Source: an uncultured Bacillota bacterium (lineage in GTDB: Bacteria > Bacillota_I > Bacilli_A > RFN20 > CAG-288). From it: a stretch of 64,000 bases of DNA. Below the pieces are notes generated by a model that made no database searches, was not told the DNA's origin, and worked only from the letters and a program-made list of their open reading frames with translations. Shown piece by piece: positions 1 through 64,000 of the stretch. Position 1 is the first letter of the stretch. The number at the start of each line of letters is the position of its first letter. A program made the translations under genes and the position numbers. Location: positions 62,001-126,000 of the forward strand of contig CASDVP010000005.1 of assembly GCA_949284445.1 (NCBI GenBank), in the 5' to 3' direction.

Positions 1-1057
1 TGGTGCTATCGGAGTGATTCTTTTCATAAATCGGACCTTGTTTAAATATGAAAGGACGAACATCATTAGTGCACATCATTTCGAATTGTTGATATTCTTT
101 CGGATGTGAAGTTTTATATTCTTCGACTTGTTTTAAATAAGAAGCGTGGGCGAGCTCGCCGCGTTTGATAAAACTATTCTTATAAATCTCTTTCGTTTCG
201 GATGGGATTTCAAAAGCTTCGTAGGAATAGTTTAAATTGTTTTTTGTCTTCAAGACTTCTTCTGGTGAAAAAGCTTTTCCATGACTAGCGGCTGTCCCTT
301 CAAGAGGTGAACCATAACCGATTTTAGTATGGACAATAATGATAGTCGGCTTTTCTTTGGCAGCTTTAGCGATTGTGATGGCACGGTCGATTTCATCTAC
401 TTCATTGCCGTTTTTCACTTCGAGAACATTCCAATTAGAAGCTTCAAAACGTAATCTGATATTTTCATTTGAAGAATTGGATAAGGGACCATCTAAAGTG
501 CAATCATTTCTGTCGTACAAAAGAATGAGCTTGTTTAATTTTTGTAATCCTGCAAATGATATCGCTTCTTGAGAGATACCTTCTTCTAAGCAACCATCAC
601 CGGTTAAAACATATGTGTAGTGATTGATGAGTTTCTCACCGTCAACATAAAAATTACGTAAGTGTTCTTCACAAACTGCCATACCTATTGCCTGTGCGAT
701 ACCTTGTCCTAATGGACCAGAGGTAGCATCAACACCTGGGGTATGACCATATTCTGGATGCCCGGGAGTTAAAGAACCGAGCTGACGGAATTGTTTCAGC
801 TGTTCAAGAGGAAGAGGATAACCACATAGATGCAAGTTCGCATACAGCAAAGCGGAAACATGACCAGCCGATAAGACGAATCTATCACGGTTTATCCAAT
901 TGGAATCGTTATGATCTGCGATAAGATGGCGAGTGAAAAGAGTATAGATGATCGGGGCGCTAGAAAGAGCCATTCCCGGATGTCCGCTTTTAGCTCTGGA
1001 AATCATATCTAAAGATAATGCGCGTAGAGTATTGACGGCTAAGTTATCATTTTTCAT
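1..1057 (-). CDS. tkt: Transketolase, N-terminal part (cut by the left edge)
   Basis: Thiamine-diphosphate enzyme of the non-oxidative pentose phosphate pathway, moving two-carbon units between sugar phosphates. The visible 352 residues carry the N-terminal pyrophosphate-binding domain: SGHPGMALSSAP near residue 25, GPLGQG near 114 and the cofactor motif GDGCLEEG at 153-160. The rest lies left of base 1. The ATG at 1057 is preceded by AGAGG at good spacing. It is the last gene of a leftward series, separated from trmL by an independent RNA gene, so it probably has its own promoter or depends on read-through of that RNA's terminator. The assignment is secure; catalytic parts beyond the edge cannot be checked. 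Confidence 0.97.
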   Translation of the reverse strand, partial: MKNDNLAVNTLRALSLDMISRAKSGHPGMALSSAPIIYTLFTRHLIADHNDSNWINRDRFVLSAGHVSALLYANLHLCGYPLPLEQLKQFRQLGSLTPGHPEYGHTPGVDATSGPLGQGIAQAIGMAVCEEHLRNFYVDGEKLINHYTYVLTGDGCLEEGISQEAISFAGLQKLNKLILLYDRNDCTLDGPLSNSSNENIRLRFEASNWNVLEVKNGNEVDEIDRAITIAKAAKEKPTIIIVHTKIGYGSPLEGTAASHGKAFSPEEVLKTKNNLNYSYEAFEIPSETKEIYKNSFIKRGELAHASYLKQVEEYKTSHPKEYQQFEMMCTNDVRPFIFKQGPIYEKNHSDST

Positions 1058-1094
1058 TTGTTATACCTCTTTGGAATATTTTAACATAGAACCT

Positions 1095-1118
1095 AAAAAA
1101 ACGGGCAATGAATGCCCG
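1095..1118 (-). terminator. Intrinsic terminator of the small RNA
   Basis: A six-pair stem (CGGGCA/TGCCCG, 1102-1107 with 1113-1118) and five-base loop, followed on the minus strand by a run of Ts. It forms the 3' end of the small RNA rather than lying directly behind trmL, which stops 185 bases upstream. Confidence 0.85.
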
Positions 1119-1265
1119 CTTCACCTAGATTCTTTCAATTTCCCTTTTAATAAAGAGGAGACCGCAGCGAGTGCTTGGGATTCTGATTCGATGATCAGCT
1201 TTCAACGCTACACTGGCGATATAGGTCTCAAAAAAATATGTGTCGGAAACGCGCCATGTCTAGGT
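1095..1265 (-). ncRNA. ssrS: Structured small RNA, probable 6S RNA
   Basis: A roughly 170-nt transcription unit with its own promoter and terminator and no credible ORF. The ends pair (ACCTAGA 1259-1265 with TCTAGGT 1123-1129 as read on the minus strand). Further stems are 1245-1249 with 1139-1143, 1224-1229 with 1158-1163 (GAGACC/GGTCTC), 1211-1214 with 1170-1173, and a terminal hairpin 1194-1198/1183-1187. Two unpaired stretches of about 14-15 nt (1230-1244 and 1144-1157) form a central bubble. A long rod with a closing stem, central bubble and terminal stem is the known shape of 6S RNA, which binds housekeeping RNA polymerase. Size, promoter strength and fold fit. The name is inferred from shape, not sequence identity; another structured RNA remains possible. 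Confidence 0.6.
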
Positions 1266-1271
1266 AAGATA

Positions 1272-1300
1272 ATTATATGTTTCTATCTAGCTTTTAGCAA
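1272..1300 (-). promoter_or_regulatory. Promoter of the small RNA
   Basis: The -35 hexamer TTGCTA (1295-1300) and a perfect -10 TATAAT (1272-1277) are separated by exactly 17 bases and placed just inside the 3' side of trmL. Expected initiation near 1265 coincides with the first base of the closing stem of the RNA. Confidence 0.85.
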
Positions 1301-1302
1301 TA

Positions 1303-1812
1303 TCAATGCATCAAAAAATCTTTGCCTTTAATTGTTTCAGTCAGTGATAATGATGAAAAATGCTGCTGTCTTTTTGCTTCGCTTAAAATTATGCTGACTG
1401 AGTCAGAAAGATTTAAAGACCTTGCGTTGATCGCCATCGGAATACGGATGGTTTTATCGATGTGCTCTCTTAAGATATTGTGTGGTATACCGGTGGATTC
1501 TCTACCAAACATAAAGAAATAATCTTTTGTTTGATCAGAATAGTCCATTTCTGAATAGACATTCTTAGAATATCTTGTCACGAAATAGCCATCCCAATTT
1601 TTATATTTATTTAAAAATTGTTCTATAGTATCAAAACGTTCAATCTCAAAATTTATCGCATAATCCATATGTGCTCTTGACAATGCTTTATCATCGAGTG
1701 AGAAGCTCAAAGGACCGATGATTGTCAATTTTGCGTCTAAAGCCATGCACGTCCGGATTATATTGCCGGTGTTGGCTGGCTTTTCCGGCTCAAATAAGAC
1801 GATTCTGTTCAT
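1303..1812 (-). CDS. trmL: tRNA (cytidine(34)-2'-O)-methyltransferase TrmL
   Basis: A 169-residue SPOUT-class methyltransferase that 2'-O-methylates the wobble base of certain leucine tRNAs. The N-terminus VLFEPEKPANTGNIIRTC is the family signature (substrate and cofactor pocket). FGRESTGIP near residue 103 and IPM..ARSLNLSDSVSIIL near 125-145 form the trefoil-knot SAM site. Length matches the family. The start ATG overlaps the pepP stop in an ATGA arrangement, so translation is probably coupled. The small-RNA promoter is embedded immediately after its stop. Confidence 0.95.
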   Translation of the reverse strand: MNRIVLFEPEKPANTGNIIRTCMALDAKLTIIGPLSFSLDDKALSRAHMDYAINFEIERFDTIEQFLNKYKNWDGYFVTRYSKNVYSEMDYSDQTKDYFFMFGRESTGIPHNILREHIDKTIRIPMAINARSLNLSDSVSIILSEAKRQQHFSSLSLTETIKGKDFLMH

Positions 1813-3584
1813 CTTGTAATCTCTTTTGTCTGTTCTTTTAAGTAATCTTTTAGTTCAGGATCATCGATATGTGGAGATAAGGTGTTATAAACAAGTGCAT
1901 TATAGTCGTTTAACCATTTCAGTTCATCATCAGTTAACATTGTGACATCGATCGCTCTTCTGACGTATGGACAATAAGTTATAGTCTTGAATTTATAGAA
2001 ACGACCATCCGGAGTTGTAAAAGCTTCTTCGACCAATAATTCATTTTCTAAACGAATGCCATACTTACCAGCTTTATAAACGCCTGGTTCGATCGTGATG
2101 ATGTGACCAGGTACGAGCATCGCTTTATCATCGCGGTCTGGTGAATCATAATATCTAAACCCGATAGGACCTTCATGCACACAGTTCATATAACCGACGC
2201 CGTGCCCTGTGCCGCATTTATAATCTAATCCTTCTCTCCACATGACTTCACGGCTTGCTATATCGATAGTATGTCCAGTGGATTTTTCAATGAAGATCTG
2301 GGTGGAAAGATTGATCTGAGCTTTTAAAGTCAATGTGTAGTCGTGAATGACTTCAGCTGATGGCGCTTTTGCTAGGATAAATGTTCGAGTGATATCAGTG
2401 GTTCCACCATAGTATTGACCTCCAGAGTCGACTAATAACAATTGGTTATTTAAAGTCATTTTAGCACTAGCGTCTTTAGAAGGAGCATAGTGCATCATGG
2501 CTGCATTCTCATCAACAGCAGCGATCGTTTCAAATGAAACATCGTAACAACGCGGATTTTCTCTTCTGGCATTATCGATAAAAGCAGCACACTTATATTC
2601 GTCTAATTCATCGCTTGCGATATTATCATCGATATATTTCATCAATTTTAAAACAGCGATGCCATCTAAGACGTGAACATCGATGGTGTTTTTGATTTCA
2701 ACATCACCTTTGATGGCTTTGAAAATATAAGCTGGTGATGTGGCATAAATCTTGTTATGCAAATGAGCTATGATATGGCTATTAGTTTTATTCGGATCAA
2801 CGAGAGTAGGAATGTCTTCTCTCTTATCAATGAAGGCTATCAGTTCATCATAATCATGAACAATAACATCTATCTCTTTTGAAAATTCATCTGGCAATTT
2901 TTCTCTATTGATAAAAAGATGTAAAAGACCATTTCCTTCAATATAAAGGTAAGAATAAAAAATCGGTGTAGCACTAATATCATTGCCTCTATAGCCTAAG
3001 ACATAGGCGATATCATCCAAAGAAGTCAGTATGATATTTTCGGCGTGATGTTCATTGACATATTTGAGTATTTTAGCCACTCTCTCTGATCTAGTGGTCG
3101 ATAATAATTCAGGATTAACTTTCCAAATTTTATCAGAAGGCATGGATGGTAAGTCTTCAACTAAATAACGATACGAGACATGTTTTATCGGATGGTTAGT
3201 ATCGATATAGAATTTTCTTAATTGATTGATAGAAAATAAAGAACTATCTAAACCCAAAGGATATAGATTGTTGTGCTTTATATATTCAGATATGCTCATG
3301 ACACCAGGTTTACCATCATATACTAAAATACCGCTAGTACCCTTTAACTCTTTTTCGGCTTCAACCCAATATCGTCCATCAGTATAGATATAATAGTTGT
3401 CTAAAGTGACTAAGAGTGTGCCATCGCTGCCTCTAAAGGAACAAAAATATAATCTTTCAGCTAAATAATAATCGGCGCAGTATTCCGATAAATGCGGATC
3501 AGTTGCCGGGATGATGTAGGCTTTTAAGCCATCAGCCTTCATCTGGGCTTGTAATTTTTTAATTCTTTCATCGAAAATGCTCAT
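1809..3584 (-). CDS. pepP: Xaa-Pro aminopeptidase (M24B)
   Basis: A cytosolic dimetal peptidase that removes N-terminal residues preceding proline. At 591 residues it is the long three-domain type: two creatinase-like N-terminal domains and a C-terminal pita-bread catalytic domain. Metal ligands are visible in order: DSGG...GTTDITRTF (around residues 383-398), GHGVG..NCVHEGP (around 457-470), EPGVY (around 497) and RLENELLV (around 511). GGAGA precedes the ATG. It sits between proS upstream and trmL downstream with tight spacing, suggesting a proS-pepP-trmL operon. The family assignment is firm; peptide specificity is inferred. Confidence 0.93.
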   Translation of the reverse strand: MSIFDERIKKLQAQMKADGLKAYIIPATDPHLSEYCADYYLAERLYFCSFRGSDGTLLVTLDNYYIYTDGRYWVEAEKELKGTSGILVYDGKPGVMSISEYIKHNNLYPLGLDSSLFSINQLRKFYIDTNHPIKHVSYRYLVEDLPSMPSDKIWKVNPELLSTTRSERVAKILKYVNEHHAENIILTSLDDIAYVLGYRGNDISATPIFYSYLYIEGNGLLHLFINREKLPDEFSKEIDVIVHDYDELIAFIDKREDIPTLVDPNKTNSHIIAHLHNKIYATSPAYIFKAIKGDVEIKNTIDVHVLDGIAVLKLMKYIDDNIASDELDEYKCAAFIDNARRENPRCYDVSFETIAAVDENAAMMHYAPSKDASAKMTLNNQLLLVDSGGQYYGGTTDITRTFILAKAPSAEVIHDYTLTLKAQINLSTQIFIEKSTGHTIDIASREVMWREGLDYKCGTGHGVGYMNCVHEGPIGFRYYDSPDRDDKAMLVPGHIITIEPGVYKAGKYGIRLENELLVEEAFTTPDGRFYKFKTITYCPYVRRAIDVTMLTDDELKWLNDYNALVYNTLSPHIDDPELKDYLKEQTKEITR

Positions 3585-3601
3585 ATCTATTCTCCAATCG
3601 C

Positions 3602-5038
3602 TTAATAAGCTCGCGCATAAAATACGACATCTTCAGCCTTTTTGCCAGTGATAGGATCAGTATCACCAAAAGCGGCTTGATCAAATGGAATGACACGCGG
3701 TGTCGCATTGAAGGCTTCTTTAATCTTTTTCTCTTCTTCAGGATCATTAGAAGACATCATTTTAGCAAAACCTTTAGAGTTAGAGATGACTTCTCCTAAT
3801 TCTTCAAGGGAATGAACTTCGTTGATATGTTCATTTAAGAAACCTAACGCTTTATTGTACATTCCTTTATGGATTTCTTCTAATTGATTGATGATCTCTT
3901 CTACAGGATTATCTAATGAGACGGTGATCTTAGAACCATCAAAGCGGCGAGTGAGCATGAATTGTTGCTTTTCTAAATCTTTAGGACCGAGCTCGATTCT
4001 TAAAGGTATACCTTTCATTTCATATTGTGCAAATTTCCAACCAGGTGTTTTGTTGCTGTTATCTAAGACGACACGTATTCCGCGTTCTTCTAATTTAGAT
4101 TTCAATCTCTTGCAGTTTTCTAAAATCTCTTTGTTAGCATCAGCTCTGATCGGAATGATAGCGACTTGAATCGGTGCGATGTGCGGAGGTAAGACAAGAC
4201 CTTCATCATCGCCGTGCACCATGATCAAAGCGCCTAACAATCTAGTAGAAACGCCCCAGCTAGTATAGTGCGGGTAAGCGATTTTGTTTTCCTTATTCGA
4301 ATAGCGGATGTTATATGCTTCTGAAAAAGAAGTTCCTAAATAATGGGTAGTACCGCATTGTAAAGCTTGACAATCTGGCATCAAAGCTTCGATCGTATAA
4401 GTATCTTTAGCACCTGCGAATCTCTCACTGGCAGGTTTGCGGCCACATACGAAAGGAATAGCTAATAAATCTCTGCCCATCTCATTGTAAGTTCTTAAAA
4501 TTGTAAGAGCAAATTCACGTGCTTCAACTTCGGTTTCATGTAAGGTGTGTCCTTCTTGCCATAAGAATTCGGCACCTCTTAAAAACGGACGGGTGGTCTT
4601 CTCCCATCTGACGACTGAACACCATTGGTTATATTTGATAGGTAAGTCGTTATATGAGTGTACGATATCTTTAAAATGGTCGCAGAATAAAGTTTCGCTT
4701 GTCGGTCTCACTACCATTTCTTCAGCGAGAGTTTTATTTCCGCCTTTAGTGACGATAGCACATTCAGGAGCAAAACCTTTCACGTGCTCTTTTTCTTTGT
4801 TCAGCAATGACATCGGAATCAGTGAAGGTAAATAGACATTTCTAACACCATAACCTTTAAATTTTTTATCTAGATAGTGTTGAATCTCTTCCCATAATGC
4901 GTAACCGTCTGGTCGATAAACAATAAATCCTTTGGCTTGCGCATAATCCATCAATTCAGCTTTTAAACAGACGTCTGTGTACCATTGAGTCAAATTTTCA
5001 TGCTTGCTGGTGATACTTTTCACTTTTTTATCGTTCAT
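3602..5038 (-). CDS. proS: Prolyl-tRNA synthetase, archaeal/eukaryal type
   Basis: A class II aminoacyl-tRNA synthetase charging tRNA-Pro. The 478-residue length, absence of the INS editing insertion and the C-terminal extension ending in a single Tyr mark the archaeal/eukaryal-type (ProS type 3) form found in Mollicutes and some Bacilli. Motif 2 is RWEKTTRPFLRGAEFLWQEG (around 143-162); motif 3 includes GVSTRLLGALIM and the HGDDEGLVLPP stretch (around 265-285). AGAGG lies upstream of the ATG. Because this form lacks the cis-editing domain, the separate YbaK-type deacylase at 32.3-32.7 kb may clear Cys-tRNA(Pro); this link is inference. Confidence 0.95.
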   Translation of the reverse strand: MNDKKVKSITSKHENLTQWYTDVCLKAELMDYAQAKGFIVYRPDGYALWEEIQHYLDKKFKGYGVRNVYLPSLIPMSLLNKEKEHVKGFAPECAIVTKGGNKTLAEEMVVRPTSETLFCDHFKDIVHSYNDLPIKYNQWCSVVRWEKTTRPFLRGAEFLWQEGHTLHETEVEAREFALTILRTYNEMGRDLLAIPFVCGRKPASERFAGAKDTYTIEALMPDCQALQCGTTHYLGTSFSEAYNIRYSNKENKIAYPHYTSWGVSTRLLGALIMVHGDDEGLVLPPHIAPIQVAIIPIRADANKEILENCKRLKSKLEERGIRVVLDNSNKTPGWKFAQYEMKGIPLRIELGPKDLEKQQFMLTRRFDGSKITVSLDNPVEEIINQLEEIHKGMYNKALGFLNEHINEVHSLEELGEVISNSKGFAKMMSSNDPEEEKKIKEAFNATPRVIPFDQAAFGDTDPITGKKAEDVVFYARAY

Positions 5039-5059
5039 TTTTATAACCTCTATTTTTAT

Positions 5060-6808
5060 TTATTTTGTAATCTGCATGATATCACTGATCGATTCAGTGT
5101 CTATGTTCTCGAGACGTGAAGAAGGTAATCCTATCTCATCGCATTGGAATATCTCGCCTGAATAGTGGGCACATATTTCGATATCATCGATATCTTTTAG
5201 GTAAGTGTAGACAAATTTTCCAGGAAAGCAAGAGTATTCAGATTGAATCACTCTCAATTCATTGATATTGGGATCTTTATTAGCACTTCCTTGTGTGAAT
5301 TTCTTTCCGATGATGAAATAAGAGAATTTTGTATTGACTTTACCAGGTAATAAACTGCTGATAGTCGATAATTCAAGAGCTAGTTTAATACCTTTATTAG
5401 TATAAGCTTCAAAAATATTTTTTATGCTTTGTAAGTCATCAATATAAGTTATTAAATCACTTTCTTCAAAGCAGATTATCCATTTGATATAAGAATTCAG
5501 TTGTTGCTTGCTAACATTTAAGAAAGAAGAAGCGAGAGAATAAGGGATTTTAATCATCAATTCAACTGATTTAGATGAGGTGATTTGGGCGATTTGATCA
5601 AATAGAGAAGTGAACAAGAGATCTGAGCCACCATTGATATCAGCACTGATCTTTAAAATATCATAGAAAGTGTGTAAATCTGTTCCATATGGTATGGGAT
5701 TTAATAAATAGAAAGCTTGTTGTTGTTTGCTGACATCAAGGGTAGGTGTGAAATAAAGTCGAATAGTATTATTTTTAATGATGCTTTTGACTTGTTCAGT
5801 CTGATCAATCTTCTGTTTATGGCGTTTATAAAATTGCGGATCAAACAAAGCGATTTTATTAGGAACAATATCATGGATGATGGCATCTACCATAGATAAC
5901 GATTGAGTGACTGCGTCATCAAAGTTTTTATTATAAAAAGAACTTAAAGTTATGCCTATCGCGACGCTGAGATTAGAGTTGGGTGCTTTAAAATTTAAAT
6001 GTTGTTGAATAGCAGTTGCAATGGTATGAGCCATCTCCATCGTAGCGATTTTACTCATGGATGCATTGTCGATGATGATCTCTTCAGTTTCACTGTAAAG
6101 ATAGAGTTTTCTTTTATTGTTCGTATAATGACGTAAGAGATCGATGATTTCTTTGTTCAATTCGGCAACTGCTACTTCATCATCGTTAAGATTTTCTTTA
6201 TCTAAATGATAAATTTTGATGAAGTAAAAAGCTCCTAATGAGTTAGGATCACCTTCTTCAAGGAAATCGCTTGCCGTGTTTTTGTCTGATAAAACAAAAC
6301 GTTTCTTGGCAAATAAACCACCAGTTTTCGTTTTAAATGTTGCAAAAGGTAAAAGATGAGATTCAAAATGGATAACACAAGCATCAGGATTGAACCCGGT
6401 GAGTTCAATCATCGATGTGACATAGTGGTTTTTGGTATTTATTTTGATATCTGCCTGAATGAATTCGTTTATTTTCTTTCCTTGTGAGATATCTTTTAAC
6501 CAATCTTGTACGCGATATCTATCAGATGCTTTGAATTGATCTAAAAATGCCTTTTCAGATAAAGTTCTCTGCTTTTTCAGGTTCATTTTATCAAAATAGG
6601 TGAACAATTTTCTCGAATAATCATAAGAGTAGATTCTGATATTATTATCGACTTTTGGTTTTTGACTCATTCTTGGGAATAAGATGACTAATAAGGTGCA
6701 AATTATGATGAGAATAAATAGGGTAATTATCAGAACGATGAGCACCACAAAAAAAGGATTTGAGGTGCTTATCAGCGAAGATAAATAAGAAAAAAATATA
6801 TAATTCAT
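5060..6808 (-). CDS. Membrane protein with degenerate GGDEF and EAL domains
   Basis: From the ATG at 6808 the product is about 582 residues: a strongly hydrophobic N-terminal segment (around residues 18-45), a cytoplasmic linker, a GGDEF-like fold lacking the GGDEF signature (the conserved VAIGIT strand near 285-290 remains) and a C-terminal EAL-like domain. The EAL core shows LYFTPTLD where active enzymes have YQPIVD, and no EAL catalytic triplet or metal ligands can be found. It is therefore unlikely to make or cleave cyclic di-GMP and may be a binding or scaffold protein. A longer frame begins with TTG at 6847, but that triplet is part of the -35 box. No SD precedes 6808. Confidence 0.7.
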   Translation of the reverse strand: MNYIFFSYLSSLISTSNPFFVVLIVLIITLFILIIICTLLVILFPRMSQKPKVDNNIRIYSYDYSRKLFTYFDKMNLKKQRTLSEKAFLDQFKASDRYRVQDWLKDISQGKKINEFIQADIKINTKNHYVTSMIELTGFNPDACVIHFESHLLPFATFKTKTGGLFAKKRFVLSDKNTASDFLEEGDPNSLGAFYFIKIYHLDKENLNDDEVAVAELNKEIIDLLRHYTNNKRKLYLYSETEEIIIDNASMSKIATMEMAHTIATAIQQHLNFKAPNSNLSVAIGITLSSFYNKNFDDAVTQSLSMVDAIIHDIVPNKIALFDPQFYKRHKQKIDQTEQVKSIIKNNTIRLYFTPTLDVSKQQQAFYLLNPIPYGTDLHTFYDILKISADINGGSDLLFTSLFDQIAQITSSKSVELMIKIPYSLASSFLNVSKQQLNSYIKWIICFEESDLITYIDDLQSIKNIFEAYTNKGIKLALELSTISSLLPGKVNTKFSYFIIGKKFTQGSANKDPNINELRVIQSEYSCFPGKFVYTYLKDIDDIEICAHYSGEIFQCDEIGLPSSRLENIDTESISDIMQITK

Positions 6809-6818
6809 AAACAAAATA

Positions 6819-6847
6819 ATTATATCTTTAAAATATATATATAGCAA
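6819..6847 (-). promoter_or_regulatory. Promoter of the GGDEF/EAL protein
   Basis: TTGCTA (6842-6847), 17-base spacer, TATAAT (6819-6824). Initiation is expected near 6812, leaving only about four bases before the ATG at 6808, so the message would be almost leaderless. The same hexamers and spacing occur in front of the small RNA at 1.3 kb. Confidence 0.75.
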
Positions 6848-6898
6848 TTTTAATGTATTTAGACTATATTATTGATGATAAATTTCGGAGGTCAATTT

Positions 6899-7138
6899 AT
6901 GGATATTTATGCAAAATTAAAAGAACTCTTATCTCAACAGGTCAAAAAGAAAAATTTCAATGTTGATCTGATCACTCCTGAAACAAGCTTAGACCAATTA
7001 GGATTAGATTCTTTAGATACTGCTGAATTATTGATCAATATTGAACAAACCTTTTCTTTACCTGAGATCACTCAAGAAGAAATGCTTGAAGTTAAAACAG
7101 TTAAAGATGTCAAAGATCTCATCGAAAAGAAGAGATAA
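6899..7138 (+). CDS. acpP: Acyl carrier protein
   Basis: A 79-residue acidic four-helix protein that carries growing acyl chains on 4'-phosphopantetheine in fatty acid synthesis. The attachment serine is Ser38 in LGLDSLD, followed by the typical recognition helix (TAELLINIE). The ATG at 6899 is chosen because CGGAGGT lies seven bases upstream; an upstream TTG in frame has no ribosome site. The gene stands alone, divergent from the GGDEF/EAL gene and followed by tRNAs. The local isolation means a role in specialised acyl transfer cannot be excluded, but length and motif are those of the housekeeping protein. Confidence 0.93.
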   Translation: MDIYAKLKELLSQQVKKKNFNVDLITPETSLDQLGLDSLDTAELLINIEQTFSLPEITQEEMLEVKTVKDVKDLIEKKR

Positions 7139-7161
7139 TTTAATTTTTCTGACGAAAACTA

Positions 7162-7190
7162 TTGCAAACTGATTTGCGTTTTGCTATATT
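7162..7190 (+). promoter_or_regulatory. Promoter of the tRNA-Asn/tRNA-Glu unit
   Basis: TTGCAA (7162-7167), 17 bases, TATATT (7185-7190), ending ten bases before the mature 5' end of tRNA-Asn. Confidence 0.7.
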
Positions 7191-7200
7191 TGTTTTCGCT

Positions 7201-7276
7201 GCCTACTTAGCTCAGTTGGTAGAGCAACCGGCTGTTAACCGGTAGGTCGTAGGTCCGAGTCCTACAGTAGGCGCCA
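7201..7276 (+). tRNA. tRNA-Asn (GTT)
   Basis: Complete cloverleaf: acceptor GCCTACT/AGTAGGC, D-loop AGCTCAGTTGGTAGAGC, anticodon GTT inside CTGTTAA, and a T-arm with a slightly unusual GGTCCGAGTCC sequence. Discriminator G73 is expected for Asn, and CCA is encoded (7274-7276). Confidence 0.95.
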
Positions 7277-7303
7277 TTATTGGTCTCCATTGGAGGCTGT
7301 TAT

Positions 7304-7376
7304 GGCCTGGTGGAGAAGCGGTTAACTCACATCCCTTTCAAGGATGCACTCACGGGTTCGAACCCCGTCCAGGTCA
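7304..7376 (+). tRNA. tRNA-Glu (TTC)
   Basis: Acceptor GGCCTGG pairs with CCAGGTC (one G-U), the anticodon stem CATCC/GGATG carries loop CTTTCAA with anticodon TTC, and the T-arm is CGGGTTCGAACCCCG. CCA is not encoded, unlike tRNA-Asn 27 bases upstream, so a CCA-adding enzyme is required. Confidence 0.95.
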
Positions 7377-7391
7377 ATTGATAGAAAGATC

Positions 7392-7422
7392 ATCCAATAC
7401 ATTCATTGTATTGGATTTTTTT
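7392..7422 (+). terminator. Intrinsic terminator after the tRNA pair
   Basis: A ten-pair perfect stem (ATCCAATACA/TGTATTGGAT, 7392-7401 with 7407-7416), five-base loop, then a run of seven Ts. Confidence 0.92.
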
Positions 7423-7450
7423 AAAAATACTTCTAACGATAACTCGATTA

Positions 7451-7476
7451 TGCTATACTTTTTGTAAGCGTTTACA
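7451..7476 (+). promoter_or_regulatory. Extended -10 promoter overlapped by a cre-like operator
   Basis: TGC-TATACT (-10 at 7454-7459) forms an extended -10 with no good -35. TGTAAGCGTTTACA at 7463-7476 matches the catabolite-responsive-element consensus TGWAARCGYTWNCW at every position and covers the expected start point, a layout in which CcpA or another LacI-family repressor blocks initiation. Confidence 0.7.
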
Positions 7477-7491
7477 ATAAAGGAGCATAAT

Positions 7492-9546
7492 ATGATAATT
7501 CAACCAGAGAAAATTCGAAATGTCGCTTTAGTCGGACACCAAGGATGTGGCAAAACTTCCCTGGCTGAATCCCTCGCTTTAAAAGCGGGTGTTATTCATG
7601 TGAAAGGATCGGTTGAAACTAAGAATACGATCTCGGATTTTTTGCCTAAAGAAAAAGAAAAGCTTGTATCCCTGTCAACGAGTGTTATTCCTTTAAATTA
7701 TAACGGATATAAAATAAACATCCTTGATCTACCTGGTAATGATGACTTTGTTTTTGAAACTATCGGTGTCACTAAATTGATCAAAGGAGCTATTCTAGTC
7801 ATCGACGCTTCGAAAGGTGTTCAGAATGGAACCATCAAAGCTTTTAAATTATTAAAGAAGCGTGGTGTTCCTATGTTTATTTTCTTGAACAAAATGGATA
7901 AGGAAAACGTTAATTTTAATGATCTGTATGAAGAGATTAAGGAAAAATTAGATCCTAAGAAATGCGTACCTTTCTCATATCCGATCGGTAGAAAGGAAAA
8001 TTTTGATGGCTTTGTCAATGTGGTCGAGTTAAAGGCGAGAAAATATAATGGTGTCACTTGTGAAGATGATGTGATTTATGATGATAAAAAAGCTCTTATT
8101 TTTGAATTGCATAACAGATTATGTGAATCTGTCGCAACTGTTAATGATGAGCTTTTAGAGAAGTTTTTCTCAGGTGAGCCACTCACAAACGAAGAGATCA
8201 AATTCGGGTTAAGAGAAGGCGTGTTACATGGTGAACTATATCCGATCATCGTCGGTTCTGCAGTCAAAGATATCGGTATTAACACTTTATTGACGATGCT
8301 GATCAATTATCTTCCTGCTCCGACTGATTTAAAGCCTGTGGTCGCTCAAGATGCTTCTGGTAATGAAGTCGATTTAAAGACTGATCTTAATGGTCCATTA
8401 GCATTGACTGTTTTTAAAAATATGTACAATTCATATCAGGGATTGATCTCGGTTTTCAAGGTCCAATCTGGGACGGTTAAAGTCGGAGATGAAGTGTATT
8501 GTTTAGATAATAACAAGACATATAAGATGGGAAATCTATTCACGGTTTGTGGTGAGAAATTGACTCCGGTGCCCGCGATTGGTGCAGGTGATATCGGTGC
8601 AGTTTCTCGTTTAGATGATTTGCATCTTTCTTACACCCTTTCTTCTAAGGAAAAATCTGTTAAATTGTTATCAAACTCTTATCCGACACCGACTTATTTC
8701 GTCGCTCTTGTTCCGGAAAGCAAAAAAGATTTAGACAAACTATTCCAAGCTGCTGAAAGGATGCAATTAGAAGACCCGACGATGTCTTTGATGAAAGATG
8801 ATACGACTGGGCAGATCTTATTAGGTGGTTTATCCAAGACTCACGTCTCATATCTTATGGAAAAGATCAGCGATGAATATAAAATTAAATTCACAACTGA
8901 AAAGATCAAGATTTCTTATCGAGAAACGATCACTAAATCCAGCGAAGCTGAAGGTCGATATGTCAAACAGACAGGTGGTGCTGGCTATTTCGGTGTGGTA
9001 AATATGCGCTTTGAACCAGCTGACAAGACTTCATTCGCCTCAACGGTGTTCGGTGGACATATTGATAAATCATATTTTCCTGCTGTAGAAAAAGGCTTCT
9101 TAGAGGCTTTAAATAAAGGAGGATTGATAGGTGCTCCAGTCATTAATGTTAAAGCCACATTGTTAGACGGTAAACAACATTCAGTCGATTCAAATGAAAT
9201 GGCATTTAAAAATGCAGCAATTCTCGCTTTTAGAAACGCTTATGATAATTGTAAACCTATTTTATTGGAGCCTTATTATCGCATCGTTGTCAATGTGACC
9301 AACGATTATTTAGGAGCGACATTAAGCGATTTGTCGAAACGTCGTGGTCGCATCATCTCAACTGAAGAAGGTCGTGATCAAAGCTTAGATATCATCGCTA
9401 TAGTTCCACAAGCTGAGATTCAGGAATATGCTAATGAATTAAAATCGATCACGAAAGGAACAGGCTACTTTAATCGAACATTTGAAGATTATGAACCAGT
9501 TCCAGAACAGATCAGCAAGGAGGCTATAAAGCAATATAACGCTTAA
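7492..9546 (+). CDS. Elongation factor G-like translational GTPase
   Basis: A 684-residue EF-G paralogue with the G domain (P-loop GHQGCGKT, residues 16-23; DLPG near 83; NKMD near 136), domain II and the EF-G domain III-V region (domain IV with QTGGAGYFG near 500 and a C-terminal ferredoxin-like domain). In true EF-G the Walker B region reads DTPGHxDF with a catalytic His; here it is DLPGNDDF, so the His is Asn and GTP hydrolysis may differ. AAGGAG precedes the ATG. It is followed after seven bases by a flavin reductase. Such EF-G-like proteins are common in Bacillota, with no settled role. The operator upstream suggests carbon-source control. Confidence 0.85.
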   Translation: MIIQPEKIRNVALVGHQGCGKTSLAESLALKAGVIHVKGSVETKNTISDFLPKEKEKLVSLSTSVIPLNYNGYKINILDLPGNDDFVFETIGVTKLIKGAILVIDASKGVQNGTIKAFKLLKKRGVPMFIFLNKMDKENVNFNDLYEEIKEKLDPKKCVPFSYPIGRKENFDGFVNVVELKARKYNGVTCEDDVIYDDKKALIFELHNRLCESVATVNDELLEKFFSGEPLTNEEIKFGLREGVLHGELYPIIVGSAVKDIGINTLLTMLINYLPAPTDLKPVVAQDASGNEVDLKTDLNGPLALTVFKNMYNSYQGLISVFKVQSGTVKVGDEVYCLDNNKTYKMGNLFTVCGEKLTPVPAIGAGDIGAVSRLDDLHLSYTLSSKEKSVKLLSNSYPTPTYFVALVPESKKDLDKLFQAAERMQLEDPTMSLMKDDTTGQILLGGLSKTHVSYLMEKISDEYKIKFTTEKIKISYRETITKSSEAEGRYVKQTGGAGYFGVVNMRFEPADKTSFASTVFGGHIDKSYFPAVEKGFLEALNKGGLIGAPVINVKATLLDGKQHSVDSNEMAFKNAAILAFRNAYDNCKPILLEPYYRIVVNVTNDYLGATLSDLSKRRGRIISTEEGRDQSLDIIAIVPQAEIQEYANELKSITKGTGYFNRTFEDYEPVPEQISKEAIKQYNA

Positions 9547-9553
9547 TAAAATC

Positions 9554-10114
9554 ATGAGAGTAAAATTAGGAAAAAAGCCATTGGTTTATCCACAACCGGT
9601 TTTGATCATTGCAAGTTATGATCAGGCTGGTGATGCTGATGCTATGAATGCTGCCTGGGGAGGTGTTTCAGATTTTGATGAGATCACTATCAGCCTTTCT
9701 AAAAATCATAAGACGGTTCAGAACATATTGGAGAAAAAAGAATTTTCTGTCAGTATAGCAACTAAAAAATATGTTGCTGAATGCGATTATTTCGGCATTG
9801 TTTCTGGACACCAGGTGAAGAATAAAATCGCTAGTGCAAAATTAACTGCCTTGAAATGCCCTGATATTGACGCTCCTTATATTTTAGAACTGCCTTTAAC
9901 TATTGAATGTCGACTCGAATCATATGATTCTGAAAAAGAGATCTTAAAAGCCAAGATAGTTGATACCTTGATCGATGAGAGCATTCTGACTGACGGAAAA
10001 ATTGATCCGGATAAACTCGAGGCGATTTCTTTTGATAGCGATAATTCTTCTTATTTGTTAGTCAAAGGAAAAGTAGCTGATGCCTTTAAGGTAGGAAGAA
10101 CATTAATCAAATAA
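9554..10114 (+). CDS. Flavin reductase family protein
   Basis: A 186-residue FMN-binding split-barrel protein of the flavoredoxin/flavin reductase type. Family features are the N-terminal PQPVLIIASYD strand, the DAMNAAWGGVSDF flavin loop (around residues 30-42) and the SLSKNHKTVQNI stretch. Members transfer electrons to or from FMN; the natural partner is unknown. The gene begins seven bases after the EF-G-like stop, so the two are probably co-transcribed from the cre-controlled promoter. No separate promoter is visible, and a hairpin follows the stop. Confidence 0.82.
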   Translation: MRVKLGKKPLVYPQPVLIIASYDQAGDADAMNAAWGGVSDFDEITISLSKNHKTVQNILEKKEFSVSIATKKYVAECDYFGIVSGHQVKNKIASAKLTALKCPDIDAPYILELPLTIECRLESYDSEKEILKAKIVDTLIDESILTDGKIDPDKLEAISFDSDNSSYLLVKGKVADAFKVGRTLIK

Positions 10115-10131
10115 TTATTTCTCCTTTATAC

Positions 10132-10165
10132 AAAGCTGTTAGAATGAGCCTCTAACAGCTTTTAA
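10132..10165 (+). terminator. Terminator-like hairpin after the flavin reductase gene
   Basis: A twelve-pair perfect stem (AAAGCTGTTAGA/TCTAACAGCTTT, 10132-10143 with 10151-10162) with a seven-base loop. The T tail is short and interrupted, so termination may be incomplete. Confidence 0.75.
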
Positions 10166-10183
10166 AAATATTTTTAAAAGTTA

Positions 10184-10236
10184 TTGAATAAGATGAGGCT
10201 ATTTTGTTATAATTCATACTTGCTGTTAACAAGTAT
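10184..10236 (+). promoter_or_regulatory. rpsT promoter with inverted repeat at the start point
   Basis: TTGAAT (10184-10189), 18 bases, extended -10 TGT-TATAAT (10208-10213). An inverted repeat ATACTTG-N7-CAAGTAT (10216-10236) spans the expected start near 10220, so it is better placed to be an operator than a full leader hairpin. Confidence 0.7.
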
Positions 10237-10257
10237 AGAGATTTAGGAGATTAGAAA

Positions 10258-10548
10258 ATGGCAAATATTAAGTCACAACAAAAGCGTATTATCACAAACG
10301 AGAAAAGAAGAATCGCTAATCAAGCATTCAAATCTAGCATGAGAACTGCTATCAAAAAGGTTAGATTAGCTGTTGAAGCTAAAGATTTAGCTGCTGCTGA
10401 AGCTGCTTTACCTGTTGCTGTTTCTTTAATTGATAAATCTGTTCAAGAAGGTATTCAACATATCAATACTGCTAGCCGTCAAAAATCTCATTGCATGGCT
10501 AGTGTTGCTGAGCTCAAAGCTTCTTTAGCTAGTGAGGCTGGCAAGTAA
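10258..10548 (+). CDS. rpsT: 30S ribosomal protein S20
   Basis: A 96-residue, very basic three-helix protein that binds 16S rRNA and helps assemble the 30S body. The N-terminus MANIKSQQKRIITNEKRR and the alanine-rich central helix are typical. TTAGGAG precedes the ATG. It has its own promoter and terminator and is followed by ylmH and the convergent holA; the rpsT/holA neighbourhood is common in Bacillota. Codon choice is clearly biased (many GCT, AAA), as expected for a highly expressed ribosomal gene. Confidence 0.97.
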   Translation: MANIKSQQKRIITNEKRRIANQAFKSSMRTAIKKVRLAVEAKDLAAAEAALPVAVSLIDKSVQEGIQHINTASRQKSHCMASVAELKASLASEAGK

Positions 10549-10580
10549 AATATTGAGAGTTCTCTATACTTTATATATCA

Positions 10581-10608
10581 AGCTATAGTGTCTCACTATA
10601 GCTTTTTT
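10581..10608 (+). terminator. rpsT intrinsic terminator
   Basis: A ten-pair stem AGCTATAGTG/CACTATAGCT with loop TCT, then six Ts. The next gene starts only nine bases beyond. Confidence 0.95.
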
Positions 10609-10616
10609 AAATTTTT

Positions 10617-11405
10617 ATGGATGAGAAAACTAATCTGATCGCGAGATATAAAGATTTGAGCCGAAGAGCGTATTTTCATGAAACTATTCTTCATACGTTC
10701 TTTTTATCTTTGAGTGAACTCAATCTTTTCTATTCGATCTGTTCTTCTAAAGATCGTAACTATCATATGTTTAATAATTCATACTTTGAAGTTTGCGGAC
10801 CTACTACTAATTCTGAACGTAAAATCATCTTGTTTTCGTATCAAAGGCTTTCACTAGAACAGATTAAAGCAATTAAATACGAACTGTTTTCGTGCTTATA
10901 TTTTGAACCGATAAACGCTAAGTTTTCAGATGTTTTAACGCATCGGGATTTTTTAGGTGCCTTGATGCATCTGGGCTTTGAACGAAAAATGTTCGGTGAT
11001 ATTTATATTGAGAATTCTAATGGCTATGTTTATCTTTTTAAAAATATCGAAGATGAAATCGCACGAGATATTTGTAAAGTTAAACATACGCTCATGAAAG
11101 TTAGCTCGGTTCCTTTAGACCAATGTCGATTGATGACGACATTTGTCGATAAGAAAATAACCACATCTTCGTTAAGAATCGATTGCCTTGTCAAAGATGC
11201 TTTTAATCTTTCACGTAAAGAGAGTCAAATGCTATTAGCACAAGAACAAGTTTTCATCAATGATGTCACTATTAAGAATAATAGTCATATCGTAAAAACT
11301 GGAGACATCATAACATTAAGACATCACGGAAAGTTTATTTTTGTAGATACGATCGGAAAGACAAATAAGGGTAGATTGATAGTAAAAATACAAAAATATC
11401 AATGA
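10617..11405 (+). CDS. ylmH: S4-domain RNA-binding protein YlmH (RqcP2-like)
   Basis: A 262-residue protein with the YlmH N-terminal region (ARYKDLSRRAYF..., FSDVLTHRDFLGALMHLGFERKMFGDI around residues 100-127) and a C-terminal S4 RNA-binding domain (SSLRIDCLVKDAFNLSRKESQMLLAQEQVFIND, around 175-210). In Bacillus subtilis YlmH acts in ribosome-associated quality control on stalled 50S subunits. In many genomes it belongs to the cell-division cluster; here it follows rpsT instead. The ATG lies directly behind the rpsT terminator with no SD and no clear promoter, so it is probably made by read-through. Its stop abuts the holA stop base to base. Confidence 0.9.
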   Translation: MDEKTNLIARYKDLSRRAYFHETILHTFFLSLSELNLFYSICSSKDRNYHMFNNSYFEVCGPTTNSERKIILFSYQRLSLEQIKAIKYELFSCLYFEPINAKFSDVLTHRDFLGALMHLGFERKMFGDIYIENSNGYVYLFKNIEDEIARDICKVKHTLMKVSSVPLDQCRLMTTFVDKKITTSSLRIDCLVKDAFNLSRKESQMLLAQEQVFINDVTIKNNSHIVKTGDIITLRHHGKFIFVDTIGKTNKGRLIVKIQKYQ

Positions 11406-12371
11406 TTATCTAAAAGATAAAAAGAATAGCTCTAAGCGCTCGTCAACATTATCGTTGTTGAGTTTGACATCTTTTTCAATATCACCTAGTCGGCATAAGA
11501 TATTCAATAATTGTTGAAAAGAATAGTTCTGAATATCTTTGCGAGTATAATAGATTTTTGCTGATTTTATCTTGGCATTTTTATTGGATAGTTCCGATGC
11601 GATATCATCGTTATTATATCCTTTAGCGATCAAAAATTTTGTCAAAGCCATAAAACGAAACTGGTTAGCTAAAGTAGAGATCATAGAGAGGCCTTCCCAT
11701 CCGTTTTGTCTTAATTCTTGATAGCTATTTAATGCTGATTTTATATTTTTATTTAATAATTTACTAGCTAAATCATATGCTTTATCTTCAAGAGGTTTAT
11801 TAACTAACAATTTTACATCATCAGTTCTAACATGTTTGTTATAAAGGAGCAATTTATCGAGATTGTTGATAAATAAAGAATAGTCACCAGAACAATATTC
11901 ATTCAACAATTTTACAGCGTCGCGATCGATATCACCGCCAGCTTCTTTAGCATGTTTAAATGCTAAGGAAACAAAGTCCTCGTCTCTAAGATCAAAGACT
12001 TCATGGAAATCAGCCGGCAGTTCTTTTAAAGCCTTTACGAGTTCATTTTTTGAATCGAGAGTTCCTGTGACTAAGATATATAAATCGCAATTTGGCTCCG
12101 GATTTTTAAAATAGGATAATAAAGACTTATAGTCTTGATCTTTTTCTTTGATAGGATTTTTATTTCCTTTTGCAGTCGATAGAAAGTAGGCATTCGAAAA
12201 AATGACGGTTTTTCTTTCGCCGAATAAAGAAAGAGAACAGCATTCATTGACTAAATCAGAGACGGTATCTTTATATCCGTCATACTTGATCACTTCAGTT
12301 TTGCTGTTGATCTCGTTATTGACTATTTTCGTGATCAAGCCAGAATCTTTACCGAAGAAAACTTTGATCAT
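11406..12371 (-). CDS. holA: DNA polymerase III subunit delta
   Basis: A 321-residue clamp-loader delta subunit, which opens the beta sliding clamp. The sequence follows the HolA pattern: an N-terminal AAA-like domain without a functional P-loop (MIKVFFGKDSGLI, later SLSLFGERKTVIFSNA near residues 48-63), a lid (DLRDEDFVSLAFKHAKEAG near 127-145) and a C-terminal collar with QNYSFQQLLNILCRLGDIEKDVK near 281-303. It lies seven bases downstream of ppiB and probably shares its transcript. It is convergent with ylmH, and the two stops touch, so no independent terminator is present between them. Confidence 0.92.
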   Translation of the reverse strand: MIKVFFGKDSGLITKIVNNEINSKTEVIKYDGYKDTVSDLVNECCSLSLFGERKTVIFSNAYFLSTAKGNKNPIKEKDQDYKSLLSYFKNPEPNCDLYILVTGTLDSKNELVKALKELPADFHEVFDLRDEDFVSLAFKHAKEAGGDIDRDAVKLLNEYCSGDYSLFINNLDKLLLYNKHVRTDDVKLLVNKPLEDKAYDLASKLLNKNIKSALNSYQELRQNGWEGLSMISTLANQFRFMALTKFLIAKGYNNDDIASELSNKNAKIKSAKIYYTRKDIQNYSFQQLLNILCRLGDIEKDVKLNNDNVDERLELFFLSFR

Positions 12372-12378
12372 TTACTGA

Positions 12379-12882
12379 TTATTTGATTTTAGGATAATCT
12401 TCGATTTTCTCATCGATGACTTCGGCTTTAGTGATAACGACAGGTGTTAATGGCTTGTCATCTTCGTCTTTTGCGACGGAAGCGATTTTATCGACGACAT
12501 CCATACCATCGATAACTTTACCAAAAGCAGCATATTGACCATCTAAGAAAAAATCATTGTTATCACAGATGAAAAATTGTGAACCGGCAGTATCCATCCC
12601 CATAGCTCTAGCCATCGAAATGACGCCTCTTTCATGCTTTAAATGATTTTTCACACCATTTAAAGAAAATTCACCTTTGATTCTAAAGCCAGGACCACCA
12701 GTGCCATTTCCATTAGGATCGCCGCCTTGTATCATGAAATTTTTGATAACGCGATGAAAAGTGAGTCCATCATAAAAGCCTTTAGATGCTAAATAAACAA
12801 AATTTTTGCAGGAAATCGGTGCGTTTTCATAATCTAAACTGATCTTTATATCACCGAAATCTTTGACATGTAGAATTACCAT
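12379..12882 (-). CDS. ppiB: Peptidyl-prolyl cis-trans isomerase, cyclophilin type
   Basis: A 167-residue cytosolic cyclophilin accelerating prolyl isomerisation. The active-site signature FHRVIKNFMIQGGDP (around residues 42-56) with the catalytic Arg, and GVISMARA...AGSQFFI (around 86-106), are intact. No signal peptide is present. AGAGG precedes the ATG. It is first in a ppiB-holA unit; a stable hairpin at 12.9 kb separates it from gpmA. Confidence 0.96.
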   Translation of the reverse strand: MVILHVKDFGDIKISLDYENAPISCKNFVYLASKGFYDGLTFHRVIKNFMIQGGDPNGNGTGGPGFRIKGEFSLNGVKNHLKHERGVISMARAMGMDTAGSQFFICDNNDFFLDGQYAAFGKVIDGMDVVDKIASVAKDEDDKPLTPVVITKAEVIDEKIEDYPKIK

Positions 12883-12896
12883 AAATTACCTCTTTC

Positions 12897-12922
12897 AAAA
12901 AACAGGGACATAGCCCTGTTTT
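12897..12922 (-). terminator. gpmA terminator
   Basis: A nine-pair stem AAAACAGGG/CCCTGTTTT with six-base loop and T-rich flanks. Orientation favours ending the leftward gpmA transcript; it could also work in the other direction. Confidence 0.85.
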
Positions 12923-12930
12923 ATAATTCA

Positions 12931-13680
12931 TTATTTCTTTGCTTTATCTTGATTTTTGACAGCGTTGATCTTAGCTTGGATGGCGCTTTGATCACCAAGA
13001 TAGTAATGTTTGATAGGTTTTAAATCCTCATCTAATTCATAAACGAGAGGAACACCAGTAGGAATGTTTAAGCCCGCGATGTCTTCGTCAGAGATATTAT
13101 CTAAATATTTGACTAAAGCTCTTAAAGAGTTGCCGTGAGCAGCGATCAGAACTTTTTTACCAGCTTTGATTTCTGGAACGATAGTTTCATTATAATAAGG
13201 AACTACACGTGCGATAGTATCTTTTAAAGACTCATGCAAAGGAAGCATTTTAGGATCGATGCCGTTATAGTGAGCTTGTTTTGCAGGATTTCTTTCATCA
13301 TCTGGATCAAGAGCAGGCGGAGCAACGTCGAATGATCTTCTCCACAAATGAACTTGTTCTTCACCATATTTAGCAGCAGTTTCAGATTTGTTCAACCCTT
13401 GTAAAGCACCATAATGTCTTTCATTTAAGCGATAATCTTTGATGACAGGTAAATAATCTTGGTCGATGCCATCTAAGACATGCCACAAAGTGTGGATGGC
13501 TCTTTTTAAAACAGAAGTGAAAGCAATATCGAAAGAATAGCCTTCATCTTTTAATAACTTACCAGCGGTTTTGGCTTCTTGAACACCTTTTTCAGATAGA
13601 TCAACATCAGTCCAGCCAGTGAAAAGATTTAATTTGTTCCATTCACTTTCACCATGGCGGATGAGTACTAATTTAGTCAT
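12931..13680 (-). CDS. gpmA: 2,3-bisphosphoglycerate-dependent phosphoglycerate mutase
   Basis: A glycolytic enzyme interconverting 3- and 2-phosphoglycerate through a phosphohistidine. At 249 residues it is the dPGM length. The catalytic motif [10 protein letters not shown] contains the phospho-accepting His (residue 8 region), with [11 protein letters not shown] near 85-95 and the second His in [11 protein letters not shown] near 180-190. AAGGAG precedes the ATG, and a TATAAT at 13711-13716 offers a promoter with weak -35. It is a single-gene unit between the Pit operon and ppiB. Confidence 0.97.
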
Positions 13681-13734
13681 GATTAAACTCTCCTTATATT
13701 TCCAAAAGATATTATAATCGGATTTAAAATAAAT

Positions 13735-14373
13735 TTATAGATTTTTGTACATGATAATTTCTATCGTTTTGGTGACATCGCGGCATTTATCAGTGATATA
13801 TTCAAACATGCCATAAATATCTTCAGCTTCACGAACTTCAGATCTTTGGAATTTATCGGGTTCTATATAATAAGCACGGACATTCTCTTCGTATAAGTGA
13901 TCGGTTTGTTCTTCGATATTGCGCACTTTTTCGATGAGAGGATCCATCAATTTCTTATTGGTCAGACTATTTAAATTTTTCAGTAATTCATTGACAGCAT
14001 TCACACCAGCAACAGCTTGCTGTAAAAATAGTTCGGTATTGTTTGGTAATTGTTTATAGTTTCTTAAATACATCTTATAAGAGACTTCATCGATAGAATC
14101 AGTCAAATCATCGATATTATCTAATAACATGAATATATCTTCCCTATCGATAGGTGTCATAAACTCTTTAGCGAGTCTCTCTTCCGTGTCATGCTTGATC
14201 AAATCTGCAGCATGCTCGATCTCATGAACATCATTTTTTAATGTTAATAAATCAGTGCTTTCAAGCTTTTCAATTCCTTCTTGAAGCTTTTCGATAGCTT
14301 TGACAGAATAAGAGCCAACAGTTGCGAATTGTTCGAAGAAATAATTTGTTTTATTCTTTTTAAATAACCCCAT
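13735..14373 (-). CDS. DUF47 (PhoU-like) partner of the phosphate permease
   Basis: A 212-residue all-helical cytoplasmic protein of the DUF47/PhoU-like family. Features are the N-terminal FFEQFATVG..., the HEIEHAADLIKHDTEERLAKEFMTPIDREDIFMLLDNIDDLTDSIDEV core (around residues 46-93), rich in acidic and His residues, and a repeat of similar helices in the C-terminal half. Members are encoded beside Pit permeases and are thought to tune phosphate or metal-phosphate uptake. It starts 14 bases after the permease stop with AAGGA upstream, so it is translated from the same message. Confidence 0.9.
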   Translation of the reverse strand: MGLFKKNKTNYFFEQFATVGSYSVKAIEKLQEGIEKLESTDLLTLKNDVHEIEHAADLIKHDTEERLAKEFMTPIDREDIFMLLDNIDDLTDSIDEVSYKMYLRNYKQLPNNTELFLQQAVAGVNAVNELLKNLNSLTNKKLMDPLIEKVRNIEEQTDHLYEENVRAYYIEPDKFQRSEVREAEDIYGMFEYITDKCRDVTKTIEIIMYKNL

Positions 14374-14387
14374 AAATCAGTTCCTTT

Positions 14388-15560
14388 CTATGCGATACCT
14401 AGAATCGCAAATAAAATATATGTCATGATAAACCCGATTAAGATACAACCGGGGAAAGTAAATACCCATGTTAGGACCATATCTAAAGCTATGCGCCAAT
14501 TGACTTTTTTAGCGCCTTTAGTCAAACCGACACCGATTATAGAACATGTTTTTACTTGTGATGTTGAAACAGGCCACGAACAAGCCAGTGATAAGATTAA
14601 AGAAATAAAAGCGGAGATATCAGTAGCAAAGCCTTGATATGGCTCTAAATCTACCATACCCATACCGACCTTCTTAATGATGCGATAACCGCCGATAGAT
14701 GTGCCAAGCCCCATGATGATTGAGACTAGGATAGGAAGCCATAAGAAAGCAGGAGCATGAAGGAATTCTAAAGCAAAATCTGGCGTGTTAGGATTAGTTA
14801 ATACCACTTGGCCAGTCTCTGGGAAAGCGATGGATCCCAAATACAATGCTAAATAAATAATACCGATAAATTTAAGACCATCTTGAGCGCCGTGCGCTAA
14901 GGCCATACCGGCGCTAGAAACTATCTGAGACCATTTAAAAAATATAGTTGTTTTTCGACGAGTCAAGTTTTTACAGATCAATTCGATAAGTTTAGTGACG
15001 AGGTAGCCTAAACCCATGCCTAAAACACCTGAGACGATAAAGCCTATTCCGACATCAACCCAAGAATCAGCACCAGGAACAGGATTTAATCCCATGGCCA
15101 TCATCGCAAAACATGCACCGGTTAATCCAGCGACAAGAGCATGTGATTCGCTAGAAGGTACACCGATAAACCACGCTAAAACACCCCAAACAACAACTCC
15201 GACCATGCCAGCAGAAAGACCGGTTAACGCATTCTGAGCATTTTGAACAGCACCTTCGCCTTCAAAACTGCCGAAATCGACGATACCAGCGATAGATTCT
15301 GCGACACCAGCTGCAAAAAGAGAAAAAAGCAAGACACCGATAAAATTAAAAACAGCTGCTAATACTATGGCTTTTTTAGGAGAGAGCGCTCTTGTAGATA
15401 TACATGTAGCTACTGAGTTAGGAGCATCAGTCCAACCGTTTATAAAAACGACACCTAAAGCGAGCAAGACAGTGATAACAATTAAGGGACTATGTCCCAT
15501 TAATTCAAAAAATTGTGGTAGAGTGATATAGTTGCTGCTAGTCAAAAAGACAGTTTCCAT
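14388..15560 (-). CDS. pit: Inorganic phosphate transporter, PiT family
   Basis: A 390-residue integral membrane symporter importing phosphate, usually as a metal-phosphate complex. The duplicated PiT signature is visible: FINGWTDAPNSVATCISTRAL (around residues 40-60) and the second repeat GMALAHGAQDGLKFIGIIYLAL (around 217-238). There are about ten membrane segments and an SSESHALVAGLTGA loop near 136-149. AGAGGTG precedes the ATG. It is first in a two-gene operon with the DUF47 partner, and the upstream region holds four 11-bp-spaced PHO-box-like repeats, pointing to induction by phosphate shortage. This contrasts with the constitutive Pit of some bacteria. Confidence 0.95.
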   Translation of the reverse strand: METVFLTSSNYITLPQFFELMGHSPLIVITVLLALGVVFINGWTDAPNSVATCISTRALSPKKAIVLAAVFNFIGVLLFSLFAAGVAESIAGIVDFGSFEGEGAVQNAQNALTGLSAGMVGVVVWGVLAWFIGVPSSESHALVAGLTGACFAMMAMGLNPVPGADSWVDVGIGFIVSGVLGMGLGYLVTKLIELICKNLTRRKTTIFFKWSQIVSSAGMALAHGAQDGLKFIGIIYLALYLGSIAFPETGQVVLTNPNTPDFALEFLHAPAFLWLPILVSIIMGLGTSIGGYRIIKKVGMGMVDLEPYQGFATDISAFISLILSLACSWPVSTSQVKTCSIIGVGLTKGAKKVNWRIALDMVLTWVFTFPGCILIGFIMTYILFAILGIA

Positions 15561-15585
15561 TTTTCACCTCTGGACAACAATATCT

Positions 15586-15627
15586 AATATAACAAAATCT
15601 TAACAATTTCTTAAGAATTATTTTACA
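15586..15627 (-). promoter_or_regulatory. Four-repeat PHO-box-like element with extended -10 (pit)
   Basis: On the plus strand ATAACA (15589), TTAACA (15600), TTAAGA (15611) and TTTACA (15622) start exactly 11 bases apart with 5-base spacers, matching the Bacillus PhoP tandem TTAACA pattern. On the minus strand an extended -10 TGT-TATATT (15586-15591) has no -35; the repeats take its place, as in PhoP-activated promoters. The remainder of the 322-base gap (15640-15790) shows nothing recognisable. Confidence 0.65.
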
Positions 15628-15792
15628 AATCAATCAATAACTCGCTTGATATGAATAAAAGTTTAATGATTAAATGATGAATTATTATCATGTCTTTTGT
15701 TTTAAAAGATGAAATTTGTTCTTTAGTTAAAGCTAAAATCAAGTATCTATTCACATTAAAAAAAGTTCTGGAAATGAAATCAATAAATTACA

Positions 15793-15864
15793 GCATTAAT
15801 TAGGCGAAGCATTAATGTAGAGATACTGATTAAAATTGGTTTCAAGAAGCGAATTTGCTAAAAT
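15793..15864 (+). promoter_or_regulatory. deoC promoter and upstream direct repeat
   Basis: TTGGTT (15836-15841), 17 bases, extended -10 TGC-TAAAAT (15859-15864). Upstream, GCATTAAT occurs twice with a 16-base period (15793-15800 and 15809-15816), a possible regulator site. The protein that might bind is unknown. Confidence 0.55.
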
Positions 15865-15882
15865 ATTTGCGAGGTAAAAATT

Positions 15883-16521
15883 ATGGAATATAATCGATAT
15901 ATTGATCACACATTATTAGCTCCAGAAGCTACAAAAAAGCAGATTGAAAAATTATGTTCAGAGGCTAAAGAAAATCATTTTGCAAGCGTCTGTATCAATC
16001 CTTCATATGTCAACTTGGCCAGCAAATTATTAGCAGGAAGTGATGTTAAAGTCTGCACTGTCATCGGCTTTCCTTTAGGTGCTACTTTGATGGCTAGTAA
16101 AATTTCTGAAACCAAATATGCTATTTTAGAAGGCGCTGATGAAATCGATATGGTCATCAATATCGGAAGGTTAAAAGATCACGACGATGACTATGTCAGA
16201 ACTGAGATTGCTGAGATCAAAAAAGTTTGTCAAGATAAGATCTTGAAAGTCATTATCGAGTGTTGTTTGCTCACTGATGAGGAAAAAGTGCGAGCTTGTC
16301 AATTATCTAAAGAAGCGCATGCTGATTTTGTAAAAACATCGACAGGTTTCTCTAAATGGGGTGCAAAAGTTGAAGATGTCAAATTGATGAGAGAGACTGT
16401 TGGACCAGACATGGGCGTTAAGGCAGCCGGTGGTATCCGAGATAAAGAGACCATGCAAAAAATGATCGAGGCTGGTGCTGATCGCATCGGGACTTCACAC
16501 GGTGTTGAATTAGTTAAATAA
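15883..16521 (+). CDS. deoC: Deoxyribose-phosphate aldolase
   Basis: A class I aldolase splitting 2-deoxyribose-5-phosphate into glyceraldehyde-3-phosphate and acetaldehyde during deoxynucleoside catabolism. At 212 residues it is the short form. The Schiff-base lysine lies in VKTSTGFS (around residues 146-153), with the second lysine in GVKAAGGI (around 174-181) and the N-terminal [11 protein letters not shown] motif. GCGAGG precedes the ATG. It is monocistronic here, not in a deo operon, and ends in a long hairpin. It links logically to the nucleoside uptake operon at 24-31 kb. Confidence 0.97.
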
Positions 16522-16523
16522 AC

Positions 16524-16603
16524 AAAAAATGTGAGTCGGTGCTGAATCCATTTCGGTCAACTATATATCAACCGTTATGGTTCATTAGGACTCACATTTT
16601 TTT
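16524..16603. terminator. Long bidirectional hairpin between deoC and the RNase J-like gene
   Basis: The outer stem of 14 pairs (16524-16537 with 16589-16602) has A and T runs on both sides and can end transcripts from either direction. The 51-base interior adds shorter helices (TGAA/TTCA, CCAT/ATGG, CGGT/ACCG), so the whole folds into one extended arm, larger than an ordinary terminator. Confidence 0.8.
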
Positions 16604-16613
16604 GTGTCCAAAT

Positions 16614-18380
16614 TTATTTCGGATCGATCGGGTCTAATTCATCGATATTTAAGAGGTTAGTCAGTATCATGGGCTCTTTATCAGTCTCTTTCAACAAGAA
16701 CTTACTGAGCTTGTCATTGATTTTTCTTTCCATATCCATGATAGTGAGTTTCTTATCCGAATTATTAAGCAAAGTAGTAAGAGTTGAATTCAAGATTTGA
16801 CCCATCTGATTAACGATAGGTTCAGAATCTTTTAAGTATAAGAACCCGCGCATCTGAATATCTGGATTAGAAACTATCTTCTTTTGATTTATTGAGATTG
16901 CTAAACCGATTAATACCACACCACCATCAGCCATTTGCGTTCTTTCATTGATGGCTGTTTCTTTAACATCACCCACAGAACTGCCATCGACCATGACATC
17001 ACCGTTTTTGACGATTATCGATTTTCTAACAGGAGCACCATTGTTATCGAAAGCTAAAGCCATACCGTTGTCGTAGACAAAGGTGTTGAAATGATTCAGA
17101 CCGATACCTAATTCGATAGCTAATTTGGCATTAGCCATCAAGAGGCGGAACTCGCCTTTGACAGGCATGTAATACTTAGGTCTAAAGAGGGAGATCATCA
17201 TTTTTAAATCTTCTTGTTGAGCATGCATAGAAGACACAACTTTTCTATTTAAAGTGATGACATGACAATCAGTTCTAAAAATCGTATCAGCAGCATCGGT
17301 AGCTATGATCTCAGTCCCCGGAACAGAAGGGGCTGCGTTGATCCAAAGATCTTTTGTTTCCACTTTGATACCAGAAATATTACCATAGCAGATCTCTTTG
17401 CAATAGCTGAAGAGTTTTTCTCCTGAATCACAGATCAAAATAACCACATCTTTTGCTGGGATATATGATAATTCACTTATATCAATTCTAGAATCTTTAG
17501 GGATGACTAATTTGTTGATCGAAGCCATCTTATCAAAGAAATTAGCTATTTCTGGGTTAGGAATGCAGATCTTCTTTTTAAATTTAATAGCTAAGTTGAT
17601 CACTTCTTGAATGTTATAAAAATTTTGGCTGTAAATAGAGACGAATATCTTACCGGTTGAATCTTCAAAATATTGTTTGATGTGCTCGGTGATCTTATGA
17701 TGAGGTGAAGCGATACCGACTTTATCGGCGCTTTCAGATTCGGTCATCAAGAGGAATGTTTTATCAGTTTCTGAGAGTCGTGCGACTTTCGGTAAATCGA
17801 ATTGGAAACCTTTTAGAGGGGAATAATCTGACATGAAATCTGATGTGTAGATGATATTTCCGAATGGAGTCTTTAATGCAAAACCGAAAGAATCAGAAAC
17901 CGAGTGAGTGGTTTGGAACAATTCGAAATGGTGGCCAGCGATATCCAGGGAATCCGATGGCTTTACAGTGATAAAAGTAGCTTGATCGAGTTTTCTAAAT
18001 TTTTTGCCTAATGTAGCTTGGATGATAGAAATTGTTGTCTCAGTCGCATAGATAGGAGCTTTAACAATGTTTAGAAGATAAGGTAAAGCACCGTACTGAT
18101 CATCATGACCATGGGTGATGATGATCGCTTTAACTCTTCTTGTGATATTTCTTATATAATCGAAATCTGGGATGATGACATCGACACCAGGAATTTGAGC
18201 ATTTGGATATTTGATACCGGCTTCGATGATAAAAGCATCGTTGTTGACTTCGATGACATAGCAATTTTTACCCATTTCATCTAAGCCGCCTAATGCGACC
18301 ACTTTTATCGGATAGTTTCCGATTTCCTGAGCAAAATTTGTTTCTTTTTGAAAGGAAGTTTCATTTGAATAATTAGACAT
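16614..18380 (-). CDS. RNase J-family protein with altered metal site (J2-like)
   Basis: A 588-residue metallo-beta-lactamase/beta-CASP protein of the RNase J family, which degrades and matures RNA by 5'-exo and endo cleavage. The core motif HGHDDQ (around residues 75-80) has Gln where active enzymes have the final His, and the C-terminal PVKGEFR (around 400) has Lys for the His of PVHGEYR. THSVSDS, TSDF and SMHAQQ keep other ligands. Losing two metal ligands suggests weak or no catalysis, as reported for some RNase J2 subunits that pair with an active J1. No J1 is visible here. GAGGTG precedes the ATG. Confidence 0.85.
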   Translation of the reverse strand: MSNYSNETSFQKETNFAQEIGNYPIKVVALGGLDEMGKNCYVIEVNNDAFIIEAGIKYPNAQIPGVDVIIPDFDYIRNITRRVKAIIITHGHDDQYGALPYLLNIVKAPIYATETTISIIQATLGKKFRKLDQATFITVKPSDSLDIAGHHFELFQTTHSVSDSFGFALKTPFGNIIYTSDFMSDYSPLKGFQFDLPKVARLSETDKTFLLMTESESADKVGIASPHHKITEHIKQYFEDSTGKIFVSIYSQNFYNIQEVINLAIKFKKKICIPNPEIANFFDKMASINKLVIPKDSRIDISELSYIPAKDVVILICDSGEKLFSYCKEICYGNISGIKVETKDLWINAAPSVPGTEIIATDAADTIFRTDCHVITLNRKVVSSMHAQQEDLKMMISLFRPKYYMPVKGEFRLLMANAKLAIELGIGLNHFNTFVYDNGMALAFDNNGAPVRKSIIVKNGDVMVDGSSVGDVKETAINERTQMADGGVVLIGLAISINQKKIVSNPDIQMRGFLYLKDSEPIVNQMGQILNSTLTTLLNNSDKKLTIMDMERKINDKLSKFLLKETDKEPMILTNLLNIDELDPIDPK

Positions 18381-18429
18381 AAATAATTAACACCTCAAAT
18401 TCTTGTTTATAGTATAACTTAAATAAAAA

Positions 18430-19194
18430 TTAAATATCAATTTCTAACAATACTGGGCAATGATCAGAACCATATACATCATTGAGAATCTCAGCTCTTT
18501 TAACCTTATCTTTCAATGAGTCACTGACTAAGTAATAATCTATTCTCCAGCCGGCATTTCTTTCTCGAGCTTTAAAAAAGTAAGACCAGTAGGAATATTT
18601 TACTTCATCGGGATGCAAATATCTAAAAGTGTCTACTAACCCAGTGCTTAATAATTGTGAAAAAGCATTTCTTTCTTCGTCAGTAAAACCAGCTGAGTGA
18701 TGATTGCTACTCGGATTTTTTAAATCGATCTCTTGATGAGCAACATTGAGATCACCGGTGAGAATGATCGGTTTTTTCTTTTGTAATTCGATAACATAAT
18801 CACGCAATTTCTGTTCAAACACCATACGGTAGTCTAAGCGTTTTAATTCTTCACCAGAATTAGGGACATATAAAGTGATCAAATAAAATTTTTCAAATTC
18901 TAATGTGATCGCTCGACCTTCATCGTCATATTCACCATCTTTTAAACCATAGTGAACGCTTAGAGGGGAAACATTTGTCAAACAGGCTGTCCCGGCATAA
19001 CCTTTTTTCACTTTAGAAACAGTCCAAAATGCTTGATGCCCTGAAAGAGTAAGAGGAAAATCTTTGTGTTCAGTTTCAGTCATTTTTAATTCTTGGATGC
19101 TTAAAATATCAGGATTATATTTAGTTAGCTGCGGTAAAAGATTCTTCTTTAAATAGGCGTTGATAGAATTCATGTTAAAAGAAACTAAGATCAT
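18430..19194 (-). CDS. xth: Exodeoxyribonuclease III / AP endonuclease
   Basis: A 254-residue EEP-superfamily nuclease for base-excision repair. Catalytic elements are SFNMNSINA (Asn), ILSIQELKM (Glu near residue 36), LTGDLNVAH (Asp/Asn near 145), and GSDHCPVLLEI (Asp-His at the C-terminus, near 243). The usual Trp-Arg-Ile-Asp-Tyr recognition stretch (GWRIDYYLVSD) is present. The ATG overlaps the aguB stop by four bases and GAGGTG lies in the end of aguB, so it is the last gene of an aguA-aguB-xth unit, an unusual partner for polyamine genes. Confidence 0.95.
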   Translation of the reverse strand: MILVSFNMNSINAYLKKNLLPQLTKYNPDILSIQELKMTETEHKDFPLTLSGHQAFWTVSKVKKGYAGTACLTNVSPLSVHYGLKDGEYDDEGRAITLEFEKFYLITLYVPNSGEELKRLDYRMVFEQKLRDYVIELQKKKPIILTGDLNVAHQEIDLKNPSSNHHSAGFTDEERNAFSQLLSTGLVDTFRYLHPDEVKYSYWSYFFKARERNAGWRIDYYLVSDSLKDKVKRAEILNDVYGSDHCPVLLEIDI

Positions 19195-20060
19195 TTTTCA
19201 CCTCGATCATCAAGTTTAAGAATCGAATGATACATCTCCGGACGTCTATCTCTAAAGATTCCCCAATCGACTCTTTCTTTAGCGATTTTATCTAAATCAA
19301 ATGAGTGAACAAGAATCTCTTCTTTATCTCTAGATGCTTGTTCGACTATTTCACCATATTCATTTAGGATGAAAGAAGAGCCATAAAAAGTCATTGAGGA
19401 ATTGACATCTTTTTCTTCACCGATTCGATTAGAGGCGACTAAAGGCATGATATTACCACTAGCTTGTCCGATCATGACATTACGCCAATGCTTGGAACTA
19501 TCAAAAGGTAAGACAGGTTCGCTTCCGATCGCTGTTGGAAACAACAAATATTCAGCACCTTTTAAAGCTAATGATCTTCCTGTTTCTAAAAACCATTGGT
19601 CCCAACAGATACCGATACCGAGGTGTCCGAAATGAGTGTTGAAGACTTTAAAGCCGGTATCGCCAGGAGAGAAATAAAACTTTTCTTCATAGCAGGAACC
19701 TGTCGGGATATGAGTCTTGCGATATAGACCGAGCCTCTGTCCATCACTATCGATCACACAGATAGAATTAAAATAGCAATTTCCTGCCTTTTCAAAGAAA
19801 GATATAGGTAAAACAACTTTTAATTCTTTAGCTAAATGTTCAAAATAAGTTAAAGTTTTGGAATGCTGATACTCCTCAGCAAAATCAAATCGATTGTAAT
19901 CTTCGATCTGACAAAAATACTTTCGTTCAAACAATTCTTGTAAAAGGATGACATCAGCATTTCTCTTCTTGGCTTCTTGGATCATTCTAGTAGCTTTTTG
20001 AATATTTTCATCATAGTTACTAGTGCAAGACATCTGGGTTGCACATAAATTGACAATCAT
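19191..20060 (-). CDS. aguB: N-carbamoylputrescine amidase
   Basis: A nitrilase-superfamily amidohydrolase converting N-carbamoylputrescine to putrescine, CO2 and ammonia. The catalytic triad is visible: Glu in ILLQELFERKYF (around residue 42), Lys in YRKTHIP (around 119) and Cys in GIGICWDQWF (around 156). The YFCQIEDYNRFDFAEE stretch and 289-residue length are AguB-like. Start and stop overlap those of aguA and xth by four bases, indicating translational coupling. With AguA it forms the two-step agmatine-to-putrescine route. Confidence 0.94.
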   Translation of the reverse strand: MIVNLCATQMSCTSNYDENIQKATRMIQEAKKRNADVILLQELFERKYFCQIEDYNRFDFAEEYQHSKTLTYFEHLAKELKVVLPISFFEKAGNCYFNSICVIDSDGQRLGLYRKTHIPTGSCYEEKFYFSPGDTGFKVFNTHFGHLGIGICWDQWFLETGRSLALKGAEYLLFPTAIGSEPVLPFDSSKHWRNVMIGQASGNIMPLVASNRIGEEKDVNSSMTFYGSSFILNEYGEIVEQASRDKEEILVHSFDLDKIAKERVDWGIFRDRRPEMYHSILKLDDRGEK

Positions 20061-21193
20061 TGTTTATTCTCCTCTGGTTCTATTTCAATCTCTTTCGAGT
20101 AAGGAATTTGCTTAGTGATGCAGTGTATATTTCCACCGCCTAATAAAATGCTTCTAGATGGTATTTGAATGATATCTTTTTCACCGTGATAAAAATCATT
20201 GAGAATCTGTTTATTCACTGAATCATTTTTATCACCAAAAGCTGGTAATATTATAAATTTATCTGACATATAAAAGTTGATATATGATGCTGCTAAACGC
20301 CTATTTGGTTTTCTGGCTATCGCATCATCATCTGTTATGAGAGCAGCACTTTCTTCTTCGCTCATATACTGGACATCAGGAAGAGGCATTTCGATGATCT
20401 GGAATTTGCGACCCTTAGCATCAGTTTCTTGTTTTAAAATCTCTAAATCTTTTTGGCTTCGTTCATATTGCGGATCGTTTTTATCAGCGCATGTCGCTAA
20501 GGCGATGACACCTGGTTTTAGGAAGCAAGCGATATTATCGACATGACCAGATGTTTCATCGTTATAAATACCATAAGGCAAGAAAATGACTTTTTGGACA
20601 TTCAATGTCTTCTTTAATACATCTTCGATCTCTTCTTTGCTCAGATTAGGATTCCTTCCTTTAGATAATAAGCATTCACTGGTGGTGATCAATGTGCCTT
20701 CACCATCACTATGTATGCTTCCTCCTTCGAGAATAAAATCTTTTTGTGAAAATCTCGGTATTCTTAAATCGAGCAAGATATTTTTAGAAAGTCGATTATC
20801 ATCAGCAAAGTCTTTATAAAGCCCGTTATATTCTCCACCCCAAGCATTAAAACCAAAATCAACACCGATGACGCTTTCATCCTTTTTTAAGAAGATAGGA
20901 GTGTTATCTCTAGCCCAACTATCATTATAGTATTCACGCAAAATGGTTATCTGTGGATCAGTGAATTGCTTTACTATCTCATACGGGATTTTCGGATCGA
21001 TGATTAAAACTACTCTTTCATACTTGATGATATTAAAAATGATTTCTTTGAAGGTAGGGAGAGCATATTTACCACCATTTTGCCAAGTGTCAGCGCGATA
21101 AGGTAAAGAAATAATAGTAGCTGAATGCTTATCACCTTCAAAAGGAAAAATATAACCATCAGTCGATTTAAAATCTTTATTAATAGCTTTCAT
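20057..21193 (-). CDS. aguA: Agmatine deiminase
   Basis: A peptidyl-arginine-deiminase-type enzyme hydrolysing agmatine to N-carbamoylputrescine. Signatures are PYRADTWQNGG (around residue 35), WARDNTPIF with catalytic residues (around 95), GGSIHSDGEGT (around 152), DETSGHVDN with the catalytic His (around 213) and the nucleophile Cys in LGGGNIHCITKQIP near the C-terminus. I prefer the ATG at 21193 (about 378 residues); a GTG at 21211 would add six residues, and neither has a clear SD. It heads the aguA-aguB-xth unit. Whether agmatine is used for putrescine supply or catabolism cannot be told. Confidence 0.94.
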   Translation of the reverse strand: MKAINKDFKSTDGYIFPFEGDKHSATIISLPYRADTWQNGGKYALPTFKEIIFNIIKYERVVLIIDPKIPYEIVKQFTDPQITILREYYNDSWARDNTPIFLKKDESVIGVDFGFNAWGGEYNGLYKDFADDNRLSKNILLDLRIPRFSQKDFILEGGSIHSDGEGTLITTSECLLSKGRNPNLSKEEIEDVLKKTLNVQKVIFLPYGIYNDETSGHVDNIACFLKPGVIALATCADKNDPQYERSQKDLEILKQETDAKGRKFQIIEMPLPDVQYMSEEESAALITDDDAIARKPNRRLAASYINFYMSDKFIILPAFGDKNDSVNKQILNDFYHGEKDIIQIPSRSILLGGGNIHCITKQIPYSKEIEIEPEENKQ

Positions 21194-21264
21194 ATTTCGA
21201 TTAAAAAACACTATTTATTATATATAATTTTATTATAAAATAAAGACAGTTTCTCGGAGGAGAT

Positions 21265-21798
21265 ATGAAAATATTAGCAATTATCACAGATGGGTTTGAA
21301 GAATTAGAAGCTGTGGGAACAATCGCTTTATTAAGAAGAGCAAAATTAGATGTTGATATCGCTTGCATTGATAAAACACAGGCGACAGGACGTTATGGTA
21401 TGATTTTAACTGATCTGATCGATTGGAATGATGTTCATATCGAAGATTATGATCTGTTATTAATCCCAGGCGGGCCTGAATATATTGAAGAAGAAAAGAA
21501 TCCCCGTTTTTTAAGCATCGTCAAATCATTTTTCACTCATAATAAATATATCGCTGCTATTTGTGCAGGACCGACTATTTTAGGTCATCTCGGTTTATTA
21601 AAAGGAAAAAAATATACTTGCTTCACTTCGATGAATGAAGATTTCCAAGGTGAATATCTAGATCAGTATGTGGTCAGAGATGATAAGCTCATCACTGGTA
21701 GAAGCTGTGCTGCTTCTATCGACTTCGCCTTAGAAATTATTGCAACGCTTTTAGGCGAGAAAGCCTTAGAAGAGATAAAAGAGGAGATTTATTACTGA
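21265..21798 (+). CDS. DJ-1/PfpI family protein
   Basis: A 177-residue ThiJ/DJ-1-type protein with the nucleophile elbow AAICAGPTILG (Cys near residue 100), an early acidic partner in TDGFEELEAVG (around 8-18) and IPGGPEYIEEEK (around 67-78). Family members include glyoxalase/deglycase-like and oxidative-stress proteins; the substrate here is unknown. TCGGAGG precedes the ATG. It heads a three-gene rightward operon (spacing two to three bases) with a CvpA-like membrane protein and a kinase-CYTH fusion. Confidence 0.88.
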   Translation: MKILAIITDGFEELEAVGTIALLRRAKLDVDIACIDKTQATGRYGMILTDLIDWNDVHIEDYDLLLIPGGPEYIEEEKNPRFLSIVKSFFTHNKYIAAICAGPTILGHLGLLKGKKYTCFTSMNEDFQGEYLDQYVVRDDKLITGRSCAASIDFALEIIATLLGEKALEEIKEEIYY

Positions 21799-21799
21799 T

Positions 21800-22534
21800 A
21801 TGGGTGTGATTTCTTGGGTCATTCTTATTCTTTTAGTTTTAGGTACTGCTTGGGGATTCTTTCGCGGCTTTGGACGAGGAAAACCTATTAAATTATCCTT
21901 TATTGTCGCTATTTTATTAGCTTATTTTGTCGGTTTACCGATAGCGAGAGCTTTGATGAATACCGATTTTGGAAGTGTGACTATCACTGAATTTTATATC
22001 TCTAAGCTTCCTGAGACGGAGGCTTTTACGGCTAGTTTAAACGGATTGGAATTCATCGCTAAACAAGACATGATGTCTGCGGCTTTATCCTCTATGAAAT
22101 TCCCTTCATTTTTCCAAGGTTTTTTCATTTCTAATGCTGTGTTATTAGATGATACTGTTGCGACAGCTATCGCTTCTTCTTTTGCCTATTGGACTTTAGT
22201 CGCAGCTTTATTTGTCCTCTTTTTCATCGTGGTTTTGATCGTTTTAACCTTAGTGTTCCATCATTTTAGAGATTTGGTTTTCGGTGAGGATGGAAAAGGA
22301 ATTTTAGGAAGGATTGCTGGCGCCTTGAGAGGACTTTTCAAAACCACTTGTTTCATTCTTATCGCTATGGCAGTATTCACTTTAGTCAATCAATTGATGC
22401 TCCATTTTGATAATACGACCTTACAGGATTTTATCACTAGCGATTTAGCTTTAGATAAAGCTGGCTTCTCTATCGGACGCCTCTTCTACGATACCGTTAA
22501 TATCTTCTTTAACTGGATATCATTACAGGTATAA
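21800..22534 (+). CDS. CvpA-like membrane protein
   Basis: A 244-residue protein with four or five hydrophobic segments (around residues 3-21, 30-48, 115-150 and 178-200). The N-terminal WGFFRGFGRGKP motif after the first helix and the G-D-GKGILGRIAGALRGLFKT stretch (around 165-187) are CvpA-like; the original family member affects colicin V production, but the general role is unsettled. The gene starts two bases after the pfpI stop. I am confident that it is a membrane protein, moderately confident of the family. Confidence 0.7.
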   Translation: MGVISWVILILLVLGTAWGFFRGFGRGKPIKLSFIVAILLAYFVGLPIARALMNTDFGSVTITEFYISKLPETEAFTASLNGLEFIAKQDMMSAALSSMKFPSFFQGFFISNAVLLDDTVATAIASSFAYWTLVAALFVLFFIVVLIVLTLVFHHFRDLVFGEDGKGILGRIAGALRGLFKTTCFILIAMAVFTLVNQLMLHFDNTTLQDFITSDLALDKAGFSIGRLFYDTVNIFFNWISLQV

Positions 22535-22536
22535 AA

Positions 22537-23922
22537 ATGTTCACATTTCATCATATTGATAAGTGGGGCTTTGCAAACCTTGATCTGATCGAAGAAGTCT
22601 TAGAGCATCAGTCGAAAGCGGTTGTTCTTTTAGTTGGTGCCTCAAGCTCCGGTAAATCTTATTTAGCCTCTTATTTGGTTGATCTTTTAAAAAGCTATGG
22701 TCATCATGCGTTGATCATTTCATTAGATCAATATAATCATGGACTTTCAGGTATCATCACTAACAAGGTTAACATCAACTATTTTCAAGGAAAATTGAAG
22801 CAACTATCCGAGATTAAAAAAGCCATCAAGGATGTCATTTATAATATTCCTTTTGAAAAGAAATACGACCAAGAAGCATTAGACCTGATCCGACCTAAAA
22901 TAGTTCAATTTTTTTCAGATAAGAAGGATTTAGATTTGTTTTTATCTGCTCTAAATTCAGAGTGGAAAGTTTTAAATTTCGATGAACCATCTGTCTATAA
23001 CATGAAAGAAGCGGCTGTTGATATCAAGGCTCTTTTAAACAATGAGACAATCACTTCGAAGAAATATTCTAAGGTGGTTTCTGAACGTGTTGAATCAGAT
23101 GAAAAAGTGTGCGGATCTGATTATGATGTCATTCTAGTAGAGGGAATTTACGCCTTAGATTCAGTGATGCTTTCAGAATTAAAAGGATTAGATAATGTCA
23201 TCAAAGATTTTATAGATGGTAATCCCAAATCTCTTTTCATCAGACGTATCGTTCGCGATTCTAAGGCTACTTCTGCTGATAATGTTTTTACCATCTCAAT
23301 TTACTTTAAATATATCATCAAATCCTATTTAGAAACCATTTATCCTAATCGGTTAAATGCTGATATCATTCTATTCAATGATATGACTTTCACTGAATTA
23401 CGGGCTGGTGACTTATATGTCACTAAAGATGAAATCCAAACTAATGATAAGGATGTGATCGATCATATATTAGAACATAGTCAAATAATTGAGACTTTCT
23501 ATCAACGTGATATCTTTTTCTCATCACCTAATGAGAGCCGTGAGTCACACAACGTCTTGCGTTTAAGATGCATTTCAGATGATATGGGAAAGACATATTA
23601 TCCATCATCATTAGTTCATAAAGGGACTCCCAAAGCTAGACTTGATAATCGAATAATTCGTCCGATCAACGTCTTATTAAAAGAAGGTGAATTTTATAAA
23701 GTTTGGAAAGATGAAGGCGAGTGTTTAAGAGATTTCTTGATGGCAGGATTTTATATCGGACCAGTCAAAAGAAAAATCAAAAGACGTTTGATTTATAAAG
23801 GATTAAAACTTGTCGTGCGTGAAGTAGAAGGCGAAGGTTATTACATCGAGTTTGAGCATGATACACCCGCTGAGATGATGGAAACCTTTGCTAAAGCTAT
23901 TAAGCAACATAAGGTCATATAA
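22537..23922 (+). CDS. Uridine-kinase-like P-loop domain fused to a CYTH/TTM-like domain
   Basis: A 461-residue two-domain protein. The N-terminal half is a phosphoribulokinase/uridine-kinase-like NTPase: P-loop GASSSGKS (34-41), ALIISLDQYN (around 55-64) with the substrate-side Asp, and DVILVEGIYALDS (around 197-209). The C-terminal part (around 305-455) resembles a triphosphate tunnel metalloenzyme: LRLRCISDD, a KGTPKARLDNRIIRP strand, VKRKIKRRLIYKGLKLVVREVEGEGYYIEFE, with alternating charged residues as in the tunnel. The expected ExExK at the domain start is not clear. The same pairing occurs in plant TTM1/TTM2. It is last in the pfpI operon. Confidence 0.75.
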   Translation: MFTFHHIDKWGFANLDLIEEVLEHQSKAVVLLVGASSSGKSYLASYLVDLLKSYGHHALIISLDQYNHGLSGIITNKVNINYFQGKLKQLSEIKKAIKDVIYNIPFEKKYDQEALDLIRPKIVQFFSDKKDLDLFLSALNSEWKVLNFDEPSVYNMKEAAVDIKALLNNETITSKKYSKVVSERVESDEKVCGSDYDVILVEGIYALDSVMLSELKGLDNVIKDFIDGNPKSLFIRRIVRDSKATSADNVFTISIYFKYIIKSYLETIYPNRLNADIILFNDMTFTELRAGDLYVTKDEIQTNDKDVIDHILEHSQIIETFYQRDIFFSSPNESRESHNVLRLRCISDDMGKTYYPSSLVHKGTPKARLDNRIIRPINVLLKEGEFYKVWKDEGECLRDFLMAGFYIGPVKRKIKRRLIYKGLKLVVREVEGEGYYIEFEHDTPAEMMETFAKAIKQHKVI

Positions 23923-23924
23923 AA

Positions 23925-23959
23925 AAATAGCTATCAACTCCATGAGCTGATAGCTATTT
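23925..23959. terminator. Shared terminator between convergent operons
   Basis: A twelve-pair perfect stem AAATAGCTATCA/TGATAGCTATTT with an 11-base loop. The T run is longest on the minus strand, so it best ends the nucleoside uptake operon; it can also stop the rightward operon. Confidence 0.9.
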
Positions 23960-23961
23960 CG

Positions 23962-25155
23962 TTATATTGCTTTAAATCCTAATTTTTCAAAGTATGACTT
24001 CAATTCTTTGGCGTGGTGTCCATAGATGACAATCTCGTGATTGCCTAATGGATGAGTGAGCAATTTATCTAGATTATTAAGTTTAACCACGATTTGAGTT
24101 CTGCAGAGATGTTTCTCATAGAGGTCTTTGATTATCTCACCTTCCTCAACAAATAATTCATTTAAGTTAGAATTGATACGGAAAACTGTTATCGGTCCTT
24201 CTTTGAGTTCACCATGAATACCGACACCGATTCCGGATTCGAAATGAGTATCAAAGACATAGCTTTCACACATCGATAAAGGAAGTGTGCAATGTGCTAA
24301 AACTATCTCATCATCAGAGACATTGATCCTTGATGGATTAGCTTGGAATGAAGGCGATTTTAAGATATATTTAGCCACAAACATCGAGAGCATCGAAGGT
24401 ATATCACCTTCACAAGTTCCTAAGCAATCAGTTTTAGAGTTGAAGATAGCAAGAGCTAAGCATGCCGTGGTTTTTAAGCTTCCTAATAAGTCAAAGCAGC
24501 GGATGGTTAAACCATTTAAGCGGTATTTTTTAACCATGTCTTCTAAGGCTTGATAGAGATGGTATGCTTTCAACAATTCGGCTTCGTTGAAGTTAGAACC
24601 TTTATATTCAGCAGGTAATTCATCAGTTTTAGTAGCATAGTTAGTCGCGACTTCTTGAATAGGTAGATCTAATAATTCGATACTGAATAATTCTTTGACT
24701 TTTTCATAATCAACATCGGATGAAATCAACCAATCAGATGGTTTGCCGATCACACCTAAACGATATTGACAATCGGTCTTGGTTTCTTTTTTAGCTAAAG
24801 CATTAAAACGGGATAAAAGATAATCATTATCACCGTGTAAAACTTCACCTTTTAGACCATGTTTGACTAAGAAAGCCATGATTTCTAAAGAAGCTGCTAA
24901 TGAGTTATTTGCTCCATAAGTGAGTAAATAATAAGGCGCTTTTAATTGACCTAAAGCTTTCAAGAAGAGGTTTTCACTTCCACCAGATTGAACTAAAATC
25001 AAGGATAGATCACAATCATCGTAGAATTTAGAAACGTCTTCTACATATCTAAAAGTGATGCCATGCGCTTTTAATGGTTCAAGCATGGTATTGATTTCGT
25101 CGTAAACTCTTTGGTTATGTAAGGAAGATAAAATCGGATAAATGTTGATTTTCAT
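23962..25155 (-). CDS. L-fucose isomerase-like protein (COG2407 type)
   Basis: A 397-residue protein with the fold pattern of the fucose/arabinose isomerase-like family: an N-terminal Rossmann-like half (ILVQSGGSENLFLKAL around 54-69), the conserved TIRCFDLLGSLKTTACLALA.FNS (around 216-240), then GTCEGDIPSMLSMFVAKYIL (around 246-265), where a catalytic Glu/Asp pair is expected. It is the last gene of the nucleoside transporter operon, 23 bases after the second permease, and ends in a strong hairpin. The substrate is unknown; a sugar freed from imported nucleosides is a reasonable guess. GGAG precedes the ATG. Confidence 0.75.
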   Translation of the reverse strand: MKINIYPILSSLHNQRVYDEINTMLEPLKAHGITFRYVEDVSKFYDDCDLSLILVQSGGSENLFLKALGQLKAPYYLLTYGANNSLAASLEIMAFLVKHGLKGEVLHGDNDYLLSRFNALAKKETKTDCQYRLGVIGKPSDWLISSDVDYEKVKELFSIELLDLPIQEVATNYATKTDELPAEYKGSNFNEAELLKAYHLYQALEDMVKKYRLNGLTIRCFDLLGSLKTTACLALAIFNSKTDCLGTCEGDIPSMLSMFVAKYILKSPSFQANPSRINVSDDEIVLAHCTLPLSMCESYVFDTHFESGIGVGIHGELKEGPITVFRINSNLNELFVEEGEIIKDLYEKHLCRTQIVVKLNNLDKLLTHPLGNHEIVIYGHHAKELKSYFEKLGFKAI

Positions 25156-25178
25156 ATTTTAAGTACTCCTTGAATGTT

Positions 25179-26192
25179 TTATCGACTGCTCTTATCGTAT
25201 GGTATACCCTCGGCTTTCGGCGCATGTGAATGCTTTGACGATATGATAAGAGTGAAGAAAGCCAAGAGATAAGGAAGCATATAGTAGAAAGCGTCTTTAG
25301 TAAAGATGCTATTTGGAATATTTGGTAGCAAGGTGAGGTAAGAAGTGAAAACTGGGGCGAATGCTGAGAAGAAAGCAAAGAATAATGAAGCAAATATGAT
25401 ATTGGTTGCTTTCCAGTTGCCGAAGATTTCAATGGCTAAGACTAAGAAACCGTATCCTAAAGCGTCGATCTGCCAGTTTCCGACGAAAATATTGAAGTAA
25501 GAGAAAATGACAAAACCACCTAAACCAGCAGCAGCTGAGCCGATAGCAGTGCCGATGTATCTCATTCTATTGACATTGATACCGACAGAATCTGCAGCGG
25601 CAGGATTTTCACCGCAAGCTCGCAAACGAAGACCGAATCTGGTTTTGTTCATTGTTAACCACAATCCGATAATAGCTATAACACCTAAGATGATTGCAAT
25701 GTTCATACCCATAAAAGCATTATCAACAAATACATTGCCAGTCGAAGGTTTTAAGTACTGGGACAAATTCAAATTTGATATGACTACTTCAGGAGAATCA
25801 ATCTTGGTGATAGAAGTGTTAATGATAGTACAAACAGCCACCGCAACAGTATTCATTGCAGTTCCGACAACGGTCTGATCCGCCTTCAATTTGATAGCGA
25901 CAAATGATAATAAGAAAGAGAAAACAATTGAGACAATTATCGCAAAGATCAGAGCTAATAAAAATAATAATTGAACCGCCCATACTGAAGAGGCAAAGAA
26001 AGGAACGCTTTCTCCTAGAATTTTCATAAAGATGATTCCAGAGAAACCGCCAACGACCATTGAGCCTTCTAAGGCGATATTGATGATACCAGAGCACTCA
26101 GAAAACATACCGCCATAAGAGCCAAGGATGAAGCCGATGCCATAGATGATGAAGTAACGTAATAATGATCCCCAATTAGATGCACCAAACAT
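25179..26192 (-). CDS. nupQ: Nucleoside ABC transporter, second permease
   Basis: An integral membrane subunit of a BMP-type nucleoside importer (337 residues from the ATG at 26192; AGGAGG precedes it, while an upstream in-frame start lacks one). It has about eight or nine membrane segments. Family hallmarks are GGMFSECSGIINIALEGSMVVGG near the start, the KLKADQTVVGTAMNT stretch, and the conserved cytoplasmic loop GLRLRACGENPAAADSVGINVNRMRY (around 208-233). It pairs with the permease encoded just upstream. Probable substrates are purine nucleosides, judged from the riboswitch. Confidence 0.9.
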   Translation of the reverse strand: MFGASNWGSLLRYFIIYGIGFILGSYGGMFSECSGIINIALEGSMVVGGFSGIIFMKILGESVPFFASSVWAVQLLFLLALIFAIIVSIVFSFLLSFVAIKLKADQTVVGTAMNTVAVAVCTIINTSITKIDSPEVVISNLNLSQYLKPSTGNVFVDNAFMGMNIAIILGVIAIIGLWLTMNKTRFGLRLRACGENPAAADSVGINVNRMRYIGTAIGSAAAGLGGFVIFSYFNIFVGNWQIDALGYGFLVLAIEIFGNWKATNIIFASLFFAFFSAFAPVFTSYLTLLPNIPNSIFTKDAFYYMLPYLLAFFTLIISSKHSHAPKAEGIPYDKSSR

Positions 26193-26211
26193 GTTCGTTT
26201 CCTCCTTTAGC

Positions 26212-27522
26212 TTAGTTTTGATTACACTGGTCAACAGCTTCTGTCTTAGTATTAGAAGATAAAGTAGACGAATCAGTTATAGATGGCACTTTACCACTAG
26301 ATGAATCATTGAGTGATGATGGATCATCAGGTGTTTCCTCGTTGATATCATGATGATGAATTTTGTTTTCTTTCTTCTCATATATATGTCTTAAAAGCAT
26401 ACCGAAGAAAGAGGAGAATGAAGCAAAATAGATGATGATCGCTTTAATCAATTCTGTGTAGTGAACATTATAGGTTGAAGAGACATTCTTTAATGGTGTC
26501 TGAGCAGCGTCGATCATAGTTAAAAGAATTGAAGATAAGATACAACCGATAGGAGAATTTTGGGCGATCAACGAAACAGAGATACCGGTGAAACCATCAC
26601 TGAGCAAAGCTTGATTACCAGAACTCCAATAGAAGCGTAATGAGCTTAATGGATTAGCATAAATTATATAGCCGCAAATACCAGCTAAAGCACCAGAAAT
26701 TGTGAGGGCAAGTATGATATTTTTCGTCTGATTCATACCAGCATATTGAGCAGCAAACTTATTAGAACCTGAAAGTTTCAACTCAAAGCCAAATTTTGTT
26801 TTGACTAAGATGATTTCAAAGATGATTAATATAGCAATAGCAATAATCAAGCCTATATCAACGCCAGGAAGACTATCGATGTTTAAAGAAGGTAATCTTG
26901 CAGCTTGCGGAAGATTGATAAGCTCAGTTGGAGTCTGTGTATGTTTAAAACTGCTTGGTAAGAATGAACCGATCAAACCGATCACGTAATATATAATCCA
27001 GTTTAGCATAATGCCAGAGAGAACTTCATTAACATTAAATTTAGCCTTTAAAAATCCAGGAATGAAACCAGCTAAAGCGCCAGCGATCATACCGACTAAA
27101 AGACATACAAACCAATTAGCTCCTAAAATACCAACTATGACACTGGAAAAAGCGCCGATAGTAACTTGACCAGTTATACCGATATTGAAAAGACCTAGTT
27201 TGAATGAAAATGCGATCGCTAAACCGGATAACATCATCGGAGTAGCTTTATATAAAACACGACCAAAAGTAGTTCCATCCGAAAAGCCAGCAGTCAATAA
27301 CTTTGCTAAGCCTTGAAAACCAGCGGCTGGATCAAGGCATAACAAGACGACTAATCCGGCCAACAAGCCTACAACAATACAGAGGATACTAGAAACTAGA
27401 GAACCATAAGCTTTTTTACCATTCAGAAAATGAAAGAATTGTCCGACTTTCATCAAGCCGTTAGACATGATTGAGCCGGCCTTATGAAAGAAAGTTTTCA
27501 CACTATTTTTTTTATCAGTCAT
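26212..27522 (-). CDS. nupP: Nucleoside ABC transporter, first permease
   Basis: 436 residues from the ATG at 27522 (AAGGAG upstream). The N-terminal cytoplasmic extension is followed by about eight to ten membrane helices, and the C-terminal tail is rich in Ser, Thr, Asp and Glu and likely disordered. Hallmarks are ATPMMLSGLAIAFSFKLGLFNIGITGQVTIG (around 95-125) and the coupling loop FELKLSGSNKFAAQYAGMNQTK (around 245-266). It overlaps the ATPase gene by eight bases, so translation is coupled. The polar tail of about 50 residues is longer than usual. Confidence 0.9.
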   Translation of the reverse strand: MTDKKNSVKTFFHKAGSIMSNGLMKVGQFFHFLNGKKAYGSLVSSILCIVVGLLAGLVVLLCLDPAAGFQGLAKLLTAGFSDGTTFGRVLYKATPMMLSGLAIAFSFKLGLFNIGITGQVTIGAFSSVIVGILGANWFVCLLVGMIAGALAGFIPGFLKAKFNVNEVLSGIMLNWIIYYVIGLIGSFLPSSFKHTQTPTELINLPQAARLPSLNIDSLPGVDIGLIIAIAILIIFEIILVKTKFGFELKLSGSNKFAAQYAGMNQTKNIILALTISGALAGICGYIIYANPLSSLRFYWSSGNQALLSDGFTGISVSLIAQNSPIGCILSSILLTMIDAAQTPLKNVSSTYNVHYTELIKAIIIYFASFSSFFGMLLRHIYEKKENKIHHHDINEETPDDPSSLNDSSSGKVPSITDSSTLSSNTKTEAVDQCNQN

Positions 27523-29551
27523 GGTCTTTCTCCTTTCCAAGTTGCTGGAAATAGTTTTCCTCAAATTGTCTCATATCTTCTTCTGTCATTCTCTTACTGC
27601 CAGACATGTACATACCGATTTCGTTGACATTAGTTTCTTTCGGGTTGAGTTCAGCAACAATTTGACCATTGAACATAACAAGAATTCTGTCAGAAAGGTT
27701 CATGACTTCTTCTAATTCTAGTGAAATGAGTAAGACACCACTACCAGCATCTCTCTGTTTCAGAATTTCGCGATGGATATTTTCAATAGCGCCGACATCT
27801 AAGCCACGGGTCGGTTGAACTGCAATCAATAACGGACAATTACGATCCAATTCTCTAGCGATGATAGCTTTTTGTTGATTACCACCAGACATACTTCTAA
27901 CGATAGTATTTACACCTAATGAAGAACGGATGTCATATTGTTTTATCAGTTGTTCAGCGTATCTAGCTTTAGCTTTTTCATTGATGAAACCGAATGTTTG
28001 AAATTGTGATTCAAAATATCTTTGCAAGACTAGATTATCTTTCAAAGAAAAATCAAGAGCTAAACCGTATTTTTGACGGTCTTCAGGAATGTGAGACAAA
28101 CCAGATAAGCTTCTTTGACGCACAGTCATGTCTTCTAAATGGACATCTACAAATCTAGGCTGACCATCAATTTCTTTAGGAGATTTAAGATGCTTCATTT
28201 TATATTGCTCAGGTAATTCAGGCTTTACATATTGATATTTCTCATCTCTTATATCAGGTACTTTATTCTCAGAAGCTTCTTTTTTAAACAGCTTTTTGAA
28301 GAAATTACCAATATTCTTGAAGAAATATTTAATATATGCAAAAACTATAGAAAACCATATTTTTAAATGTCTTCCGACCATTTGAAAGAATGGTTTAAGA
28401 GGATTTGCAATGAAATTTATACAAAAATATTTAATAGGTTCTTTGATGTAATTAAAGAAGAAAGAAGAAACAGAACCTTTGAAGTAACGCCAAATCTTAC
28501 TAACTGTATCTTCTTGTCCGCTCTTGCCAATCTTGAGGTAACGATTACGATCAACATTATGTAAAATAGCTTCACCAGATTTGATTTTATCGATACCAGT
28601 CAAGGCATAGATCAATTGCGATTGACCATTACCTTCGATGCCGGCTATACAAACTATTTCACCTTTTTTAACTTTCAATGAAAGATTATTGACAACATTT
28701 TTCTTTCTCTCATTATCAAAAACAACTAAGTTATTAACAGTGAGAATGTCTTCGCCGATATGACATGGGTTCTTAACTGTAGTCAATTGAACATCTCTAC
28801 CAACCATCAATTTAGACAATTCTTGAGCGTTAGTGTCTTTTACATCAATCGCATCATATGCAATCTCATTTCTTATTATAGGTATAACACGACCTTTTCT
28901 TAAAATTGTGACACGATCGGCGACAGCAAGTATCTCATTCAATTTATGTGAAATGAATAAAATAGATTTACCTTGTTTAACGAGCTCTTTGAAAGATAAC
29001 ATCAAAGAATCAATTTCTTGTGGTGTTAAGACAGCAGTCGGTTCATCAAAAATCAAAATATTGTTTTGACGATACAACATTTTTAAGATTTCGACTTTTT
29101 GTTGTTCACCGACAGCCATATCATCGATTTTTTTATCTAGATCGATATCAAAATGATATTTTTCACAAAGCTCTTCAAGTGACTTGCGAACCTGCTTAGG
29201 CTTTAAAAAGCCAAATAATTTAGTTGTTGGTTCATAACCTAGAATAATGTTTTGCAATGCAGTATAGCATCCGACTAATTTGAAATGCTGATGTACCATA
29301 CCGATTCCTAACGCAGTAGCTTCATTAGGATTTTTGATATTAACTTTTTGACCTTTGACAAAAATTTCGCCTTCATCAGGAGTATAAAGACCAAATAAAA
29401 TAGACATTAAAGTGGATTTGCCTGCACCATTTTCACCTAAGAGCGCATGTATCTCACCTTGTCTTAAGGTCAAAGAGATATCATCATTAGCTTTGATACC
29501 AGGGAAAGATTTAGTAATATGTCTTAATTCGACTGCTATTGGTTCGCTCAT
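27515..29551 (-). CDS. nupO: Nucleoside ABC transporter ATPase with an unusual insertion
   Basis: A 678-residue double-NBD ATPase of the sugar/nucleoside importer type, against about 510 usually. NBD1 has GENGAGKST (39-47), MAVGEQQKVEILK and ILIFDEPT (around 166-173). NBD2 has the typical degenerate GIEGNGQS (304-311) and SGGNQQKAIIAREL. The extra length is an insertion of about 140 residues (around 336-475) inside NBD2, first rich in Phe, Trp, Tyr, Ile and Lys (around 353-425), then polar. It sits before the LSGLSHIPEDRQ motif and could lie along the membrane. AAGGAG precedes the ATG. Confidence 0.92.
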   Translation of the reverse strand: MSEPIAVELRHITKSFPGIKANDDISLTLRQGEIHALLGENGAGKSTLMSILFGLYTPDEGEIFVKGQKVNIKNPNEATALGIGMVHQHFKLVGCYTALQNIILGYEPTTKLFGFLKPKQVRKSLEELCEKYHFDIDLDKKIDDMAVGEQQKVEILKMLYRQNNILIFDEPTAVLTPQEIDSLMLSFKELVKQGKSILFISHKLNEILAVADRVTILRKGRVIPIIRNEIAYDAIDVKDTNAQELSKLMVGRDVQLTTVKNPCHIGEDILTVNNLVVFDNERKKNVVNNLSLKVKKGEIVCIAGIEGNGQSQLIYALTGIDKIKSGEAILHNVDRNRYLKIGKSGQEDTVSKIWRYFKGSVSSFFFNYIKEPIKYFCINFIANPLKPFFQMVGRHLKIWFSIVFAYIKYFFKNIGNFFKKLFKKEASENKVPDIRDEKYQYVKPELPEQYKMKHLKSPKEIDGQPRFVDVHLEDMTVRQRSLSGLSHIPEDRQKYGLALDFSLKDNLVLQRYFESQFQTFGFINEKAKARYAEQLIKQYDIRSSLGVNTIVRSMSGGNQQKAIIARELDRNCPLLIAVQPTRGLDVGAIENIHREILKQRDAGSGVLLISLELEEVMNLSDRILVMFNGQIVAELNPKETNVNEIGMYMSGSKRMTEEDMRQFEENYFQQLGKEKDHD

Positions 29552-29570
29552 GACTTGACTCCTTTTTTAT

Positions 29571-29599
29571 AAAATGAGGCAGAGGATACCTCTGCCTCA
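29571..29599 (-). terminator. Intercistronic terminator/attenuator between bmp and the ATPase gene
   Basis: An eleven-pair perfect stem (29575-29585 with 29589-29599), three-base loop and a short T run on the minus strand. Placed inside the operon, it would lower transporter transcripts relative to the abundant binding protein or stabilise the bmp 3' end. Confidence 0.8.
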
Positions 29600-29619
29600 A
29601 TGAATATTAAACAGATAGA

Positions 29620-30915
29620 TTATTCGTTAGCAATATAGTTGACTTTAACTTTGGTAGCGCCAAAGTTATTACCAACTAAATTTGCACTATCAGAATTGGA
29701 ATTGATCTTAATTTTGCCAGCTTTGATGTCAGCTAATAAAGAATCATAATCTTCTTGCTTGAAGTTTTTGAATCCCCAGCAGTCATCATCACCAGTAGTT
29801 TCAGGAGTGGGTAAGACGCAATTGTTAGATTTAGCACCAACAGTGACAACCTTTGCTTTTAATGCATCAGGCCAAGTCATATTATTGTTAACATAAGAAG
29901 CTAATAAGACTTCGGTAGTCTCTTTTAAGTTTTTCATTGCTGAAGTGATGCAATCTTCTTCTGCACCACCGATTGTAGTATCAGCATGTTGGTTGACATC
30001 GACACCAATCCAAGGCTTTCCACCGGCAGCAACACTACCAGCAACGACTGATTGATAAACAGCACCACCACATCCGAAGATGACTTCAGTACCGCTATTA
30101 TACCAAGTTGTGCATAATTCAGTAGCACGTGGAGTAGCAGCAAATTGTCCAGCATAGAAATAGTGCATTTCAATGGATTCATCTTCTAAGCCTAATTGTG
30201 TAGCAGCGTATTCTGCGCCTTGAACATAACCAGAACCATATCTGACGACGGCAGGAACAGCCATACCACCGCAGAAACCAAGCTTTCTATATCCTTCTTT
30301 AACAGCAGCATAACCAGCTAAGAAGCCAGATTGCTCTTCTCTATAAATAACAGAAGTAACGTTATCAGAGAATTCAAAAGCAGCATTATTATTATCTGAA
30401 TCTTCAGCGACACAATCCAAAGCTAAGAGAGCAACATTATCAAAAGCATCCTCTTCAATAGCTAATTTAATGGCAGGTTGGAATAAATAACCAGGTAATG
30501 CGATGATCTTTGCACCCCATTCAACCGCAGTTCTCATAGCAGCTAATCTACCTTGAGTATCATAGTTGTTTTCGGCAGGTTGGTAATAATGAGTTTGAAT
30601 TGTTCCAGTTTCAACCATATTATTGCTACCTATTGTGCCGGCGCCATTAGTAGTAGCAAAAGCATTGACACCTTCCCAAGCAGATTGGTTGAAGCTGTGA
30701 TCATCTAATGTACCAGAATCAGTAACAAGAGCGATTCTTAAAGGATTGCTTTCAGAATAAGCACTGAGCTTACCAGATTCAACAGTTCTGACAGTACCGA
30801 TGTCGATTTCATCATTTTCAAAAAATTCTAATTCACCGACGCCAGTTCCACCGCAAGAGGCAAGAGTTAAGACTGAAAGAGTAAGAGCTAAGAAATTAAT
30901 AGACTTTTTCTTCAT
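29620..30915 (-). CDS. bmp: BMP-family nucleoside-binding lipoprotein
   Basis: A 431-residue substrate-binding lipoprotein. The signal peptide ends in the lipobox TLASC (Cys21). The mature part has the BMP fold: IALVTDSGTLDDHSFNQSAWEGVNAF (around 59-84), then IIALPGYLFQPAI, SGFLAGYAAVKEGYRKLGFCGG (around 198-220) and the C-terminal WIGVDVNQ. DDHSFNQ carries residues that hold the nucleoside in characterised members. It is first in the operon and directly follows a purine-family riboswitch. The family is well known as nucleoside receptors (PnrA, BmpDEFG); which nucleoside is not shown. Confidence 0.93.
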   Translation of the reverse strand: MKKKSINFLALTLSVLTLASCGGTGVGELEFFENDEIDIGTVRTVESGKLSAYSESNPLRIALVTDSGTLDDHSFNQSAWEGVNAFATTNGAGTIGSNNMVETGTIQTHYYQPAENNYDTQGRLAAMRTAVEWGAKIIALPGYLFQPAIKLAIEEDAFDNVALLALDCVAEDSDNNNAAFEFSDNVTSVIYREEQSGFLAGYAAVKEGYRKLGFCGGMAVPAVVRYGSGYVQGAEYAATQLGLEDESIEMHYFYAGQFAATPRATELCTTWYNSGTEVIFGCGGAVYQSVVAGSVAAGGKPWIGVDVNQHADTTIGGAEEDCITSAMKNLKETTEVLLASYVNNNMTWPDALKAKVVTVGAKSNNCVLPTPETTGDDDCWGFKNFKQEDYDSLLADIKAGKIKINSNSDSANLVGNNFGATKVKVNYIANE

Positions 30916-30951
30916 ACGCTTTATTTCCCCCTTTTTGTATGAATTTTTTTG

Positions 30952-31090
30952 AAAAAATGGGCTCTATCGATAAGTATGAGCCCATTTAATCCGTTGGTGT
31001 TTCTCTAGCGGTTTTGGATTAAATGGATAGTCTCCTATAAGGTCGGAGTTAGATACAGAGCTACCATATACAAGCTCACTATACCCATTT
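30952..31090 (-). promoter_or_regulatory. Purine-family riboswitch (guanine/2'-deoxyguanosine type) with terminator switch
   Basis: Read on the minus strand: P1 pairs AAATGG..ATAGT (31090 downward) with ACTAT-CCATTT (to 31021). P2 GAGCT/AGCTC closes a loop containing TATATGG. The junction reads TGTATCTAAC, P3 CTCC/GGAG closes a loop with CC, and the last junction is GACTAT with the ligand-pairing C. Downstream, CCATTTAATCC can pair with GGATTAAATGG (31016-31026 with 30982-30992), an antiterminator excluded when P1 forms. The competing terminator is GGGCTC/GAGCCC plus a T run (30952-30987). Ligand binding should therefore switch the nucleoside uptake operon off. Confidence 0.8.
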
Positions 31091-31100
31091 CTTCGAAGGT

Positions 31101-31128
31101 ATTTTACCACTTTTAGTATTGAGTTTAA
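31101..31128 (-). promoter_or_regulatory. Promoter of the riboswitch-bmp operon
   Basis: Extended -10 TGG-TAAAAT (31101-31106) with a weak TTAAAC 16 bases upstream. Initiation near 31094 starts just before the aptamer P1 strand. Confidence 0.6.
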
Positions 31129-31155
31129 CTGTTTTTTTAAAATTTCTTTATGGAA

Positions 31156-31204
31156 GGCCCTTACTTGTTCACATCAAACTCTGTTTGTTCAAAGTAAAAA
31201 GGCC
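31156..31204. repeat. Imperfect long inverted repeat between bmp and fba
   Basis: GGCC (31156-31159), TTACTT (31161-31166) and CAAAC (31175-31179) face GTTTG (31183-31187), AAGTAA (31192-31197) and GGCC (31201-31204), giving one extended hairpin without a T tail. It may be part of the fba leader or an operator. I see no confident fba promoter in 31205-31345. Confidence 0.5.
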
Positions 31205-31359
31205 ATATCGGCTTAAAATAAGGCTATTTAAAATGGCATTGTTTATTTTTGAAAAAGTGTTGTCCTAGTTATTTTCAAGCTGTCAATCGAAAAAAAATCT
31301 TTAATATATTAGGAAATAATTCTACAATAATATTGCTTAACCTTAAGGAGGGTATACAA

Positions 31360-32238
31360 ATGCTTGTTAATGCTACAAGAATGCTTAAAGCTGCTCGTGA
31401 TGGACATTATGCTGTCGGTCAATTCAACATCAATAATCTTGAATGGACAAAAGCTATCTTAACAACAGCTCAAGAATTAAATTCACCAGTCATACTCGGT
31501 GTTTCTGAAGGCGCTGCTAAATATATGACTGGATTTAAGACAGTCGCCAGCATGGTCAAAGCCATGGATGAAAGTCTCGGAATCACTGTTCCTGTCGTTT
31601 TACATCTCGATCATGGCACTTATGAAGGTGCTAAAGCCTGCATCGCTGCTGGTTTCACCTCTATCATGTTCGATGGATCTCATCTCGATTTTGATGAGAA
31701 CATCAAAAAGACTAGTGAATTAGTCAATCTCGCTCATGATAAAGGACTTTCTATTGAAGCAGAGGTTGGTGCTATCGGTGGTACCGAAGATGGTGTCACT
31801 GCTGATGGTGAGATCGCTGATCCTGAAGAATGCCGTAAAATTGCAAATTTAGGTGTTGATTTCTTAGCTGCTGGCATCGGAAATATTCATGGTATCTATC
31901 CAAAAAATTGGAAAGGATTACATTTTGATGCTTTAGAAAAGATTCATCAAGCGACTGATCACATTCCTCTTGTTTTACACGGCGGAACTGGTATTCCAGA
32001 TGATCAGATCAGAAAAGCCATCATCAATGGTGTTTCTAAAGTCAATGTCAACACTGACTGTCAATTAGTATTTGCAGCTGCTACTGTTGAATATTGCTTA
32101 GCTGGAAAAGCAGCACCAGATCCAGATAAAAAAGGATTTGATCCTCGTAAATTATTAAAACCTGGATATGAAGCTATCAAGGCAAAAGTCAAAGAAAGAA
32201 TGGAAGTCTTCGGCTCTATTAATAAAGCTTCTTACTAA
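31360..32238 (+). CDS. fba: Fructose-bisphosphate aldolase, class II
   Basis: A zinc-dependent glycolytic aldolase of 292 residues. The ATG at 31360 is chosen because AAGGAGGG lies just upstream and LVNATRMLKAA is the normal N-terminus; an in-frame extension to 31249 is unsupported. Zinc and catalytic motifs: VVLHLDHGTYEGAKACI (around 77-93), EAEVGAIGGTEDG (around 131-143), LAAGIGNIHGIYP (around 172-184), VLHGGTGIP (around 207-215) and the phosphate-binding NVNTD (around 230). It is monocistronic and ends in a strong hairpin. Confidence 0.97.
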   Translation: MLVNATRMLKAARDGHYAVGQFNINNLEWTKAILTTAQELNSPVILGVSEGAAKYMTGFKTVASMVKAMDESLGITVPVVLHLDHGTYEGAKACIAAGFTSIMFDGSHLDFDENIKKTSELVNLAHDKGLSIEAEVGAIGGTEDGVTADGEIADPEECRKIANLGVDFLAAGIGNIHGIYPKNWKGLHFDALEKIHQATDHIPLVLHGGTGIPDDQIRKAIINGVSKVNVNTDCQLVFAAATVEYCLAGKAAPDPDKKGFDPRKLLKPGYEAIKAKVKERMEVFGSINKASY

Positions 32239-32245
32239 TAAAAAG

Positions 32246-32271
32246 TGTCACCCAGTCGGGTGACATTTTTT
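32246..32271. terminator. Bidirectional terminator between fba and ybaK
   Basis: An eight-pair stem TGTCACCC/GGGTGACA with loop AGTC, A run before and T run after, so it serves both convergent genes. The final Ts reach the ybaK stop codon. Confidence 0.93.
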
Positions 32272-32734
32272 AAACTAGATCAACAAATTCACAATCGCAG
32301 ACTTTTTGTAAATCTTTTGGATTTATTTCGATTTGTAATCCGATTTTACCGCCTGAAATAAAGATAGTCTGATAGTTTAAAGCACTGATATCTATAAAGG
32401 TGGAAAAGCTTTTTTTCATTCCGATAGGTGAACAACCGCCATGGATATAACCAGTCAGTGGTAGAAGCTCTTTTTGATGTATCATTTCAATATTTTTTTC
32501 ATCTGCGCATTGAGCGGCTTTCTTTAAGTTGAGTTCTTTAGAAGCAGGAATCACAAATACATAGTGGTTTTTACTCTTTCCAACTGTCACTAAAGTTTTG
32601 AATACTTGATCGATGTTTTCTTGTAGAGAACTTGCGACTTCTAGTGCGCTCACCGCACCAGATTTTTGATAATCATGTACTTTATATGCGATATCAGTCT
32701 TATCTAAAATACGCATCGCGTTAGTTTTTGTCAT
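32270..32734 (-). CDS. ybaK: YbaK/EbsC-type aminoacyl-tRNA deacylase
   Basis: A 154-residue trans-editing protein of the YbaK family, best known for hydrolysing Cys-tRNA(Pro). The central VFVIPASKELNLKKAAQ (around residues 58-74, with the conserved Lys), LTGYIHGGCSPIGMKK (around 92-107) and FISGGKIGLQIEINPKDL (around 124-141) match the family. It starts by a four-base overlap with the fmt stop. It would complement the ProS at 3.6-5.0 kb, which lacks a cis-editing domain; this pairing is inferred. Confidence 0.92.
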   Translation of the reverse strand: MTKTNAMRILDKTDIAYKVHDYQKSGAVSALEVASSLQENIDQVFKTLVTVGKSKNHYVFVIPASKELNLKKAAQCADEKNIEMIHQKELLPLTGYIHGGCSPIGMKKSFSTFIDISALNYQTIFISGGKIGLQIEINPKDLQKVCDCEFVDLV

Positions 32735-33660
32735 TTTAATATTATTCCCTCTATCTTATTTCCATTATTGAAATTATTAGAATCCATCATTTTTTTACCT
32801 GGTTTTTGAAGCTCGAGAAGATTGACTTGACCTTTAGACAATTGCAAGATGATCTTCTTCTTCTTTGCTAAGACTATTTTTCCTACTTCTGATTCAACTT
32901 TATCTGAATAATATTCAGCTTGATATATTTTTAATATTTCATCATTCAGAAATAAATATCCGCCTGGTTTATAAGATAATGATCTGACTTGATTAATAAA
33001 ATCTATCGGTGAGGCATTTAAATTCAAATGCTCTTCCTCTTTCTTTATCGATGGTGAGAAAGTGACTTTTTTCTCATTCTGTTTAGTAGGTTTTAAGTTT
33101 CCTTTAAAATATTCAGGGAGCTTATTCACCGCTAAGAAAAGTGCCGCATCAGCAACTTTTTGTGATAAAGAAGTGTAGTTATCAGTCATAAAAATCGGTA
33201 TATATTCAATCGCATAGACATCACCAGCATCCATCTCTTTGACCATTTCCATCAATGATACGCCAGTGATATCATCACCGTTTTTTAAAGCGTATTGAAT
33301 AGGAGCAGCTCCGCGATATTTAGGTAGGATCGAAGCATGTAAATTCAAAGGTTTATAACGGCTTAGTGTGAGAATGTCTTCTTTGATGATTTGACCATAT
33401 GCAAAAGTCAAAAGCAGATCCGGTTTCAGATCTTCGATAAATTGATAATCTGTATTTAATCGATGAGGTTTATGAACTGGAATATGATATTTATCTGCGA
33501 CAAGAGCAACAGGTGATGGCTCTATTTTATTACCGCGTCCTCGAATTTTGTCTTCTTTAGTCACGACACCGACGATATTAAAATTATTTTTGATCAAACC
33601 TTCTAAGAGTTTGGCAGATATTTCAGGAGTTCCTAAAAAAATGATTCTTTCGTTTGCCAT
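32731..33660 (-). CDS. fmt: Methionyl-tRNA formyltransferase
   Basis: A 309-residue enzyme formylating initiator Met-tRNA. The N-terminal Rossmann domain has IIFLGTPEISAKLLEGL and the catalytic LNLHASILPKYRGAAPIQYAL (around residues 107-127) with Asn, His and the later Asp in MDAGDV. The C-terminal OB-like domain begins around 205. AGAGGTG precedes the ATG. No def or priA is adjacent, unlike in many Bacillota; instead it is coupled to ybaK. Confidence 0.96.
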   Translation of the reverse strand: MANERIIFLGTPEISAKLLEGLIKNNFNIVGVVTKEDKIRGRGNKIEPSPVALVADKYHIPVHKPHRLNTDYQFIEDLKPDLLLTFAYGQIIKEDILTLSRYKPLNLHASILPKYRGAAPIQYALKNGDDITGVSLMEMVKEMDAGDVYAIEYIPIFMTDNYTSLSQKVADAALFLAVNKLPEYFKGNLKPTKQNEKKVTFSPSIKKEEEHLNLNASPIDFINQVRSLSYKPGGYLFLNDEILKIYQAEYYSDKVESEVGKIVLAKKKKIILQLSKGQVNLLELQKPGKKMMDSNNFNNGNKIEGIILK

Positions 33661-33697
33661 TTTTCACCTCTTTGTGTTTTCGACGTTAAAAATTATA

Positions 33698-33706
33698 TGC
33701 TAAAAT
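33698..33706 (+). promoter_or_regulatory. Extended -10 immediately before the CmpB-type gene
   Basis: TGC-TAAAAT (-10 at 33701-33706). Initiation seven bases on would fall on or next to the A of the ATG at 33714, suggesting a leaderless message. No SD is present. Confidence 0.5.
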
Positions 33707-33713
33707 AATACAA

Positions 33714-34670
33714 ATGTGTAATACATGCTTGTTTCTTGATTCAAATATCAATATAACCGCTGGTAAAGTCTTGATAACTTATCTTTTGATGTTTATTTTT
33801 GGTTGTGTTTTAGGTTACGCCTTAGAAGTTTTATTCAGACGGATATTCACTGCGCATCGCTTTGTGAATCCGGGATTTATGAAAGGACCTTGGCTACCTC
33901 TATATGGTTTTGGCCTTGTTTTGATGAGCACCATCAATTATCTGTTGATCACTTATTTACCTAGTGATTTTGTTTTTTATAATCCGTTAGGAAATCTTTA
34001 TGAAAATCAGTATATGTCAGGACCGACAGTTTATGATCTAGTCCCGATCATCATCGTCGCTATCAGCTTAGTGGCTTTAGAGTTCATCGCTGGTTTGATT
34101 TTTGTAAAAGGTTTTAAAGTCAGATTATGGGATTATTCCAACATGAAAGGAAATATTCTTGGAGTTATCTGTCCTTTGTTTTCATTTTTCTGGTTCGTCA
34201 TTTCGATCGTTTACTATTATGCTATAAATCCTTTTATCTATCGGCTTTATGCAATAGTATTCAATTTCATGTTTGAAGGTGATATCGGAAATGCTACAAG
34301 TCATTATCTGGTAGTTTTTGCTCTCGGTATCGTATATGGTATTTTCCTTATAGATTTGATCATCTCTTTAAATGTCTTTTCTAAAATCACCAGCTTCGCT
34401 AAAAAAGTTCAAACTGTTGTCGGATATGAAAAACTAAGAGAGTCTTTAAAGAATCACTTGAAACTTTCAAAAGAAAAATTCAATGCTTTGATCCCTGAAG
34501 AAATAAAAGAATCTTATGAGACTAAAAAGAAAATAAAAAAGGAAAGAAACAGTCGTTTTATTTATAAAATAAGAGCACTGATTCTAAAGGATCCGAACAA
34601 AGATACGAGTAAAAATTATGATGAAAATGGTCGCCCTATCAGAGCCGATGAAGATAAAGAAAAAAGCTAG
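33714..34670 (+). CDS. CmpB-type putative ABC transporter permease (PF06541-like)
   Basis: A 318-residue membrane protein with about six hydrophobic segments and a highly charged C-terminal tail (from about residue 235). The family pattern is FGCVLGYALEVLFRRI...RFVNPGFMKGPWLPLYGFG (around 27-68), a conserved loop seen in Bacillota proteins annotated as putative ABC permeases without a known partner ATPase. Function is unknown. The start has no SD and an extended -10 lies directly upstream. The stop codon is inside the 5' arm of the terminator hairpin. Confidence 0.8.
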   Translation: MCNTCLFLDSNINITAGKVLITYLLMFIFGCVLGYALEVLFRRIFTAHRFVNPGFMKGPWLPLYGFGLVLMSTINYLLITYLPSDFVFYNPLGNLYENQYMSGPTVYDLVPIIIVAISLVALEFIAGLIFVKGFKVRLWDYSNMKGNILGVICPLFSFFWFVISIVYYYAINPFIYRLYAIVFNFMFEGDIGNATSHYLVVFALGIVYGIFLIDLIISLNVFSKITSFAKKVQTVVGYEKLRESLKNHLKLSKEKFNALIPEEIKESYETKKKIKKERNSRFIYKIRALILKDPNKDTSKNYDENGRPIRADEDKEKS

Positions 34671-34688
34671 CTTTCGAGCTAGCTTTTT
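34663..34688. terminator. Bidirectional terminator
   Basis: A ten-pair perfect stem AAAGCTAGCT/AGCTAGCTTT with a stable TTCG loop and A/T runs on both sides, serving the converging genes. Confidence 0.95.
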
Positions 34689-34916
34689 TTACTTGGCACC
34701 GATGAGATGATTGAATAGTAAGACCCAAACTAAATCGACATAGCCTAAGAACCAGCCGCCTAAGATAAAGATGATAAGGAAAAGAAGGCTAGACATTTTT
34801 TTGTCAGAGATAAAATCATCAGCTCTGACTAAAATTTCAACTATCCAGTTGACTACAGGAATAATCAAAAGAATCACTTGGACTAAGCGGCTACAACTGT
34901 TGAACCATTTTTTCAT
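34689..34916 (-). CDS. Small two-helix membrane protein, unknown function
   Basis: 75 residues with two hydrophobic segments (around 10-27 and 40-68) separated by a charged turn (RADDFISDKKM). AAGGAGGC lies before the ATG, and a TATAAT at 34937-34942 offers a promoter, supporting a real gene. The pattern is like the small TM2- or PLDc_N-type membrane proteins, but no signature is decisive. It ends in a shared strong terminator. Confidence 0.7.
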   Translation of the reverse strand: MKKWFNSCSRLVQVILLIIPVVNWIVEILVRADDFISDKKMSSLLFLIIFILGGWFLGYVDLVWVLLFNHLIGAK

Positions 34917-34945
34917 TAAATTTGCCTCCTTTATTTATTATACAA

Positions 34946-35445
34946 TATCAAGCTCTTAAAAATGCATAAAATAAATGTTATTCCACATATTTTTACTACT
35001 ACGGCTGGTTCACTAAATAATATTTAAAAATGTGTTACAAAGTTAAAATTATTTTCAGTTTGTAACACTAAATTGAATATTAAATATTTTCTTATCATAT
35101 AAAAAAGAAATTAAGAAATCGTCTGTGTAAAGAAACGAATGATAAGAAGAGGATGGCTGAACGCTAATATTCATTAGGCAACTTGTTTTAAAATCTTCGC
35201 TATTTTTTCTTTAGTCATAGCAAAACATAAGTGCTTGCTAAATATGGAGTATTGTTTGAGACGCATTTTGATCAGTTCCTATAGAAAAAAATCACTGTTA
35301 ATCCTTATTAAATTCAGTAGAGAATAATAGTGTTAATATTGTTTCGTAATTGTGAGACCTTTTTTTGTGATGGGCTTTATTAAAAATCCGTGATTTCGTT
35401 TACTAGTACAAGAAGGGATTATCAAAAACACTTATTGACAGTATA
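34946..35445. other. Gene-poor stretch before the tRNA cluster
   Basis: About 500 bases without a credible gene. It contains a perfect ten-pair inverted repeat (GTGTTACAAA 35032-35041 with TTTGTAACAC 35059-35068) and a 30-codon minus-strand frame (35174-35266) without SD. A + strand TTGACA at 35435-35440 has no matching -10. Remnants of an older insertion are possible but not shown. Confidence 0.5.
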
Positions 35446-35450
35446 AAAAG

Positions 35451-35479
35451 AAAAACCTGATAGCTATAAAGGCTTCAGG
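35451..35479 (-). terminator. tRNA-Ala terminator
   Basis: Stem CCTGA-AGC/GCT-TCAGG with a small mismatch (35456-35479), followed on the minus strand by five Ts and a further T-rich stretch, 18 bases beyond the tRNA. Confidence 0.75.
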
Positions 35480-35496
35480 CAGAATTTACGATAATG

Positions 35497-35569
35497 TGGA
35501 GCTGACGAGAATCGAACTCGCTACCCTCTGCTTGCAAAGCAGATGCTCTTCCAGATGAGCTACAGCCCC
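35497..35569 (-). tRNA. tRNA-Ala (TGC)
   Basis: Acceptor GGGGCTG/CAGCTCC with discriminator A, D-arm GTAGCTCATCTGGAAGAGC, anticodon TGC in CTTTGCAAG, T-arm GCGAGTTCGATTCTCGT. CCA is not encoded. Confidence 0.95.
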
Positions 35570-35591
35570 AAAACACAAATGTTGCTATAAT

Positions 35592-35620
35592 AAAATAGAA
35601 CAAGAGCCTTCTAATTGCAA
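35592..35620 (-). promoter_or_regulatory. Promoter of tRNA-Ala
   Basis: TTGCAA (35615-35620), 17 bases, TATTTT (35592-35597); a TATTAT five bases further on is an alternative -10. Confidence 0.5.
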
Positions 35621-35650
35621 CATTCTTTAGAAAAGAAGGCAAAAAAAATA

Positions 35651-35721
35651 AGCAGACGACGGGAATCGAACCCGCATAACGACCTTGGCAAGGTCGTGTT
35701 CTACCACTGAACTACGTCTGC
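35651..35721 (-). tRNA. tRNA-Gly (GCC)
   Basis: Acceptor GCAGACG/CGTCTGC with discriminator U, short D-loop GTTCAGTGGTAGAAC, anticodon GCC in CTTGCCAAG. CCA is not encoded; a run of Ts follows directly and may end the Asp-Gly transcript. Confidence 0.95.
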
Positions 35722-35726
35722 AAGAA

Positions 35727-35803
35727 TGGCGGATCTAACGGGATTCGAACCCGTGGTCTTCTCCGTGACAGGGAGACGTGATAAACCGCTACACTATAGA
35801 TCC
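35727..35803 (-). tRNA. tRNA-Asp (GTC)
   Basis: Acceptor GGATCTA/TAGATCC with discriminator G, anticodon GTC in CTGTCAC, T-arm ACGGGTTCGAATCCCGT, CCA encoded. It is transcribed ahead of tRNA-Gly, five bases apart. Confidence 0.95.
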
Positions 35804-35827
35804 ACATGCGTTTTAAAGCGCTCAATT

Positions 35828-35856
35828 ATTATCTCAAATGGAGTGATAAAGTGCAA
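35828..35856 (-). promoter_or_regulatory. Promoter of tRNA-Asp/tRNA-Gly
   Basis: TTGCAC (35851-35856), 17 bases, GATAAT (35828-35833), with initiation expected about 18 bases before the mature tRNA-Asp. Confidence 0.7.
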
Positions 35857-35946
35857 GAGTTTTTTTCAAAATTATTTTTTCTGAATATTTTTACGTTTTT
35901 TATCATCAGATATTTTATAATTTAAACATACATGGAGGGCTTATTC

Positions 35947-36522
35947 ATGGAAAAATTAATACTTTCTGAAGATGAGATCGTCAGAATCTGTCATCGTCTT
36001 GGTAAGGAAATCGATCAGAAGATCGCTGAAAATCATAATGATGTCCCGATCATTGTCGGTATTATGAATGGAGCTCTTCCTTTTATGTATGAGTTAGTCA
36101 AACATATCACTAGTCCGATACAATTAGATACGGTCAAAGTCTCGTCATATGATGGAACTGCTTCAACTGGTGAAGTAAAAGTTGAAAAAGGTCCCGATCA
36201 TGATTTAAAAGGCAAAGATGTTTATCTGGTTGAAGATATCATTGACACTGGTGTCACGATGCACTTCTTAAAAGAATACATCAAGAAAAAATATAAACCG
36301 CGTAATTTATATGTCTGTATTCTGATAAAAAGAAATAATCTCAAAATGCAGTATGATGAGCTTGCTGATTTCACAGGTTTAACAACCGATGAACAAAGAT
36401 ACATCGTCGGGTTTGGTTTTGATTACTATGGCTTATTCCGAAATGTGCCTTATGTCTTCGTCCCATCGATAAAAGATATTAAAGCTTGGGAAAGTCTTTT
36501 AGGAGACGAACATAAGATTTAG
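35947..36522 (+). CDS. hpt: Hypoxanthine phosphoribosyltransferase
   Basis: A purine salvage enzyme making IMP/GMP from hypoxanthine/guanine and PRPP. From the ATG at 35947 it has 191 residues; GGAGGG lies eight bases upstream, inside a five-codon extension that starts at 35932. The PRPP motif VYLVEDIIDTGVTM (around residues 95-108), the VGIMNGALPFM loop (around 34-44) and the KVSSYDGT flexible loop are present. TATAAT (35916-35921) forms the promoter. The stop overlaps the converging glf stop by four bases. Confidence 0.95.
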   Translation: MEKLILSEDEIVRICHRLGKEIDQKIAENHNDVPIIVGIMNGALPFMYELVKHITSPIQLDTVKVSSYDGTASTGEVKVEKGPDHDLKGKDVYLVEDIIDTGVTMHFLKEYIKKKYKPRNLYVCILIKRNNLKMQYDELADFTGLTTDEQRYIVGFGFDYYGLFRNVPYVFVPSIKDIKAWESLLGDEHKI

Positions 36523-37616
36523 TTTTCTAACTTTTTGAATAAATCTAAGCTCGCACGAATAGTATCGTCCATATCAAAATATTTATATTGACCTAATCTA
36601 CCGCAGAAATAAGTATTTTTCTCTTCTTTTGCGAGTTCTAAATATGATTTGTACAGATTTGAATTTCGTTCATCATTGATAGGATAGTAAGGTCTATCTC
36701 CTTTAACAAATTCTTTAGGATATTCCCTTGTGATATAAGTGACTGGTGAGGTAGCATCAGTGAAATGTTTATGTTCGATTATACGAGTGAACGGAATTTC
36801 TCTTTCAGTATAATTGATAACTGCGTTTCCTTGATAGTCTTCTTGTTCAAGGCGCTCCGTTTCAAAACGGAGTGTACGATAGCTCAATTCCCCTAATTTA
36901 AAGTCAAAATATTCATCGATAGGTCCAGTGTAAATGATGCGCTTAGCGATACCTTTTAGGCTATCACGGTTCTTGATGAAATCAATTCCAGTTTTAACTT
37001 CGATGTTTTCTAACATTTTTTCGATCACATGAGTGTAGCCTTCAACTGGAATGCCTTGATAAAAATCATTGAAATAATTATTGTTATAGACAAAGCGGCA
37101 AGGGAGTCTACGAATGATAGAAGGATCTAGTTCTTTACAACTTCTGCCCCATTGTTTTTCAGTATAACCTTTCACTAATATCTCGTAGACATCTTTTCCT
37201 ACTAATGAAATAGCTTGTTCTTCCAAATTAGTGATGGTTTTGATGTTTGCTTCTTTCTTTTGCTTTTCAATCATCGCTTTAGCTTCGGCAGGTGTTTTTG
37301 TACCCCAAAGAGCATAAAAGGTGTTCATATTGAACGGTAGATGATACAACTTTCCTTTATAATTAGCTAATGGTTCATTTATAAAATTGTTTAAATGACA
37401 AAACTTTGTAAAAAAATCATAGACTTCTTTATCAGATGTATGAAAAATGTGAGCACCATAGAGATGAATATCGATATCATCTTTTCTTTCTGTTCTGATC
37501 GAACCACCGATAACATTATTCTTTTCGATAACAAGAACTTTTAAGCCTTTATCAGCAGCTTGTCTAGCAAAACTTGCACCATATAATCCACTTCCGACAA
37601 CTAAATAATCATACAT
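36519..37616 (-). CDS. glf: UDP-galactopyranose mutase
   Basis: A flavoenzyme interconverting UDP-galactopyranose and UDP-galactofuranose, the donor for galactofuranose in surface glycans. It has 365 residues from the ATG at 37616 (AGAGG upstream); a 15-codon extension is unsupported. The FAD motif VVGSGLYGASFARQAADKG (around 6-24) and the Glf hallmark GYTEKQWGRSCKELDPSI...PCRFVYNNNYFND (around 149-186) are intact. No other sugar-nucleotide genes are adjacent. Its presence suggests galactofuranose-containing polymer on the cell surface. Confidence 0.96.
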   Translation of the reverse strand: MYDYLVVGSGLYGASFARQAADKGLKVLVIEKNNVIGGSIRTERKDDIDIHLYGAHIFHTSDKEVYDFFTKFCHLNNFINEPLANYKGKLYHLPFNMNTFYALWGTKTPAEAKAMIEKQKKEANIKTITNLEEQAISLVGKDVYEILVKGYTEKQWGRSCKELDPSIIRRLPCRFVYNNNYFNDFYQGIPVEGYTHVIEKMLENIEVKTGIDFIKNRDSLKGIAKRIIYTGPIDEYFDFKLGELSYRTLRFETERLEQEDYQGNAVINYTEREIPFTRIIEHKHFTDATSPVTYITREYPKEFVKGDRPYYPINDERNSNLYKSYLELAKEEKNTYFCGRLGQYKYFDMDDTIRASLDLFKKLEN

Positions 37617-37779
37617 AGTTATAACCTCTGTAAATTTTTTATTAATTATAAAGTATAACATTTATTTTTTATATAACGTATTTATCATTTTCTTTTTGAC
37701 TTTATGAAACTATTTTCACATAAATAATTCTTTAAATATTTTTAAGAGTTAATTATAATTTTTAATTGGGAACCAAAAA

Positions 37780-39198
37780 ATGAATTATGATGTTGTGATT
37801 GTCGGTTGTGGTCCTTGCGGATATATGTGTGCTTATCGTCTGCTAGAAAAACAACCTAATATTAAAATATTAATGCTCGATCGCGGTAAGGACATTTCTA
37901 AAAGGACTTGTCCTGTTTTATTGCATCAGCTCAATAGCTGTCCTAAGAATAAAGATGGACAATTTTGTTTACCAGCTTGTTCTATGACTTGCGGCTTTGG
38001 TGGAGCAGGTGCTTTTTCAGATGGTAAATTTAATATCACTACTCAATTTGGTGGTTGGCTCAATGATTACATTTCCGATGAAAAGGTTTTAGAATTGATC
38101 AATTATTGTGATGCTGTGAACTTACAATTCGGTGCTACTGATGTCATCACTGACCCATATACTGATGAAGTGAGAAAGATTGAACAAAAAGCTATCGGTT
38201 CTGGTTTGATGCTTTTACGCGCTCGAGTCAGACATATCGGTACTGATGAGAACGTGAAGATTTTACAAAGAATCAGAAATGATCTAGCTGAGAGAGGCGT
38301 TGAATTTTGCTTTGGTCAACCGGTTGTTGATCTGATTGAAAAAGACGATAAAATCGTCGGTGTAAAATTAAAGAATGGTGAAGAGATTTCTTCTTCATAC
38401 GTGGTTATGGGTATCGGAAGAGAAGGATCTACTACACTTCGTAAGATGCTTTCTAGTCACGGGATTGATTTTGTGAATAATCGTGTTGATATCGGTGTCA
38501 GAGTTGAAACCTCAGATGTTATCATGCAAGATATCAACAAATATTTATATGAGGGTAAGTTCATTTATAATTCTAATCAAGGGACCATCGTCAGAACATT
38601 TTGTTCTAATCCATCTGGTCATGTCGTCATCGAAAATGATGACGGTGTCATTTTAGCGAACGGTCATTCCTATCGCGATCCGAAATTAGAAAGCCAAAAC
38701 ACCAATTTTGCTTTATTAGTTTCACATAAATTCTCAGAGCCGTTTTCAGATCCTAATCAGTTTGCTAAGGATGTTGCCTCGCTTGCTAATCGTTTGGCAT
38801 GTGGTTCAGTCATCGTTCAAAAATATGGTGATTTAAAACGCGGTAGAAGAAGCACACCTGAAAGGATCAAAAAAGGCTTTATCAGGCCTACTTTAAAAGA
38901 AGCTGTGCCAGGTGACTTAGGTCTTTGCTTACCATATAAGACTCTTGCCTCTATCATCGATATGATCGAAGCACTGAATAATGTTACCCCAGGCTTAGCT
39001 AATGAACACACTTTGTTATATGGTGTTGAAGCTAAGTTCTATTCAGCTCGACCTTGCTTAGATGAAAAATTAGAGTGTAAACAGAAAGCCAATTTATATT
39101 GCGGTGGTGATGGTGCTGGTATAACTCGTGGATTAGCCCAAGCTGGTGCTTCCGGTGTCTATATTGCTGATAATATTTTGTTGAAAGGAAAGTTCTAA
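37780..39198 (+). CDS. FAD-dependent dehydrogenase (COG2509-like)
   Basis: A 472-residue flavoprotein with the N-terminal dinucleotide fold VVIVGCGPCGYMCAYRLLE (around residues 4-22), followed by a Cys-rich region (CPVLLHQLNSCPKN, CLPACSMTCGFGGAGAFSDGKF around 70-88) and a C-terminal GGDGAGITRGLAQAGASGVYIA motif (around 443-464) that closes the FAD site. This is the uncharacterised COG2509 family, broadly distributed in Bacillota; the reaction is unknown. The message is probably shared with purA, which begins two bases after its stop. Confidence 0.85.
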   Translation: MNYDVVIVGCGPCGYMCAYRLLEKQPNIKILMLDRGKDISKRTCPVLLHQLNSCPKNKDGQFCLPACSMTCGFGGAGAFSDGKFNITTQFGGWLNDYISDEKVLELINYCDAVNLQFGATDVITDPYTDEVRKIEQKAIGSGLMLLRARVRHIGTDENVKILQRIRNDLAERGVEFCFGQPVVDLIEKDDKIVGVKLKNGEEISSSYVVMGIGREGSTTLRKMLSSHGIDFVNNRVDIGVRVETSDVIMQDINKYLYEGKFIYNSNQGTIVRTFCSNPSGHVVIENDDGVILANGHSYRDPKLESQNTNFALLVSHKFSEPFSDPNQFAKDVASLANRLACGSVIVQKYGDLKRGRRSTPERIKKGFIRPTLKEAVPGDLGLCLPYKTLASIIDMIEALNNVTPGLANEHTLLYGVEAKFYSARPCLDEKLECKQKANLYCGGDGAGITRGLAQAGASGVYIADNILLKGKF

Positions 39199-39199
39199 A

Positions 39200-40486
39200 A
39201 TGTATAACACGGTATCTATTGAAGGCAGTCAATTCGGTGATGAAGGCAAAGGTAAAATAACTGATTATATCGCTAATAGAGCTGATATCGTTTGCCGTTA
39301 TCAAGGCGGTAATAATGCCGGGCATACCGTTGAAGTTAATGGTATCAAACACGCTCTTAGAAGCTTGCCATCCGGTTGTTTTGTTCCTGGTGTTACTAAT
39401 GTGATCGCTAATGGCGTAGTGGTCAATCCTTTTGCTTTGTTAGACGAAATAGATGAGAATTTCCACGGACATGAATCTGATTTAAAACTACTGATTTCGG
39501 ATCGTGCTCACTTGATTTTGCCTTATCATATCGCCTTAGATGAAGCTATTGAAAATAATCTTGGCGACAATAAGATCGGAACTACCCATCGCGGAATCGG
39601 TCCATGTTATTCTGATAAAGCCTTGAGATTAGGTATCAGAGTCGGTGATTTATTAGATAAAGAATACCTTTTGAGCAGATTAAAAACTGTTTTGCCAGTT
39701 AAGAACAAAGAACTCATCGCGTTAGGAAAAGACCCGATCGTATTAGATGATTTATATCATTCATTACTTGAAGTTGCTGAAAAATTAAAGCCTTATATCA
39801 CAGATACATCTGTATATCTTAATGACGCTATCGATTGCGGTAAGAAAATTGTGTTTGAAGGTGCACAAGGCTCTTTATTAGATTTAGACCATGGTACATA
39901 TCCGTTTGTGACTTCTTCATCACCTACTTCTATTTCTATTCCTTTAAACACTGGTATCGCGCCGCAAAAAATCAATCGTGTCATCGCCATTATGAAATCA
40001 TATATGACGAGGGTTGGAGAGGGACCGATGCCTTCTGAACAACATAATGAATGGGGAGATACCATTCGTGAAAAAGGGCATGAATATGGTGTTGTCACTA
40101 AGCGCCCACGTCGTGTCGGTTATCTCGACTTAGTCTTAGTCGGATATACTTGCAGGATTACCGGCGTCACTGATTTAGCTATCACATTATTTGATGTCTT
40201 GGAAAATGTTTCTGACTTAAAAATCTGTGTTGCTTATGAATTAGACGGTAAAACTATTAAAAATTTACCTGCTTCTGCAAGTGATTATGCCAGATGCAAA
40301 CCAATTTATAAAGAGTTTAAAACCATACCAAGTTTTGATAAAACTAAAATAAAGAAATTTACAGATTTACCTATTGAAGCACAAGAGTATTTGAACTTTA
40401 TATCTGATACATTACACGCGCGTATTTCGATATTATCTCTCGGACCTGACCGCACTGAAACTGTTGTCTTCAACGATATATTATAA
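39200..40486 (+). CDS. purA: Adenylosuccinate synthase
   Basis: A GTP-dependent enzyme joining IMP and aspartate on the way to AMP. The 428-residue length is normal. Motifs: GSQFGDEGKGKITD (around residues 8-21), NNAGHTV with the catalytic His (around 38-44), GTTHRGIGPCY (around 126-136), and the C-terminal RPRRVGYLDL (around 301-310). It lies two bases after the FAD dehydrogenase gene. Together with hpt nearby it channels salvaged hypoxanthine to adenine nucleotides. No purB is visible. Confidence 0.97.
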   Translation: MYNTVSIEGSQFGDEGKGKITDYIANRADIVCRYQGGNNAGHTVEVNGIKHALRSLPSGCFVPGVTNVIANGVVVNPFALLDEIDENFHGHESDLKLLISDRAHLILPYHIALDEAIENNLGDNKIGTTHRGIGPCYSDKALRLGIRVGDLLDKEYLLSRLKTVLPVKNKELIALGKDPIVLDDLYHSLLEVAEKLKPYITDTSVYLNDAIDCGKKIVFEGAQGSLLDLDHGTYPFVTSSSPTSISIPLNTGIAPQKINRVIAIMKSYMTRVGEGPMPSEQHNEWGDTIREKGHEYGVVTKRPRRVGYLDLVLVGYTCRITGVTDLAITLFDVLENVSDLKICVAYELDGKTIKNLPASASDYARCKPIYKEFKTIPSFDKTKIKKFTDLPIEAQEYLNFISDTLHARISILSLGPDRTETVVFNDIL

Positions 40487-40493
40487 AAATTAA

Positions 40494-40529
40494 AAAATTG
40501 TATCTGACCTGACCGCCAGATACAATTTT
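40494..40529. terminator. Bidirectional terminator between purA and cysS
   Basis: A thirteen-pair perfect stem (40494-40506 with 40517-40529) with a ten-base loop and A/T-rich arms, active for both convergent transcripts. Confidence 0.93.
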
Positions 40530-40531
40530 AT

Positions 40532-41878
40532 TTATAAGATACCTAATTCTAGGATATGAGAACGGTATTTATCACTGGTCTCATAATCTTTCTTTTCTCT
40601 TGCTTCCTGATACAGATTATAGATTCGTTTATCTTCATCCGTCAGATGTTTTATTTCTAGTTTGAAGCCTAAGATTGTTAATAATTTCTGATATGTGAAA
40701 GTGAGCGAAGAGATTTGATCGTAATCTTTATCTTTTTTCATCATAAGACCATTTAATTCTTTGGTCAGTCTATCAATGACTGCTATCGCGTTAGAAACAT
40801 TTAAGTCATGTGCTAAAGCATCCATAAATTCCTCATAGTATTCGCTTCTAAGTCCTTCGCATGTGAGATTATGTAAGTCTAATTGATGGATGGCTTTATT
40901 TAATGTTTGATAATATCGGTTAAATTGTTTTTCAGCAGCCTGTAAATTTTCTTCTGTGTAATTGATAGGTGCTCGGTAATGAGTGGATAAGAAGAACAAT
41001 CTGACAGCATTTCCAGAGAATCTGTTTAAAACATCTTTTGCTAAGATTGAATTACCTAATGATTTTGACATTTTGACACCATTAGTCAGTAAAAAGCCCA
41101 CATGCATCCAATAATTTGCAAGTCGTGTATGATTGATAGCTTCGGATTGTGCTATTTCATTTTCATGATGCGGGAATTTTAAATCAAAACCACCGCCGTG
41201 AATATCGATCAAAGGTTGATGAAAAACATTGTTGACCATGACTACACATTCGGTATGCCAACCCGGTCTTCCACGTCCTAAAATCGTATCGAATTTGATA
41301 CCGTCATCATCAGTTAATTTCCATAAAGCAAAATCTAAGGAGTTTTCTTTCTGAGAATTGACATCGATGCGTTTACCAGCTTCTAAATCATCAATATTTT
41401 GATTTGATAAGGTGCCATAATTTTTAATTTTAGACACGCGAAAATATATATCATCTTTAGTTCTATAGGCGGTATCATTATCAAGCATCTGTTGGATGAA
41501 ATTAGCCATTTTGTCGATATATTCGCTGGCTTTAGGATGATCATATAGAGGTAGAATGTTTAGTTTATTTAAGCAATCCTCATAAGCCTTGATATAGAAA
41601 CTTGATAATTCTTTTTCAGTTTTATGTTCTTTTTGCGCTTCTTTGATGATTTTGTCATCGATATCAGTATAGTTAGAAACACACTTGACTTCATAACCGA
41701 TTTCCGTAAGGAATCTTGTCAGCAAATCAAAAGTGATGGTCGGTCTAAAATTGCCTAGATGCACGTAATTGTAAACAGTAGGACCGCAATAATAAATATC
41801 GACTTCATCATCTCTCAACGGTTTGAATTCTTTGACCTTTTTCTCATAAGTATCATATAAATACACTTGCTTTTTCAT
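40532..41878 (-). CDS. cysS: Cysteinyl-tRNA synthetase
   Basis: A class I synthetase of 448 residues. YYCGPTVYNYVHLGNFRP (around 29-46) contains the zinc Cys and HIGH-like HLGN, KMSKSLGN (around 269-276) is the KMSKS loop, and ECVVMV plus HHENEIAQSEA (around 211-250) supply further zinc ligands. The C-terminal domain is present. It is the last gene of a long leftward series and starts inside the stop of an ABC exporter gene (four-base overlap). There is no T-box leader in front of it. Confidence 0.97.
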   Translation of the reverse strand: MKKQVYLYDTYEKKVKEFKPLRDDEVDIYYCGPTVYNYVHLGNFRPTITFDLLTRFLTEIGYEVKCVSNYTDIDDKIIKEAQKEHKTEKELSSFYIKAYEDCLNKLNILPLYDHPKASEYIDKMANFIQQMLDNDTAYRTKDDIYFRVSKIKNYGTLSNQNIDDLEAGKRIDVNSQKENSLDFALWKLTDDDGIKFDTILGRGRPGWHTECVVMVNNVFHQPLIDIHGGGFDLKFPHHENEIAQSEAINHTRLANYWMHVGFLLTNGVKMSKSLGNSILAKDVLNRFSGNAVRLFFLSTHYRAPINYTEENLQAAEKQFNRYYQTLNKAIHQLDLHNLTCEGLRSEYYEEFMDALAHDLNVSNAIAVIDRLTKELNGLMMKKDKDYDQISSLTFTYQKLLTILGFKLEIKHLTDEDKRIYNLYQEAREKKDYETSDKYRSHILELGIL

Positions 41879-43689
41879 ATGTTCTTCTCCACGAGTTGTC
41901 CGACTTTTTTAGCCATGTTTTGTAATCTATATAAATTATAATAAGCACCCTTTAATTTTAGCAAATCTTGATGATTTCCGCGCTCGATAATTTCACCTTT
42001 ATTGACGACAAATATGATATCGGCATGCTTGATAGTTGATAGACGATGAGCGACGATGATCATTGTGCCGATCTCCCGCATTTTGATGAGGTTAGATTGG
42101 ATTAAGCTCTCAGTCTCAGTGTCGATATTGGCAGTAGCTTCATCTAATAATATAAGCGATGGGTGATAGATCAAAGTTCGTGCAAATGAGATCAATTGGC
42201 GTTGACCAGCTGAGAAATTTTCACCTCTTTCAGTGACAAGTTCATCATACTGTTTAGGAAGCCTTTCAATAAACTTGTCAGCACCAACATATTTAGCAGC
42301 AGAAATCACTTCATCTTTAGTGATATCTTTCGCTTCTAAAGATATATTAGAACTGATTGTACCTGAAAATAGGAAGACGTCCTGAAGCATGATACCAATG
42401 TTTCTTCTCAGACATTCGAGTGAATATTTTTTAATATCGATATCATCGATTAAGATTTCACCTTTGTTAGCATCATAGACACGCGAGATCAATGAGATGA
42501 TAGTTGATTTACCAGCACCAGTTGCTCCGACAAAAGCAGCAGTTTGGCCTGGTAAGATGACAAATGAAACATCTTTTAGAACGTAATCATCACCTTCATA
42601 GGCGAAATAAACATGTTTAAATTCTATTTTGCCTTTGAATGTCGGAACGTCGATCGTTTCCTTATCATCGGTGATTTCAGGCGCGATCTCTAAGATTCCT
42701 TCAGTTCTTTCAGCCGAAGACAAAATAGATTGGAACTGATTTAACAGTTGAGTGATCGTTTGTATCGGTGAAAAGAATTGAGTGGAATATGAATATAATA
42801 GATTAAAATCACCGACCAACATGGTGGAATTATATAAAGAAGGCACGCCAAAGGCGATGATGATTAAAACACAGCTCATCTGTAACAAATACATCAATGG
42901 ATAGAATATTGCAAAAAGGTTTTGACTCTTTAAATAAGTGCGTTTGATCTCTTCATTGGCTTTATCAAATTCTTTGACTTTTCTCTCTTCTTTTCCATAA
43001 GTTTGTATCAATTTGACTCCTGAAAATGACTCGGATAAAAATGCATTCATTTTCGAGATCGCTTTCTTTTCACCTCGGTAATAAATCTTAGCTTTTTTCC
43101 TAAAGAAATAGGAGAATAAAAATACGACTGGAAAATAAGCGAGGAAGATCAAACCATATAGACCGACAGAAGAGATAGAAACTATGATGATAGTGATAAG
43201 AGTGATTATCGCTTTTAAAAACTGTGGTAAAACATCGGAAAAGAAAGTAGATATATTTTGAGTATCATTAGTGATACGAGTGACGTAAGAACCAATCGGA
43301 ATAGATTTTAATTGCCCTTGAGATAAAGATAAGACGTGGTCGAACAATTTATTTCGGATATCATTGACGATCTGTTGACCAAGTTTTTTTAGTTCTAAGT
43401 TCAAAAAATAAGTTGAGATAGCAGAAACGAGCATCGTTAAAGCATCGCCTAGAACTAACAAGATGATCAATGATGAAAGATTTTCTTGTTCAGGATTATC
43501 GATAGCGTTTAATAAAAAGCGCATGATCAGCGGTTCTAAATTAAAAAGGAAAGTAGTTAAAAGTGAAGCGAGTAAAACGATTATGAAACGTTTTTTATAC
43601 GGGCTAAAATAACCTGAAAATCTCTTGAGAATAGTGAAATCTTTCAGTGAATATTGTTTGGTTTCTAATTCTTCTTGAAAATTAGACAT
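41875..43689 (-). CDS. ABC exporter half-transporter B2 (canonical site)
   Basis: 604 residues: a six-helix type IV (ABC exporter) membrane domain (around 30-310), then an ATPase domain with Walker A GATGAGKSTI (around 384-393), signature FSAGQRQ, Walker B SLILLDEATA with the catalytic Glu, and H-loop IVAHRLST. The atypical FSAGQ and intact Glu contrast with its partner, encoded just upstream, which has Asp. Heterodimeric exporters of this kind (BmrCD, LmrCD, TM287/288) have one dead and one active ATP site. It overlaps its partner by eight bases. Substrate unknown: drugs, lipids or peptides are possible. Confidence 0.9.
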   Translation of the reverse strand: MSNFQEELETKQYSLKDFTILKRFSGYFSPYKKRFIIVLLASLLTTFLFNLEPLIMRFLLNAIDNPEQENLSSLIILLVLGDALTMLVSAISTYFLNLELKKLGQQIVNDIRNKLFDHVLSLSQGQLKSIPIGSYVTRITNDTQNISTFFSDVLPQFLKAIITLITIIIVSISSVGLYGLIFLAYFPVVFLFSYFFRKKAKIYYRGEKKAISKMNAFLSESFSGVKLIQTYGKEERKVKEFDKANEEIKRTYLKSQNLFAIFYPLMYLLQMSCVLIIIAFGVPSLYNSTMLVGDFNLLYSYSTQFFSPIQTITQLLNQFQSILSSAERTEGILEIAPEITDDKETIDVPTFKGKIEFKHVYFAYEGDDYVLKDVSFVILPGQTAAFVGATGAGKSTIISLISRVYDANKGEILIDDIDIKKYSLECLRRNIGIMLQDVFLFSGTISSNISLEAKDITKDEVISAAKYVGADKFIERLPKQYDELVTERGENFSAGQRQLISFARTLIYHPSLILLDEATANIDTETESLIQSNLIKMREIGTMIIVAHRLSTIKHADIIFVVNKGEIIERGNHQDLLKLKGAYYNLYRLQNMAKKVGQLVEKNI

Positions 43690-45505
43690 TATTCACCTCC
43701 TTCTCAAGCTCTTGAAGTTGAACGATGTCATGATAAAGCTGACAATTTTTAAGAAGTTCAGCATGTTTACCTTGAGCGATGATTTCACCTTTATCCATGA
43801 CTAAAATCAAATCTGCATCCTCAATCGCAGAAATGCGGTGAGCGATGATAAAGGTTGTCAGTTTGTTTCTAAATGCTTTGATGTTTTTTAAGATGCGTTT
43901 TTCAGTATCAGCATCAACAGCCGAAAGAGAATCATCTAAAATTAAAATAGAAGGATTTTTATAAATAGCCCGAGCTATAGAGATTCTTTGTCTCTGACCA
44001 CCAGACAAAGAAGAACCTTTTTCTTTAACAAAAGTATCATAACCATCTGAAAAGCCTTCTATGTCTTTATCAATACAAGCGAATTTAGCCGCTTCCTTAA
44101 CTTTATTTATATCACATCGATCTGGTTCATCTTCTGAGAAAGCGATCGAATATTTTAATGGACCAGAAAACAGAAATGCGTTTTGTGAAACAATCCCGAT
44201 ATGTTTTCTCAGATCTTCTTTACGCCAATCATTTATATCTATATCATCGATAAATAAAGTTTTTTCGGGGACATTATAAAGCTTCAGCATCAGGTTAACC
44301 AACGTGGATTTGCCTTCTCCAGTACGGCCGATAATTCCGATTGTTTGACCAGGAAAAGCCGTGAAACTGATATTGTTTAATGCATTGATCGAACCATCTG
44401 GATATTTGAAAGACAGATCTTTAAACTGGACTTTTCCTATCAAATCATCTCGTAAAATAGCATCCTTTTTATCTTTAACATCTTGTTGAACATCAAATAT
44501 TTCTGAAATTCTTTTATAAGCTCCTCGCCCTCTTGATATATAGTCGATCAGCATTCCACCAGCAAACATCGGCCAGATCAATGCATCATAATATCCGGCA
44601 TACGTGATGAGATCACCCGATTGTTTGATATTATCAGTAGGGAAGAAACCGGTATTGATGATTGAAAAAGCCGCCATGGAAATCATCAAGCCGAAGAAGA
44701 TGGTGATAAAAGTGTTGATACCTAAATCGATGAGCGAAGAATAACGTAGATAATTGATAGAAGTATCTTTGGCTTTTAAGCTGAGATGTCTAAAATGATA
44801 GCTTTTCTCTTTTTCTTTGATAAAAGCTTTTATCACTTGAAAGCCTTGTAAACTTTCTTCGGTATAATCGGATAAGTCTTCAAATGCATCCGAGGAAATC
44901 TTAAACTTTTGACTTTCAAATTTTCCGACGACAGCACCGAAAACGATAAAAAATAAGAGCGGTATCGCTGAGATCAAAGTGATTTGCCAACTCATCAAAA
45001 ACATATAAATGAAAGCAGTGCAGCCTAAGACCAATAGGTCGACTAAAAAGATGAGACCATCTGAAAAGACCATTTTGATAGTTTGTAAATCATTGGTGAA
45101 ATATGATAGTAGACCACCGACTTTTTTATTTTTGAAATAAGTTATGGAAAGAGTTTGAATATGGACAAACATCTCTTTTCTTAAATCGCATTCAATATAT
45201 GCTCCGATATGTGCTGAAGCATATCGCCAACTCATTCTACCTAACACAATGATCACCGTTATGATCAGTATGGAGATGACTAACTTAAAAAAATCAGTCT
45301 CATAAAATGCGATATCAGAAGTCGAATACATGATAAATGAAATCTGATTGGTGATTTTATCTGGTGTCAATTTATTTACGACTTCACCGATAATTTTAGG
45401 AACGAGAAGTTGAACTAGATCGACTATCGTATCAGCGACGATGATGTATAAAAAAAGATACCAGTATTTTTTGTAATACTTATTTAAATATTTACCAAAA
45501 AGCAT
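43682..45505 (-). CDS. ABC exporter half-transporter B1 (degenerate site)
   Basis: About 607 residues from the ATG at 45505, with an exporter membrane domain and an ATPase domain. Walker A is GRTGEGKSTLV, the signature LSGGQRQRISIARA is consensus, Walker B ILILDDSLS has Asp for the catalytic Glu, and the H-loop AHRISAI is kept. With the following gene it forms a heterodimer with one degenerate site. It begins 12 bases after the rimO stop with no obvious SD; re-initiation after rimO is likely. A TTG three codons earlier is the alternative start. Confidence 0.9.
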   Translation of the reverse strand: MLFGKYLNKYYKKYWYLFLYIIVADTIVDLVQLLVPKIIGEVVNKLTPDKITNQISFIMYSTSDIAFYETDFFKLVISILIITVIIVLGRMSWRYASAHIGAYIECDLRKEMFVHIQTLSITYFKNKKVGGLLSYFTNDLQTIKMVFSDGLIFLVDLLVLGCTAFIYMFLMSWQITLISAIPLLFFIVFGAVVGKFESQKFKISSDAFEDLSDYTEESLQGFQVIKAFIKEKEKSYHFRHLSLKAKDTSINYLRYSSLIDLGINTFITIFFGLMISMAAFSIINTGFFPTDNIKQSGDLITYAGYYDALIWPMFAGGMLIDYISRGRGAYKRISEIFDVQQDVKDKKDAILRDDLIGKVQFKDLSFKYPDGSINALNNISFTAFPGQTIGIIGRTGEGKSTLVNLMLKLYNVPEKTLFIDDIDINDWRKEDLRKHIGIVSQNAFLFSGPLKYSIAFSEDEPDRCDINKVKEAAKFACIDKDIEGFSDGYDTFVKEKGSSLSGGQRQRISIARAIYKNPSILILDDSLSAVDADTEKRILKNIKAFRNKLTTFIIAHRISAIEDADLILVMDKGEIIAQGKHAELLKNCQLYHDIVQLQELEKEVNNV

Positions 45506-45517
45506 AATAAACAAAGA

Positions 45518-46813
45518 TTAAGAACGTAAGATTTCAGTGACTTCACCTTCTAAATCATAGACAAAAGCATTGACAACTTTTGCCATGACTAAATCTCCTT
45601 CTTTTAACGGAACCTTAGAATATAATCTCATCTGACCATCAATATCATCGCTAGCATAAAGATTATTGATGCAACCATAAGTTAAAGTTGCTGGATCATA
45701 ATCAGTGATCAAGCACTTAAACTCTTGTCCGATGCGCTGTTTATTTAATTGATAAGAGATCTTTTTCTGTAATTTCATGACGGCATTATACCTAGCACGT
45801 TTGATCTTTTGTGGGATTTGGTCAGGAAATTTAGCCCCAGGTGTTCCCTCTTCAGGAGAATACATAAAACAACCTAAGTGATAAAATTTAATCTTTTCAA
45901 TCTGTTTTAATACTTCCGCAAAATCCTCATCGGTTTCTGATGGAAAACCGACCATTATTGTTGTTCTTAAAACTGCATTTGGAACTCTCTTTCTAAACTT
46001 AGTGATCAAATCGATGATATCTTTTTCAGTTCCTCTTCTTCCCATGTGTTTGAGGATCTTATCCGAGAAGTGTTGAACAGGTAGATCAAAATATGGAGTG
46101 ATGTTTTCTTTATTATATAAATCGATCAATTCATCAGTGACTTCATCAGGATATAAATACATCAATTTTACGAAATCAAAATTGGGATGCTTAATTATTT
46201 CTTTAACCAAATCGACAAGTGAATGATTGATATCACGACCATACATAGATGTATCTTGAGATATGACAGTTAACGAGCGGATACCTTCTTTATCAAAAAT
46301 ATCTAGTTCTTTTTTTAAGACTTCAAACGGAACCGATTTAAATCTTCCTCGGATATAGGGAATCGCACAGAAAGTGCAAAAATTATTGCATCCATCTGAG
46401 ATTCTTAAATAAGCTTGTCTTTTTGGTGAGATGAAACTTCGTTTAGTAGGATTGATCTTTCCAGTCAGTTTTTTTCCTTTTAAAATTGTTGAGAAAACTT
46501 CACCGAAGCGATGATAATCTTCTAATGGTATCCATAAGCTGACTTCAGGAATCTCCTTTTTTAGTTCCTCAAGATATCTTGTAGCTAAGCAACCGGTGAC
46601 GACAACTGGTTTGTGATATTCGACCATCTCTAAAATGGCATCGATGGATTCTTTTTTTGCAGCATCGATAAAGCCACAGGTGTTGACCAGAATGATATCA
46701 GCTAAATGAGGATCTGAAACGGTTTCAAAACCATTTATTTTTAAATATGCTAAAATCTCCTCTAAATCAACTTGATTCTTAGCACAACCTAAGGAAACAA
46801 TACCAATATTCAT
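45518..46813 (-). CDS. rimO: Ribosomal protein S12 methylthiotransferase RimO
   Basis: A radical-SAM enzyme adding a methylthio group to the conserved Asp of ribosomal protein S12. MNIGIVSLGCAKNQVD opens the UPF0004 domain with its three cluster Cys residues (Cys in LGCAKN, VNTCGFI, VVTGCLA). The radical-SAM motif is DGCNNFCTFCAIP (around residues 140-152), and the C-terminal TRAM domain carries VMAKVVNAFVYDLEGEV. Two ATGs are adjacent; 46813 has the better distance to AAGGAGG. It is presumably co-transcribed with the exporters and cysS. Confidence 0.95.
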   Translation of the reverse strand: MNIGIVSLGCAKNQVDLEEILAYLKINGFETVSDPHLADIILVNTCGFIDAAKKESIDAILEMVEYHKPVVVTGCLATRYLEELKKEIPEVSLWIPLEDYHRFGEVFSTILKGKKLTGKINPTKRSFISPKRQAYLRISDGCNNFCTFCAIPYIRGRFKSVPFEVLKKELDIFDKEGIRSLTVISQDTSMYGRDINHSLVDLVKEIIKHPNFDFVKLMYLYPDEVTDELIDLYNKENITPYFDLPVQHFSDKILKHMGRRGTEKDIIDLITKFRKRVPNAVLRTTIMVGFPSETDEDFAEVLKQIEKIKFYHLGCFMYSPEEGTPGAKFPDQIPQKIKRARYNAVMKLQKKISYQLNKQRIGQEFKCLITDYDPATLTYGCINNLYASDDIDGQMRLYSKVPLKEGDLVMAKVVNAFVYDLEGEVTEILRS

Positions 46814-46875
46814 CATAGCCTCCTTACAAACGAGATAATTTTAAGTTAAATATACGAATAAAACAATAATATCTG

Positions 46876-47421
46876 TCAAAGAATTCGATTTATCGTTCTG
46901 ATTATTCGGCTGAATGGGGTGGTAGGCTCATATCTTTTCACAATATTTCCGTATTTATCTATGATGAAAAAGGTGAAATTCCATTTGATTTTAGAGTTTT
47001 TCAGATAAAAAGGATCATTTTTCTTAACGATACTGGTGAGAGTAGGTGTAAATGCGTTTAGTTTATCAAAGCCTTGAAATTTGGTATTCATTTCTAAATA
47101 GGCAAATAACGGTTCTTTATTCATGTCGTGAAGAGAGATACGTTTGGTTCTGATAAATGAAGTTTTATATCTTTTATCTATCTCCGCATTGAATTCAGAG
47201 TCCTTGTAACTGCTCAAGTCAGTAAATGTATCACTAGGAAAATCGATCACTTCTAAGCCGAGATGATGTAGTGAGTGATATGCATCTTGAATATCGATAT
47301 AATAATCGCTCAAATAGCATAGCGGTGAAGAATTAAAGATCAATAATGTTTTTCCTTTTAAGGATTCTAATGAAATCAATCGATCGTCTTTAAGCGTCAC
47401 ATAAAAATCATAGATATTCAT
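46876..47421 (-). CDS. Glutathione peroxidase-like protein with altered active site
   Basis: A 181-residue thioredoxin-fold protein of the glutathione peroxidase family. The peroxidatic Cys is retained in IFNSSPLCYLSDYY (Cys35), and IKWNFTFFIIDKYGNIVKRYEPTTP (around 143-167) has the conserved Trp-Asn-Phe. The catalytic Gln of the FPxNQF motif is missing: the equivalent is DFPSDTF (around 60-66). The wider sequence is divergent. Cys is a normal codon, not selenocysteine. Activity is uncertain. It lies between exporter pair A and rimO, and the nearest SD-like GAGG is too far from the ATG. Confidence 0.75.
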   Translation of the reverse strand: MNIYDFYVTLKDDRLISLESLKGKTLLIFNSSPLCYLSDYYIDIQDAYHSLHHLGLEVIDFPSDTFTDLSSYKDSEFNAEIDKRYKTSFIRTKRISLHDMNKEPLFAYLEMNTKFQGFDKLNAFTPTLTSIVKKNDPFYLKNSKIKWNFTFFIIDKYGNIVKRYEPTTPFSRIIRTINRIL

Positions 47422-47454
47422 ATGAGAAAAGTGAGATTAAATACCTCAACAGCT

Positions 47455-49362
47455 TTATTCTAACTCAAAGGCGCCTGTATATAATTGATAATATGTGCCT
47501 TTTGCTTTGATCAGATCGTCGTGGTCACCTCTTTCGATGATACGACCATGATCTAAAACGATGATAACATTAGAGTTTTGAATAGTAGAAAGGCGGTGAG
47601 CGATTACAAAAACTGTTCTGCCTTTCATCAAATTATCCATACCTTTAGTGACAATAGCCTCAGTTCTGGTATCGATTGATGAGGTAGCTTCATCCAATAT
47701 CAAAACTGGTGCGTTATTGACGGCTGCTCTGGCTATTGAAAGCAATTGTCTTTGACCTTGAGACAGATTAGCACCATCATTTGTCAACATCGTGTTATAT
47801 CCATGTGGCAATCGTTGAATGAAAGAATCCGCATTAGCTAACTTAGCAGCAGCGATACATTCTTCATCAGTAGCCTCAAGCTTACCATAACGGATATTAT
47901 CCATAATTGTTCCAGTGAAAAGATTTGTGTCTTGTAAGACCATACCTAATGAACGTCTTAAATCTTTTTTACAGATCTTATTGATGTTGATTCCATCATA
48001 ACGGATCTTGCCATCGGCGATGTCGTAAAAGCGATTCAAAAGATTAGTGATAGTTGTTTTACCAGCACCTGTAGCACCGACAAAGGCAACCTTTTGACCA
48101 GGTTTTGCATACAATGAAATATTGTGTAGAACCATTTTATCGGGAGTGTACCCAAAGTCGACATCGAACATACGAATATCACCTCTTAATAAAGTGTAAG
48201 AGATTGAATGATCAGCGCTATGAGGATGTTTCCAAGCCCAGATAGTCTGTTCTTTTTCGTTATCAACCTCAACGATTTCACCTTTATCGTTATATTTTGC
48301 TCTGACTAGAGTCACATATCCATTATCGACTTCTTTTTCTTCATCTAAGAGTGCGAAGACACGGCTTGAACCACCGATTGCTAAGGCGATAGAGTTGATT
48401 TGATTAGCGATTTCTGCGGTTGCATTAGTAAATTGTTTTACCATCGGTAAGAAACTAACAATGATAGCAAGCCAACTATTACCAGCTTGTAATAAGGCTG
48501 GATCATGAACCTTATAAAAGAAGAAAACAGTTCCTAAAATAGCGATACAGACATAAAGCACATTGCCGATATTGCCTAAAATAGGCATCAAGATATTCGC
48601 ATAGGAGTTAGCCGAATAAGAGACTTTTTGTAATTCATGGTTGATGGTATCAAAGCTTTGTTTGGATTCTTCTTCGTGGCAGAAAGATTTGATGACTTTT
48701 AATCCGACCATCATCTCTTCGACAAAACCTTCTTGACGACCGACCATCTTTTGTTGAGCGACGAAGTTCTTAGAAGAATGACCACCGACTTTAAAGATTA
48801 CAATGCCCATGATGACAGCAGCTAATATGACGACGATTGTCATATAGATCGATGTTAAGAGCATGATGACGAATACGGAGAGGAAAGTGCAAAAACAGAT
48901 CAGAATAGTTGACATGGATTGAATGATCAACTGACGGACCGTATCGACATCGTTAATATAAATACTCATGATATCGCCTTTGTCGTGAGTATCGAAGAAT
49001 TTAACTGGCAATCCTTCCATGTGATTGAAAAGATGCTTTCTTAAATCATCCATATATTTTTGACCAGCGATAGCGGTGACCTGCGAGTATGAAAACTCAG
49101 CAGCGATTGAAATAATATATGAGATACCGAGGGTGATCAAATCAGGGGTGATCTCTTTCCAAACATCAGAATTGATAGCGCCTTCTGAACGAGATTCGAG
49201 TAAAGCATTAGTGACTCTTTGTAAAACTAATGGGGCAGCGATGTGACCAAATGCGGCAAACAAAATACAGATCACAGAAAAGATGAAAGCCAGTTTATGC
49301 ATTTTGATATAGTCAAAAATCACTCGGATAAGAGGATGACGTTTTTTCTTGATATCAGTCAT
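47455..49362 (-). CDS. ABC exporter half-transporter A2 (canonical site)
   Basis: About 635 residues from the ATG at 49362 (GGAGGTG upstream; an 18-codon extension is unsupported). Six-helix exporter domain, a polar linker of about 60 residues before the ATPase domain, Walker A GATGAGKTTI, unusual signature LSQGQRQLLSIARA, Walker B VLILDEATSS with the catalytic Glu, H-loop IAHRLST. It pairs with the upstream gene, which it overlaps by eight bases. The inserted linker (around residues 335-390) is longer than in pair B. Confidence 0.92.
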   Translation of the reverse strand: MTDIKKKRHPLIRVIFDYIKMHKLAFIFSVICILFAAFGHIAAPLVLQRVTNALLESRSEGAINSDVWKEITPDLITLGISYIISIAAEFSYSQVTAIAGQKYMDDLRKHLFNHMEGLPVKFFDTHDKGDIMSIYINDVDTVRQLIIQSMSTILICFCTFLSVFVIMLLTSIYMTIVVILAAVIMGIVIFKVGGHSSKNFVAQQKMVGRQEGFVEEMMVGLKVIKSFCHEEESKQSFDTINHELQKVSYSANSYANILMPILGNIGNVLYVCIAILGTVFFFYKVHDPALLQAGNSWLAIIVSFLPMVKQFTNATAEIANQINSIALAIGGSSRVFALLDEEKEVDNGYVTLVRAKYNDKGEIVEVDNEKEQTIWAWKHPHSADHSISYTLLRGDIRMFDVDFGYTPDKMVLHNISLYAKPGQKVAFVGATGAGKTTITNLLNRFYDIADGKIRYDGININKICKKDLRRSLGMVLQDTNLFTGTIMDNIRYGKLEATDEECIAAAKLANADSFIQRLPHGYNTMLTNDGANLSQGQRQLLSIARAAVNNAPVLILDEATSSIDTRTEAIVTKGMDNLMKGRTVFVIAHRLSTIQNSNVIIVLDHGRIIERGDHDDLIKAKGTYYQLYTGAFELE

Positions 49363-51187
49363 TTGAATCACCTCCAACACGATTTTGTAAATCAAATATT
49401 TCTTTATAAATAGCATTAGTTTTTAGAAGTTGTTCATGAGTACCGATTCCATTGATTTGTCCATCTTCCATGACGAGGATAATATCGGCGTCTTGGACAG
49501 ATGATATACGCTGAGCGATGATGATTTTGGTGGTACCTTTTAATGTTGTTTTTAAGCCTTCACGAATCAATGAGTCGGTCTTGGTATCAACAGCCGAGGT
49601 CGAATCATCCATGATCAAGATTTTAGGCTTTTTCAGGATGGCTCTAGCGATGCAGAGACGCTGTTTTTGTCCACCAGAGACATTGCTTCCACCTTGTTGA
49701 ATCATCGTATCGTATTTTTTAGGAAATGATTCAACGAAAGAATCAGCTTGTGCAATTTTACAAGCCTCGATTATTTCTTGATCGGTTGCGTTCTTATTTC
49801 CCCATCTTAAGTTTTCCTTAATTGTTCCAGAAAATAAGATATTTTTCTGCAAAACCATGGAGACATTTTCACGAAGAGTTTTAATATCATATTCTTTTAC
49901 GTTATGGCCACCAACGATGACCTCGCCTTCTGTTGTATCGTAAAAGCGGGACAAGAGATTCACTAAAGTTGATTTTGAAGAGCCAGTTCCACCGATGATA
50001 CCGATCGTCTCACCAGAATAGAAGTTTAAATTGATATTAGCTAAGGCAAATTTTTCAGCATCTTTGCGATATTTAAATGAAACATTTTTAAATTCGATCG
50101 AACCATTAGGCACTTCATATAATGGTTGATCACAATTTTTGATAGTCGGTACTTCCACTAATACTTCATAAACACGTCTCATCGATGCAGTAGACATCGA
50201 AATCATGACTAAGACCATCGAAAGCATCATGAGCGATGATAAAATTTGGGCTCCATAAGTGATCAGTGCCGAAATGTGTCCGATTTCAACATTGCTTCCA
50301 GTGATCATTAAGATGGAATAAGAACCAAAGGTGACAATGAATAGCATTGAAACATACATAGCAAAAGTTAAAATCGGATTTGATAAAGCGAGGATGCGCT
50401 CCGCTTTGACGAAATCGTCTCTGATATTCTCACTAGCTTTTTTAAACTTCTGCTTTTCAAAGTCTTCTCTCGTATAGGTTTTGACAACTCTTATACCGTG
50501 AACATTTTCTTCAACCGATTCATTTAAAGCATCATATTTATCAAAAACGCGGTTAAAAATCGGTAATGAAAAACGGACAACCAAAAATAAAGCTACTGCG
50601 AGTAAAGGAATCAGTATCGCATAGATCCAAGCGAGAGAAGGAGCCATCACACTCGCTAAAATGATCGAAAAGATAAACATCAATGGCGCTCTCAAAGTGA
50701 TACGGATCAATATTTGATAACACATTTGAATATATGTGATATCGGTGGTCTGACGTGTCACTAATGATGAGATGGAAAATTTATCTATATTATTAAAGGA
50801 AAAGCTTTGTATTTTATAGAAAAGATCCTGTCGTATATTAGTAGCAAAACCAACGGATGCTTTTGCAGCAAAACGACCAGCTGTTATACCGCAAAGCAAT
50901 GAACAGAAAGCCATCACCAATAAGCCAGCACCATATCCGATCGTTACCGGTATGAAGTTTTCCGCCAGTTCTTGATTAGCAAGAATGAGTTTGTTCTGAT
51001 CACTGATGAAATTGAGTAGCATTTGCATCACAAATGGAATAAAACATTCAAATAACGTTTCTAAAGTGATGAAAATGATAGCGATAATAGATGGTTTTTT
51101 ATACTCTCTAACGGATTTTATAAATAATTTAAAAAAATCAATGTAACCAATTTTAACGGGTTTAGTTTTTTGTTTAGCTTTAGCCAT
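49355..51187 (-). CDS. ABC exporter half-transporter A1 (degenerate site)
   Basis: About 610 residues from the ATG at 51187 (GGGGAGG upstream). Exporter membrane domain, Walker A GGTGSSKSTLV, signature VSGGQKQRLCIARA, Walker B ILIMDDSTSA with Asp in place of the catalytic Glu, and Gln instead of His in the H-loop (IIAQRISS). Both changes mark the non-hydrolytic site of a heterodimeric exporter. It is the first gene of the leftward series ABC-ABC-GPx-rimO-ABC-ABC-cysS. A cre-like site and a possible promoter lie upstream. Confidence 0.92.
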   Translation of the reverse strand: MAKAKQKTKPVKIGYIDFFKLFIKSVREYKKPSIIAIIFITLETLFECFIPFVMQMLLNFISDQNKLILANQELAENFIPVTIGYGAGLLVMAFCSLLCGITAGRFAAKASVGFATNIRQDLFYKIQSFSFNNIDKFSISSLVTRQTTDITYIQMCYQILIRITLRAPLMFIFSIILASVMAPSLAWIYAILIPLLAVALFLVVRFSLPIFNRVFDKYDALNESVEENVHGIRVVKTYTREDFEKQKFKKASENIRDDFVKAERILALSNPILTFAMYVSMLFIVTFGSYSILMITGSNVEIGHISALITYGAQILSSLMMLSMVLVMISMSTASMRRVYEVLVEVPTIKNCDQPLYEVPNGSIEFKNVSFKYRKDAEKFALANINLNFYSGETIGIIGGTGSSKSTLVNLLSRFYDTTEGEVIVGGHNVKEYDIKTLRENVSMVLQKNILFSGTIKENLRWGNKNATDQEIIEACKIAQADSFVESFPKKYDTMIQQGGSNVSGGQKQRLCIARAILKKPKILIMDDSTSAVDTKTDSLIREGLKTTLKGTTKIIIAQRISSVQDADIILVMEDGQINGIGTHEQLLKTNAIYKEIFDLQNRVGGDSND

Positions 51188-51225
51188 TCCGTACCTCCCC
51201 AAATGTAGAAAAACATCTATATATA

Positions 51226-51289
51226 ATTATCATAGAATTTTTTTAATCTCTAGTGAAAAAGTAAAAAGAAAATTGTAAGCGTTATCAGA
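51226..51289 (-). promoter_or_regulatory. Possible promoter and cre-like site upstream of the exporter operon
   Basis: A -10-like GATAAT (51226-51231, minus strand) lies 38 bases before the first ATG without a clear -35. TGTAAGCGTTATCA at 51276-51289 fits TGWAARCGYTWNCW fully and would sit about 57-70 bases before the start point, the position of activating cre sites. The remaining bases to 51549 are A+T-rich with nothing recognisable. Confidence 0.5.
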
Positions 51290-51549
51290 CTTATTTTTGT
51301 GGAAGAAATGCAATGCTTTTAACTGATTAATTGAATTTTAACTTGTATTTTCTGAACTTATTAAACTAGAAATGATTAGGAAAATTGATTTATAAAGCTT
51401 AGTTTAGTCTTTGTTTATTCATTCAATATAATTTGTTAAGAAACATAATACTCACGACAATGATGATGTCACTAAGCGGTGATGACCTTAACCATCTGAT
51501 GTTATTTATTACATATGATGTTAATTTAAAATTGATTAAATATTAGGAC

Positions 51550-52121
51550 TTATATTTTAAAATTATTTTTTATTTGGAGTCTGACGTTTATCGAAATAGT
51601 TAAAAAAATAACGAAAGTTAATGAAATTATGATTCCAATCAATACAATTGAACCTATAACTCCGATTATTAAATATGGTGTATAGTCGGTTTCAGGTTGT
51701 TCTGTTCCAAATAAATGATTCTCTTTGCCTTCTGGGTAAATTTTACCAGTTTGGAAGCTATAAAATCGCATTTCTTCATCTTCTGTTGCAAAAAAGCCAA
51801 GATAATTTCCTGGAATATCATCACGTTTGACATCCACGATAAAAAACCAGTACTCATATCCTAAGAGTTCACGTAAATCAAAATCCTTATCTATACCTTG
51901 ATAAACTCCTTTAAGGGGATCTGAAGGAAGCCATAAATTATCAATCCACATTTTTTATAATATCCACCAATATTTACGTCTTTATAAGTCACATAATCTT
52001 CATAAAAGGTATAATCTATAAAATTTCCGCTTGGATGAGAGTCTTCATTATTGCTTCATGAGCTATAAAAAAGAGAAGCTATTATAGGAACAAAACATAG
52101 AAATTTTGCAATTTTGTTCAT
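51550..52121 (-). pseudogene. Decayed lipoprotein gene, copy 1
   Basis: AAGGA and an ATG at 52121 open a frame with a lipoprotein-type signal (MNKIAKFLCFVPIIASLFYSS), but the expected Cys position is followed or replaced by TGA. The frame continues as SNNEDSHPSGNFIDYTFYED... and then shifts in a run of six As (51952-51957). After the shift, 133 further codons (to 51550) read through, including a C-terminal membrane helix (around residues 93-120 of that part). One extra A would restore the frame. The start and the YxFYxDYVxY stretch match copy 2 at 63.5-63.75 kb. Confidence 0.7.
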
Positions 52122-52733
52122 AAAATATTCCTTTCTTTATTTTTAATATAATCGTGTATAATTTGCAGTTATATAAAGAGAAGAACCAATTGTTATTTTT
52201 AAGATATCACTAGTTGAGTTTCCTTGCAAATATGTGTATTAATGGTTTCATATGTATTTTATAATCCGAAAAAATTTATTTGAAGAAATTATGATAGGTC
52301 GATAATGTCATTAATTTAAGATGACATAAATGCAAATGAGTTATAAAAGGGCTGCAACATAGCTTCGAGCAATTGCCGATATTTTGTTACAGCCCTATTA
52401 AGTTCAATAATATCGGGACAATGAGACATTTTAAATCCAAATGCTAGTTATATAATCTCAATTTATGTGATTTTATGCAATAAATAAACTCAATTTTAAT
52501 TACTAAATAAATATATTTTAGTGACATTTGTTATATCCAAACACCAAAACTGCACCATAGTTTTTGCCAAACAATTAAGTCTAAAATTCATAATTGAATG
52601 GTATACAATTCAAATATAAAAAAGTCGATAAATTTGGGAATATTTCTACTTAAAATCCTAACTTTATTGACATAATTACATAAAGAAATAAACTCTAAAT
52701 TAGGGCTACATATTCAAATAACGGAGGTGTTAA
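52122..52733. other. Non-coding boundary stretch with a terminator-like hairpin
   Basis: About 610 A+T-rich bases. AGGGCTGCAACA (52348-52359) and TGTTACAGCCCT (52385-52396) form a twelve-base stem with one mismatch, with TTTTAT following on the minus strand, so it resembles a leftward terminator although no leftward gene precedes it. TTGACA at 52667-52672 may be the -35 for the DUF4417 gene but no good -10 is seen. The hairpin may be a remnant of an insertion element. Confidence 0.5.
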
Positions 52734-53408
52734 TTGAAAAATCAAAACTATGTTCTTAAAAAGGATTTCTTTAAATCTTTTTATTTTAAAGGAGATAAAT
52801 TAGCTGAACCATATGGTTTTCCTAAATTAGAAGCTGTAAAACCTCAAATAGTCGAGGGAATCATGCCATTCAATATCTTGATGAGCAATTCGAGGCGAAA
52901 TGTTTGGATGCATTTTTTTATTGATGATTATCAATTTGAAAGAGTGTATCAGACGCCTACAAAATATCTTACACTCTTTCAAAACGTTAAAGGAATCATA
53001 ACACCTGATTTTTCTCTATATGCAGATTTACCCAAAGCAATTCAAATCTATAATTGCTATAGAAATAGAGCAATAGCGCGTTATTTACAAAAACTTGGAT
53101 TAAATATCATTCCAAGTGTAAGTTGGAGCGATGTAACTAGCTATGGTTGGTGCTTTAGTGGAATTGAAAAGCACTCTGCAGTAGCTATTTCTACTAATGG
53201 ATGTTTTCAATCAAAAGAAACATTAGAAGCTTTTATAAAAGGATATCTAGCAATGTGTGACGTAATAAAGCCAAAACAAATCATTCTTGTTGGCAAAGTT
53301 CCTAAAGAGTTACAAAACAATTTACTAATAAATGCTTTTCCTAATCATAGTATGGAAATAAACAGAAAAAAAGGGGGAATTAAATGGGAGGAAGAGGAGC
53401 TACACTAG
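52734..53408 (+). CDS. DUF4417-type protein
   Basis: 224 residues starting at a TTG with GGAGGTG six bases upstream. The pattern matches DUF4417: VEGIMPFNILMSN, HFFIDDYQFERVYQTPTKYLTLFQNVKGIITPDFSLYADLP (around residues 60-100), NCYRNRAIARYLQKLGLNIIPSVSW (around 106-130) and ISTNGCF. The family has no established activity and is frequent in phages and other mobile elements. It overlaps the next gene by 25 bases. Low G+C and isolation from host operons support a transferred cassette. Confidence 0.8.
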   Translation: MKNQNYVLKKDFFKSFYFKGDKLAEPYGFPKLEAVKPQIVEGIMPFNILMSNSRRNVWMHFFIDDYQFERVYQTPTKYLTLFQNVKGIITPDFSLYADLPKAIQIYNCYRNRAIARYLQKLGLNIIPSVSWSDVTSYGWCFSGIEKHSAVAISTNGCFQSKETLEAFIKGYLAMCDVIKPKQIILVGKVPKELQNNLLINAFPNHSMEINRKKGGIKWEEEELH

Positions 53409-54190
53409 CAGGTCAGCACACTAAAAGCAAAGATAATATAAAGATTAAAATAGGTGGAAGATTAAAAAAAGATCAGATAGCTGTCAATTGGAACGATCCA
53501 GTGACGTTCTATGAGAATGATATGTATGACAAGCTAAAAGAAAAAGGTTTTTCTACAAGAGCTTCAACAGACATTGTTGATGAAACAACAATTGCAAGGC
53601 AACAAAGACAAATTGATAGGCTAGCTACAGAATATAATAGTGTATATAGAAATGTAACCAAAGATAATGAAATTATGTTTGGCACTGAACATGTAAAATC
53701 AGTCAAGGGTAAGCCTTTGCCAAATATTTGGGGCTATTGTGCTGTTGCTGTAAAAGAAGATGGTAAGCCTATTCAAAAAGTAGTATTAAATCTAAAACAA
53801 TTAGAAAGAACTGCTAATGAACAAGTTGTGTCTGTTAGATCAGGTATAAAGGAAAAGCATTTTGTTTCTATTGATTTAGATAAATCTAGAGAATATGTTA
53901 TCACTCATGAAATGGGGCATGCTTTAGAAAATAGCTTGGTAGCACAGATAACAGCTACAAATAAACAAGATTTTATGGACAATTATGATAAGACATTAGC
54001 TAAAATTAAACATGATGTAGTTGATTTAGCAAATAAGAAGTATAATGGATGTGACATTTATCTTTCAAAATACTCTAGCCAAAATGATGCTGAGTGGTTT
54101 GCTGAGACGTTTACTAATTTAAAGTTATCTAAAAATCCTGCACCGATTGCTAAAGCTTTAGGAGAATACATAGAGAGGTATAAAAAATGA
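53384..54190 (+). CDS. Phage-type zincin metallopeptidase
   Basis: 268 residues. The N-terminus MGGRGATLAGQ is characteristic of phage and mobile-element proteins. The zinc motif THEMGHALE (His175, Glu176, His179) and a downstream NDAEWFAETF (around 234-243) supplying a probable third Glu ligand mark a gluzincin-like peptidase related to the C-terminal domains of phage head-morphogenesis-associated proteins. No signal peptide. GGGGGA inside the preceding gene serves as ribosome site. The target is unknown; it could process a phage protein or act on the host. Confidence 0.75.
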   Translation: MGGRGATLAGQHTKSKDNIKIKIGGRLKKDQIAVNWNDPVTFYENDMYDKLKEKGFSTRASTDIVDETTIARQQRQIDRLATEYNSVYRNVTKDNEIMFGTEHVKSVKGKPLPNIWGYCAVAVKEDGKPIQKVVLNLKQLERTANEQVVSVRSGIKEKHFVSIDLDKSREYVITHEMGHALENSLVAQITATNKQDFMDNYDKTLAKIKHDVVDLANKKYNGCDIYLSKYSSQNDAEWFAETFTNLKLSKNPAPIAKALGEYIERYKK

Positions 54191-54540
54191 TAATGTTCCC
54201 ATGGTGTGATGTTGATACTCAAAATCAGTTTGAAACTGTTCCTGAAACTAAAGACAATCCTCTTGGAGTTTTGCCTAACAAATTAGCTACATCAGAAAAT
54301 TTAGTTATTTATTATTCTTTCTTAGTTAAACTTAAAAATAGAATTCTTGATGCTAAATATGGTGAGCCTGAAGAAGTAATTCCAGGCTTAGCTTATGATG
54401 AAGAAAAGTTATCTGAGAAGATGATAGAAGAGTTTAAAGCTTCCAAACTATATCAAGAAAAATCTGAGAAAGAAAGGCAAGATATCATCGATGCAATCAA
54501 TGATAATCCATATCCTGATACTCATGGTGTGTTCTATTAA
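54187..54540 (+). CDS. Hypothetical protein of the phage-type cassette
   Basis: 117 residues, acidic, without membrane segments or known motifs. It starts in a four-base overlap with the peptidase gene and is followed by a strong terminator, so it is the third cistron of the DUF4417-zincin unit. ENLVIYYSFLVKLKNRILDAKYGEPEEVIPG looks like an alpha-helical start. Function not recognised; translational coupling suggests it works with the peptidase, perhaps as an inhibitor or partner. Confidence 0.6.
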   Translation: MIMFPWCDVDTQNQFETVPETKDNPLGVLPNKLATSENLVIYYSFLVKLKNRILDAKYGEPEEVIPGLAYDEEKLSEKMIEEFKASKLYQEKSEKERQDIIDAINDNPYPDTHGVFY

Positions 54541-54583
54541 ACATTAAGCCCTTTAATTTTATTGATAATTAAAGCTATTAACT

Positions 54584-54624
54584 AAAAAGAGTGCCTTGGT
54601 TCAATCGCTAAAGCACTCTTTTTT
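54584..54624 (+). terminator. Terminator of the DUF4417-zincin cassette
   Basis: Stem AAAGAGTGC/GCACTCTTT with an 18-base loop and a run of Ts. It also faces the converging 91-residue gene. Confidence 0.88.
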
Positions 54625-54630
54625 GTTGAT

Positions 54631-54906
54631 TTATCGTGTTGTCTTTTTAGGATTGTATGATTGCTTAGATTTAACAGTATTCTTATTAGTTCCTATCTTC
54701 CAAGGCCAAATTGGTGGATATTTCTTCCCTAATGCTTTCATCAATGTAGCATACCACCACCAAAACAAAAGGAAATATGGTATTTCTAAGAGAATAGCAC
54801 AAACCCATCTTAAGACCTGTTTAAGAGCAGGAAACCAAACAGATAAAACAGCTAAAACTACTCCAATAACTAATAGGACAATAACTACAATTGCAAAACC
54901 ATTCAT
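54631..54906 (-). CDS. 91-residue membrane protein related to the tail of the large exported protein
   Basis: Two hydrophobic stretches (around residues 3-24 and 30-52), then YFLLFWWWYATLMKALGKKYPPIWPW and a basic Lys-rich tail. The arrangement and the WWW-A-K-A-G-P-IW spacing match the last 75 residues of the protein encoded at 55695-57527. GGAGGATAAAA precedes the ATG. In a filamentous phage, a short membrane protein with a basic C-terminus could be a coat component, but the long distance from the N-terminus to a cleavage site does not fit a standard major coat protein. Function unknown. Confidence 0.7.
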   Translation of the reverse strand: MNGFAIVVIVLLVIGVVLAVLSVWFPALKQVLRWVCAILLEIPYFLLFWWWYATLMKALGKKYPPIWPWKIGTNKNTVKSKQSYNPKKTTR

Positions 54907-55069
54907 TTTTATCCTCCATCATAATAGTGTTTTTAACTTCTACAACGTAATTTAATAGTTTCCTTTATTTCACCTCCATATTGATTTAAATATTGTCTTG
55001 ATCTAAAATACTATTGCGTTGAATGTTCTATTCCAGTTAGCTGTATTCTAGCAATTAGATTTCTTTTTA

Positions 55070-55157
55070 TTGACTTTTTATCTTTTAAGGATTATCCTAA
55101 TATTACTAGGTGACCTACTCCGTTAAGCTGTGTGGCAGCAGGTTAGGTCACCTTTTT
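55070..55157 (+). other. Hairpin with plus-strand T tail, possible small RNA
   Basis: A ten-pair stem AGGTGACCTA/TAGGTCACCT (55108-55117 with 55144-55153) encloses a second hairpin GCTG-TGTGG-CAGC and ends in TTTTT on the plus strand, just beyond the stop of the leftward operon. TTGACT (55070-55075) and TATCCT (55093-55098) with 17-base spacing make a weak rightward promoter. It could be a short plus-strand RNA, a blocker of antisense transcription or a single-strand phage signal. Confidence 0.4.
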
Positions 55158-55698
55158 ATTTTTTATGCTTGCTTTGGGTTTTAATTTTTCTTCGCCGCTT
55201 AGATCTTGCTTTCTGAAATTTTTTGTTAGGTGCTTCTGTATAATTATTTGGTTCAGTTTCCCATTTTTCAATTGCTTTGATTAACAATTTCTTATCTGAC
55301 TTACTTAGACTATAGTTTTGATATTTTTTTCTTTTTTTGTAAGTGGTGGCTTTTTTATCAACGATTTCATGAATGACATATGCTTTTTTTAATCTAGTCC
55401 ATGGATTTATATCGTATTTTAATTCTATAGGATTCTTTTTCTTTCTCATTACTGGTTCATGGCTTATAGATACTGATTTTAAATGTTTATTCCCATATTC
55501 GTCATAATATTTGTCATAAACTATATGTGGATGAACCCCTTGATGTGCAGAAAGATTTCCTCTAACAATAAAGTCATATTTCTTTGTAGGCTCAGGTTTA
55601 TCATTTTGCTTAATTCTTTCTGAACGTTTATAAAGATGAATAATGCCAACTATAGATACAATCACGAAGATTGATAATATTACTAATGCAATTATCAT
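55156..55698 (-). CDS. TM-anchored basic protein, unknown function
   Basis: 180 residues: an N-terminal membrane helix (around 2-24), a soluble part with HPHIVYDKYYDEYGNKHLK (around 57-75) and a very basic C-terminus (QKARSKRRRKIKTQSKHKK). It starts in a four-base overlap with the stop of the preceding 610-residue gene. One membrane helix with a strongly positive tail is a form seen in DNA-contacting virion or morphogenesis proteins, but no family is recognised. Confidence 0.65.
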   Translation of the reverse strand: MIIALVILSIFVIVSIVGIIHLYKRSERIKQNDKPEPTKKYDFIVRGNLSAHQGVHPHIVYDKYYDEYGNKHLKSVSISHEPVMRKKKNPIELKYDINPWTRLKKAYVIHEIVDKKATTYKKRKKYQNYSLSKSDKKLLIKAIEKWETEPNNYTEAPNKKFQKARSKRRRKIKTQSKHKK

Positions 55699-57527
55699 TT
55701 TTTCTTGCTAAACAACCAGATAGATGGTGCTTCTTCACCTTGTGCTTTCTTGATGATAGCTAACCACCACCATACTAAGAGAACATAAACGATATCAATC
55801 ACTAATTCGACGATGAATAACAAACCTTTAAATATCCAGGTTATAACCTTTAAAACAGGTTCAAAGATCATAGCTAAGATAACTAAGACTACTAATGCTA
55901 CAATCAAGAATACCCACGAATATTGTTTAAAGAATTGAACTATATCATTAGTTATGAAATCCCATAAGCTAGGCGCAGGCATGCCTATTAAATAAGCATT
56001 CCTTGTTGTTAATGGATCATGTATGGTTCTGATATCAAACACTTTGTTATTCTGAACTACTTTCATGCCTAATGTCACTGTTCCATAGAGCTCATGACAT
56101 TCAGTAGTTTTAATAAAGACAGTTGTACTACCAGTTCCCCCATCTGGAAATGCTCTAACAACTTGTGGTTCTTCATCGATAGATCTGACTAATGAATCTG
56201 CTTCTATTGCATAGGCGAACTTATAATTTATATGATCATCAGAAGTGACGAATTGTTTAAATGCTTCCCAACTCTCTTTTTCATCTTTAGATGCATCTTC
56301 ATCAGGTGAATAGCTATCTATATTTTGAATATCTACAATCATCGGAACTTTATATTTCTTAGTAATAGTATAATGTTGCCATAAATCATCATTATCGTAT
56401 TGCTCTTCAAAAGAGACAACTTCATTTTTAGTGACACCATTTAATGAATAACTAGTGCCATCTTCAGCATAACTAGTATATGTATATTCTTGTCCTAATA
56501 TATCATGAAGCGTATAACTGATTTTTGATATATTGCTATATGTATCTCGATAAACTGATGGGTCTGGTGATTTAGAAATCTCACCCATCACGCTTCCCAA
56601 AGTATAGGTGAAAGCCGTATAGTCTAATACATTCGTATGCCAATAAACTTCTTTGATTTCATCTGGTTTAAAAGTTTCATCTTTGAAATTAAAGAAAACA
56701 TAGAAAATTTCTTTAGCTTCATTAAGCTTTTCATCTTGTTTTGTATGAAGAAAATAAAAAATCGTTGAAGCACCACTAGCTTCATAAGCTTCTGAATGTG
56801 TTGGTGCTAACCATAGATCTTGAACTGCTTCTAATTCATATGTGTCTTCTGAATAGTAATTAAAAAGTGCATTCTCTTCTTTACAATTATTATCATACAA
56901 GAGCTCATATTCGTTATCTGTGCCGAAATCATAAGTTTTGTCACTAACACTATCTGGTGTTAACACTCTCAATGTTCTTGGTTTGAATCTATATGTTTCT
57001 TCAGAGCTTTCTATTGCTACATAATTCGGGATTGTAAACTTATAATAATAACCTTTAGATCCACTATAAAAATTAATTAAATCAAGCTGTGAAGTTTTTA
57101 TTACATCATTTTCATATCCAGTGCCATCATCTTTTATCTCTGAAGCGTTGTAATAATCCAAAGAATAAGAATATGTGCACGATTTATAGTCATATATTTT
57201 GTTTTCATTCAACTGACAATCATCAATTCTATCTGCTGAATATAGATATAAATACAACTGATTCACACCATTTGGAAGAGTTCCTAAATACTTATATGAC
57301 GTCTCTTCACCTAACTTTCCTTGTGGAGTTATTGAATCGATATCAAAATTTCTATATTCTTCATCAGATACATGTCCATCTTTATTAGCATCACCATAAA
57401 GAACTGCTAAGTCATAATAAACATTTGTTCTAGCTATATCATAAGGTGAATCATATGATGCATATTTAGTTATTGGAGTGCCGATAGCTAAGCCTAATGT
57501 TATTCCTAATAATATTCTATTCATCAT
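55695..57527 (-). CDS. Large exported protein with EF-hand-type loop and membrane tail
   Basis: 610 residues. An N-terminal signal-like segment (around 3-20) is followed by DANKDGHVSDEE (46-57), a full calcium-binding EF-hand/dockerin-type loop with acidic residues at positions 1, 5 and 12. A long Tyr/Asp/Ser-rich extracellular region continues to about residue 510, then two strong membrane helices (around 515-540 and 550-580) and the tail VWWWLAIIKKAQGEEAPSIWLFSKK. It overlaps both neighbours by four bases. It may be a structural or adsorption protein of the element; no known full-length family recognised. Confidence 0.7.
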   Translation of the reverse strand: MMNRILLGITLGLAIGTPITKYASYDSPYDIARTNVYYDLAVLYGDANKDGHVSDEEYRNFDIDSITPQGKLGEETSYKYLGTLPNGVNQLYLYLYSADRIDDCQLNENKIYDYKSCTYSYSLDYYNASEIKDDGTGYENDVIKTSQLDLINFYSGSKGYYYKFTIPNYVAIESSEETYRFKPRTLRVLTPDSVSDKTYDFGTDNEYELLYDNNCKEENALFNYYSEDTYELEAVQDLWLAPTHSEAYEASGASTIFYFLHTKQDEKLNEAKEIFYVFFNFKDETFKPDEIKEVYWHTNVLDYTAFTYTLGSVMGEISKSPDPSVYRDTYSNISKISYTLHDILGQEYTYTSYAEDGTSYSLNGVTKNEVVSFEEQYDNDDLWQHYTITKKYKVPMIVDIQNIDSYSPDEDASKDEKESWEAFKQFVTSDDHINYKFAYAIEADSLVRSIDEEPQVVRAFPDGGTGSTTVFIKTTECHELYGTVTLGMKVVQNNKVFDIRTIHDPLTTRNAYLIGMPAPSLWDFITNDIVQFFKQYSWVFLIVALVVLVILAMIFEPVLKVITWIFKGLLFIVELVIDIVYVLLVWWWLAIIKKAQGEEAPSIWLFSKKK

Positions 57528-58090
57528 AATTCTATGCTCCCAAATAACTTCTGATGGTAAACATTAGCCACATTCATCGTTAATTGTTCACCTGTTTCTG
57601 ATATCGTGGATACAGATATAGCTACTCCGCTTCTGTTCCAAGATACTGGTAATGAAACACAAGGCTCATCTGTATTTAATAAACCCATAGACGTAAAGAA
57701 ACTGATGCTTCCACCATCATCAAAGAAATCTGATATAGAATCATAGATAGAATTTTTAATGACCTCTGGTGCTACATCATAAAAGCCTGCTTTCATACCG
57801 AAACTATTCTGATCAGTTGATAGACTTGTATCTAGAGTCCCGGAACTTAAATTAACAAAAAAATCATAACCATGTTCTTTATGTTGTTCACCAGGTTGTA
57901 AGATATCAACATATAGAAAATGATCATATCTATATCCTGTTGCTACATCTTGAGAATATGGATATCCGCCTATATACAGCTTGCTTTTATCGATCTCTTC
58001 TTGGAGGATACTATCGCAAGAACTTAAACTGAACAGGCTTAATGAGCTCATCAAAGCTATTATCATCTGCTTTAATTTCATTTTCTTCAC
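57524..58090 (-). CDS. Lipoprotein of unknown function
   Basis: 188 residues with a signal peptide ending in the lipobox SLSSC (Cys25). The mature part is beta-rich (GYRYDHFLYVDILQPGE, GYDFFVNLSSGTL) with SISDFFDDGGSISFFTSMGLL near residue 118. AAGGAG-like GAAAGGAGTG precedes the ATG. Its stop overlaps the start of the 610-residue gene, so the two are coupled. No family recognised; an envelope-anchored partner of the exported proteins is inferred. Confidence 0.7.
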   Translation of the reverse strand: MKKMKLKQMIIALMSSLSLFSLSSCDSILQEEIDKSKLYIGGYPYSQDVATGYRYDHFLYVDILQPGEQHKEHGYDFFVNLSSGTLDTSLSTDQNSFGMKAGFYDVAPEVIKNSIYDSISDFFDDGGSISFFTSMGLLNTDEPCVSLPVSWNRSGVAISVSTISETGEQLTMNVANVYHQKLFGSIEL

Positions 58091-58144
58091 TCCTTTCTTT
58101 TAGATAAAGAGAGGGGAGTTTTATTCTCCCCTCCAAAAGGATTC

Positions 58145-59563
58145 TTATTTATTAATACTTGAAGAATCTTCTATCTCTGGTGTACTACTAGAATTAGGAA
58201 CTTCTTCTTCGGGTTCTTCTGCAAATCTTAAGTCCCATTCATAATCAGTGATCCAGCAATCAAACTTGAACTTAGTGAACACTCCTCTAAACCAGTTTTT
58301 AAAACATTGCCAGAATTTAGTCCAACCAGAAAGTTCATCATCTGGATTTACTGCATTTCTTCCTTCAGTTACCCTAATTGTTAAATTATCATTTTTTGTT
58401 CCAATACTTTGATCATCGTTAAGATAATTCACTTGATAATTTACCTTGTAACTTCCAACAGATGTTGGATTCTCTTGATAATCGGTATCATCCAATAAAA
58501 CTGATGTGACATTTAATTCTGGATATAATCCATAAGTGATAATTGATTGAATTTGTGAAGAAGTTAAAGGAGCATCTGAAGTTGCGCTAACTAATGTGGA
58601 AGAAAGAACAAACACAGGTGGCAAATCCGCTGACACAGTGACATGTGCTACAAATTCACCTTTGTTTCCACCCGTATCAGTACAAACAACTTTCACATCA
58701 CATGCACCAACTTTTGTTGGGATAAATTCACCTTCAATTTCTAATTGTAAACTCTCACTTGAATCGACATTATCTGTCACGGCAAAGAGATCTAAAAAGT
58801 CTTCTTGTGACAGATTTAACACCTTTGATAATCCGATCATGATATTACCATCTCCACCATCTTTCATAGTGATGATCGGTGCTTGAGTATCTCTCACTGA
58901 AACTTGAAACTCTTGTGTTGCTGCATTTCCAGAACTATCTGCCACTGTCACATTTAATCTATGATTGCCTACATCGAAAGCTGACCACACTTTATCTTCT
59001 ATTAATGGTTCGCCATCTAATGTATATGTTGGAGAGCCGATTGTACCACCGTGATCTGTACCATTATCTGTGATTGTGAAATATTCAGAAATTTTATCAA
59101 ATTCTAATGTATCACCGGTCGAAAAGACAAAGGACTTTGAAGGAGCTAAAGCAATTATTGGGTTTACGATATCTATAACATGAATCTCTAAATAAGCAGT
59201 TGAACTTTGCAAGTATTTATCAGTAGCAGTGATAGTGATTGTATAAACACCTAACTTTGTTTCATCGTATTTAGCTTTTTCTTCTTCAGTGCATTTTACT
59301 TCGACATCTACACCTAATAAATCTTCAGCAGAAACATTAGCTAAAATCTGATCGATAGTCCAAGGATCATCCACATTGACATAGATTTCTGCTGTTTCAC
59401 CATCTTCTAATTCACCATCTTCACCATCATTTGCACGCAATACATTTGCTCTTTTTGAATCAACTGTAGGCTTGAAGCTCATCTGATCATGACTTGTTAA
59501 GCCATTAATAGAACATAGTGTTGACATGAGACCTAATAACATCATCGTTTTAATTTGTTTCAT
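58145..59563 (-). CDS. Exported Ig-like repeat protein B with Trp/Cys-rich tail
   Basis: 472 residues from the ATG at 59563 (AAGGAGGAAAT upstream; a nine-codon extension is unsupported). Signal peptide (around 1-22), then three or four cadherin/HYR-like beta modules, seen in repeated D-GNAATQEFQVSVRDTQAPII and D-GGNKGEFVAHVTVS patterns. The last region contains W-KFWQCFKNWFRGVFTKFKFDCWITDYEW (around 415-445), then an acidic Ser-rich end. It is a paralogue of the following-upstream 667-residue protein. Such Ig-like chains usually bind surfaces or glycans. Confidence 0.75.
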   Translation of the reverse strand: MKQIKTMMLLGLMSTLCSINGLTSHDQMSFKPTVDSKRANVLRANDGEDGELEDGETAEIYVNVDDPWTIDQILANVSAEDLLGVDVEVKCTEEEKAKYDETKLGVYTITITATDKYLQSSTAYLEIHVIDIVNPIIALAPSKSFVFSTGDTLEFDKISEYFTITDNGTDHGGTIGSPTYTLDGEPLIEDKVWSAFDVGNHRLNVTVADSSGNAATQEFQVSVRDTQAPIITMKDGGDGNIMIGLSKVLNLSQEDFLDLFAVTDNVDSSESLQLEIEGEFIPTKVGACDVKVVCTDTGGNKGEFVAHVTVSADLPPVFVLSSTLVSATSDAPLTSSQIQSIITYGLYPELNVTSVLLDDTDYQENPTSVGSYKVNYQVNYLNDDQSIGTKNDNLTIRVTEGRNAVNPDDELSGWTKFWQCFKNWFRGVFTKFKFDCWITDYEWDLRFAEEPEEEVPNSSSTPEIEDSSSINK

Positions 59564-59598
59564 CGATTTATTTCCTCCTTTATAAAACAAACTTAATA

Positions 59599-61602
59599 CT
59601 ACTCACCAAATCTTACTTTCCATTCAGAGTCTGTTATCCAACAATCAAATTTGAATTTGGTGAAAACACCTCTGAACCAATTGCAAAAGCATTGCCAAAA
59701 TTCAACCCACCAATTACAAAATTTTTCCCATCCATTCATCTCTTCATGAGCATTTTCAGCATTATCAGAAACTACCATTGTAAAAGTATCATTTTCACTT
59801 TTTATAATTCCATTTGCTTCATATGTGAATGAATAATTAATAGGATAGTTTCCCTTTTTTGTAGCATTCTTTTGATATTCAGTATCATCAACGACAACTG
59901 TTCTCAATTCTTTATCAGGTTGCAGAGCTTTCATAATAACTGTTTTTACTTCCCCACTTGATAATGGCTGTTTAGCTGATGCCGAAACTAAAGTGCTAGA
60001 CAAAACAAAAACAGGCGGTAAATCACTATCAACAATCACATGAGAGATTAAGCTTCCTTTATTATTAGCTGAATCAGTACAAGTGATAGTGATGTCATAT
60101 TCACCTACTGTTGTCGGTATAAATGTACCTTCGATCTGTAATTTTAAATTATCTGAAGAATCATGATTATCAGTCGCAGAAAACAACATCAAAAAATCAT
60201 CTTCGGTCAAATTGAGAAGTCTTGATAATCCAACAATTAAATCATTTGTGCCACCATCTCTCCTTTTGATCACAGGAGCCGTTATATCATGAACTATAAG
60301 ACTATAGCTTTCAGTTGTTGAATTTCCTGCGCTATCAGATGCTATAACTTTTAATACATGATCACCGCATTCTTCACTGCTAAATGTTTTATCATCTACA
60401 AGAGCTTCATCATCGATGTAATAAGCAACATTTTCTAAATTATTGCTATCATCAGTAACTAAAATATACTCATCAATCGAAGAAACTGAAATTGTTTCTC
60501 CTTCATTAAAAGTTAAATCTTTAAGAAGTTGAATCGTAGGTGAAATCGTATCTTTGACAATGATTTCTAGCCAAAAATTAACATCATATGTATCTTCATA
60601 AGAGGTCTTAAATAGCAAATCATATGTTCCAGGTGTAGAAGCATCATAAATACCCTCATAATCAGGTAATAATTGTGGAGCGGTAAAGATAGCTGCTGAA
60701 TATTTACATGATATATATTGCTTTCCTGTAACCTTATCTAAAATTGTATTGATATCTGGATATTCATTAACACCAGCTTCAAAAACAATAGGCGGTTGAT
60801 TCCATCCTAAATGATTTCCTGTTTGCTTGTTATAGAAAATATTATTATAGAATCCCATATAAACAGGAACTTCACCACTTAAAATATCTTCTCCTTTAAC
60901 AGAATTTCCATACGAATCTTGAATATAGATTTCGCCGAGCTGCTCCAATACTCGATTTCCAGAACCATCAACGTCATCATAAAAATCCTGGATATTGCCG
61001 AGAATGGTAGTAGGGCAAAGATTGTTTATTCTATTTTCTAAAACATTATTGCCATAATTGTATCCCTGAAAAGGAAACTCAAATGGAATATCTTTATCCC
61101 AATCTGGCTGATTATATGATGTTCTAGAAAACCCATAATAATCATCTCCTGAATATACAGGAGTGTCCCAAGGATGAAACTTATTATCTCCTATGGAAAT
61201 AAAAAAATAAGTATATTCGTCAACATAATTATCGAGAATAGATTTGATTGCAAATAATTCATCAGGAGTGTCTTCTTCCTCAGGATGATTAAAACCGACC
61301 TTATAAGGTGTTAGTGTTTCATCATATCCAGGATATGAAGACAATCTTCTAGAAGGTGCAGAAAAGATTTCTCTAAAATTATTAAGCTCATCACCAGATA
61401 ATACAGTCAACTCAAAATCATAGGAAGTATCTGGGGCAGGAATATTATTCTCATCAGTGATGGATTCGAAACTTCTATTACTTATTTTTTTTAGTGAAGT
61501 AAAAGTAGTAGCTATAGTAGAAGTTCTAGGACTCGCTTGTGCTATACTAGTCATCGATAGTGCTGATATGGCTAATACTATCTTTTTACTAATTTTATGC
61601 AT
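59599..61602 (-). CDS. Exported Ig-like repeat protein A with Trp/Cys-rich tail
   Basis: 667 residues: signal peptide (around 1-24, cleavage after SIAQAS likely), a unique N-terminal region of about 330 residues (Tyr/Pro/Asp-rich), then Ig-like modules closely similar to protein B (SPTIQLLKDLTFNEGETISV..., DSAGNSTTESYSLIVHDITAPVI, DLPPVFVLSSTLVSA) and the tail W-EFWQCFCNWFRGVFTKFKFDCWITDSEW. AAGGAGGTG precedes the ATG at a slightly long distance. The unique head suggests receptor or adhesin function; the shared tail suggests that both attach to the same structure. Confidence 0.75.
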   Translation of the reverse strand: MHKISKKIVLAISALSMTSIAQASPRTSTIATTFTSLKKISNRSFESITDENNIPAPDTSYDFELTVLSGDELNNFREIFSAPSRRLSSYPGYDETLTPYKVGFNHPEEEDTPDELFAIKSILDNYVDEYTYFFISIGDNKFHPWDTPVYSGDDYYGFSRTSYNQPDWDKDIPFEFPFQGYNYGNNVLENRINNLCPTTILGNIQDFYDDVDGSGNRVLEQLGEIYIQDSYGNSVKGEDILSGEVPVYMGFYNNIFYNKQTGNHLGWNQPPIVFEAGVNEYPDINTILDKVTGKQYISCKYSAAIFTAPQLLPDYEGIYDASTPGTYDLLFKTSYEDTYDVNFWLEIIVKDTISPTIQLLKDLTFNEGETISVSSIDEYILVTDDSNNLENVAYYIDDEALVDDKTFSSEECGDHVLKVIASDSAGNSTTESYSLIVHDITAPVIKRRDGGTNDLIVGLSRLLNLTEDDFLMLFSATDNHDSSDNLKLQIEGTFIPTTVGEYDITITCTDSANNKGSLISHVIVDSDLPPVFVLSSTLVSASAKQPLSSGEVKTVIMKALQPDKELRTVVVDDTEYQKNATKKGNYPINYSFTYEANGIIKSENDTFTMVVSDNAENAHEEMNGWEKFCNWWVEFWQCFCNWFRGVFTKFKFDCWITDSEWKVRFGE

Positions 61603-61693
61603 TTATCATCATCACCTCCTTATTGATAAAGCATTTTAAAAGATTAAATATAAGATTGAAGCAATATAAAAGCTGTATGTTTTATCTGCTTTG

Positions 61694-61737
61694 ATTATAC
61701 TTTTCTTGCTTTTTATATAAGCTTTAGCTTATATAAA
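61694..61737 (-). promoter_or_regulatory. Hairpin and -10 between the ATPase and protein A genes
   Basis: A twelve-pair perfect stem TTTATATAAGCT/AGCTTATATAAA (61712-61723 with 61726-61737) with a two-base gap lies 10 bases after the ATPase stop but lacks a T tail. TATAAT on the minus strand (61694-61699) is a probable -10 for the structural genes; no good -35. Confidence 0.5.
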
Positions 61738-61746
61738 GCATAAATA

Positions 61747-63075
61747 CTATTTTTTAGATTTCTTAGTTATAGTTTCTTTTTCTCCTTGTTGGTTTCGTTT
61801 CTTTAAGACTCTACTTGCTAAGTCATCTTCTGTAATTGCTTTAGGTTCATCTGTGAGCTTCCATCTAGACTTTTGGATGAGCATCTTTTGTACAGAATGA
61901 AATTGAAAAGTGTTAGTGCTTCCTCGACAATACTTGATAGGTATCACTGCTCTTAAAGCATCCACTGTATCTGAAGTGATTCTAGTTTTCCCAAAGTCGT
62001 TAGTATCATGATATATGCGACCAAGGAAGAGAACATATGAGTGAGATGCTACACATTTTTTTAAGTTGTAGATTTTACCAAGGAAGTCACGACTTTTAGA
62101 ATTTACCAAGTATGCTTCATAGCCTTTCTTTTTCTTTTTGAACCAAAGATTAATTCTAGCTGGAATAGTGATTAAATTAAGATAGAACATTGCTGTGAAA
62201 TGTGGATTGATTGCAATAGATTTTCTCATAGCTACAATTTCTGTCGCTAAATCTCTTTCACGATTGATATCTGTCCCCCAGTATTGATTAGTTGTTGTGT
62301 AATAGATAGTTTCTTGACCTAGTTGACCGATAAGACGCATACAATCAGCAGCTCCAGAATCTTGTTTTGAATATTGCCAGAATGTTGTACAATCCTTACC
62401 CGATAATTGTTTTTCATCTTCACAAATAATCGAATAGGGAAGCAAGTGATAATCTTGAAGTTTATCAGAATCTTTTTTATCTGGATTAAGTGCACAATCT
62501 TTTATATTCAACATTTCAGGTGAGTAATCCATAGCATCGTTATTGGTTATCCATGAGTGAAAAGCTTTGCCGTAGTAATAAACATAATTATTTCTCATCA
62601 AAGCCCATCTAGCATCAATATAATCAGCAAGTAATGAAAGAAATGGGACAGGTTTTGCAGAAAGATGATTGTCATAACTCAAATTAGCATAAGCAGCTAA
62701 AAGCGAGCCATCGGCAAGCAGTTTTTTAGCTTCTGTGTATGAATCAATGTATCCTTGCTCAAAATCCTCTACAAGCCTCTTTTCAATACAATCGAAGGGA
62801 ATTTGTGGAAAAGCTAGACAAATGAATTTTATTTTTAATAGTGCCCGTTTGATTAAATCTTTTGTTCTGATATTAGCATATCCTGCTTGAAATGTGGTTT
62901 TACCGGACCGAACTTTACCAGTGATATAAACTAAGTAACGCAAATGATTGCAAAGAAACTTTTCAGTTCTTCTGCTAGAGCCTCGAAGTAATAAATAATA
63001 GACTAATTCAACAATCCAAGGCACAATTAATAGAGCTAAAAAAATACAAAGAATTACAATAGAAGCTATTGACAT
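61747..63075 (-). CDS. Membrane-anchored P-loop ATPase, pI/Zot-like
   Basis: 442 residues. A membrane helix (around 4-30) is followed by Walker A GKVRSGKT (53-60) in RYLVYITGKVRSGKTTFQAG, a long helical insert, Walker B YSIICEDE (214-221) and RLIGQLGQETIYYTTTNQYWGTDINRE (247-273), which resembles the sensor/arginine region after Walker B. A second hydrophobic stretch lies near 293-312 and a Lys-rich tail ends the protein. The ITGKxxSGK-T start and the DE box are features of filamentous-phage assembly ATPases (pI, Zot). VirD4/FtsK-like coupling proteins are the alternative. It is the key protein for identifying the element. Confidence 0.6.
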   Translation of the reverse strand: MSIASIVILCIFLALLIVPWIVELVYYLLLRGSSRRTEKFLCNHLRYLVYITGKVRSGKTTFQAGYANIRTKDLIKRALLKIKFICLAFPQIPFDCIEKRLVEDFEQGYIDSYTEAKKLLADGSLLAAYANLSYDNHLSAKPVPFLSLLADYIDARWALMRNNYVYYYGKAFHSWITNNDAMDYSPEMLNIKDCALNPDKKDSDKLQDYHLLPYSIICEDEKQLSGKDCTTFWQYSKQDSGAADCMRLIGQLGQETIYYTTTNQYWGTDINRERDLATEIVAMRKSIAINPHFTAMFYLNLITIPARINLWFKKKKKGYEAYLVNSKSRDFLGKIYNLKKCVASHSYVLFLGRIYHDTNDFGKTRITSDTVDALRAVIPIKYCRGSTNTFQFHSVQKMLIQKSRWKLTDEPKAITEDDLASRVLKKRNQQGEKETITKKSKK

Positions 63076-63099
63076 AGTATCTCGATCAAGACACTTTTA

Positions 63100-63127
63100 A
63101 GTTTAATCTAACTAGTATTTCTGTCAA
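63100..63127 (-). promoter_or_regulatory. Promoter of the ATPase gene
   Basis: Consensus -35 TTGACA (63122-63127), 16 bases, TAAACT (63100-63105). Initiation near 63093 leaves an 18-base leader. Confidence 0.6.
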
Positions 63128-63439
63128 TAAAGTTGATGATTAAGGCTTAAAAAACCTTTTATTTATGGGCTTTTTTTATTTTTAGATATATACCATTCAT
63201 TTTTTAAAAAATGATTAGAATTTAAAAAATCCGTATTTGTTTCCTTAATAGCAAAAAAAATTTCAAGACGAATATCACTATTAAATGAAATAGTCAATTA
63301 TTTTTTGTTTGAGATTGGATTACTCGCGCGCATACGCGCAATATTAATAATCTTTTTATAAAAGATATATAAAAAAGATATTTAAAAAGATATTTATACT
63401 AGGAAAATAAAGAGGGATTCTAAGGGGGAAAAAGAGGGG
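63128..63439. other. A+T-rich non-coding stretch beside the iterons
   Basis: No gene is visible. At 63334-63347 a short GC-rich palindromic hairpin occurs (GCGCG-CATA-CGCGC). Behind it GATAT recurs after A runs at 63364, 63377 and 63389, 12-13 bases apart, in an almost purely A/T segment (63350-63400), the sort of sequence that unwinds at replication origins. Confidence 0.5.
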
Positions 63440-63519
63440 TGCAATATTTTGCATCACCTAGTGCAATATTTTGCACCAAGTAGTGCAATATTTTGCATTT
63501 GCAAGTGCAATTTTTTGCA
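63440..63519. repeat. Four 22-bp-spaced palindromic iterons
   Basis: TGCAATATTTTGCA at 63440, 63462 and 63484 and TGCAATTTTTTGCA at 63506 start exactly 22 bases apart (two helical turns). Each is itself a near-palindrome (TGCAAnA/TnTTGCA), and each is preceded by G. Spacers of eight bases differ. This is the layout of iterons bound by a plasmid or phage Rep protein at an origin; an operator array for the neighbouring regulator is the alternative. Confidence 0.75.
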
Positions 63520-63543
63520 CATGGAGATTATAACTAAATTATT

Positions 63544-63753
63544 TTACAGATATGCGAAAAGGTAGTCGTTAATATATTTTTTTGTAAATGTGCATAATCC
63601 AAAGCTATCATTTTTCGTATAAGATACATAATCCCCATAGAAAAAATACTTACCAAATTAACCCGTTGGTGGATTCTCTTCTTTATTGCATGAACTACAT
63701 AAAAAGAAAGAACCTATGACCAAACAACCTAAAAATTTAATCACTTTGTTCAT
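63544..63753 (-). pseudogene. Decayed lipoprotein gene, copy 2
   Basis: The ATG at 63753 opens a lipoprotein signal with a proper lipobox (FLCSSC, Cys22) and then NKEENPPTG followed by TAA. The same frame continues as FGKYFFYGDYVSYTKNDSFG..., matching copy 1 (FIDYTFYEDYVTY) at eight of 13 positions across the stop, so the stop is probably a mutation. It ends at 63544 without the C-terminal membrane part. GGAG lies in the end of the regulator gene upstream. A genuine 31-residue lipoprotein cannot be excluded. Confidence 0.6.
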
Positions 63754-63758
63754 ATTAT

Positions 63759-64000
63759 CTATTTCTCCTTTGTTTGGTAAGTCGAATTTACTTGAACGTT
63801 ATTATTATCACCCTTTACCTTGATATCAACAGGATTTATACCAGATAAGACTTGATTTAAGAGCTTATTAGCTTGTACCAAATCTTCATATTGTTTTCTA
63901 GAAATTATTACTAAATCTTCATTCTTTGCCCCTAATAATTGATTGATTGAAATCCCATAAAAATTAGCTAAATCAATGAGTGTCCCACAATCTGGTTCAC
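63759..64000 (-). CDS. XRE-family regulator, C-terminal part (cut by the right edge)
   Basis: 80 codons of a protein starting beyond the right edge. EPDCGTLIDLANFYGISINQLLG is the last helix region of a Cro/CI-type helix-turn-helix domain, followed by a helical linker with RKQYEDLVQANKLLNQVLSG and a polar tail ending DNNNVQVNSTYQTKEK. It ends six bases before the lipoprotein remnant and shares its ribosome site. Position next to the iteron region makes it a candidate repressor of the mobile element; the DNA-recognition helix is outside the window. Confidence 0.8.
   Translation of the reverse strand, partial: EPDCGTLIDLANFYGISINQLLGAKNEDLVIISRKQYEDLVQANKLLNQVLSGINPVDIKVKGDNNNVQVNSTYQTKEK

Follow-up and report, generated by a model that had tools for sequence, protein, structure and literature searches.

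Gene content of the locus

The window, by which we mean the whole 64,000-nucleotide stretch of Bacillota DNA analysed here, carries towards its right edge a gene block that the original prediction had placed at 54631-63075 and described as an inovirus-like module. We find this block to be the structural half of a larger integrated element of 16,351 bp, which begins at 52400 in window numbering and ends near 68777, past the window edge (Table 1).

Table 1 Features of the integrated element in window numbering, with the basis for each assignment
Feature	Position	Strand	Basis
attL	52400..52426	.	27-bp exact repeat of the tRNA-Pro 3′ end
DUF4417 protein, cargo-like	52734..53408	+	Pfam PF14386 E 1.5e-56; phrog_8680 E 4.2e-61
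Putative zinc metallopeptidase, cargo-like	53384..54190	+	HEMGH motif in translation; weak ATLF and Peptidase_Mx matches below cut-off
117-aa protein	54187..54540	+	4-bp overlap with the adjacent ORF
91-aa protein	54631..54906	-	Two hydrophobic segments (hydropathy scan)
180-aa basic protein	55156..55698	-	One N-terminal hydrophobic segment
610-aa secreted-type protein	55695..57527	-	Two C-terminal hydrophobic segments
Lipoprotein-like protein	57524..58090	-	LSSC, by eye
Ig-like protein 2	58145..59590	-	Weak Ig-type matches below cut-off; homologous to Ig-like proteins of relatives
Ig-like protein 1	59599..61602	-	Weak Ig-type matches below cut-off
pI-like morphogenesis ATPase, 442 aa	61747..63075	-	Alignments; hhalign to Plectroviridae ATPase; family HMM
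Four palindromes, GTGCAAWATTTTGCAC-like, 22-bp spacing	63439..63520	.	Putative operator array of the repressor
XRE repressor, 120 aa	63759..64000, continuing to window-equivalent 64121	-	HTH_19 E 1.2e-10
attR	C5:130751-130777 (window numbering 68751-68777), past the window edge		Within the tRNA-Pro gene

At the left end, the 117-aa protein is likely encoded in one operon with the DUF4417 and metallopeptidase genes. In the structural half, the 91-aa protein matches the C-terminal end of the 610-aa protein at 42% identity across 36 aa (E 1.8e-8) and may be a small virion or coat protein. The 610-aa protein, whose residues 539-606 share 44% identity with the C-terminal end of a 753-aa protein of the relative G013, is a candidate minor coat or attachment protein. 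Both Ig-like proteins have signal-like N-termini by eye, and a 103-nt repeat at 78% is common to the 3′ ends of their genes, which agrees with the predicted pair of adhesin-like proteins with a shared tail; Ig-like protein 1 is a plausible receptor-binding protein, and the Ig-like family recurs in 17 of 21 element loci. A hydropathy scan called hydrophobic segments in the 610-, 180- and 91-aa proteins and no membrane segment in the Ig-like proteins or the lipoprotein-like protein. ORFs of 38-115 aa with a called segment are found in 17 of the 21 loci, a count that includes spurious ORFs, and none of them was recognised as a coat protein. As anticipated, neither the Pfam nor the phrog scan, each covering ten proteins, matched a capsid, terminase or portal family. 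The ATPase, an Ig-like protein, the integrase and the XRE regulator are each present in most uncut loci of relatives.

Boundaries and distribution

The element is bounded by two exact 27-bp att copies, the right one at a tRNA-Pro gene (C5:130763-130838), and its integrase matches PF00589 (E 5e-15). The region right of base 64000, where the original prediction had advised looking for a Rep protein, integrase or short coat gene, holds the integrase and the tRNA att site, but no recognisable rolling-circle Rep. Of 15 genomes in the genus, its own counted, three have the ATPase, and a relative (G014) has an empty site, with 691 bp in place of 17.4 kb between homologous flanks. The module is therefore not a set of core host genes, the outcome that the original prediction had named as speaking against it.

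Repeats of tRNA att type of at least 25 bp delimit 6 of the 15 loci examined, among them a tandem provirus in G024 with two 10,542-bp copies and three att sites. Within the order, ATPase family matches (E 1e-3) are present in 30 of 279 sampled genomes, a figure that takes in weaker matches to longer ATPases. The proposed search of viromes yielded no relative in IMG/VR by pattern scans, which reach close relatives only, and tblastn of three ATPases against a phage set gave no relevant match.

The ATPase

The predicted membrane-anchored P-loop/DE-box ATPase is borne out by an N-terminal hydrophobic segment, the P-loop GKVRSGKT at residue 53 and the DE box ICEDEK. By hydropathy, one or two segments are called in 18 of 20 family members, the remaining two being cut at a contig end (L075) or having none (L076).

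Compared with Plectroviridae ORF2 (3 rows), a 20-row profile of the family reached a global hhalign score of 39.9 and a probability of 90 over 288 columns, whereas 60 column shuffles scored at most 8.7 and profiles of FtsK, TcpA, VirD4, ABC and Gram-negative Zot proteins did not exceed 8.7 either. A near-full-length alignment was obtained for one of six profiles, the Plectroviridae pI type, and with the 20-row profile only; its global probability was 76-90 and that of local alignment alone 48-53, and a 5-row sub-profile gave 27 (local) and 0.05 (global). The family HMM, run against six-frame ORFs of nine known filamentous phages, ranked SVTS2 ORF2 best (E 0.0011) and the Zot of bajarodino virus 52 second (E 0.017), and against three gut-inovirus Zots hhalign probabilities were 22 (local) and 0.03 (global). 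These comparisons suggest a remote homology to plectrovirus pI, a link that is a profile comparison with three template sequences.

Alignment to the Pfam Zot model PF05707, which had been proposed as a check, gave a match for none of the 20 aligned ATPases at E 10, and none of the Pfam Zot matches listed in 23 genomes falls at an ATPase-family locus. Nor do conjugation coupling proteins align best, the other outcome that would have spoken against the prediction: hhalign probabilities were at most 11 for FtsK, TcpA, VirD4 and ABC profiles, and at most 6 for those labelled TcpA (3 rows; the label is ours) and VirD4 (2 rows), which consist of the longest ORFs of loci matching PF01580 and PF12696. 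A PDB profile search returned FtsY as its best hit (E 0.018, P-loop region), and the structure model is poor (pLDDT 52), with an uninformative BFVD fold search (best E 0.17).

Palindromes upstream of the ATPase operon

An iteron origin beside an XRE regulator had been predicted. The regulator does adjoin the module, and the repeat array is real: over both strands of the window its pattern occurs nine times, eight of them inside the array, compared with a shuffle mean of 2.28, and 0 of 100 shuffles reached nine. The repeats are, however, palindromic. In the relative G016, three palindromes of unrelated sequence keep the 22-bp spacing and place, and the XRE protein there is only 24% identical to that of the window over 53 aa. 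We therefore set the iteron origin aside; the palindromes read better as repressor operators, a reading that this pattern favours rather than proves. No such array turned up in the four other loci checked.

Replication genes across relatives

Rolling-circle Reps of filamentous-phage type are encoded in 15 of 22 main-group loci, the window locus counted: Rep_trans in 11 and a G2P-type HUH Rep in four, both in relatives where the ATPase family adjoins them. This main count leaves out long-ATPase loci, with Rep_trans or without it (replication genes of the latter were not recognised), and the ATPase HMM finds nothing in three of 22 extra loci (G029, G488 and G187). Of eight phage records with a match to the G013 Rep, seven belong to Dulem or bajarodino viruses; the three that we inspected are circular Inoviridae genomes encoding a Zot, and the Rep family HMM matches the Reps of these three at about 1e-38. 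With the G2P-type HMM, the Reps of SVGII3 (1.7e-7) and SVTS2 (6.5e-5) are matched. Together with the ATPase profile and the integration evidence, the Reps of relatives support an inovirus-like module.

No Rep_trans or G2P-type Rep is recognisable in the window element. At least two relatives are likewise without a rolling-circle Rep, and they and the window element carry winged-helix-like or replisome-organiser proteins; mapped on the ATPase tree, the rolling-circle Rep appears to have been swapped out at least twice. As for a helper Rep in trans, PF02486 and PF23343 find nothing in the incomplete assemblies of the host (G000), G016, G014 and G024, and G032 encodes a Rep_trans elsewhere in its genome.

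A second gene, the putative ssDNA-binding protein A8, is present in all 12 comparable rolling-circle main-group loci and absent in the three no-Rep loci complete enough to judge. The long-ATPase loci with Rep_trans (G153, G058, G050, G051, G053 and G228) argue against a strict link: A8 was seen in two of these six (G228, E 3e-6; G051, E 2e-3) and not in the other four, one of which is a 4-kb contig, so the link is loose in this more distant group. G289 and G317b, likewise outside the main count, have both the Rep and A8. A8 has no notable Pfam or PDB sequence match and was not found in the nine known filamentous phages (best E 0.42). A two-sequence model (pLDDT 55) has OB-like strand order, and VIA-align ranks the ssDNA-binding protein of phage Pf3 first for it, though at a Z of only 4.2 (rmsd 3.2, 67 aligned); Foldseek gave nothing significant. 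The assignment to ssDNA binding is thus suggestive only.

Interpretation

We consider it probable that the element is a temperate filamentous-phage-type provirus of Bacilli, kin to plectroviruses and animal-faeces inoviruses, that integrates into tRNA genes. Filamentous phages exit the cell without killing it, and to our knowledge those characterised from Gram-positive hosts are few. At 16.4 kb, the element exceeds the filamentous phages fetched for comparison. In such a provirus, the XRE repressor would silence the ATPase operon through the palindromes set 22 bp apart, the ATPase would drive virion assembly and extrusion through the membrane, the Ig-like and C-terminally anchored proteins would make up the tip and attach to the host, and replication of the window copy may start in its right arm, a winged-helix-like initiator taking the place of the rolling-circle Rep.

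What is new is that the window element and relatives appear to lack both a rolling-circle Rep and the putative SSB, which raises the question of whether extrusion of the pI type is possible without rolling-circle ssDNA. One speculative answer, to which we give a minor share of belief, is that in filamentous-phage-type elements winged-helix or replisome-organiser initiation has on at least two occasions taken over from rolling-circle replication and the putative SSB, so that their virions would be built on dsDNA or on ssDNA that arises in some other way. Among literature titles and abstract openings, we found neither a description of the family nor work pairing an inovirus with theta replication.

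The same absences, the lack of a clear coat gene and the additional cargo genes on the left would also fit a filamentous provirus that has decayed or been domesticated and is retained as an island for secreting the Ig-like proteins or displaying them at the surface. We regard this as unlikely: the reading frames of the structural genes and of the integrase are uninterrupted, the two att copies match exactly, G016 encodes an ATPase with 68% identity and has the same right-arm genes, and the duplicated G024 element shows the same loss pattern.

A mobilisable element of the IME type, with integrase, MobT-like Rep_trans relaxase and coupling ATPase, transferred by a host conjugation machine, is less probable still. 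In its favour, conjugative relaxases such as that of Tn916 belong to the Rep_trans proteins, the element size and tRNA sites fit, and one relative encodes a PcfJ-like protein. Against it, the ATPase is unlike the TcpA and VirD4 profiles, and in the host assembly, which is 91% complete, TraG-D_C finds no match and FtsK only one. Relatives also share the Ig-like and the anchored secreted proteins, some of them carry a G2P-type Rep, and the window element has neither Rep type. A filamentous-phage-type provirus remains our preferred reading; the family is missed by the Pfam Zot model and has several integrated examples with defined ends.

Comparison with known systems

Among the Plectroviridae (Spiroplasma phages SVTS2, R8A2B and SVGII3), the ORF2 ATPase, to which the 20-row profile aligns over almost its whole length, likewise has a hydrophobic stretch before its P-loop, and the neighbouring ORF1 protein has one N-terminal and one C-terminal segment, comparable to the 610-aa protein; the G2P-type Rep of some relatives matches the SVGII3 and SVTS2 Reps. 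The family differs in a longer stretch between Walker A and B, in genomes of 10.5-16.4 kb where ends are known, as against 6.8-8.3 kb for those three and 4.5 kb for MV-L1, and in its Ig-like proteins and tRNA-targeted integrase, and the window element in having no Rep.

The Dulem and bajarodino Inoviridae from animal faeces have the Rep_trans-type Rep in common with relatives. Dulem 51 has an annotated Zot, replication protein and recombinase, and the bajarodino 52 Zot starts with a hydrophobic segment, as the family ATPase does, whereas ATPase similarity is weak, Pfam Zot leaves the family unmatched and the window element is without a Rep.

As set out in PMC6813254, a pI family has Zot as its closest Pfam domain, one or two TM domains, no significant similarity to other ATPase types and, in at least half of its loci, other inovirus genes such as a Rep. 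Zot is not the closest domain here; the TM counts, the lack of similarity to other ATPases and the Reps in 15 of 22 loci, the window element being without one, agree with that description. The element can also be likened, by description, to the Enterocloster inoviruses, which PMC10061712 reports as integrated in Gram-positive gut bacteria with direct-repeat ends and secretion shown, several with Zot annotations, and as 6.5-8.5 kb long, with one of 16 kb.

Integration at a tRNA-Pro gene

In G000, where the window occupies C5:62001-126000, an exact 27-bp repeat delimits an element of 16,351 bp, and its right-hand copy spans the 3' end of a tRNA-Pro gene; no other repeat shared by the searched flanks exceeds 13 bp. 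In a second genome of the same genus (G014), identity is 98.3% along the right flank, starting at C5:130716, and 80% along the left flank, ending at C5:113315. As these flanks are separated by 691 bp instead of the 17.4 kb in the host assembly (G000; 1.47 Mb, 91% complete) and the tRNA-Pro sequence is unbroken, this locus is an empty site. The ATPase is present in 3 of 15 genomes of the genus, its own included. Left of its tRNA-Pro gene, G014 has a 68-bp stretch matching a part of the element that extends into the palindrome array (81%, E = 2e-7), which an earlier integration may have left behind.

Coordinates of the element and of features in related loci
Feature	Position	Strand
27-bp repeat, left copy (attL)	window 52400-52426	
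27-bp repeat, right copy	C5:130751-130777	
Cassette inside attL	window 52734-54540	+
ATPase gene	window 61747-63075	-
Segment matched in G014	window 63386-63451	
Matching stretch in G014	L143:4984-5049	
PcfJ-like protein (G570)	L087:10521-11858	
Rep_trans gene and long-ATPase match	G032:C3 ~31793-34042	

Gene content and regulation

All open reading frames named in the original prediction are present where it had placed them. A single leftward cluster encodes the 442-aa ATPase, two Ig-like proteins, a lipoprotein-like protein and proteins of 610, 180 and 91 aa, the last with two hydrophobic segments and 42% identity (E = 1.8e-8) to a 36-aa stretch at the C terminus of the 610-aa protein. Past the window's right edge, the remainder of the XRE gene is followed by rightward genes for 90, 205, 101, 113 (weak HNH match) and 166 aa; this arm also encodes a tyrosine integrase (383 aa; PF00589, E = 5e-15), a DUF3850 protein and small ORFs, and the tRNA-Pro gene lies on this side too. 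None of the scanned proteins was recognisable as a lysis protein. The cassette inside attL encodes a DUF4417 protein, a putative HEMGH metallopeptidase and a 117-aa protein; given its strong PHROG matches (phrog_8680 and phrog_940), the DUF4417 protein may derive from another phage.

Four palindromes with 22-bp spacing lie between the repressor and ATPase genes, and a relative (G016) has three of unrelated sequence at the same place and spacing. These palindromes are best interpreted as operators to which the element's own XRE repressor would bind; the original prediction took them for an iteron origin, which they might also be.

Relatives and replication modules

A profile from six ATPases matched 30 of the 279 genomes searched in the order and 21 of the 395 in the class, and a 20-row profile matched 28 of 392 genomes of the phylum, every one in the same class; these counts take in weak, partial-length matches to longer ATPases (650-800 aa). 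From the main group, 22 loci were read out, the window's own among them, and the five named ones come from uncultured Firmicutes, Erysipelotrichaceae and Bacilli. Of 15 loci inspected for att repeats, 6 have one of at least 25 bp at a tRNA, and the remaining 9 yielded none. In G024, a related element is present as two identical tandem copies of 10,542 bp, together with three copies of a 41-bp att sequence, possibly an assembly artefact. Locus L081 (G272:C4) holds two related elements in opposite orientation, their ATPase genes ~8 kb apart and separated by two similar HTH genes (transposase-like, by eye); another related element encodes a PcfJ-like protein (PF14284, E = 9e-18). Loci L183, L187, L197 and L182, with ATPases of 646-796 aa, probably represent a second lineage of this type. 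Three of them encode Ig-like proteins and an integrase and show no recognisable Rep or A8 (the family described below), and L182 is without an Ig-like match.

Main-group loci carry Rep_trans (11 of 22), a G2P-type HUH Rep (PF23343; four), a phage replisome organiser (G024 and G032), a winged-helix-like protein of 160-166 aa (G016 and G000, the latter with weak PHROG replication-protein matches) or no replication module (three, all cut by contig ends). In tblastn, the Rep of G013 matched eight phage records, of which seven belong to Dulem or bajarodino viruses. The three records inspected are circular Inoviridae that carry Zot, and the family Rep HMM matches their Reps at ~1e-38. The G2P-type HMM matches the Reps of the Spiroplasma phages SVGII3 (1.7e-7) and SVTS2 (6.5e-5). 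The rest of the G000, G016 and G024 assemblies yielded neither type of Rep; in G032 there is one at a separate locus, outside its no-Rep element. There, the Rep_trans gene adjoins a long-ATPase match, perhaps a second element and perhaps a helper for the first.

A8 accompanies rolling-circle Rep in the main group

The A8 family (165-214 aa) occurs in all 12 main-group rolling-circle loci uncut before that region (3 further loci are cut) and in none of three element-spanning loci without such a Rep (G000, G024 and G032; best matches at relaxed thresholds, E 12-14), an association with a one-sided Fisher p of 0.002. The HMM, built from 11 of the 12 A8-bearing loci, matched the hold-outs G272b (9e-21), G289 (1e-14) and G317b (8e-33). 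The ATPase tree contains only two independent Rep/A8 pairs, both concordant, a number with which significance is out of reach. It requires at least two changes between rolling-circle Rep and no Rep, and a single clade of the four no-Rep loci was rejected (p-AU 2e-5, for a group defined once the loci were known and with several branches weak). Among the long-ATPase loci, A8 is only loosely associated with Rep_trans, occurring in 2 of the 6 that carry it. Acidic C-termini, the OB-like strand order of a low-confidence model and that model's weak top match, the Pf3 phage ssDNA-binding protein (Z 4.2), suggest that A8 may bind ssDNA; a 50-aa BFVD entry ('Inoviridae sp.') resembles part of the model.

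Affinity of the ATPase and comparison with filamentous phages

No Pfam or PHROG model matched the ATPase convincingly. Profile comparison ranked the Plectroviridae ORF2 ATPase first (probability 48 local, 76 global over 294 columns); restricting the comparison to match columns gave a global score of 39.9 (probability 90, 288 columns), compared with at most 8.7 for 60 column shuffles, run against the Plectroviridae profile alone, and at most 8.7 for Gram-negative Zot, FtsK, TcpA, VirD4 and ABC profiles. Local scores of the latter (23-31) exceed the shuffles (20), with Plectroviridae at 39.7. A five-row ATPase sub-profile shows no link (27 local, 0.05 global), and the Plectroviridae link therefore rests on the full family. 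In plectroviruses, hydrophobic segments precede the P-loop of ORF2, and ORF1 has one N-terminal and one C-terminal segment. When run against six-frame ORFs from nine filamentous phages, the ATPase family HMM matched SVTS2 ORF2 best (E = 0.0011), then bajarodino 52 Zot (0.017) and SVGII3 ORF2 (0.032). Three gut-inovirus Zots match the ATPase profile weakly (22) and connect well to Zot (98-99) and Plectroviridae (93-96) profiles.

Searches of limited reach gave no relevant phage, plasmid or IMG/VR match to this ATPase lineage, which combines Ig-like proteins with exchanged replication modules; relatives may be present among unnamed 'Inoviridae sp.' records. Because it has neither the Zot Pfam match nor the Rep of Inoviridae and Plectroviridae, the element is assigned to neither family. 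By its anatomy, it would function like a filamentous phage: the repressor would hold the ATPase operon off until, upon induction, the integrase excised a circle at tRNA-Pro; the right arm would replicate it, and the membrane-located ATPase would drive extrusion of a particle whose tip could bear the Ig-like and anchored proteins. The kind is already known, since PMC6813254 describes integrated inoviruses as widespread, monoderm hosts included, and PMC10061712 reports demonstrated secretion for Enterocloster inoviruses.

What the first reader, a model, noticed from the sequence alone, without database searches (positions are those of the whole stretch)
63330..63519. Iteron origin: four palindromic repeats at exact 22-bp period beside an A+T-rich direct-repeat stretch
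Identical 14-base cores on the same face of the helix, each two turns apart, next to GATAT repeats 12-13 bases apart and a short GC palindrome. This is the layout of Rep-controlled origins in plasmids and phages and supports that the element replicates autonomously.
Basis: partly seen in the sequence, partly recalled or inferred. Interest (0 to 1): 0.7.

Follow-up and report, generated by a model that had tools for sequence, protein, structure and literature searches.

The report
Iteron replication origin, detached from initiator
The four evenly spaced palindromes are very probably the replication start site of a 16-kb mobile element sitting in a bacterial tRNA gene, and they match the sites that a family of phage replication-starting proteins normally carries inside their own genes; here the site has moved 2.3 kb away from that gene.

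Summary
Four 14-bp palindromes (three identical, the fourth one base off) lie at exactly 22-bp period (63440-63519). Next to them is the least stable 60 bp of the whole element, with GATAT repeats 12-13 bp apart, and then a GC palindrome. The array occurs nowhere else in the genome.

The window edge cuts a 16,351-bp element integrated in tRNA-Pro between 27-bp att repeats. Just right of the window it encodes a 166-aa winged-helix protein of a phage replication-initiator family. Most genes of that family carry 2-6 palindromic ~22-bp iterons inside (or abutting) the initiator gene, followed by A+T-rich repeats. In two relatives the half-sites (TGCAA/TTGCA) are nearly those of the window. In a sister element with a 68%-identical ATPase the same intergenic place holds three palindromes of another sequence, again at 22 bp. 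In the window and the sister the initiator gene has no internal array: the origin has moved out. Five more distant ATPase relatives carry rolling-circle Rep genes and no such array.

Best reading: a theta-type iteron origin of a filamentous-phage-like integrative element, a new variant of a known kind. Binding and autonomous replication are not shown.

The parts
63440..63519 (.). iteron array: four TGCAA-N4-TTGCA palindromes at 22-bp period (63440, 63462, 63484, 63506)
63402..63439 (+). purine-rich tract between iterons and A+T-rich block; a purine-rich tract on the corresponding strand also lies beside the array of L020
   Evidence: sequence
63341..63401 (.). A+T-rich unwinding element with GATAT repeats (63364, 63377, 63389); least stable 60-mer of the element
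63326..63339 (.). GC palindrome GCGCG-CATA-CGCGC at the far end of the origin; similar palindromes follow the in-gene origins of L069 and L093
63589..63597 (-). DnaA-box consensus match TTATGCACA; a weaker one, TTTTGCACA, overlaps iteron 4 (63513-63521, +)
63759..64000 (-). XRE/HTH_19 repressor, 120 aa; the gene runs to 64121, beyond the window
61747..63075 (-). membrane P-loop ATPase (pI/Zot-like in layout only), first gene of the morphogenesis-like operon downstream of the origin region
54631..61602 (-). secreted/membrane proteins of the element (667, 481, 188, 610, 180, 91 aa), two with Ig-like domains
52734..53408 (+). DUF4417 protein of the element
52400..52426 (+). attL, 27 bp identical to attR at 68751-68777 (beyond the window, in the 3' end of tRNA-Pro)

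Best explanation
The array is the initiator-binding part of a theta-type replication origin of a 16.35-kb integrative element. Inferred mechanism: after excision at the tRNA-Pro att sites, dimers of the 166-aa winged-helix initiator (gene at window coordinates 65752-66252, outside the window) bind the four palindromic iterons on one face of the helix. They open the adjacent A+T-rich block (63341-63401), perhaps helped by DnaA at TTATGCACA (63589), and recruit the host helicase and primase. In relatives this origin lies inside the initiator gene. Here, and in a sister element, it has moved to the intergenic region upstream of the ATPase operon, and the initiator gene has lost the origin-coding segment and the C-terminal domain. 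Shown: anatomy, uniqueness, family membership of the initiator, and the same architecture in homologues and in the sister element. Inferred: binding, strand opening, theta mode, autonomous replication.
For: (1) Iterons, A+T-rich block and GC palindrome lie in order; the A+T-rich block is the least stable in the element. (2) The 166-aa protein and its L020 homologue match phrog_6969 (2.4e-10, 7.5e-9) and, weakly, replication-initiation families; longer homologues match replication initiation O-like, DnaD-like loader and HTH_36 models. In MT836321.1 the homologue lies between SSB and a DnaB helicase. The model's best PDB matches include an N-terminal DNA-binding-protein domain, initiator, Rep-DNA and DnaD N-terminal structures (4pql, 4pt7, 5kbj, 2v79; E 5e-3 to 1e-2). 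(3) In 9 of 15 homologues the gene, or the DNA directly 3' of it (L091), holds at least 2 like palindromes at 16-27 bp, against 14 of 601 control windows (Fisher p about 1e-10; 2e-9 after removing a near-duplicate); the others show looser repeats by eye. (4) L094 and MT836321.1 carry TGCAA..TTGCA-type iterons inside the gene. (5) The window and L020 initiator genes lack internal arrays, while L020 has 3x TAGTGAC-N6-GTCACTA at 22 bp at the syntenic intergenic site. (6) Five ATPase loci with Rep_trans (L021, L022, L070, L072, L073) lack arrays, and neither G000 nor G016 encodes a Rep_trans protein.
Against: No binding or replication data. The initiator is only 166 aa and lacks the usual C-terminal domain. 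Fold matches are not significant on their own (none at E<=0.001). An array upstream of an operon could also be regulatory, and 2-copy GTGCAACTTGTTGCAC pairs at 22 bp occur before a small gene in proteobacterial phages. The detached layout rests on two elements.
Confidence: 0.85

Rival explanations
1. The array is an operator: the XRE repressor (or another regulator) binds it to silence the ATPase operon in the integrated state.
For: It sits 3' of the XRE gene and about 365 bp upstream of the ATPase gene in the same orientation, as in L020. A 2-copy version of the motif lies before a small gene in unrelated phages. The XRE genes of the two elements are very different (23% identity), as are the arrays.
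Against: No TGCAA half-site lies in the XRE gene's own divergent promoter. A different candidate operator (TGTATCTTAT / TATCATTTTT) recurs there and at 63606-63628. Arrays track the initiator family, not XRE genes. The regular 3-4 copies next to the least stable DNA fit an origin better.
Confidence: 0.1
2. Rolling-circle origin and/or packaging signal of a filamentous phage: the palindromes act as hairpins in single-stranded DNA.
For: ATPase relatives use Rep_trans rolling-circle initiators, and the region is the large intergenic region.
Against: No Rep_trans protein in G000 or G016. A strict 22-bp period with changed arm sequence in L020 suggests helical phasing of protein sites rather than hairpins. 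The 5-bp stems are weak. Elements with Rep_trans lack such arrays.
Confidence: 0.05
3. Partition centromere (parS/parC-like) array.
For: Arrays of regular repeats also serve as centromeres of plasmids and phage-plasmids (general knowledge).
Against: No ParA/ParM/TubZ-like gene was recognised among the element proteins scanned. The homologous arrays lie in initiator genes.
Confidence: 0.03

Closest known systems
Phage lambda O protein / ori-lambda (PMC7466680)
   Same: four palindromic iterons bound by a phage initiator, followed by an A+T-rich unwinding tract
   Different: ori-lambda lies inside gene O and lambda has a P helicase loader; here the origin is 2.3 kb from the initiator gene, the initiator is 166 aa, and no loader was recognised
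RepA_N / pPR9-type plasmid initiators (pSK41 Rep boxes; pPR9 N-domain pfam13730; PMC5703833)
   Same: winged-helix N-terminal domain with fold matches to initiator and Rep-DNA structures and HTH_36 in homologues; about four semi-palindromic boxes; many homologues keep the origin within the gene
   Different: no direct RepA_N or HTH_36 match for the window protein; C-terminal domain absent; origin outside the gene
PLE satellite of Vibrio phage ICP1 (RepA_N initiator, origin in a separate noncoding region; PMC7145576)
   Same: integrative element with a DnaD/RepA_N-fold initiator and an iteron origin in a noncoding region away from the initiator gene
   Different: different initiator family and integrase type; this element carries its own ATPase/secreted-protein operon and no helper phage is known
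Inoviruses of monoderm hosts (Propionibacterium phage B5, Paulinoviridae)
   Same: structural genes, then ATPase, then Rep order in the element's relatives
   Different: no rolling-circle Rep in this element; the ATPase aligns with pI only around the Walker A motif; 16.35 kb is large

Membership tests
iteron-type theta origin (general) | several directly repeated initiator boxes of about 17-22 bp | tested here: met
   4 boxes at 22 bp
iteron-type theta origin (general) | adjacent A+T-rich unwinding element | tested here: met
   least stable 60-mer of the element starts at 63342
iteron-type theta origin (general) | initiator encoded on the same element | tested here: met
   166-aa winged-helix initiator homologue between the att sites
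iteron-type theta origin (general) | initiator binds the boxes and drives replication | not testable with these tools
   needs gel shift and mini-replicon assay
phage O-like / HTH_36 in-gene-origin initiators | N-terminal winged-helix domain of the family | tested here: met
   phrog_6969 2.4e-10; shares the GWM...L..NEL..YA motif with 16 homologues
phage O-like / HTH_36 in-gene-origin initiators | iterons inside the initiator gene | tested here: not met
   window and L020 genes have none; array is 2.3 kb away; met in most relatives
phage O-like / HTH_36 in-gene-origin initiators | C-terminal domain (Phg_2220_C or other) for helicase/primase contact | tested here: not met
   166 aa, no C-terminal family match
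RepA_N plasmid initiators (PF06970) | match to the RepA_N Pfam model | tested here: not met
   no RepA_N hit at E<1
Inoviridae/Tubulavirales | pI/Zot assembly ATPase | tested here: inconclusive
   no Pfam hit; hhalign aligns only around the Walker A motif; weak Zot matches in a structure search
Inoviridae/Tubulavirales | rolling-circle Rep (or equivalent) | tested here: not met
   no Rep_trans in the genome; present in five ATPase-bearing relatives
XRE operator array | like sites at the repressor's own promoter | tested here: not met
   none in 64122-64258

The most novel reading that the evidence does not exclude
A filamentous-phage-like element has given up rolling-circle replication for a lambda-like iteron origin that has been moved out of its initiator gene. 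It would have to make its packaged DNA some other way, or package double-stranded DNA.
Probability: 0.35. Interest if true: 0.7.

Novelty: new variant of a known kind. Interest (0 to 1): 0.45.

Why it matters
It shows a replication origin that in relatives sits inside its initiator gene becoming a separate module, with box sequence that differs between close relatives while period and layout are kept. It also suggests that elements with an inovirus-like morphogenesis operon swap rolling-circle initiators for theta-type ones: L074, with the same ATPase family, has a protein close to the phage replisome organiser domain. That makes a question testable: can a filamentous-like element be propagated without rolling-circle replication?

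Tried and rejected
Viral-contig searches with the ATPase found no relative. The ori DNA has no match in plasmids or phages and the ATPase none in phage records. The 2x TGCAA-N4-TTGCA pattern in IMG/VR gave only proteobacterial phages with a 2-copy pair before a small gene: treated as a rival lead, not a relative. DUF4417 was considered as a Rep: only a domain of unknown function, reported fused to ParB-CTPase domains in phages, so not supported. Zot/pI membership of the ATPase was tested with Pfam, hhalign to B5 Orf8 and M13 pI, and a fold search: inconclusive. A terminator-like hit inside the array reflects the palindromes. An A+T palindrome array in L095 (14282) is away from the initiator gene and was not counted as support.

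Full report
Observation. GATAT recurs at 63364, 63377 and 63389, and GCGCG-CATA-CGCGC lies at 63326-63339. The pattern occurs only here in the 1.47-Mb assembly. None of 60 simulated 64-kb windows gave an array of three or more like palindromes at any period of 19-26 bp. The block beginning at 63342 is the least stable 60-mer of the element. A DnaA-box match TTATGCACA lies at 63589 on the minus strand.

The element. The window is C5:62001-126000 of its assembly. Reading past its right edge shows an integrated element bounded by an exact 27-bp repeat at 52400 and 68751 (16,351 bp). These are the only two copies in the genome. The right copy lies in the 3' end of a tRNA-Pro gene. It encodes a tyrosine integrase, an XRE repressor, DUF4417, a leftward operon of a membrane ATPase plus secreted proteins, and a rightward operon that includes a 166-aa winged-helix protein.

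The initiator. The 166-aa protein matches phrog_6969 (2.4e-10) and weakly a replication-initiation family. Longer homologues from viral contigs match replication initiation, O-like, DnaD-like loader and HTH_36 models. In MT836321.1 the homologue sits between an SSB and a DnaB-type helicase. An AlphaFold model (mean pLDDT 74, N-terminal part mostly above 75) has as best PDB matches an N-terminal DNA-binding-protein domain, initiator, Rep-DNA and DnaD N-terminal structures (4pql, 4pt7, 5kbj, 2v79), with E 5e-3 to 1e-2, so suggestive only.

The decisive comparison. Family members carry their origin in the gene. Right after the winged-helix segment come 2-6 palindromic boxes at about 18-24 bp, then A+T-rich repeats such as AATAATATAGATAATA. 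L069 and L093 then have a GC palindrome (GCGCGCACGCGCG) like the one in the window. A strict detector finds at least two like boxes in 9 of 15 homologue gene regions and in 14 of 601 control windows (p about 1e-10; 2e-9 after dropping one near-duplicate). Boxes in L094 (TGCAACAATTGCA) and MT836321.1 (TGCAAAAATTGCA) are close to the window's box read towards the A+T-rich side (TGCAAAATATTGCA). In L091 the boxes lie just 3' of the gene. The window gene and the sister gene have none.

The sister element. G016 (L020) has a 68%-identical ATPase and the same gene order, with diverged small genes (27-40%) and an unrelated-looking XRE (23%). Between its XRE and ATPase genes lie three TAGTGAC-N6-GTCACTA boxes at 22 bp, beside a pyrimidine-rich tract and A+T-rich DNA. 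Period and place are kept; the box sequence is not. L020 ends at a contig end, so half of this element is unseen.

Relatives with other replicons. More distant ATPase relatives carry Rep_trans rolling-circle proteins (L021, L022, L070, L072, L073) and no such array. L074 has a protein near the phage replisome organiser domain (2e-4, just under Pfam's cut-off). G000 and G016 encode no Rep_trans protein.

Alternatives. An XRE operator is the main rival. Against it, the array motif is absent from the XRE gene's own promoter, where a different repeated motif (TGTATCTTAT / TATCATTTTT) recurs together with a copy near 63606-63628. A rolling-circle origin or packaging hairpin is unlikely for lack of a Rep and because the 22-bp period is kept. 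A centromere has no partner gene among the proteins scanned.

Known systems. ori-lambda has four iterons and an A+T-rich tract inside gene O (PMC7466680). pSK41 Rep has four boxes within rep, and the pPR9 Rep N-domain is a phage-type pfam13730 domain (PMC5703833). The PLE satellite has an initiator of this fold with its origin in a separate noncoding region (PMC7145576). Inovirus replication genes are known to be exchanged often (PMC6813254). The window element works like these. It differs in the detached origin, the short initiator and the ATPase operon. Its place among inoviruses is not established.

Limits. No binding, copy-number or excision data. The detached arrangement is seen in two elements only, and homologues of the initiator are 18-31% identical to it. 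The looser in-gene repeats of six homologues were judged by eye, not by the detector.

Noticed in passing
L093 (G002:C28) 10507-14249; also L091 12547-14200 and L094 7769-9490: Initiator gene with in-gene (or abutting) iterons directly followed by a tyrosine integrase; in L093 two copies of the pair stand 2,271 bp apart in tandem, suggesting very small initiator+integrase integrative elements.
   Followed up: partly
window 53384-54190: 268-aa protein of the element with a HEMGH-type motif and weak metallopeptidase matches.
   Followed up: no
window 63606-63628 and 64125-64150: Shared 10-mers TGTATCTTAT (inverted) and TATCATTTTT near the array and in the XRE divergent promoter: candidate XRE operators.
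   Followed up: partly
L080 4051-4088, L081 2681-2718, L082 10027-10064: Proteobacterial phage contigs with two GTGCAACTTGTTGCAC-type palindromes 22 bp apart before a small gene.
   Followed up: partly
L075 5961-8667 and 16503-19209: ATPase and integrase genes present twice about 10.5 kb apart: apparent tandem integration of a related element.
   Followed up: no
L074 18128-18943: ATPase-bearing relative with a Phage_rep_org_N-like protein (2e-4) instead of Rep_trans: possibly a second theta-type replacement in this group.
   Followed up: partly
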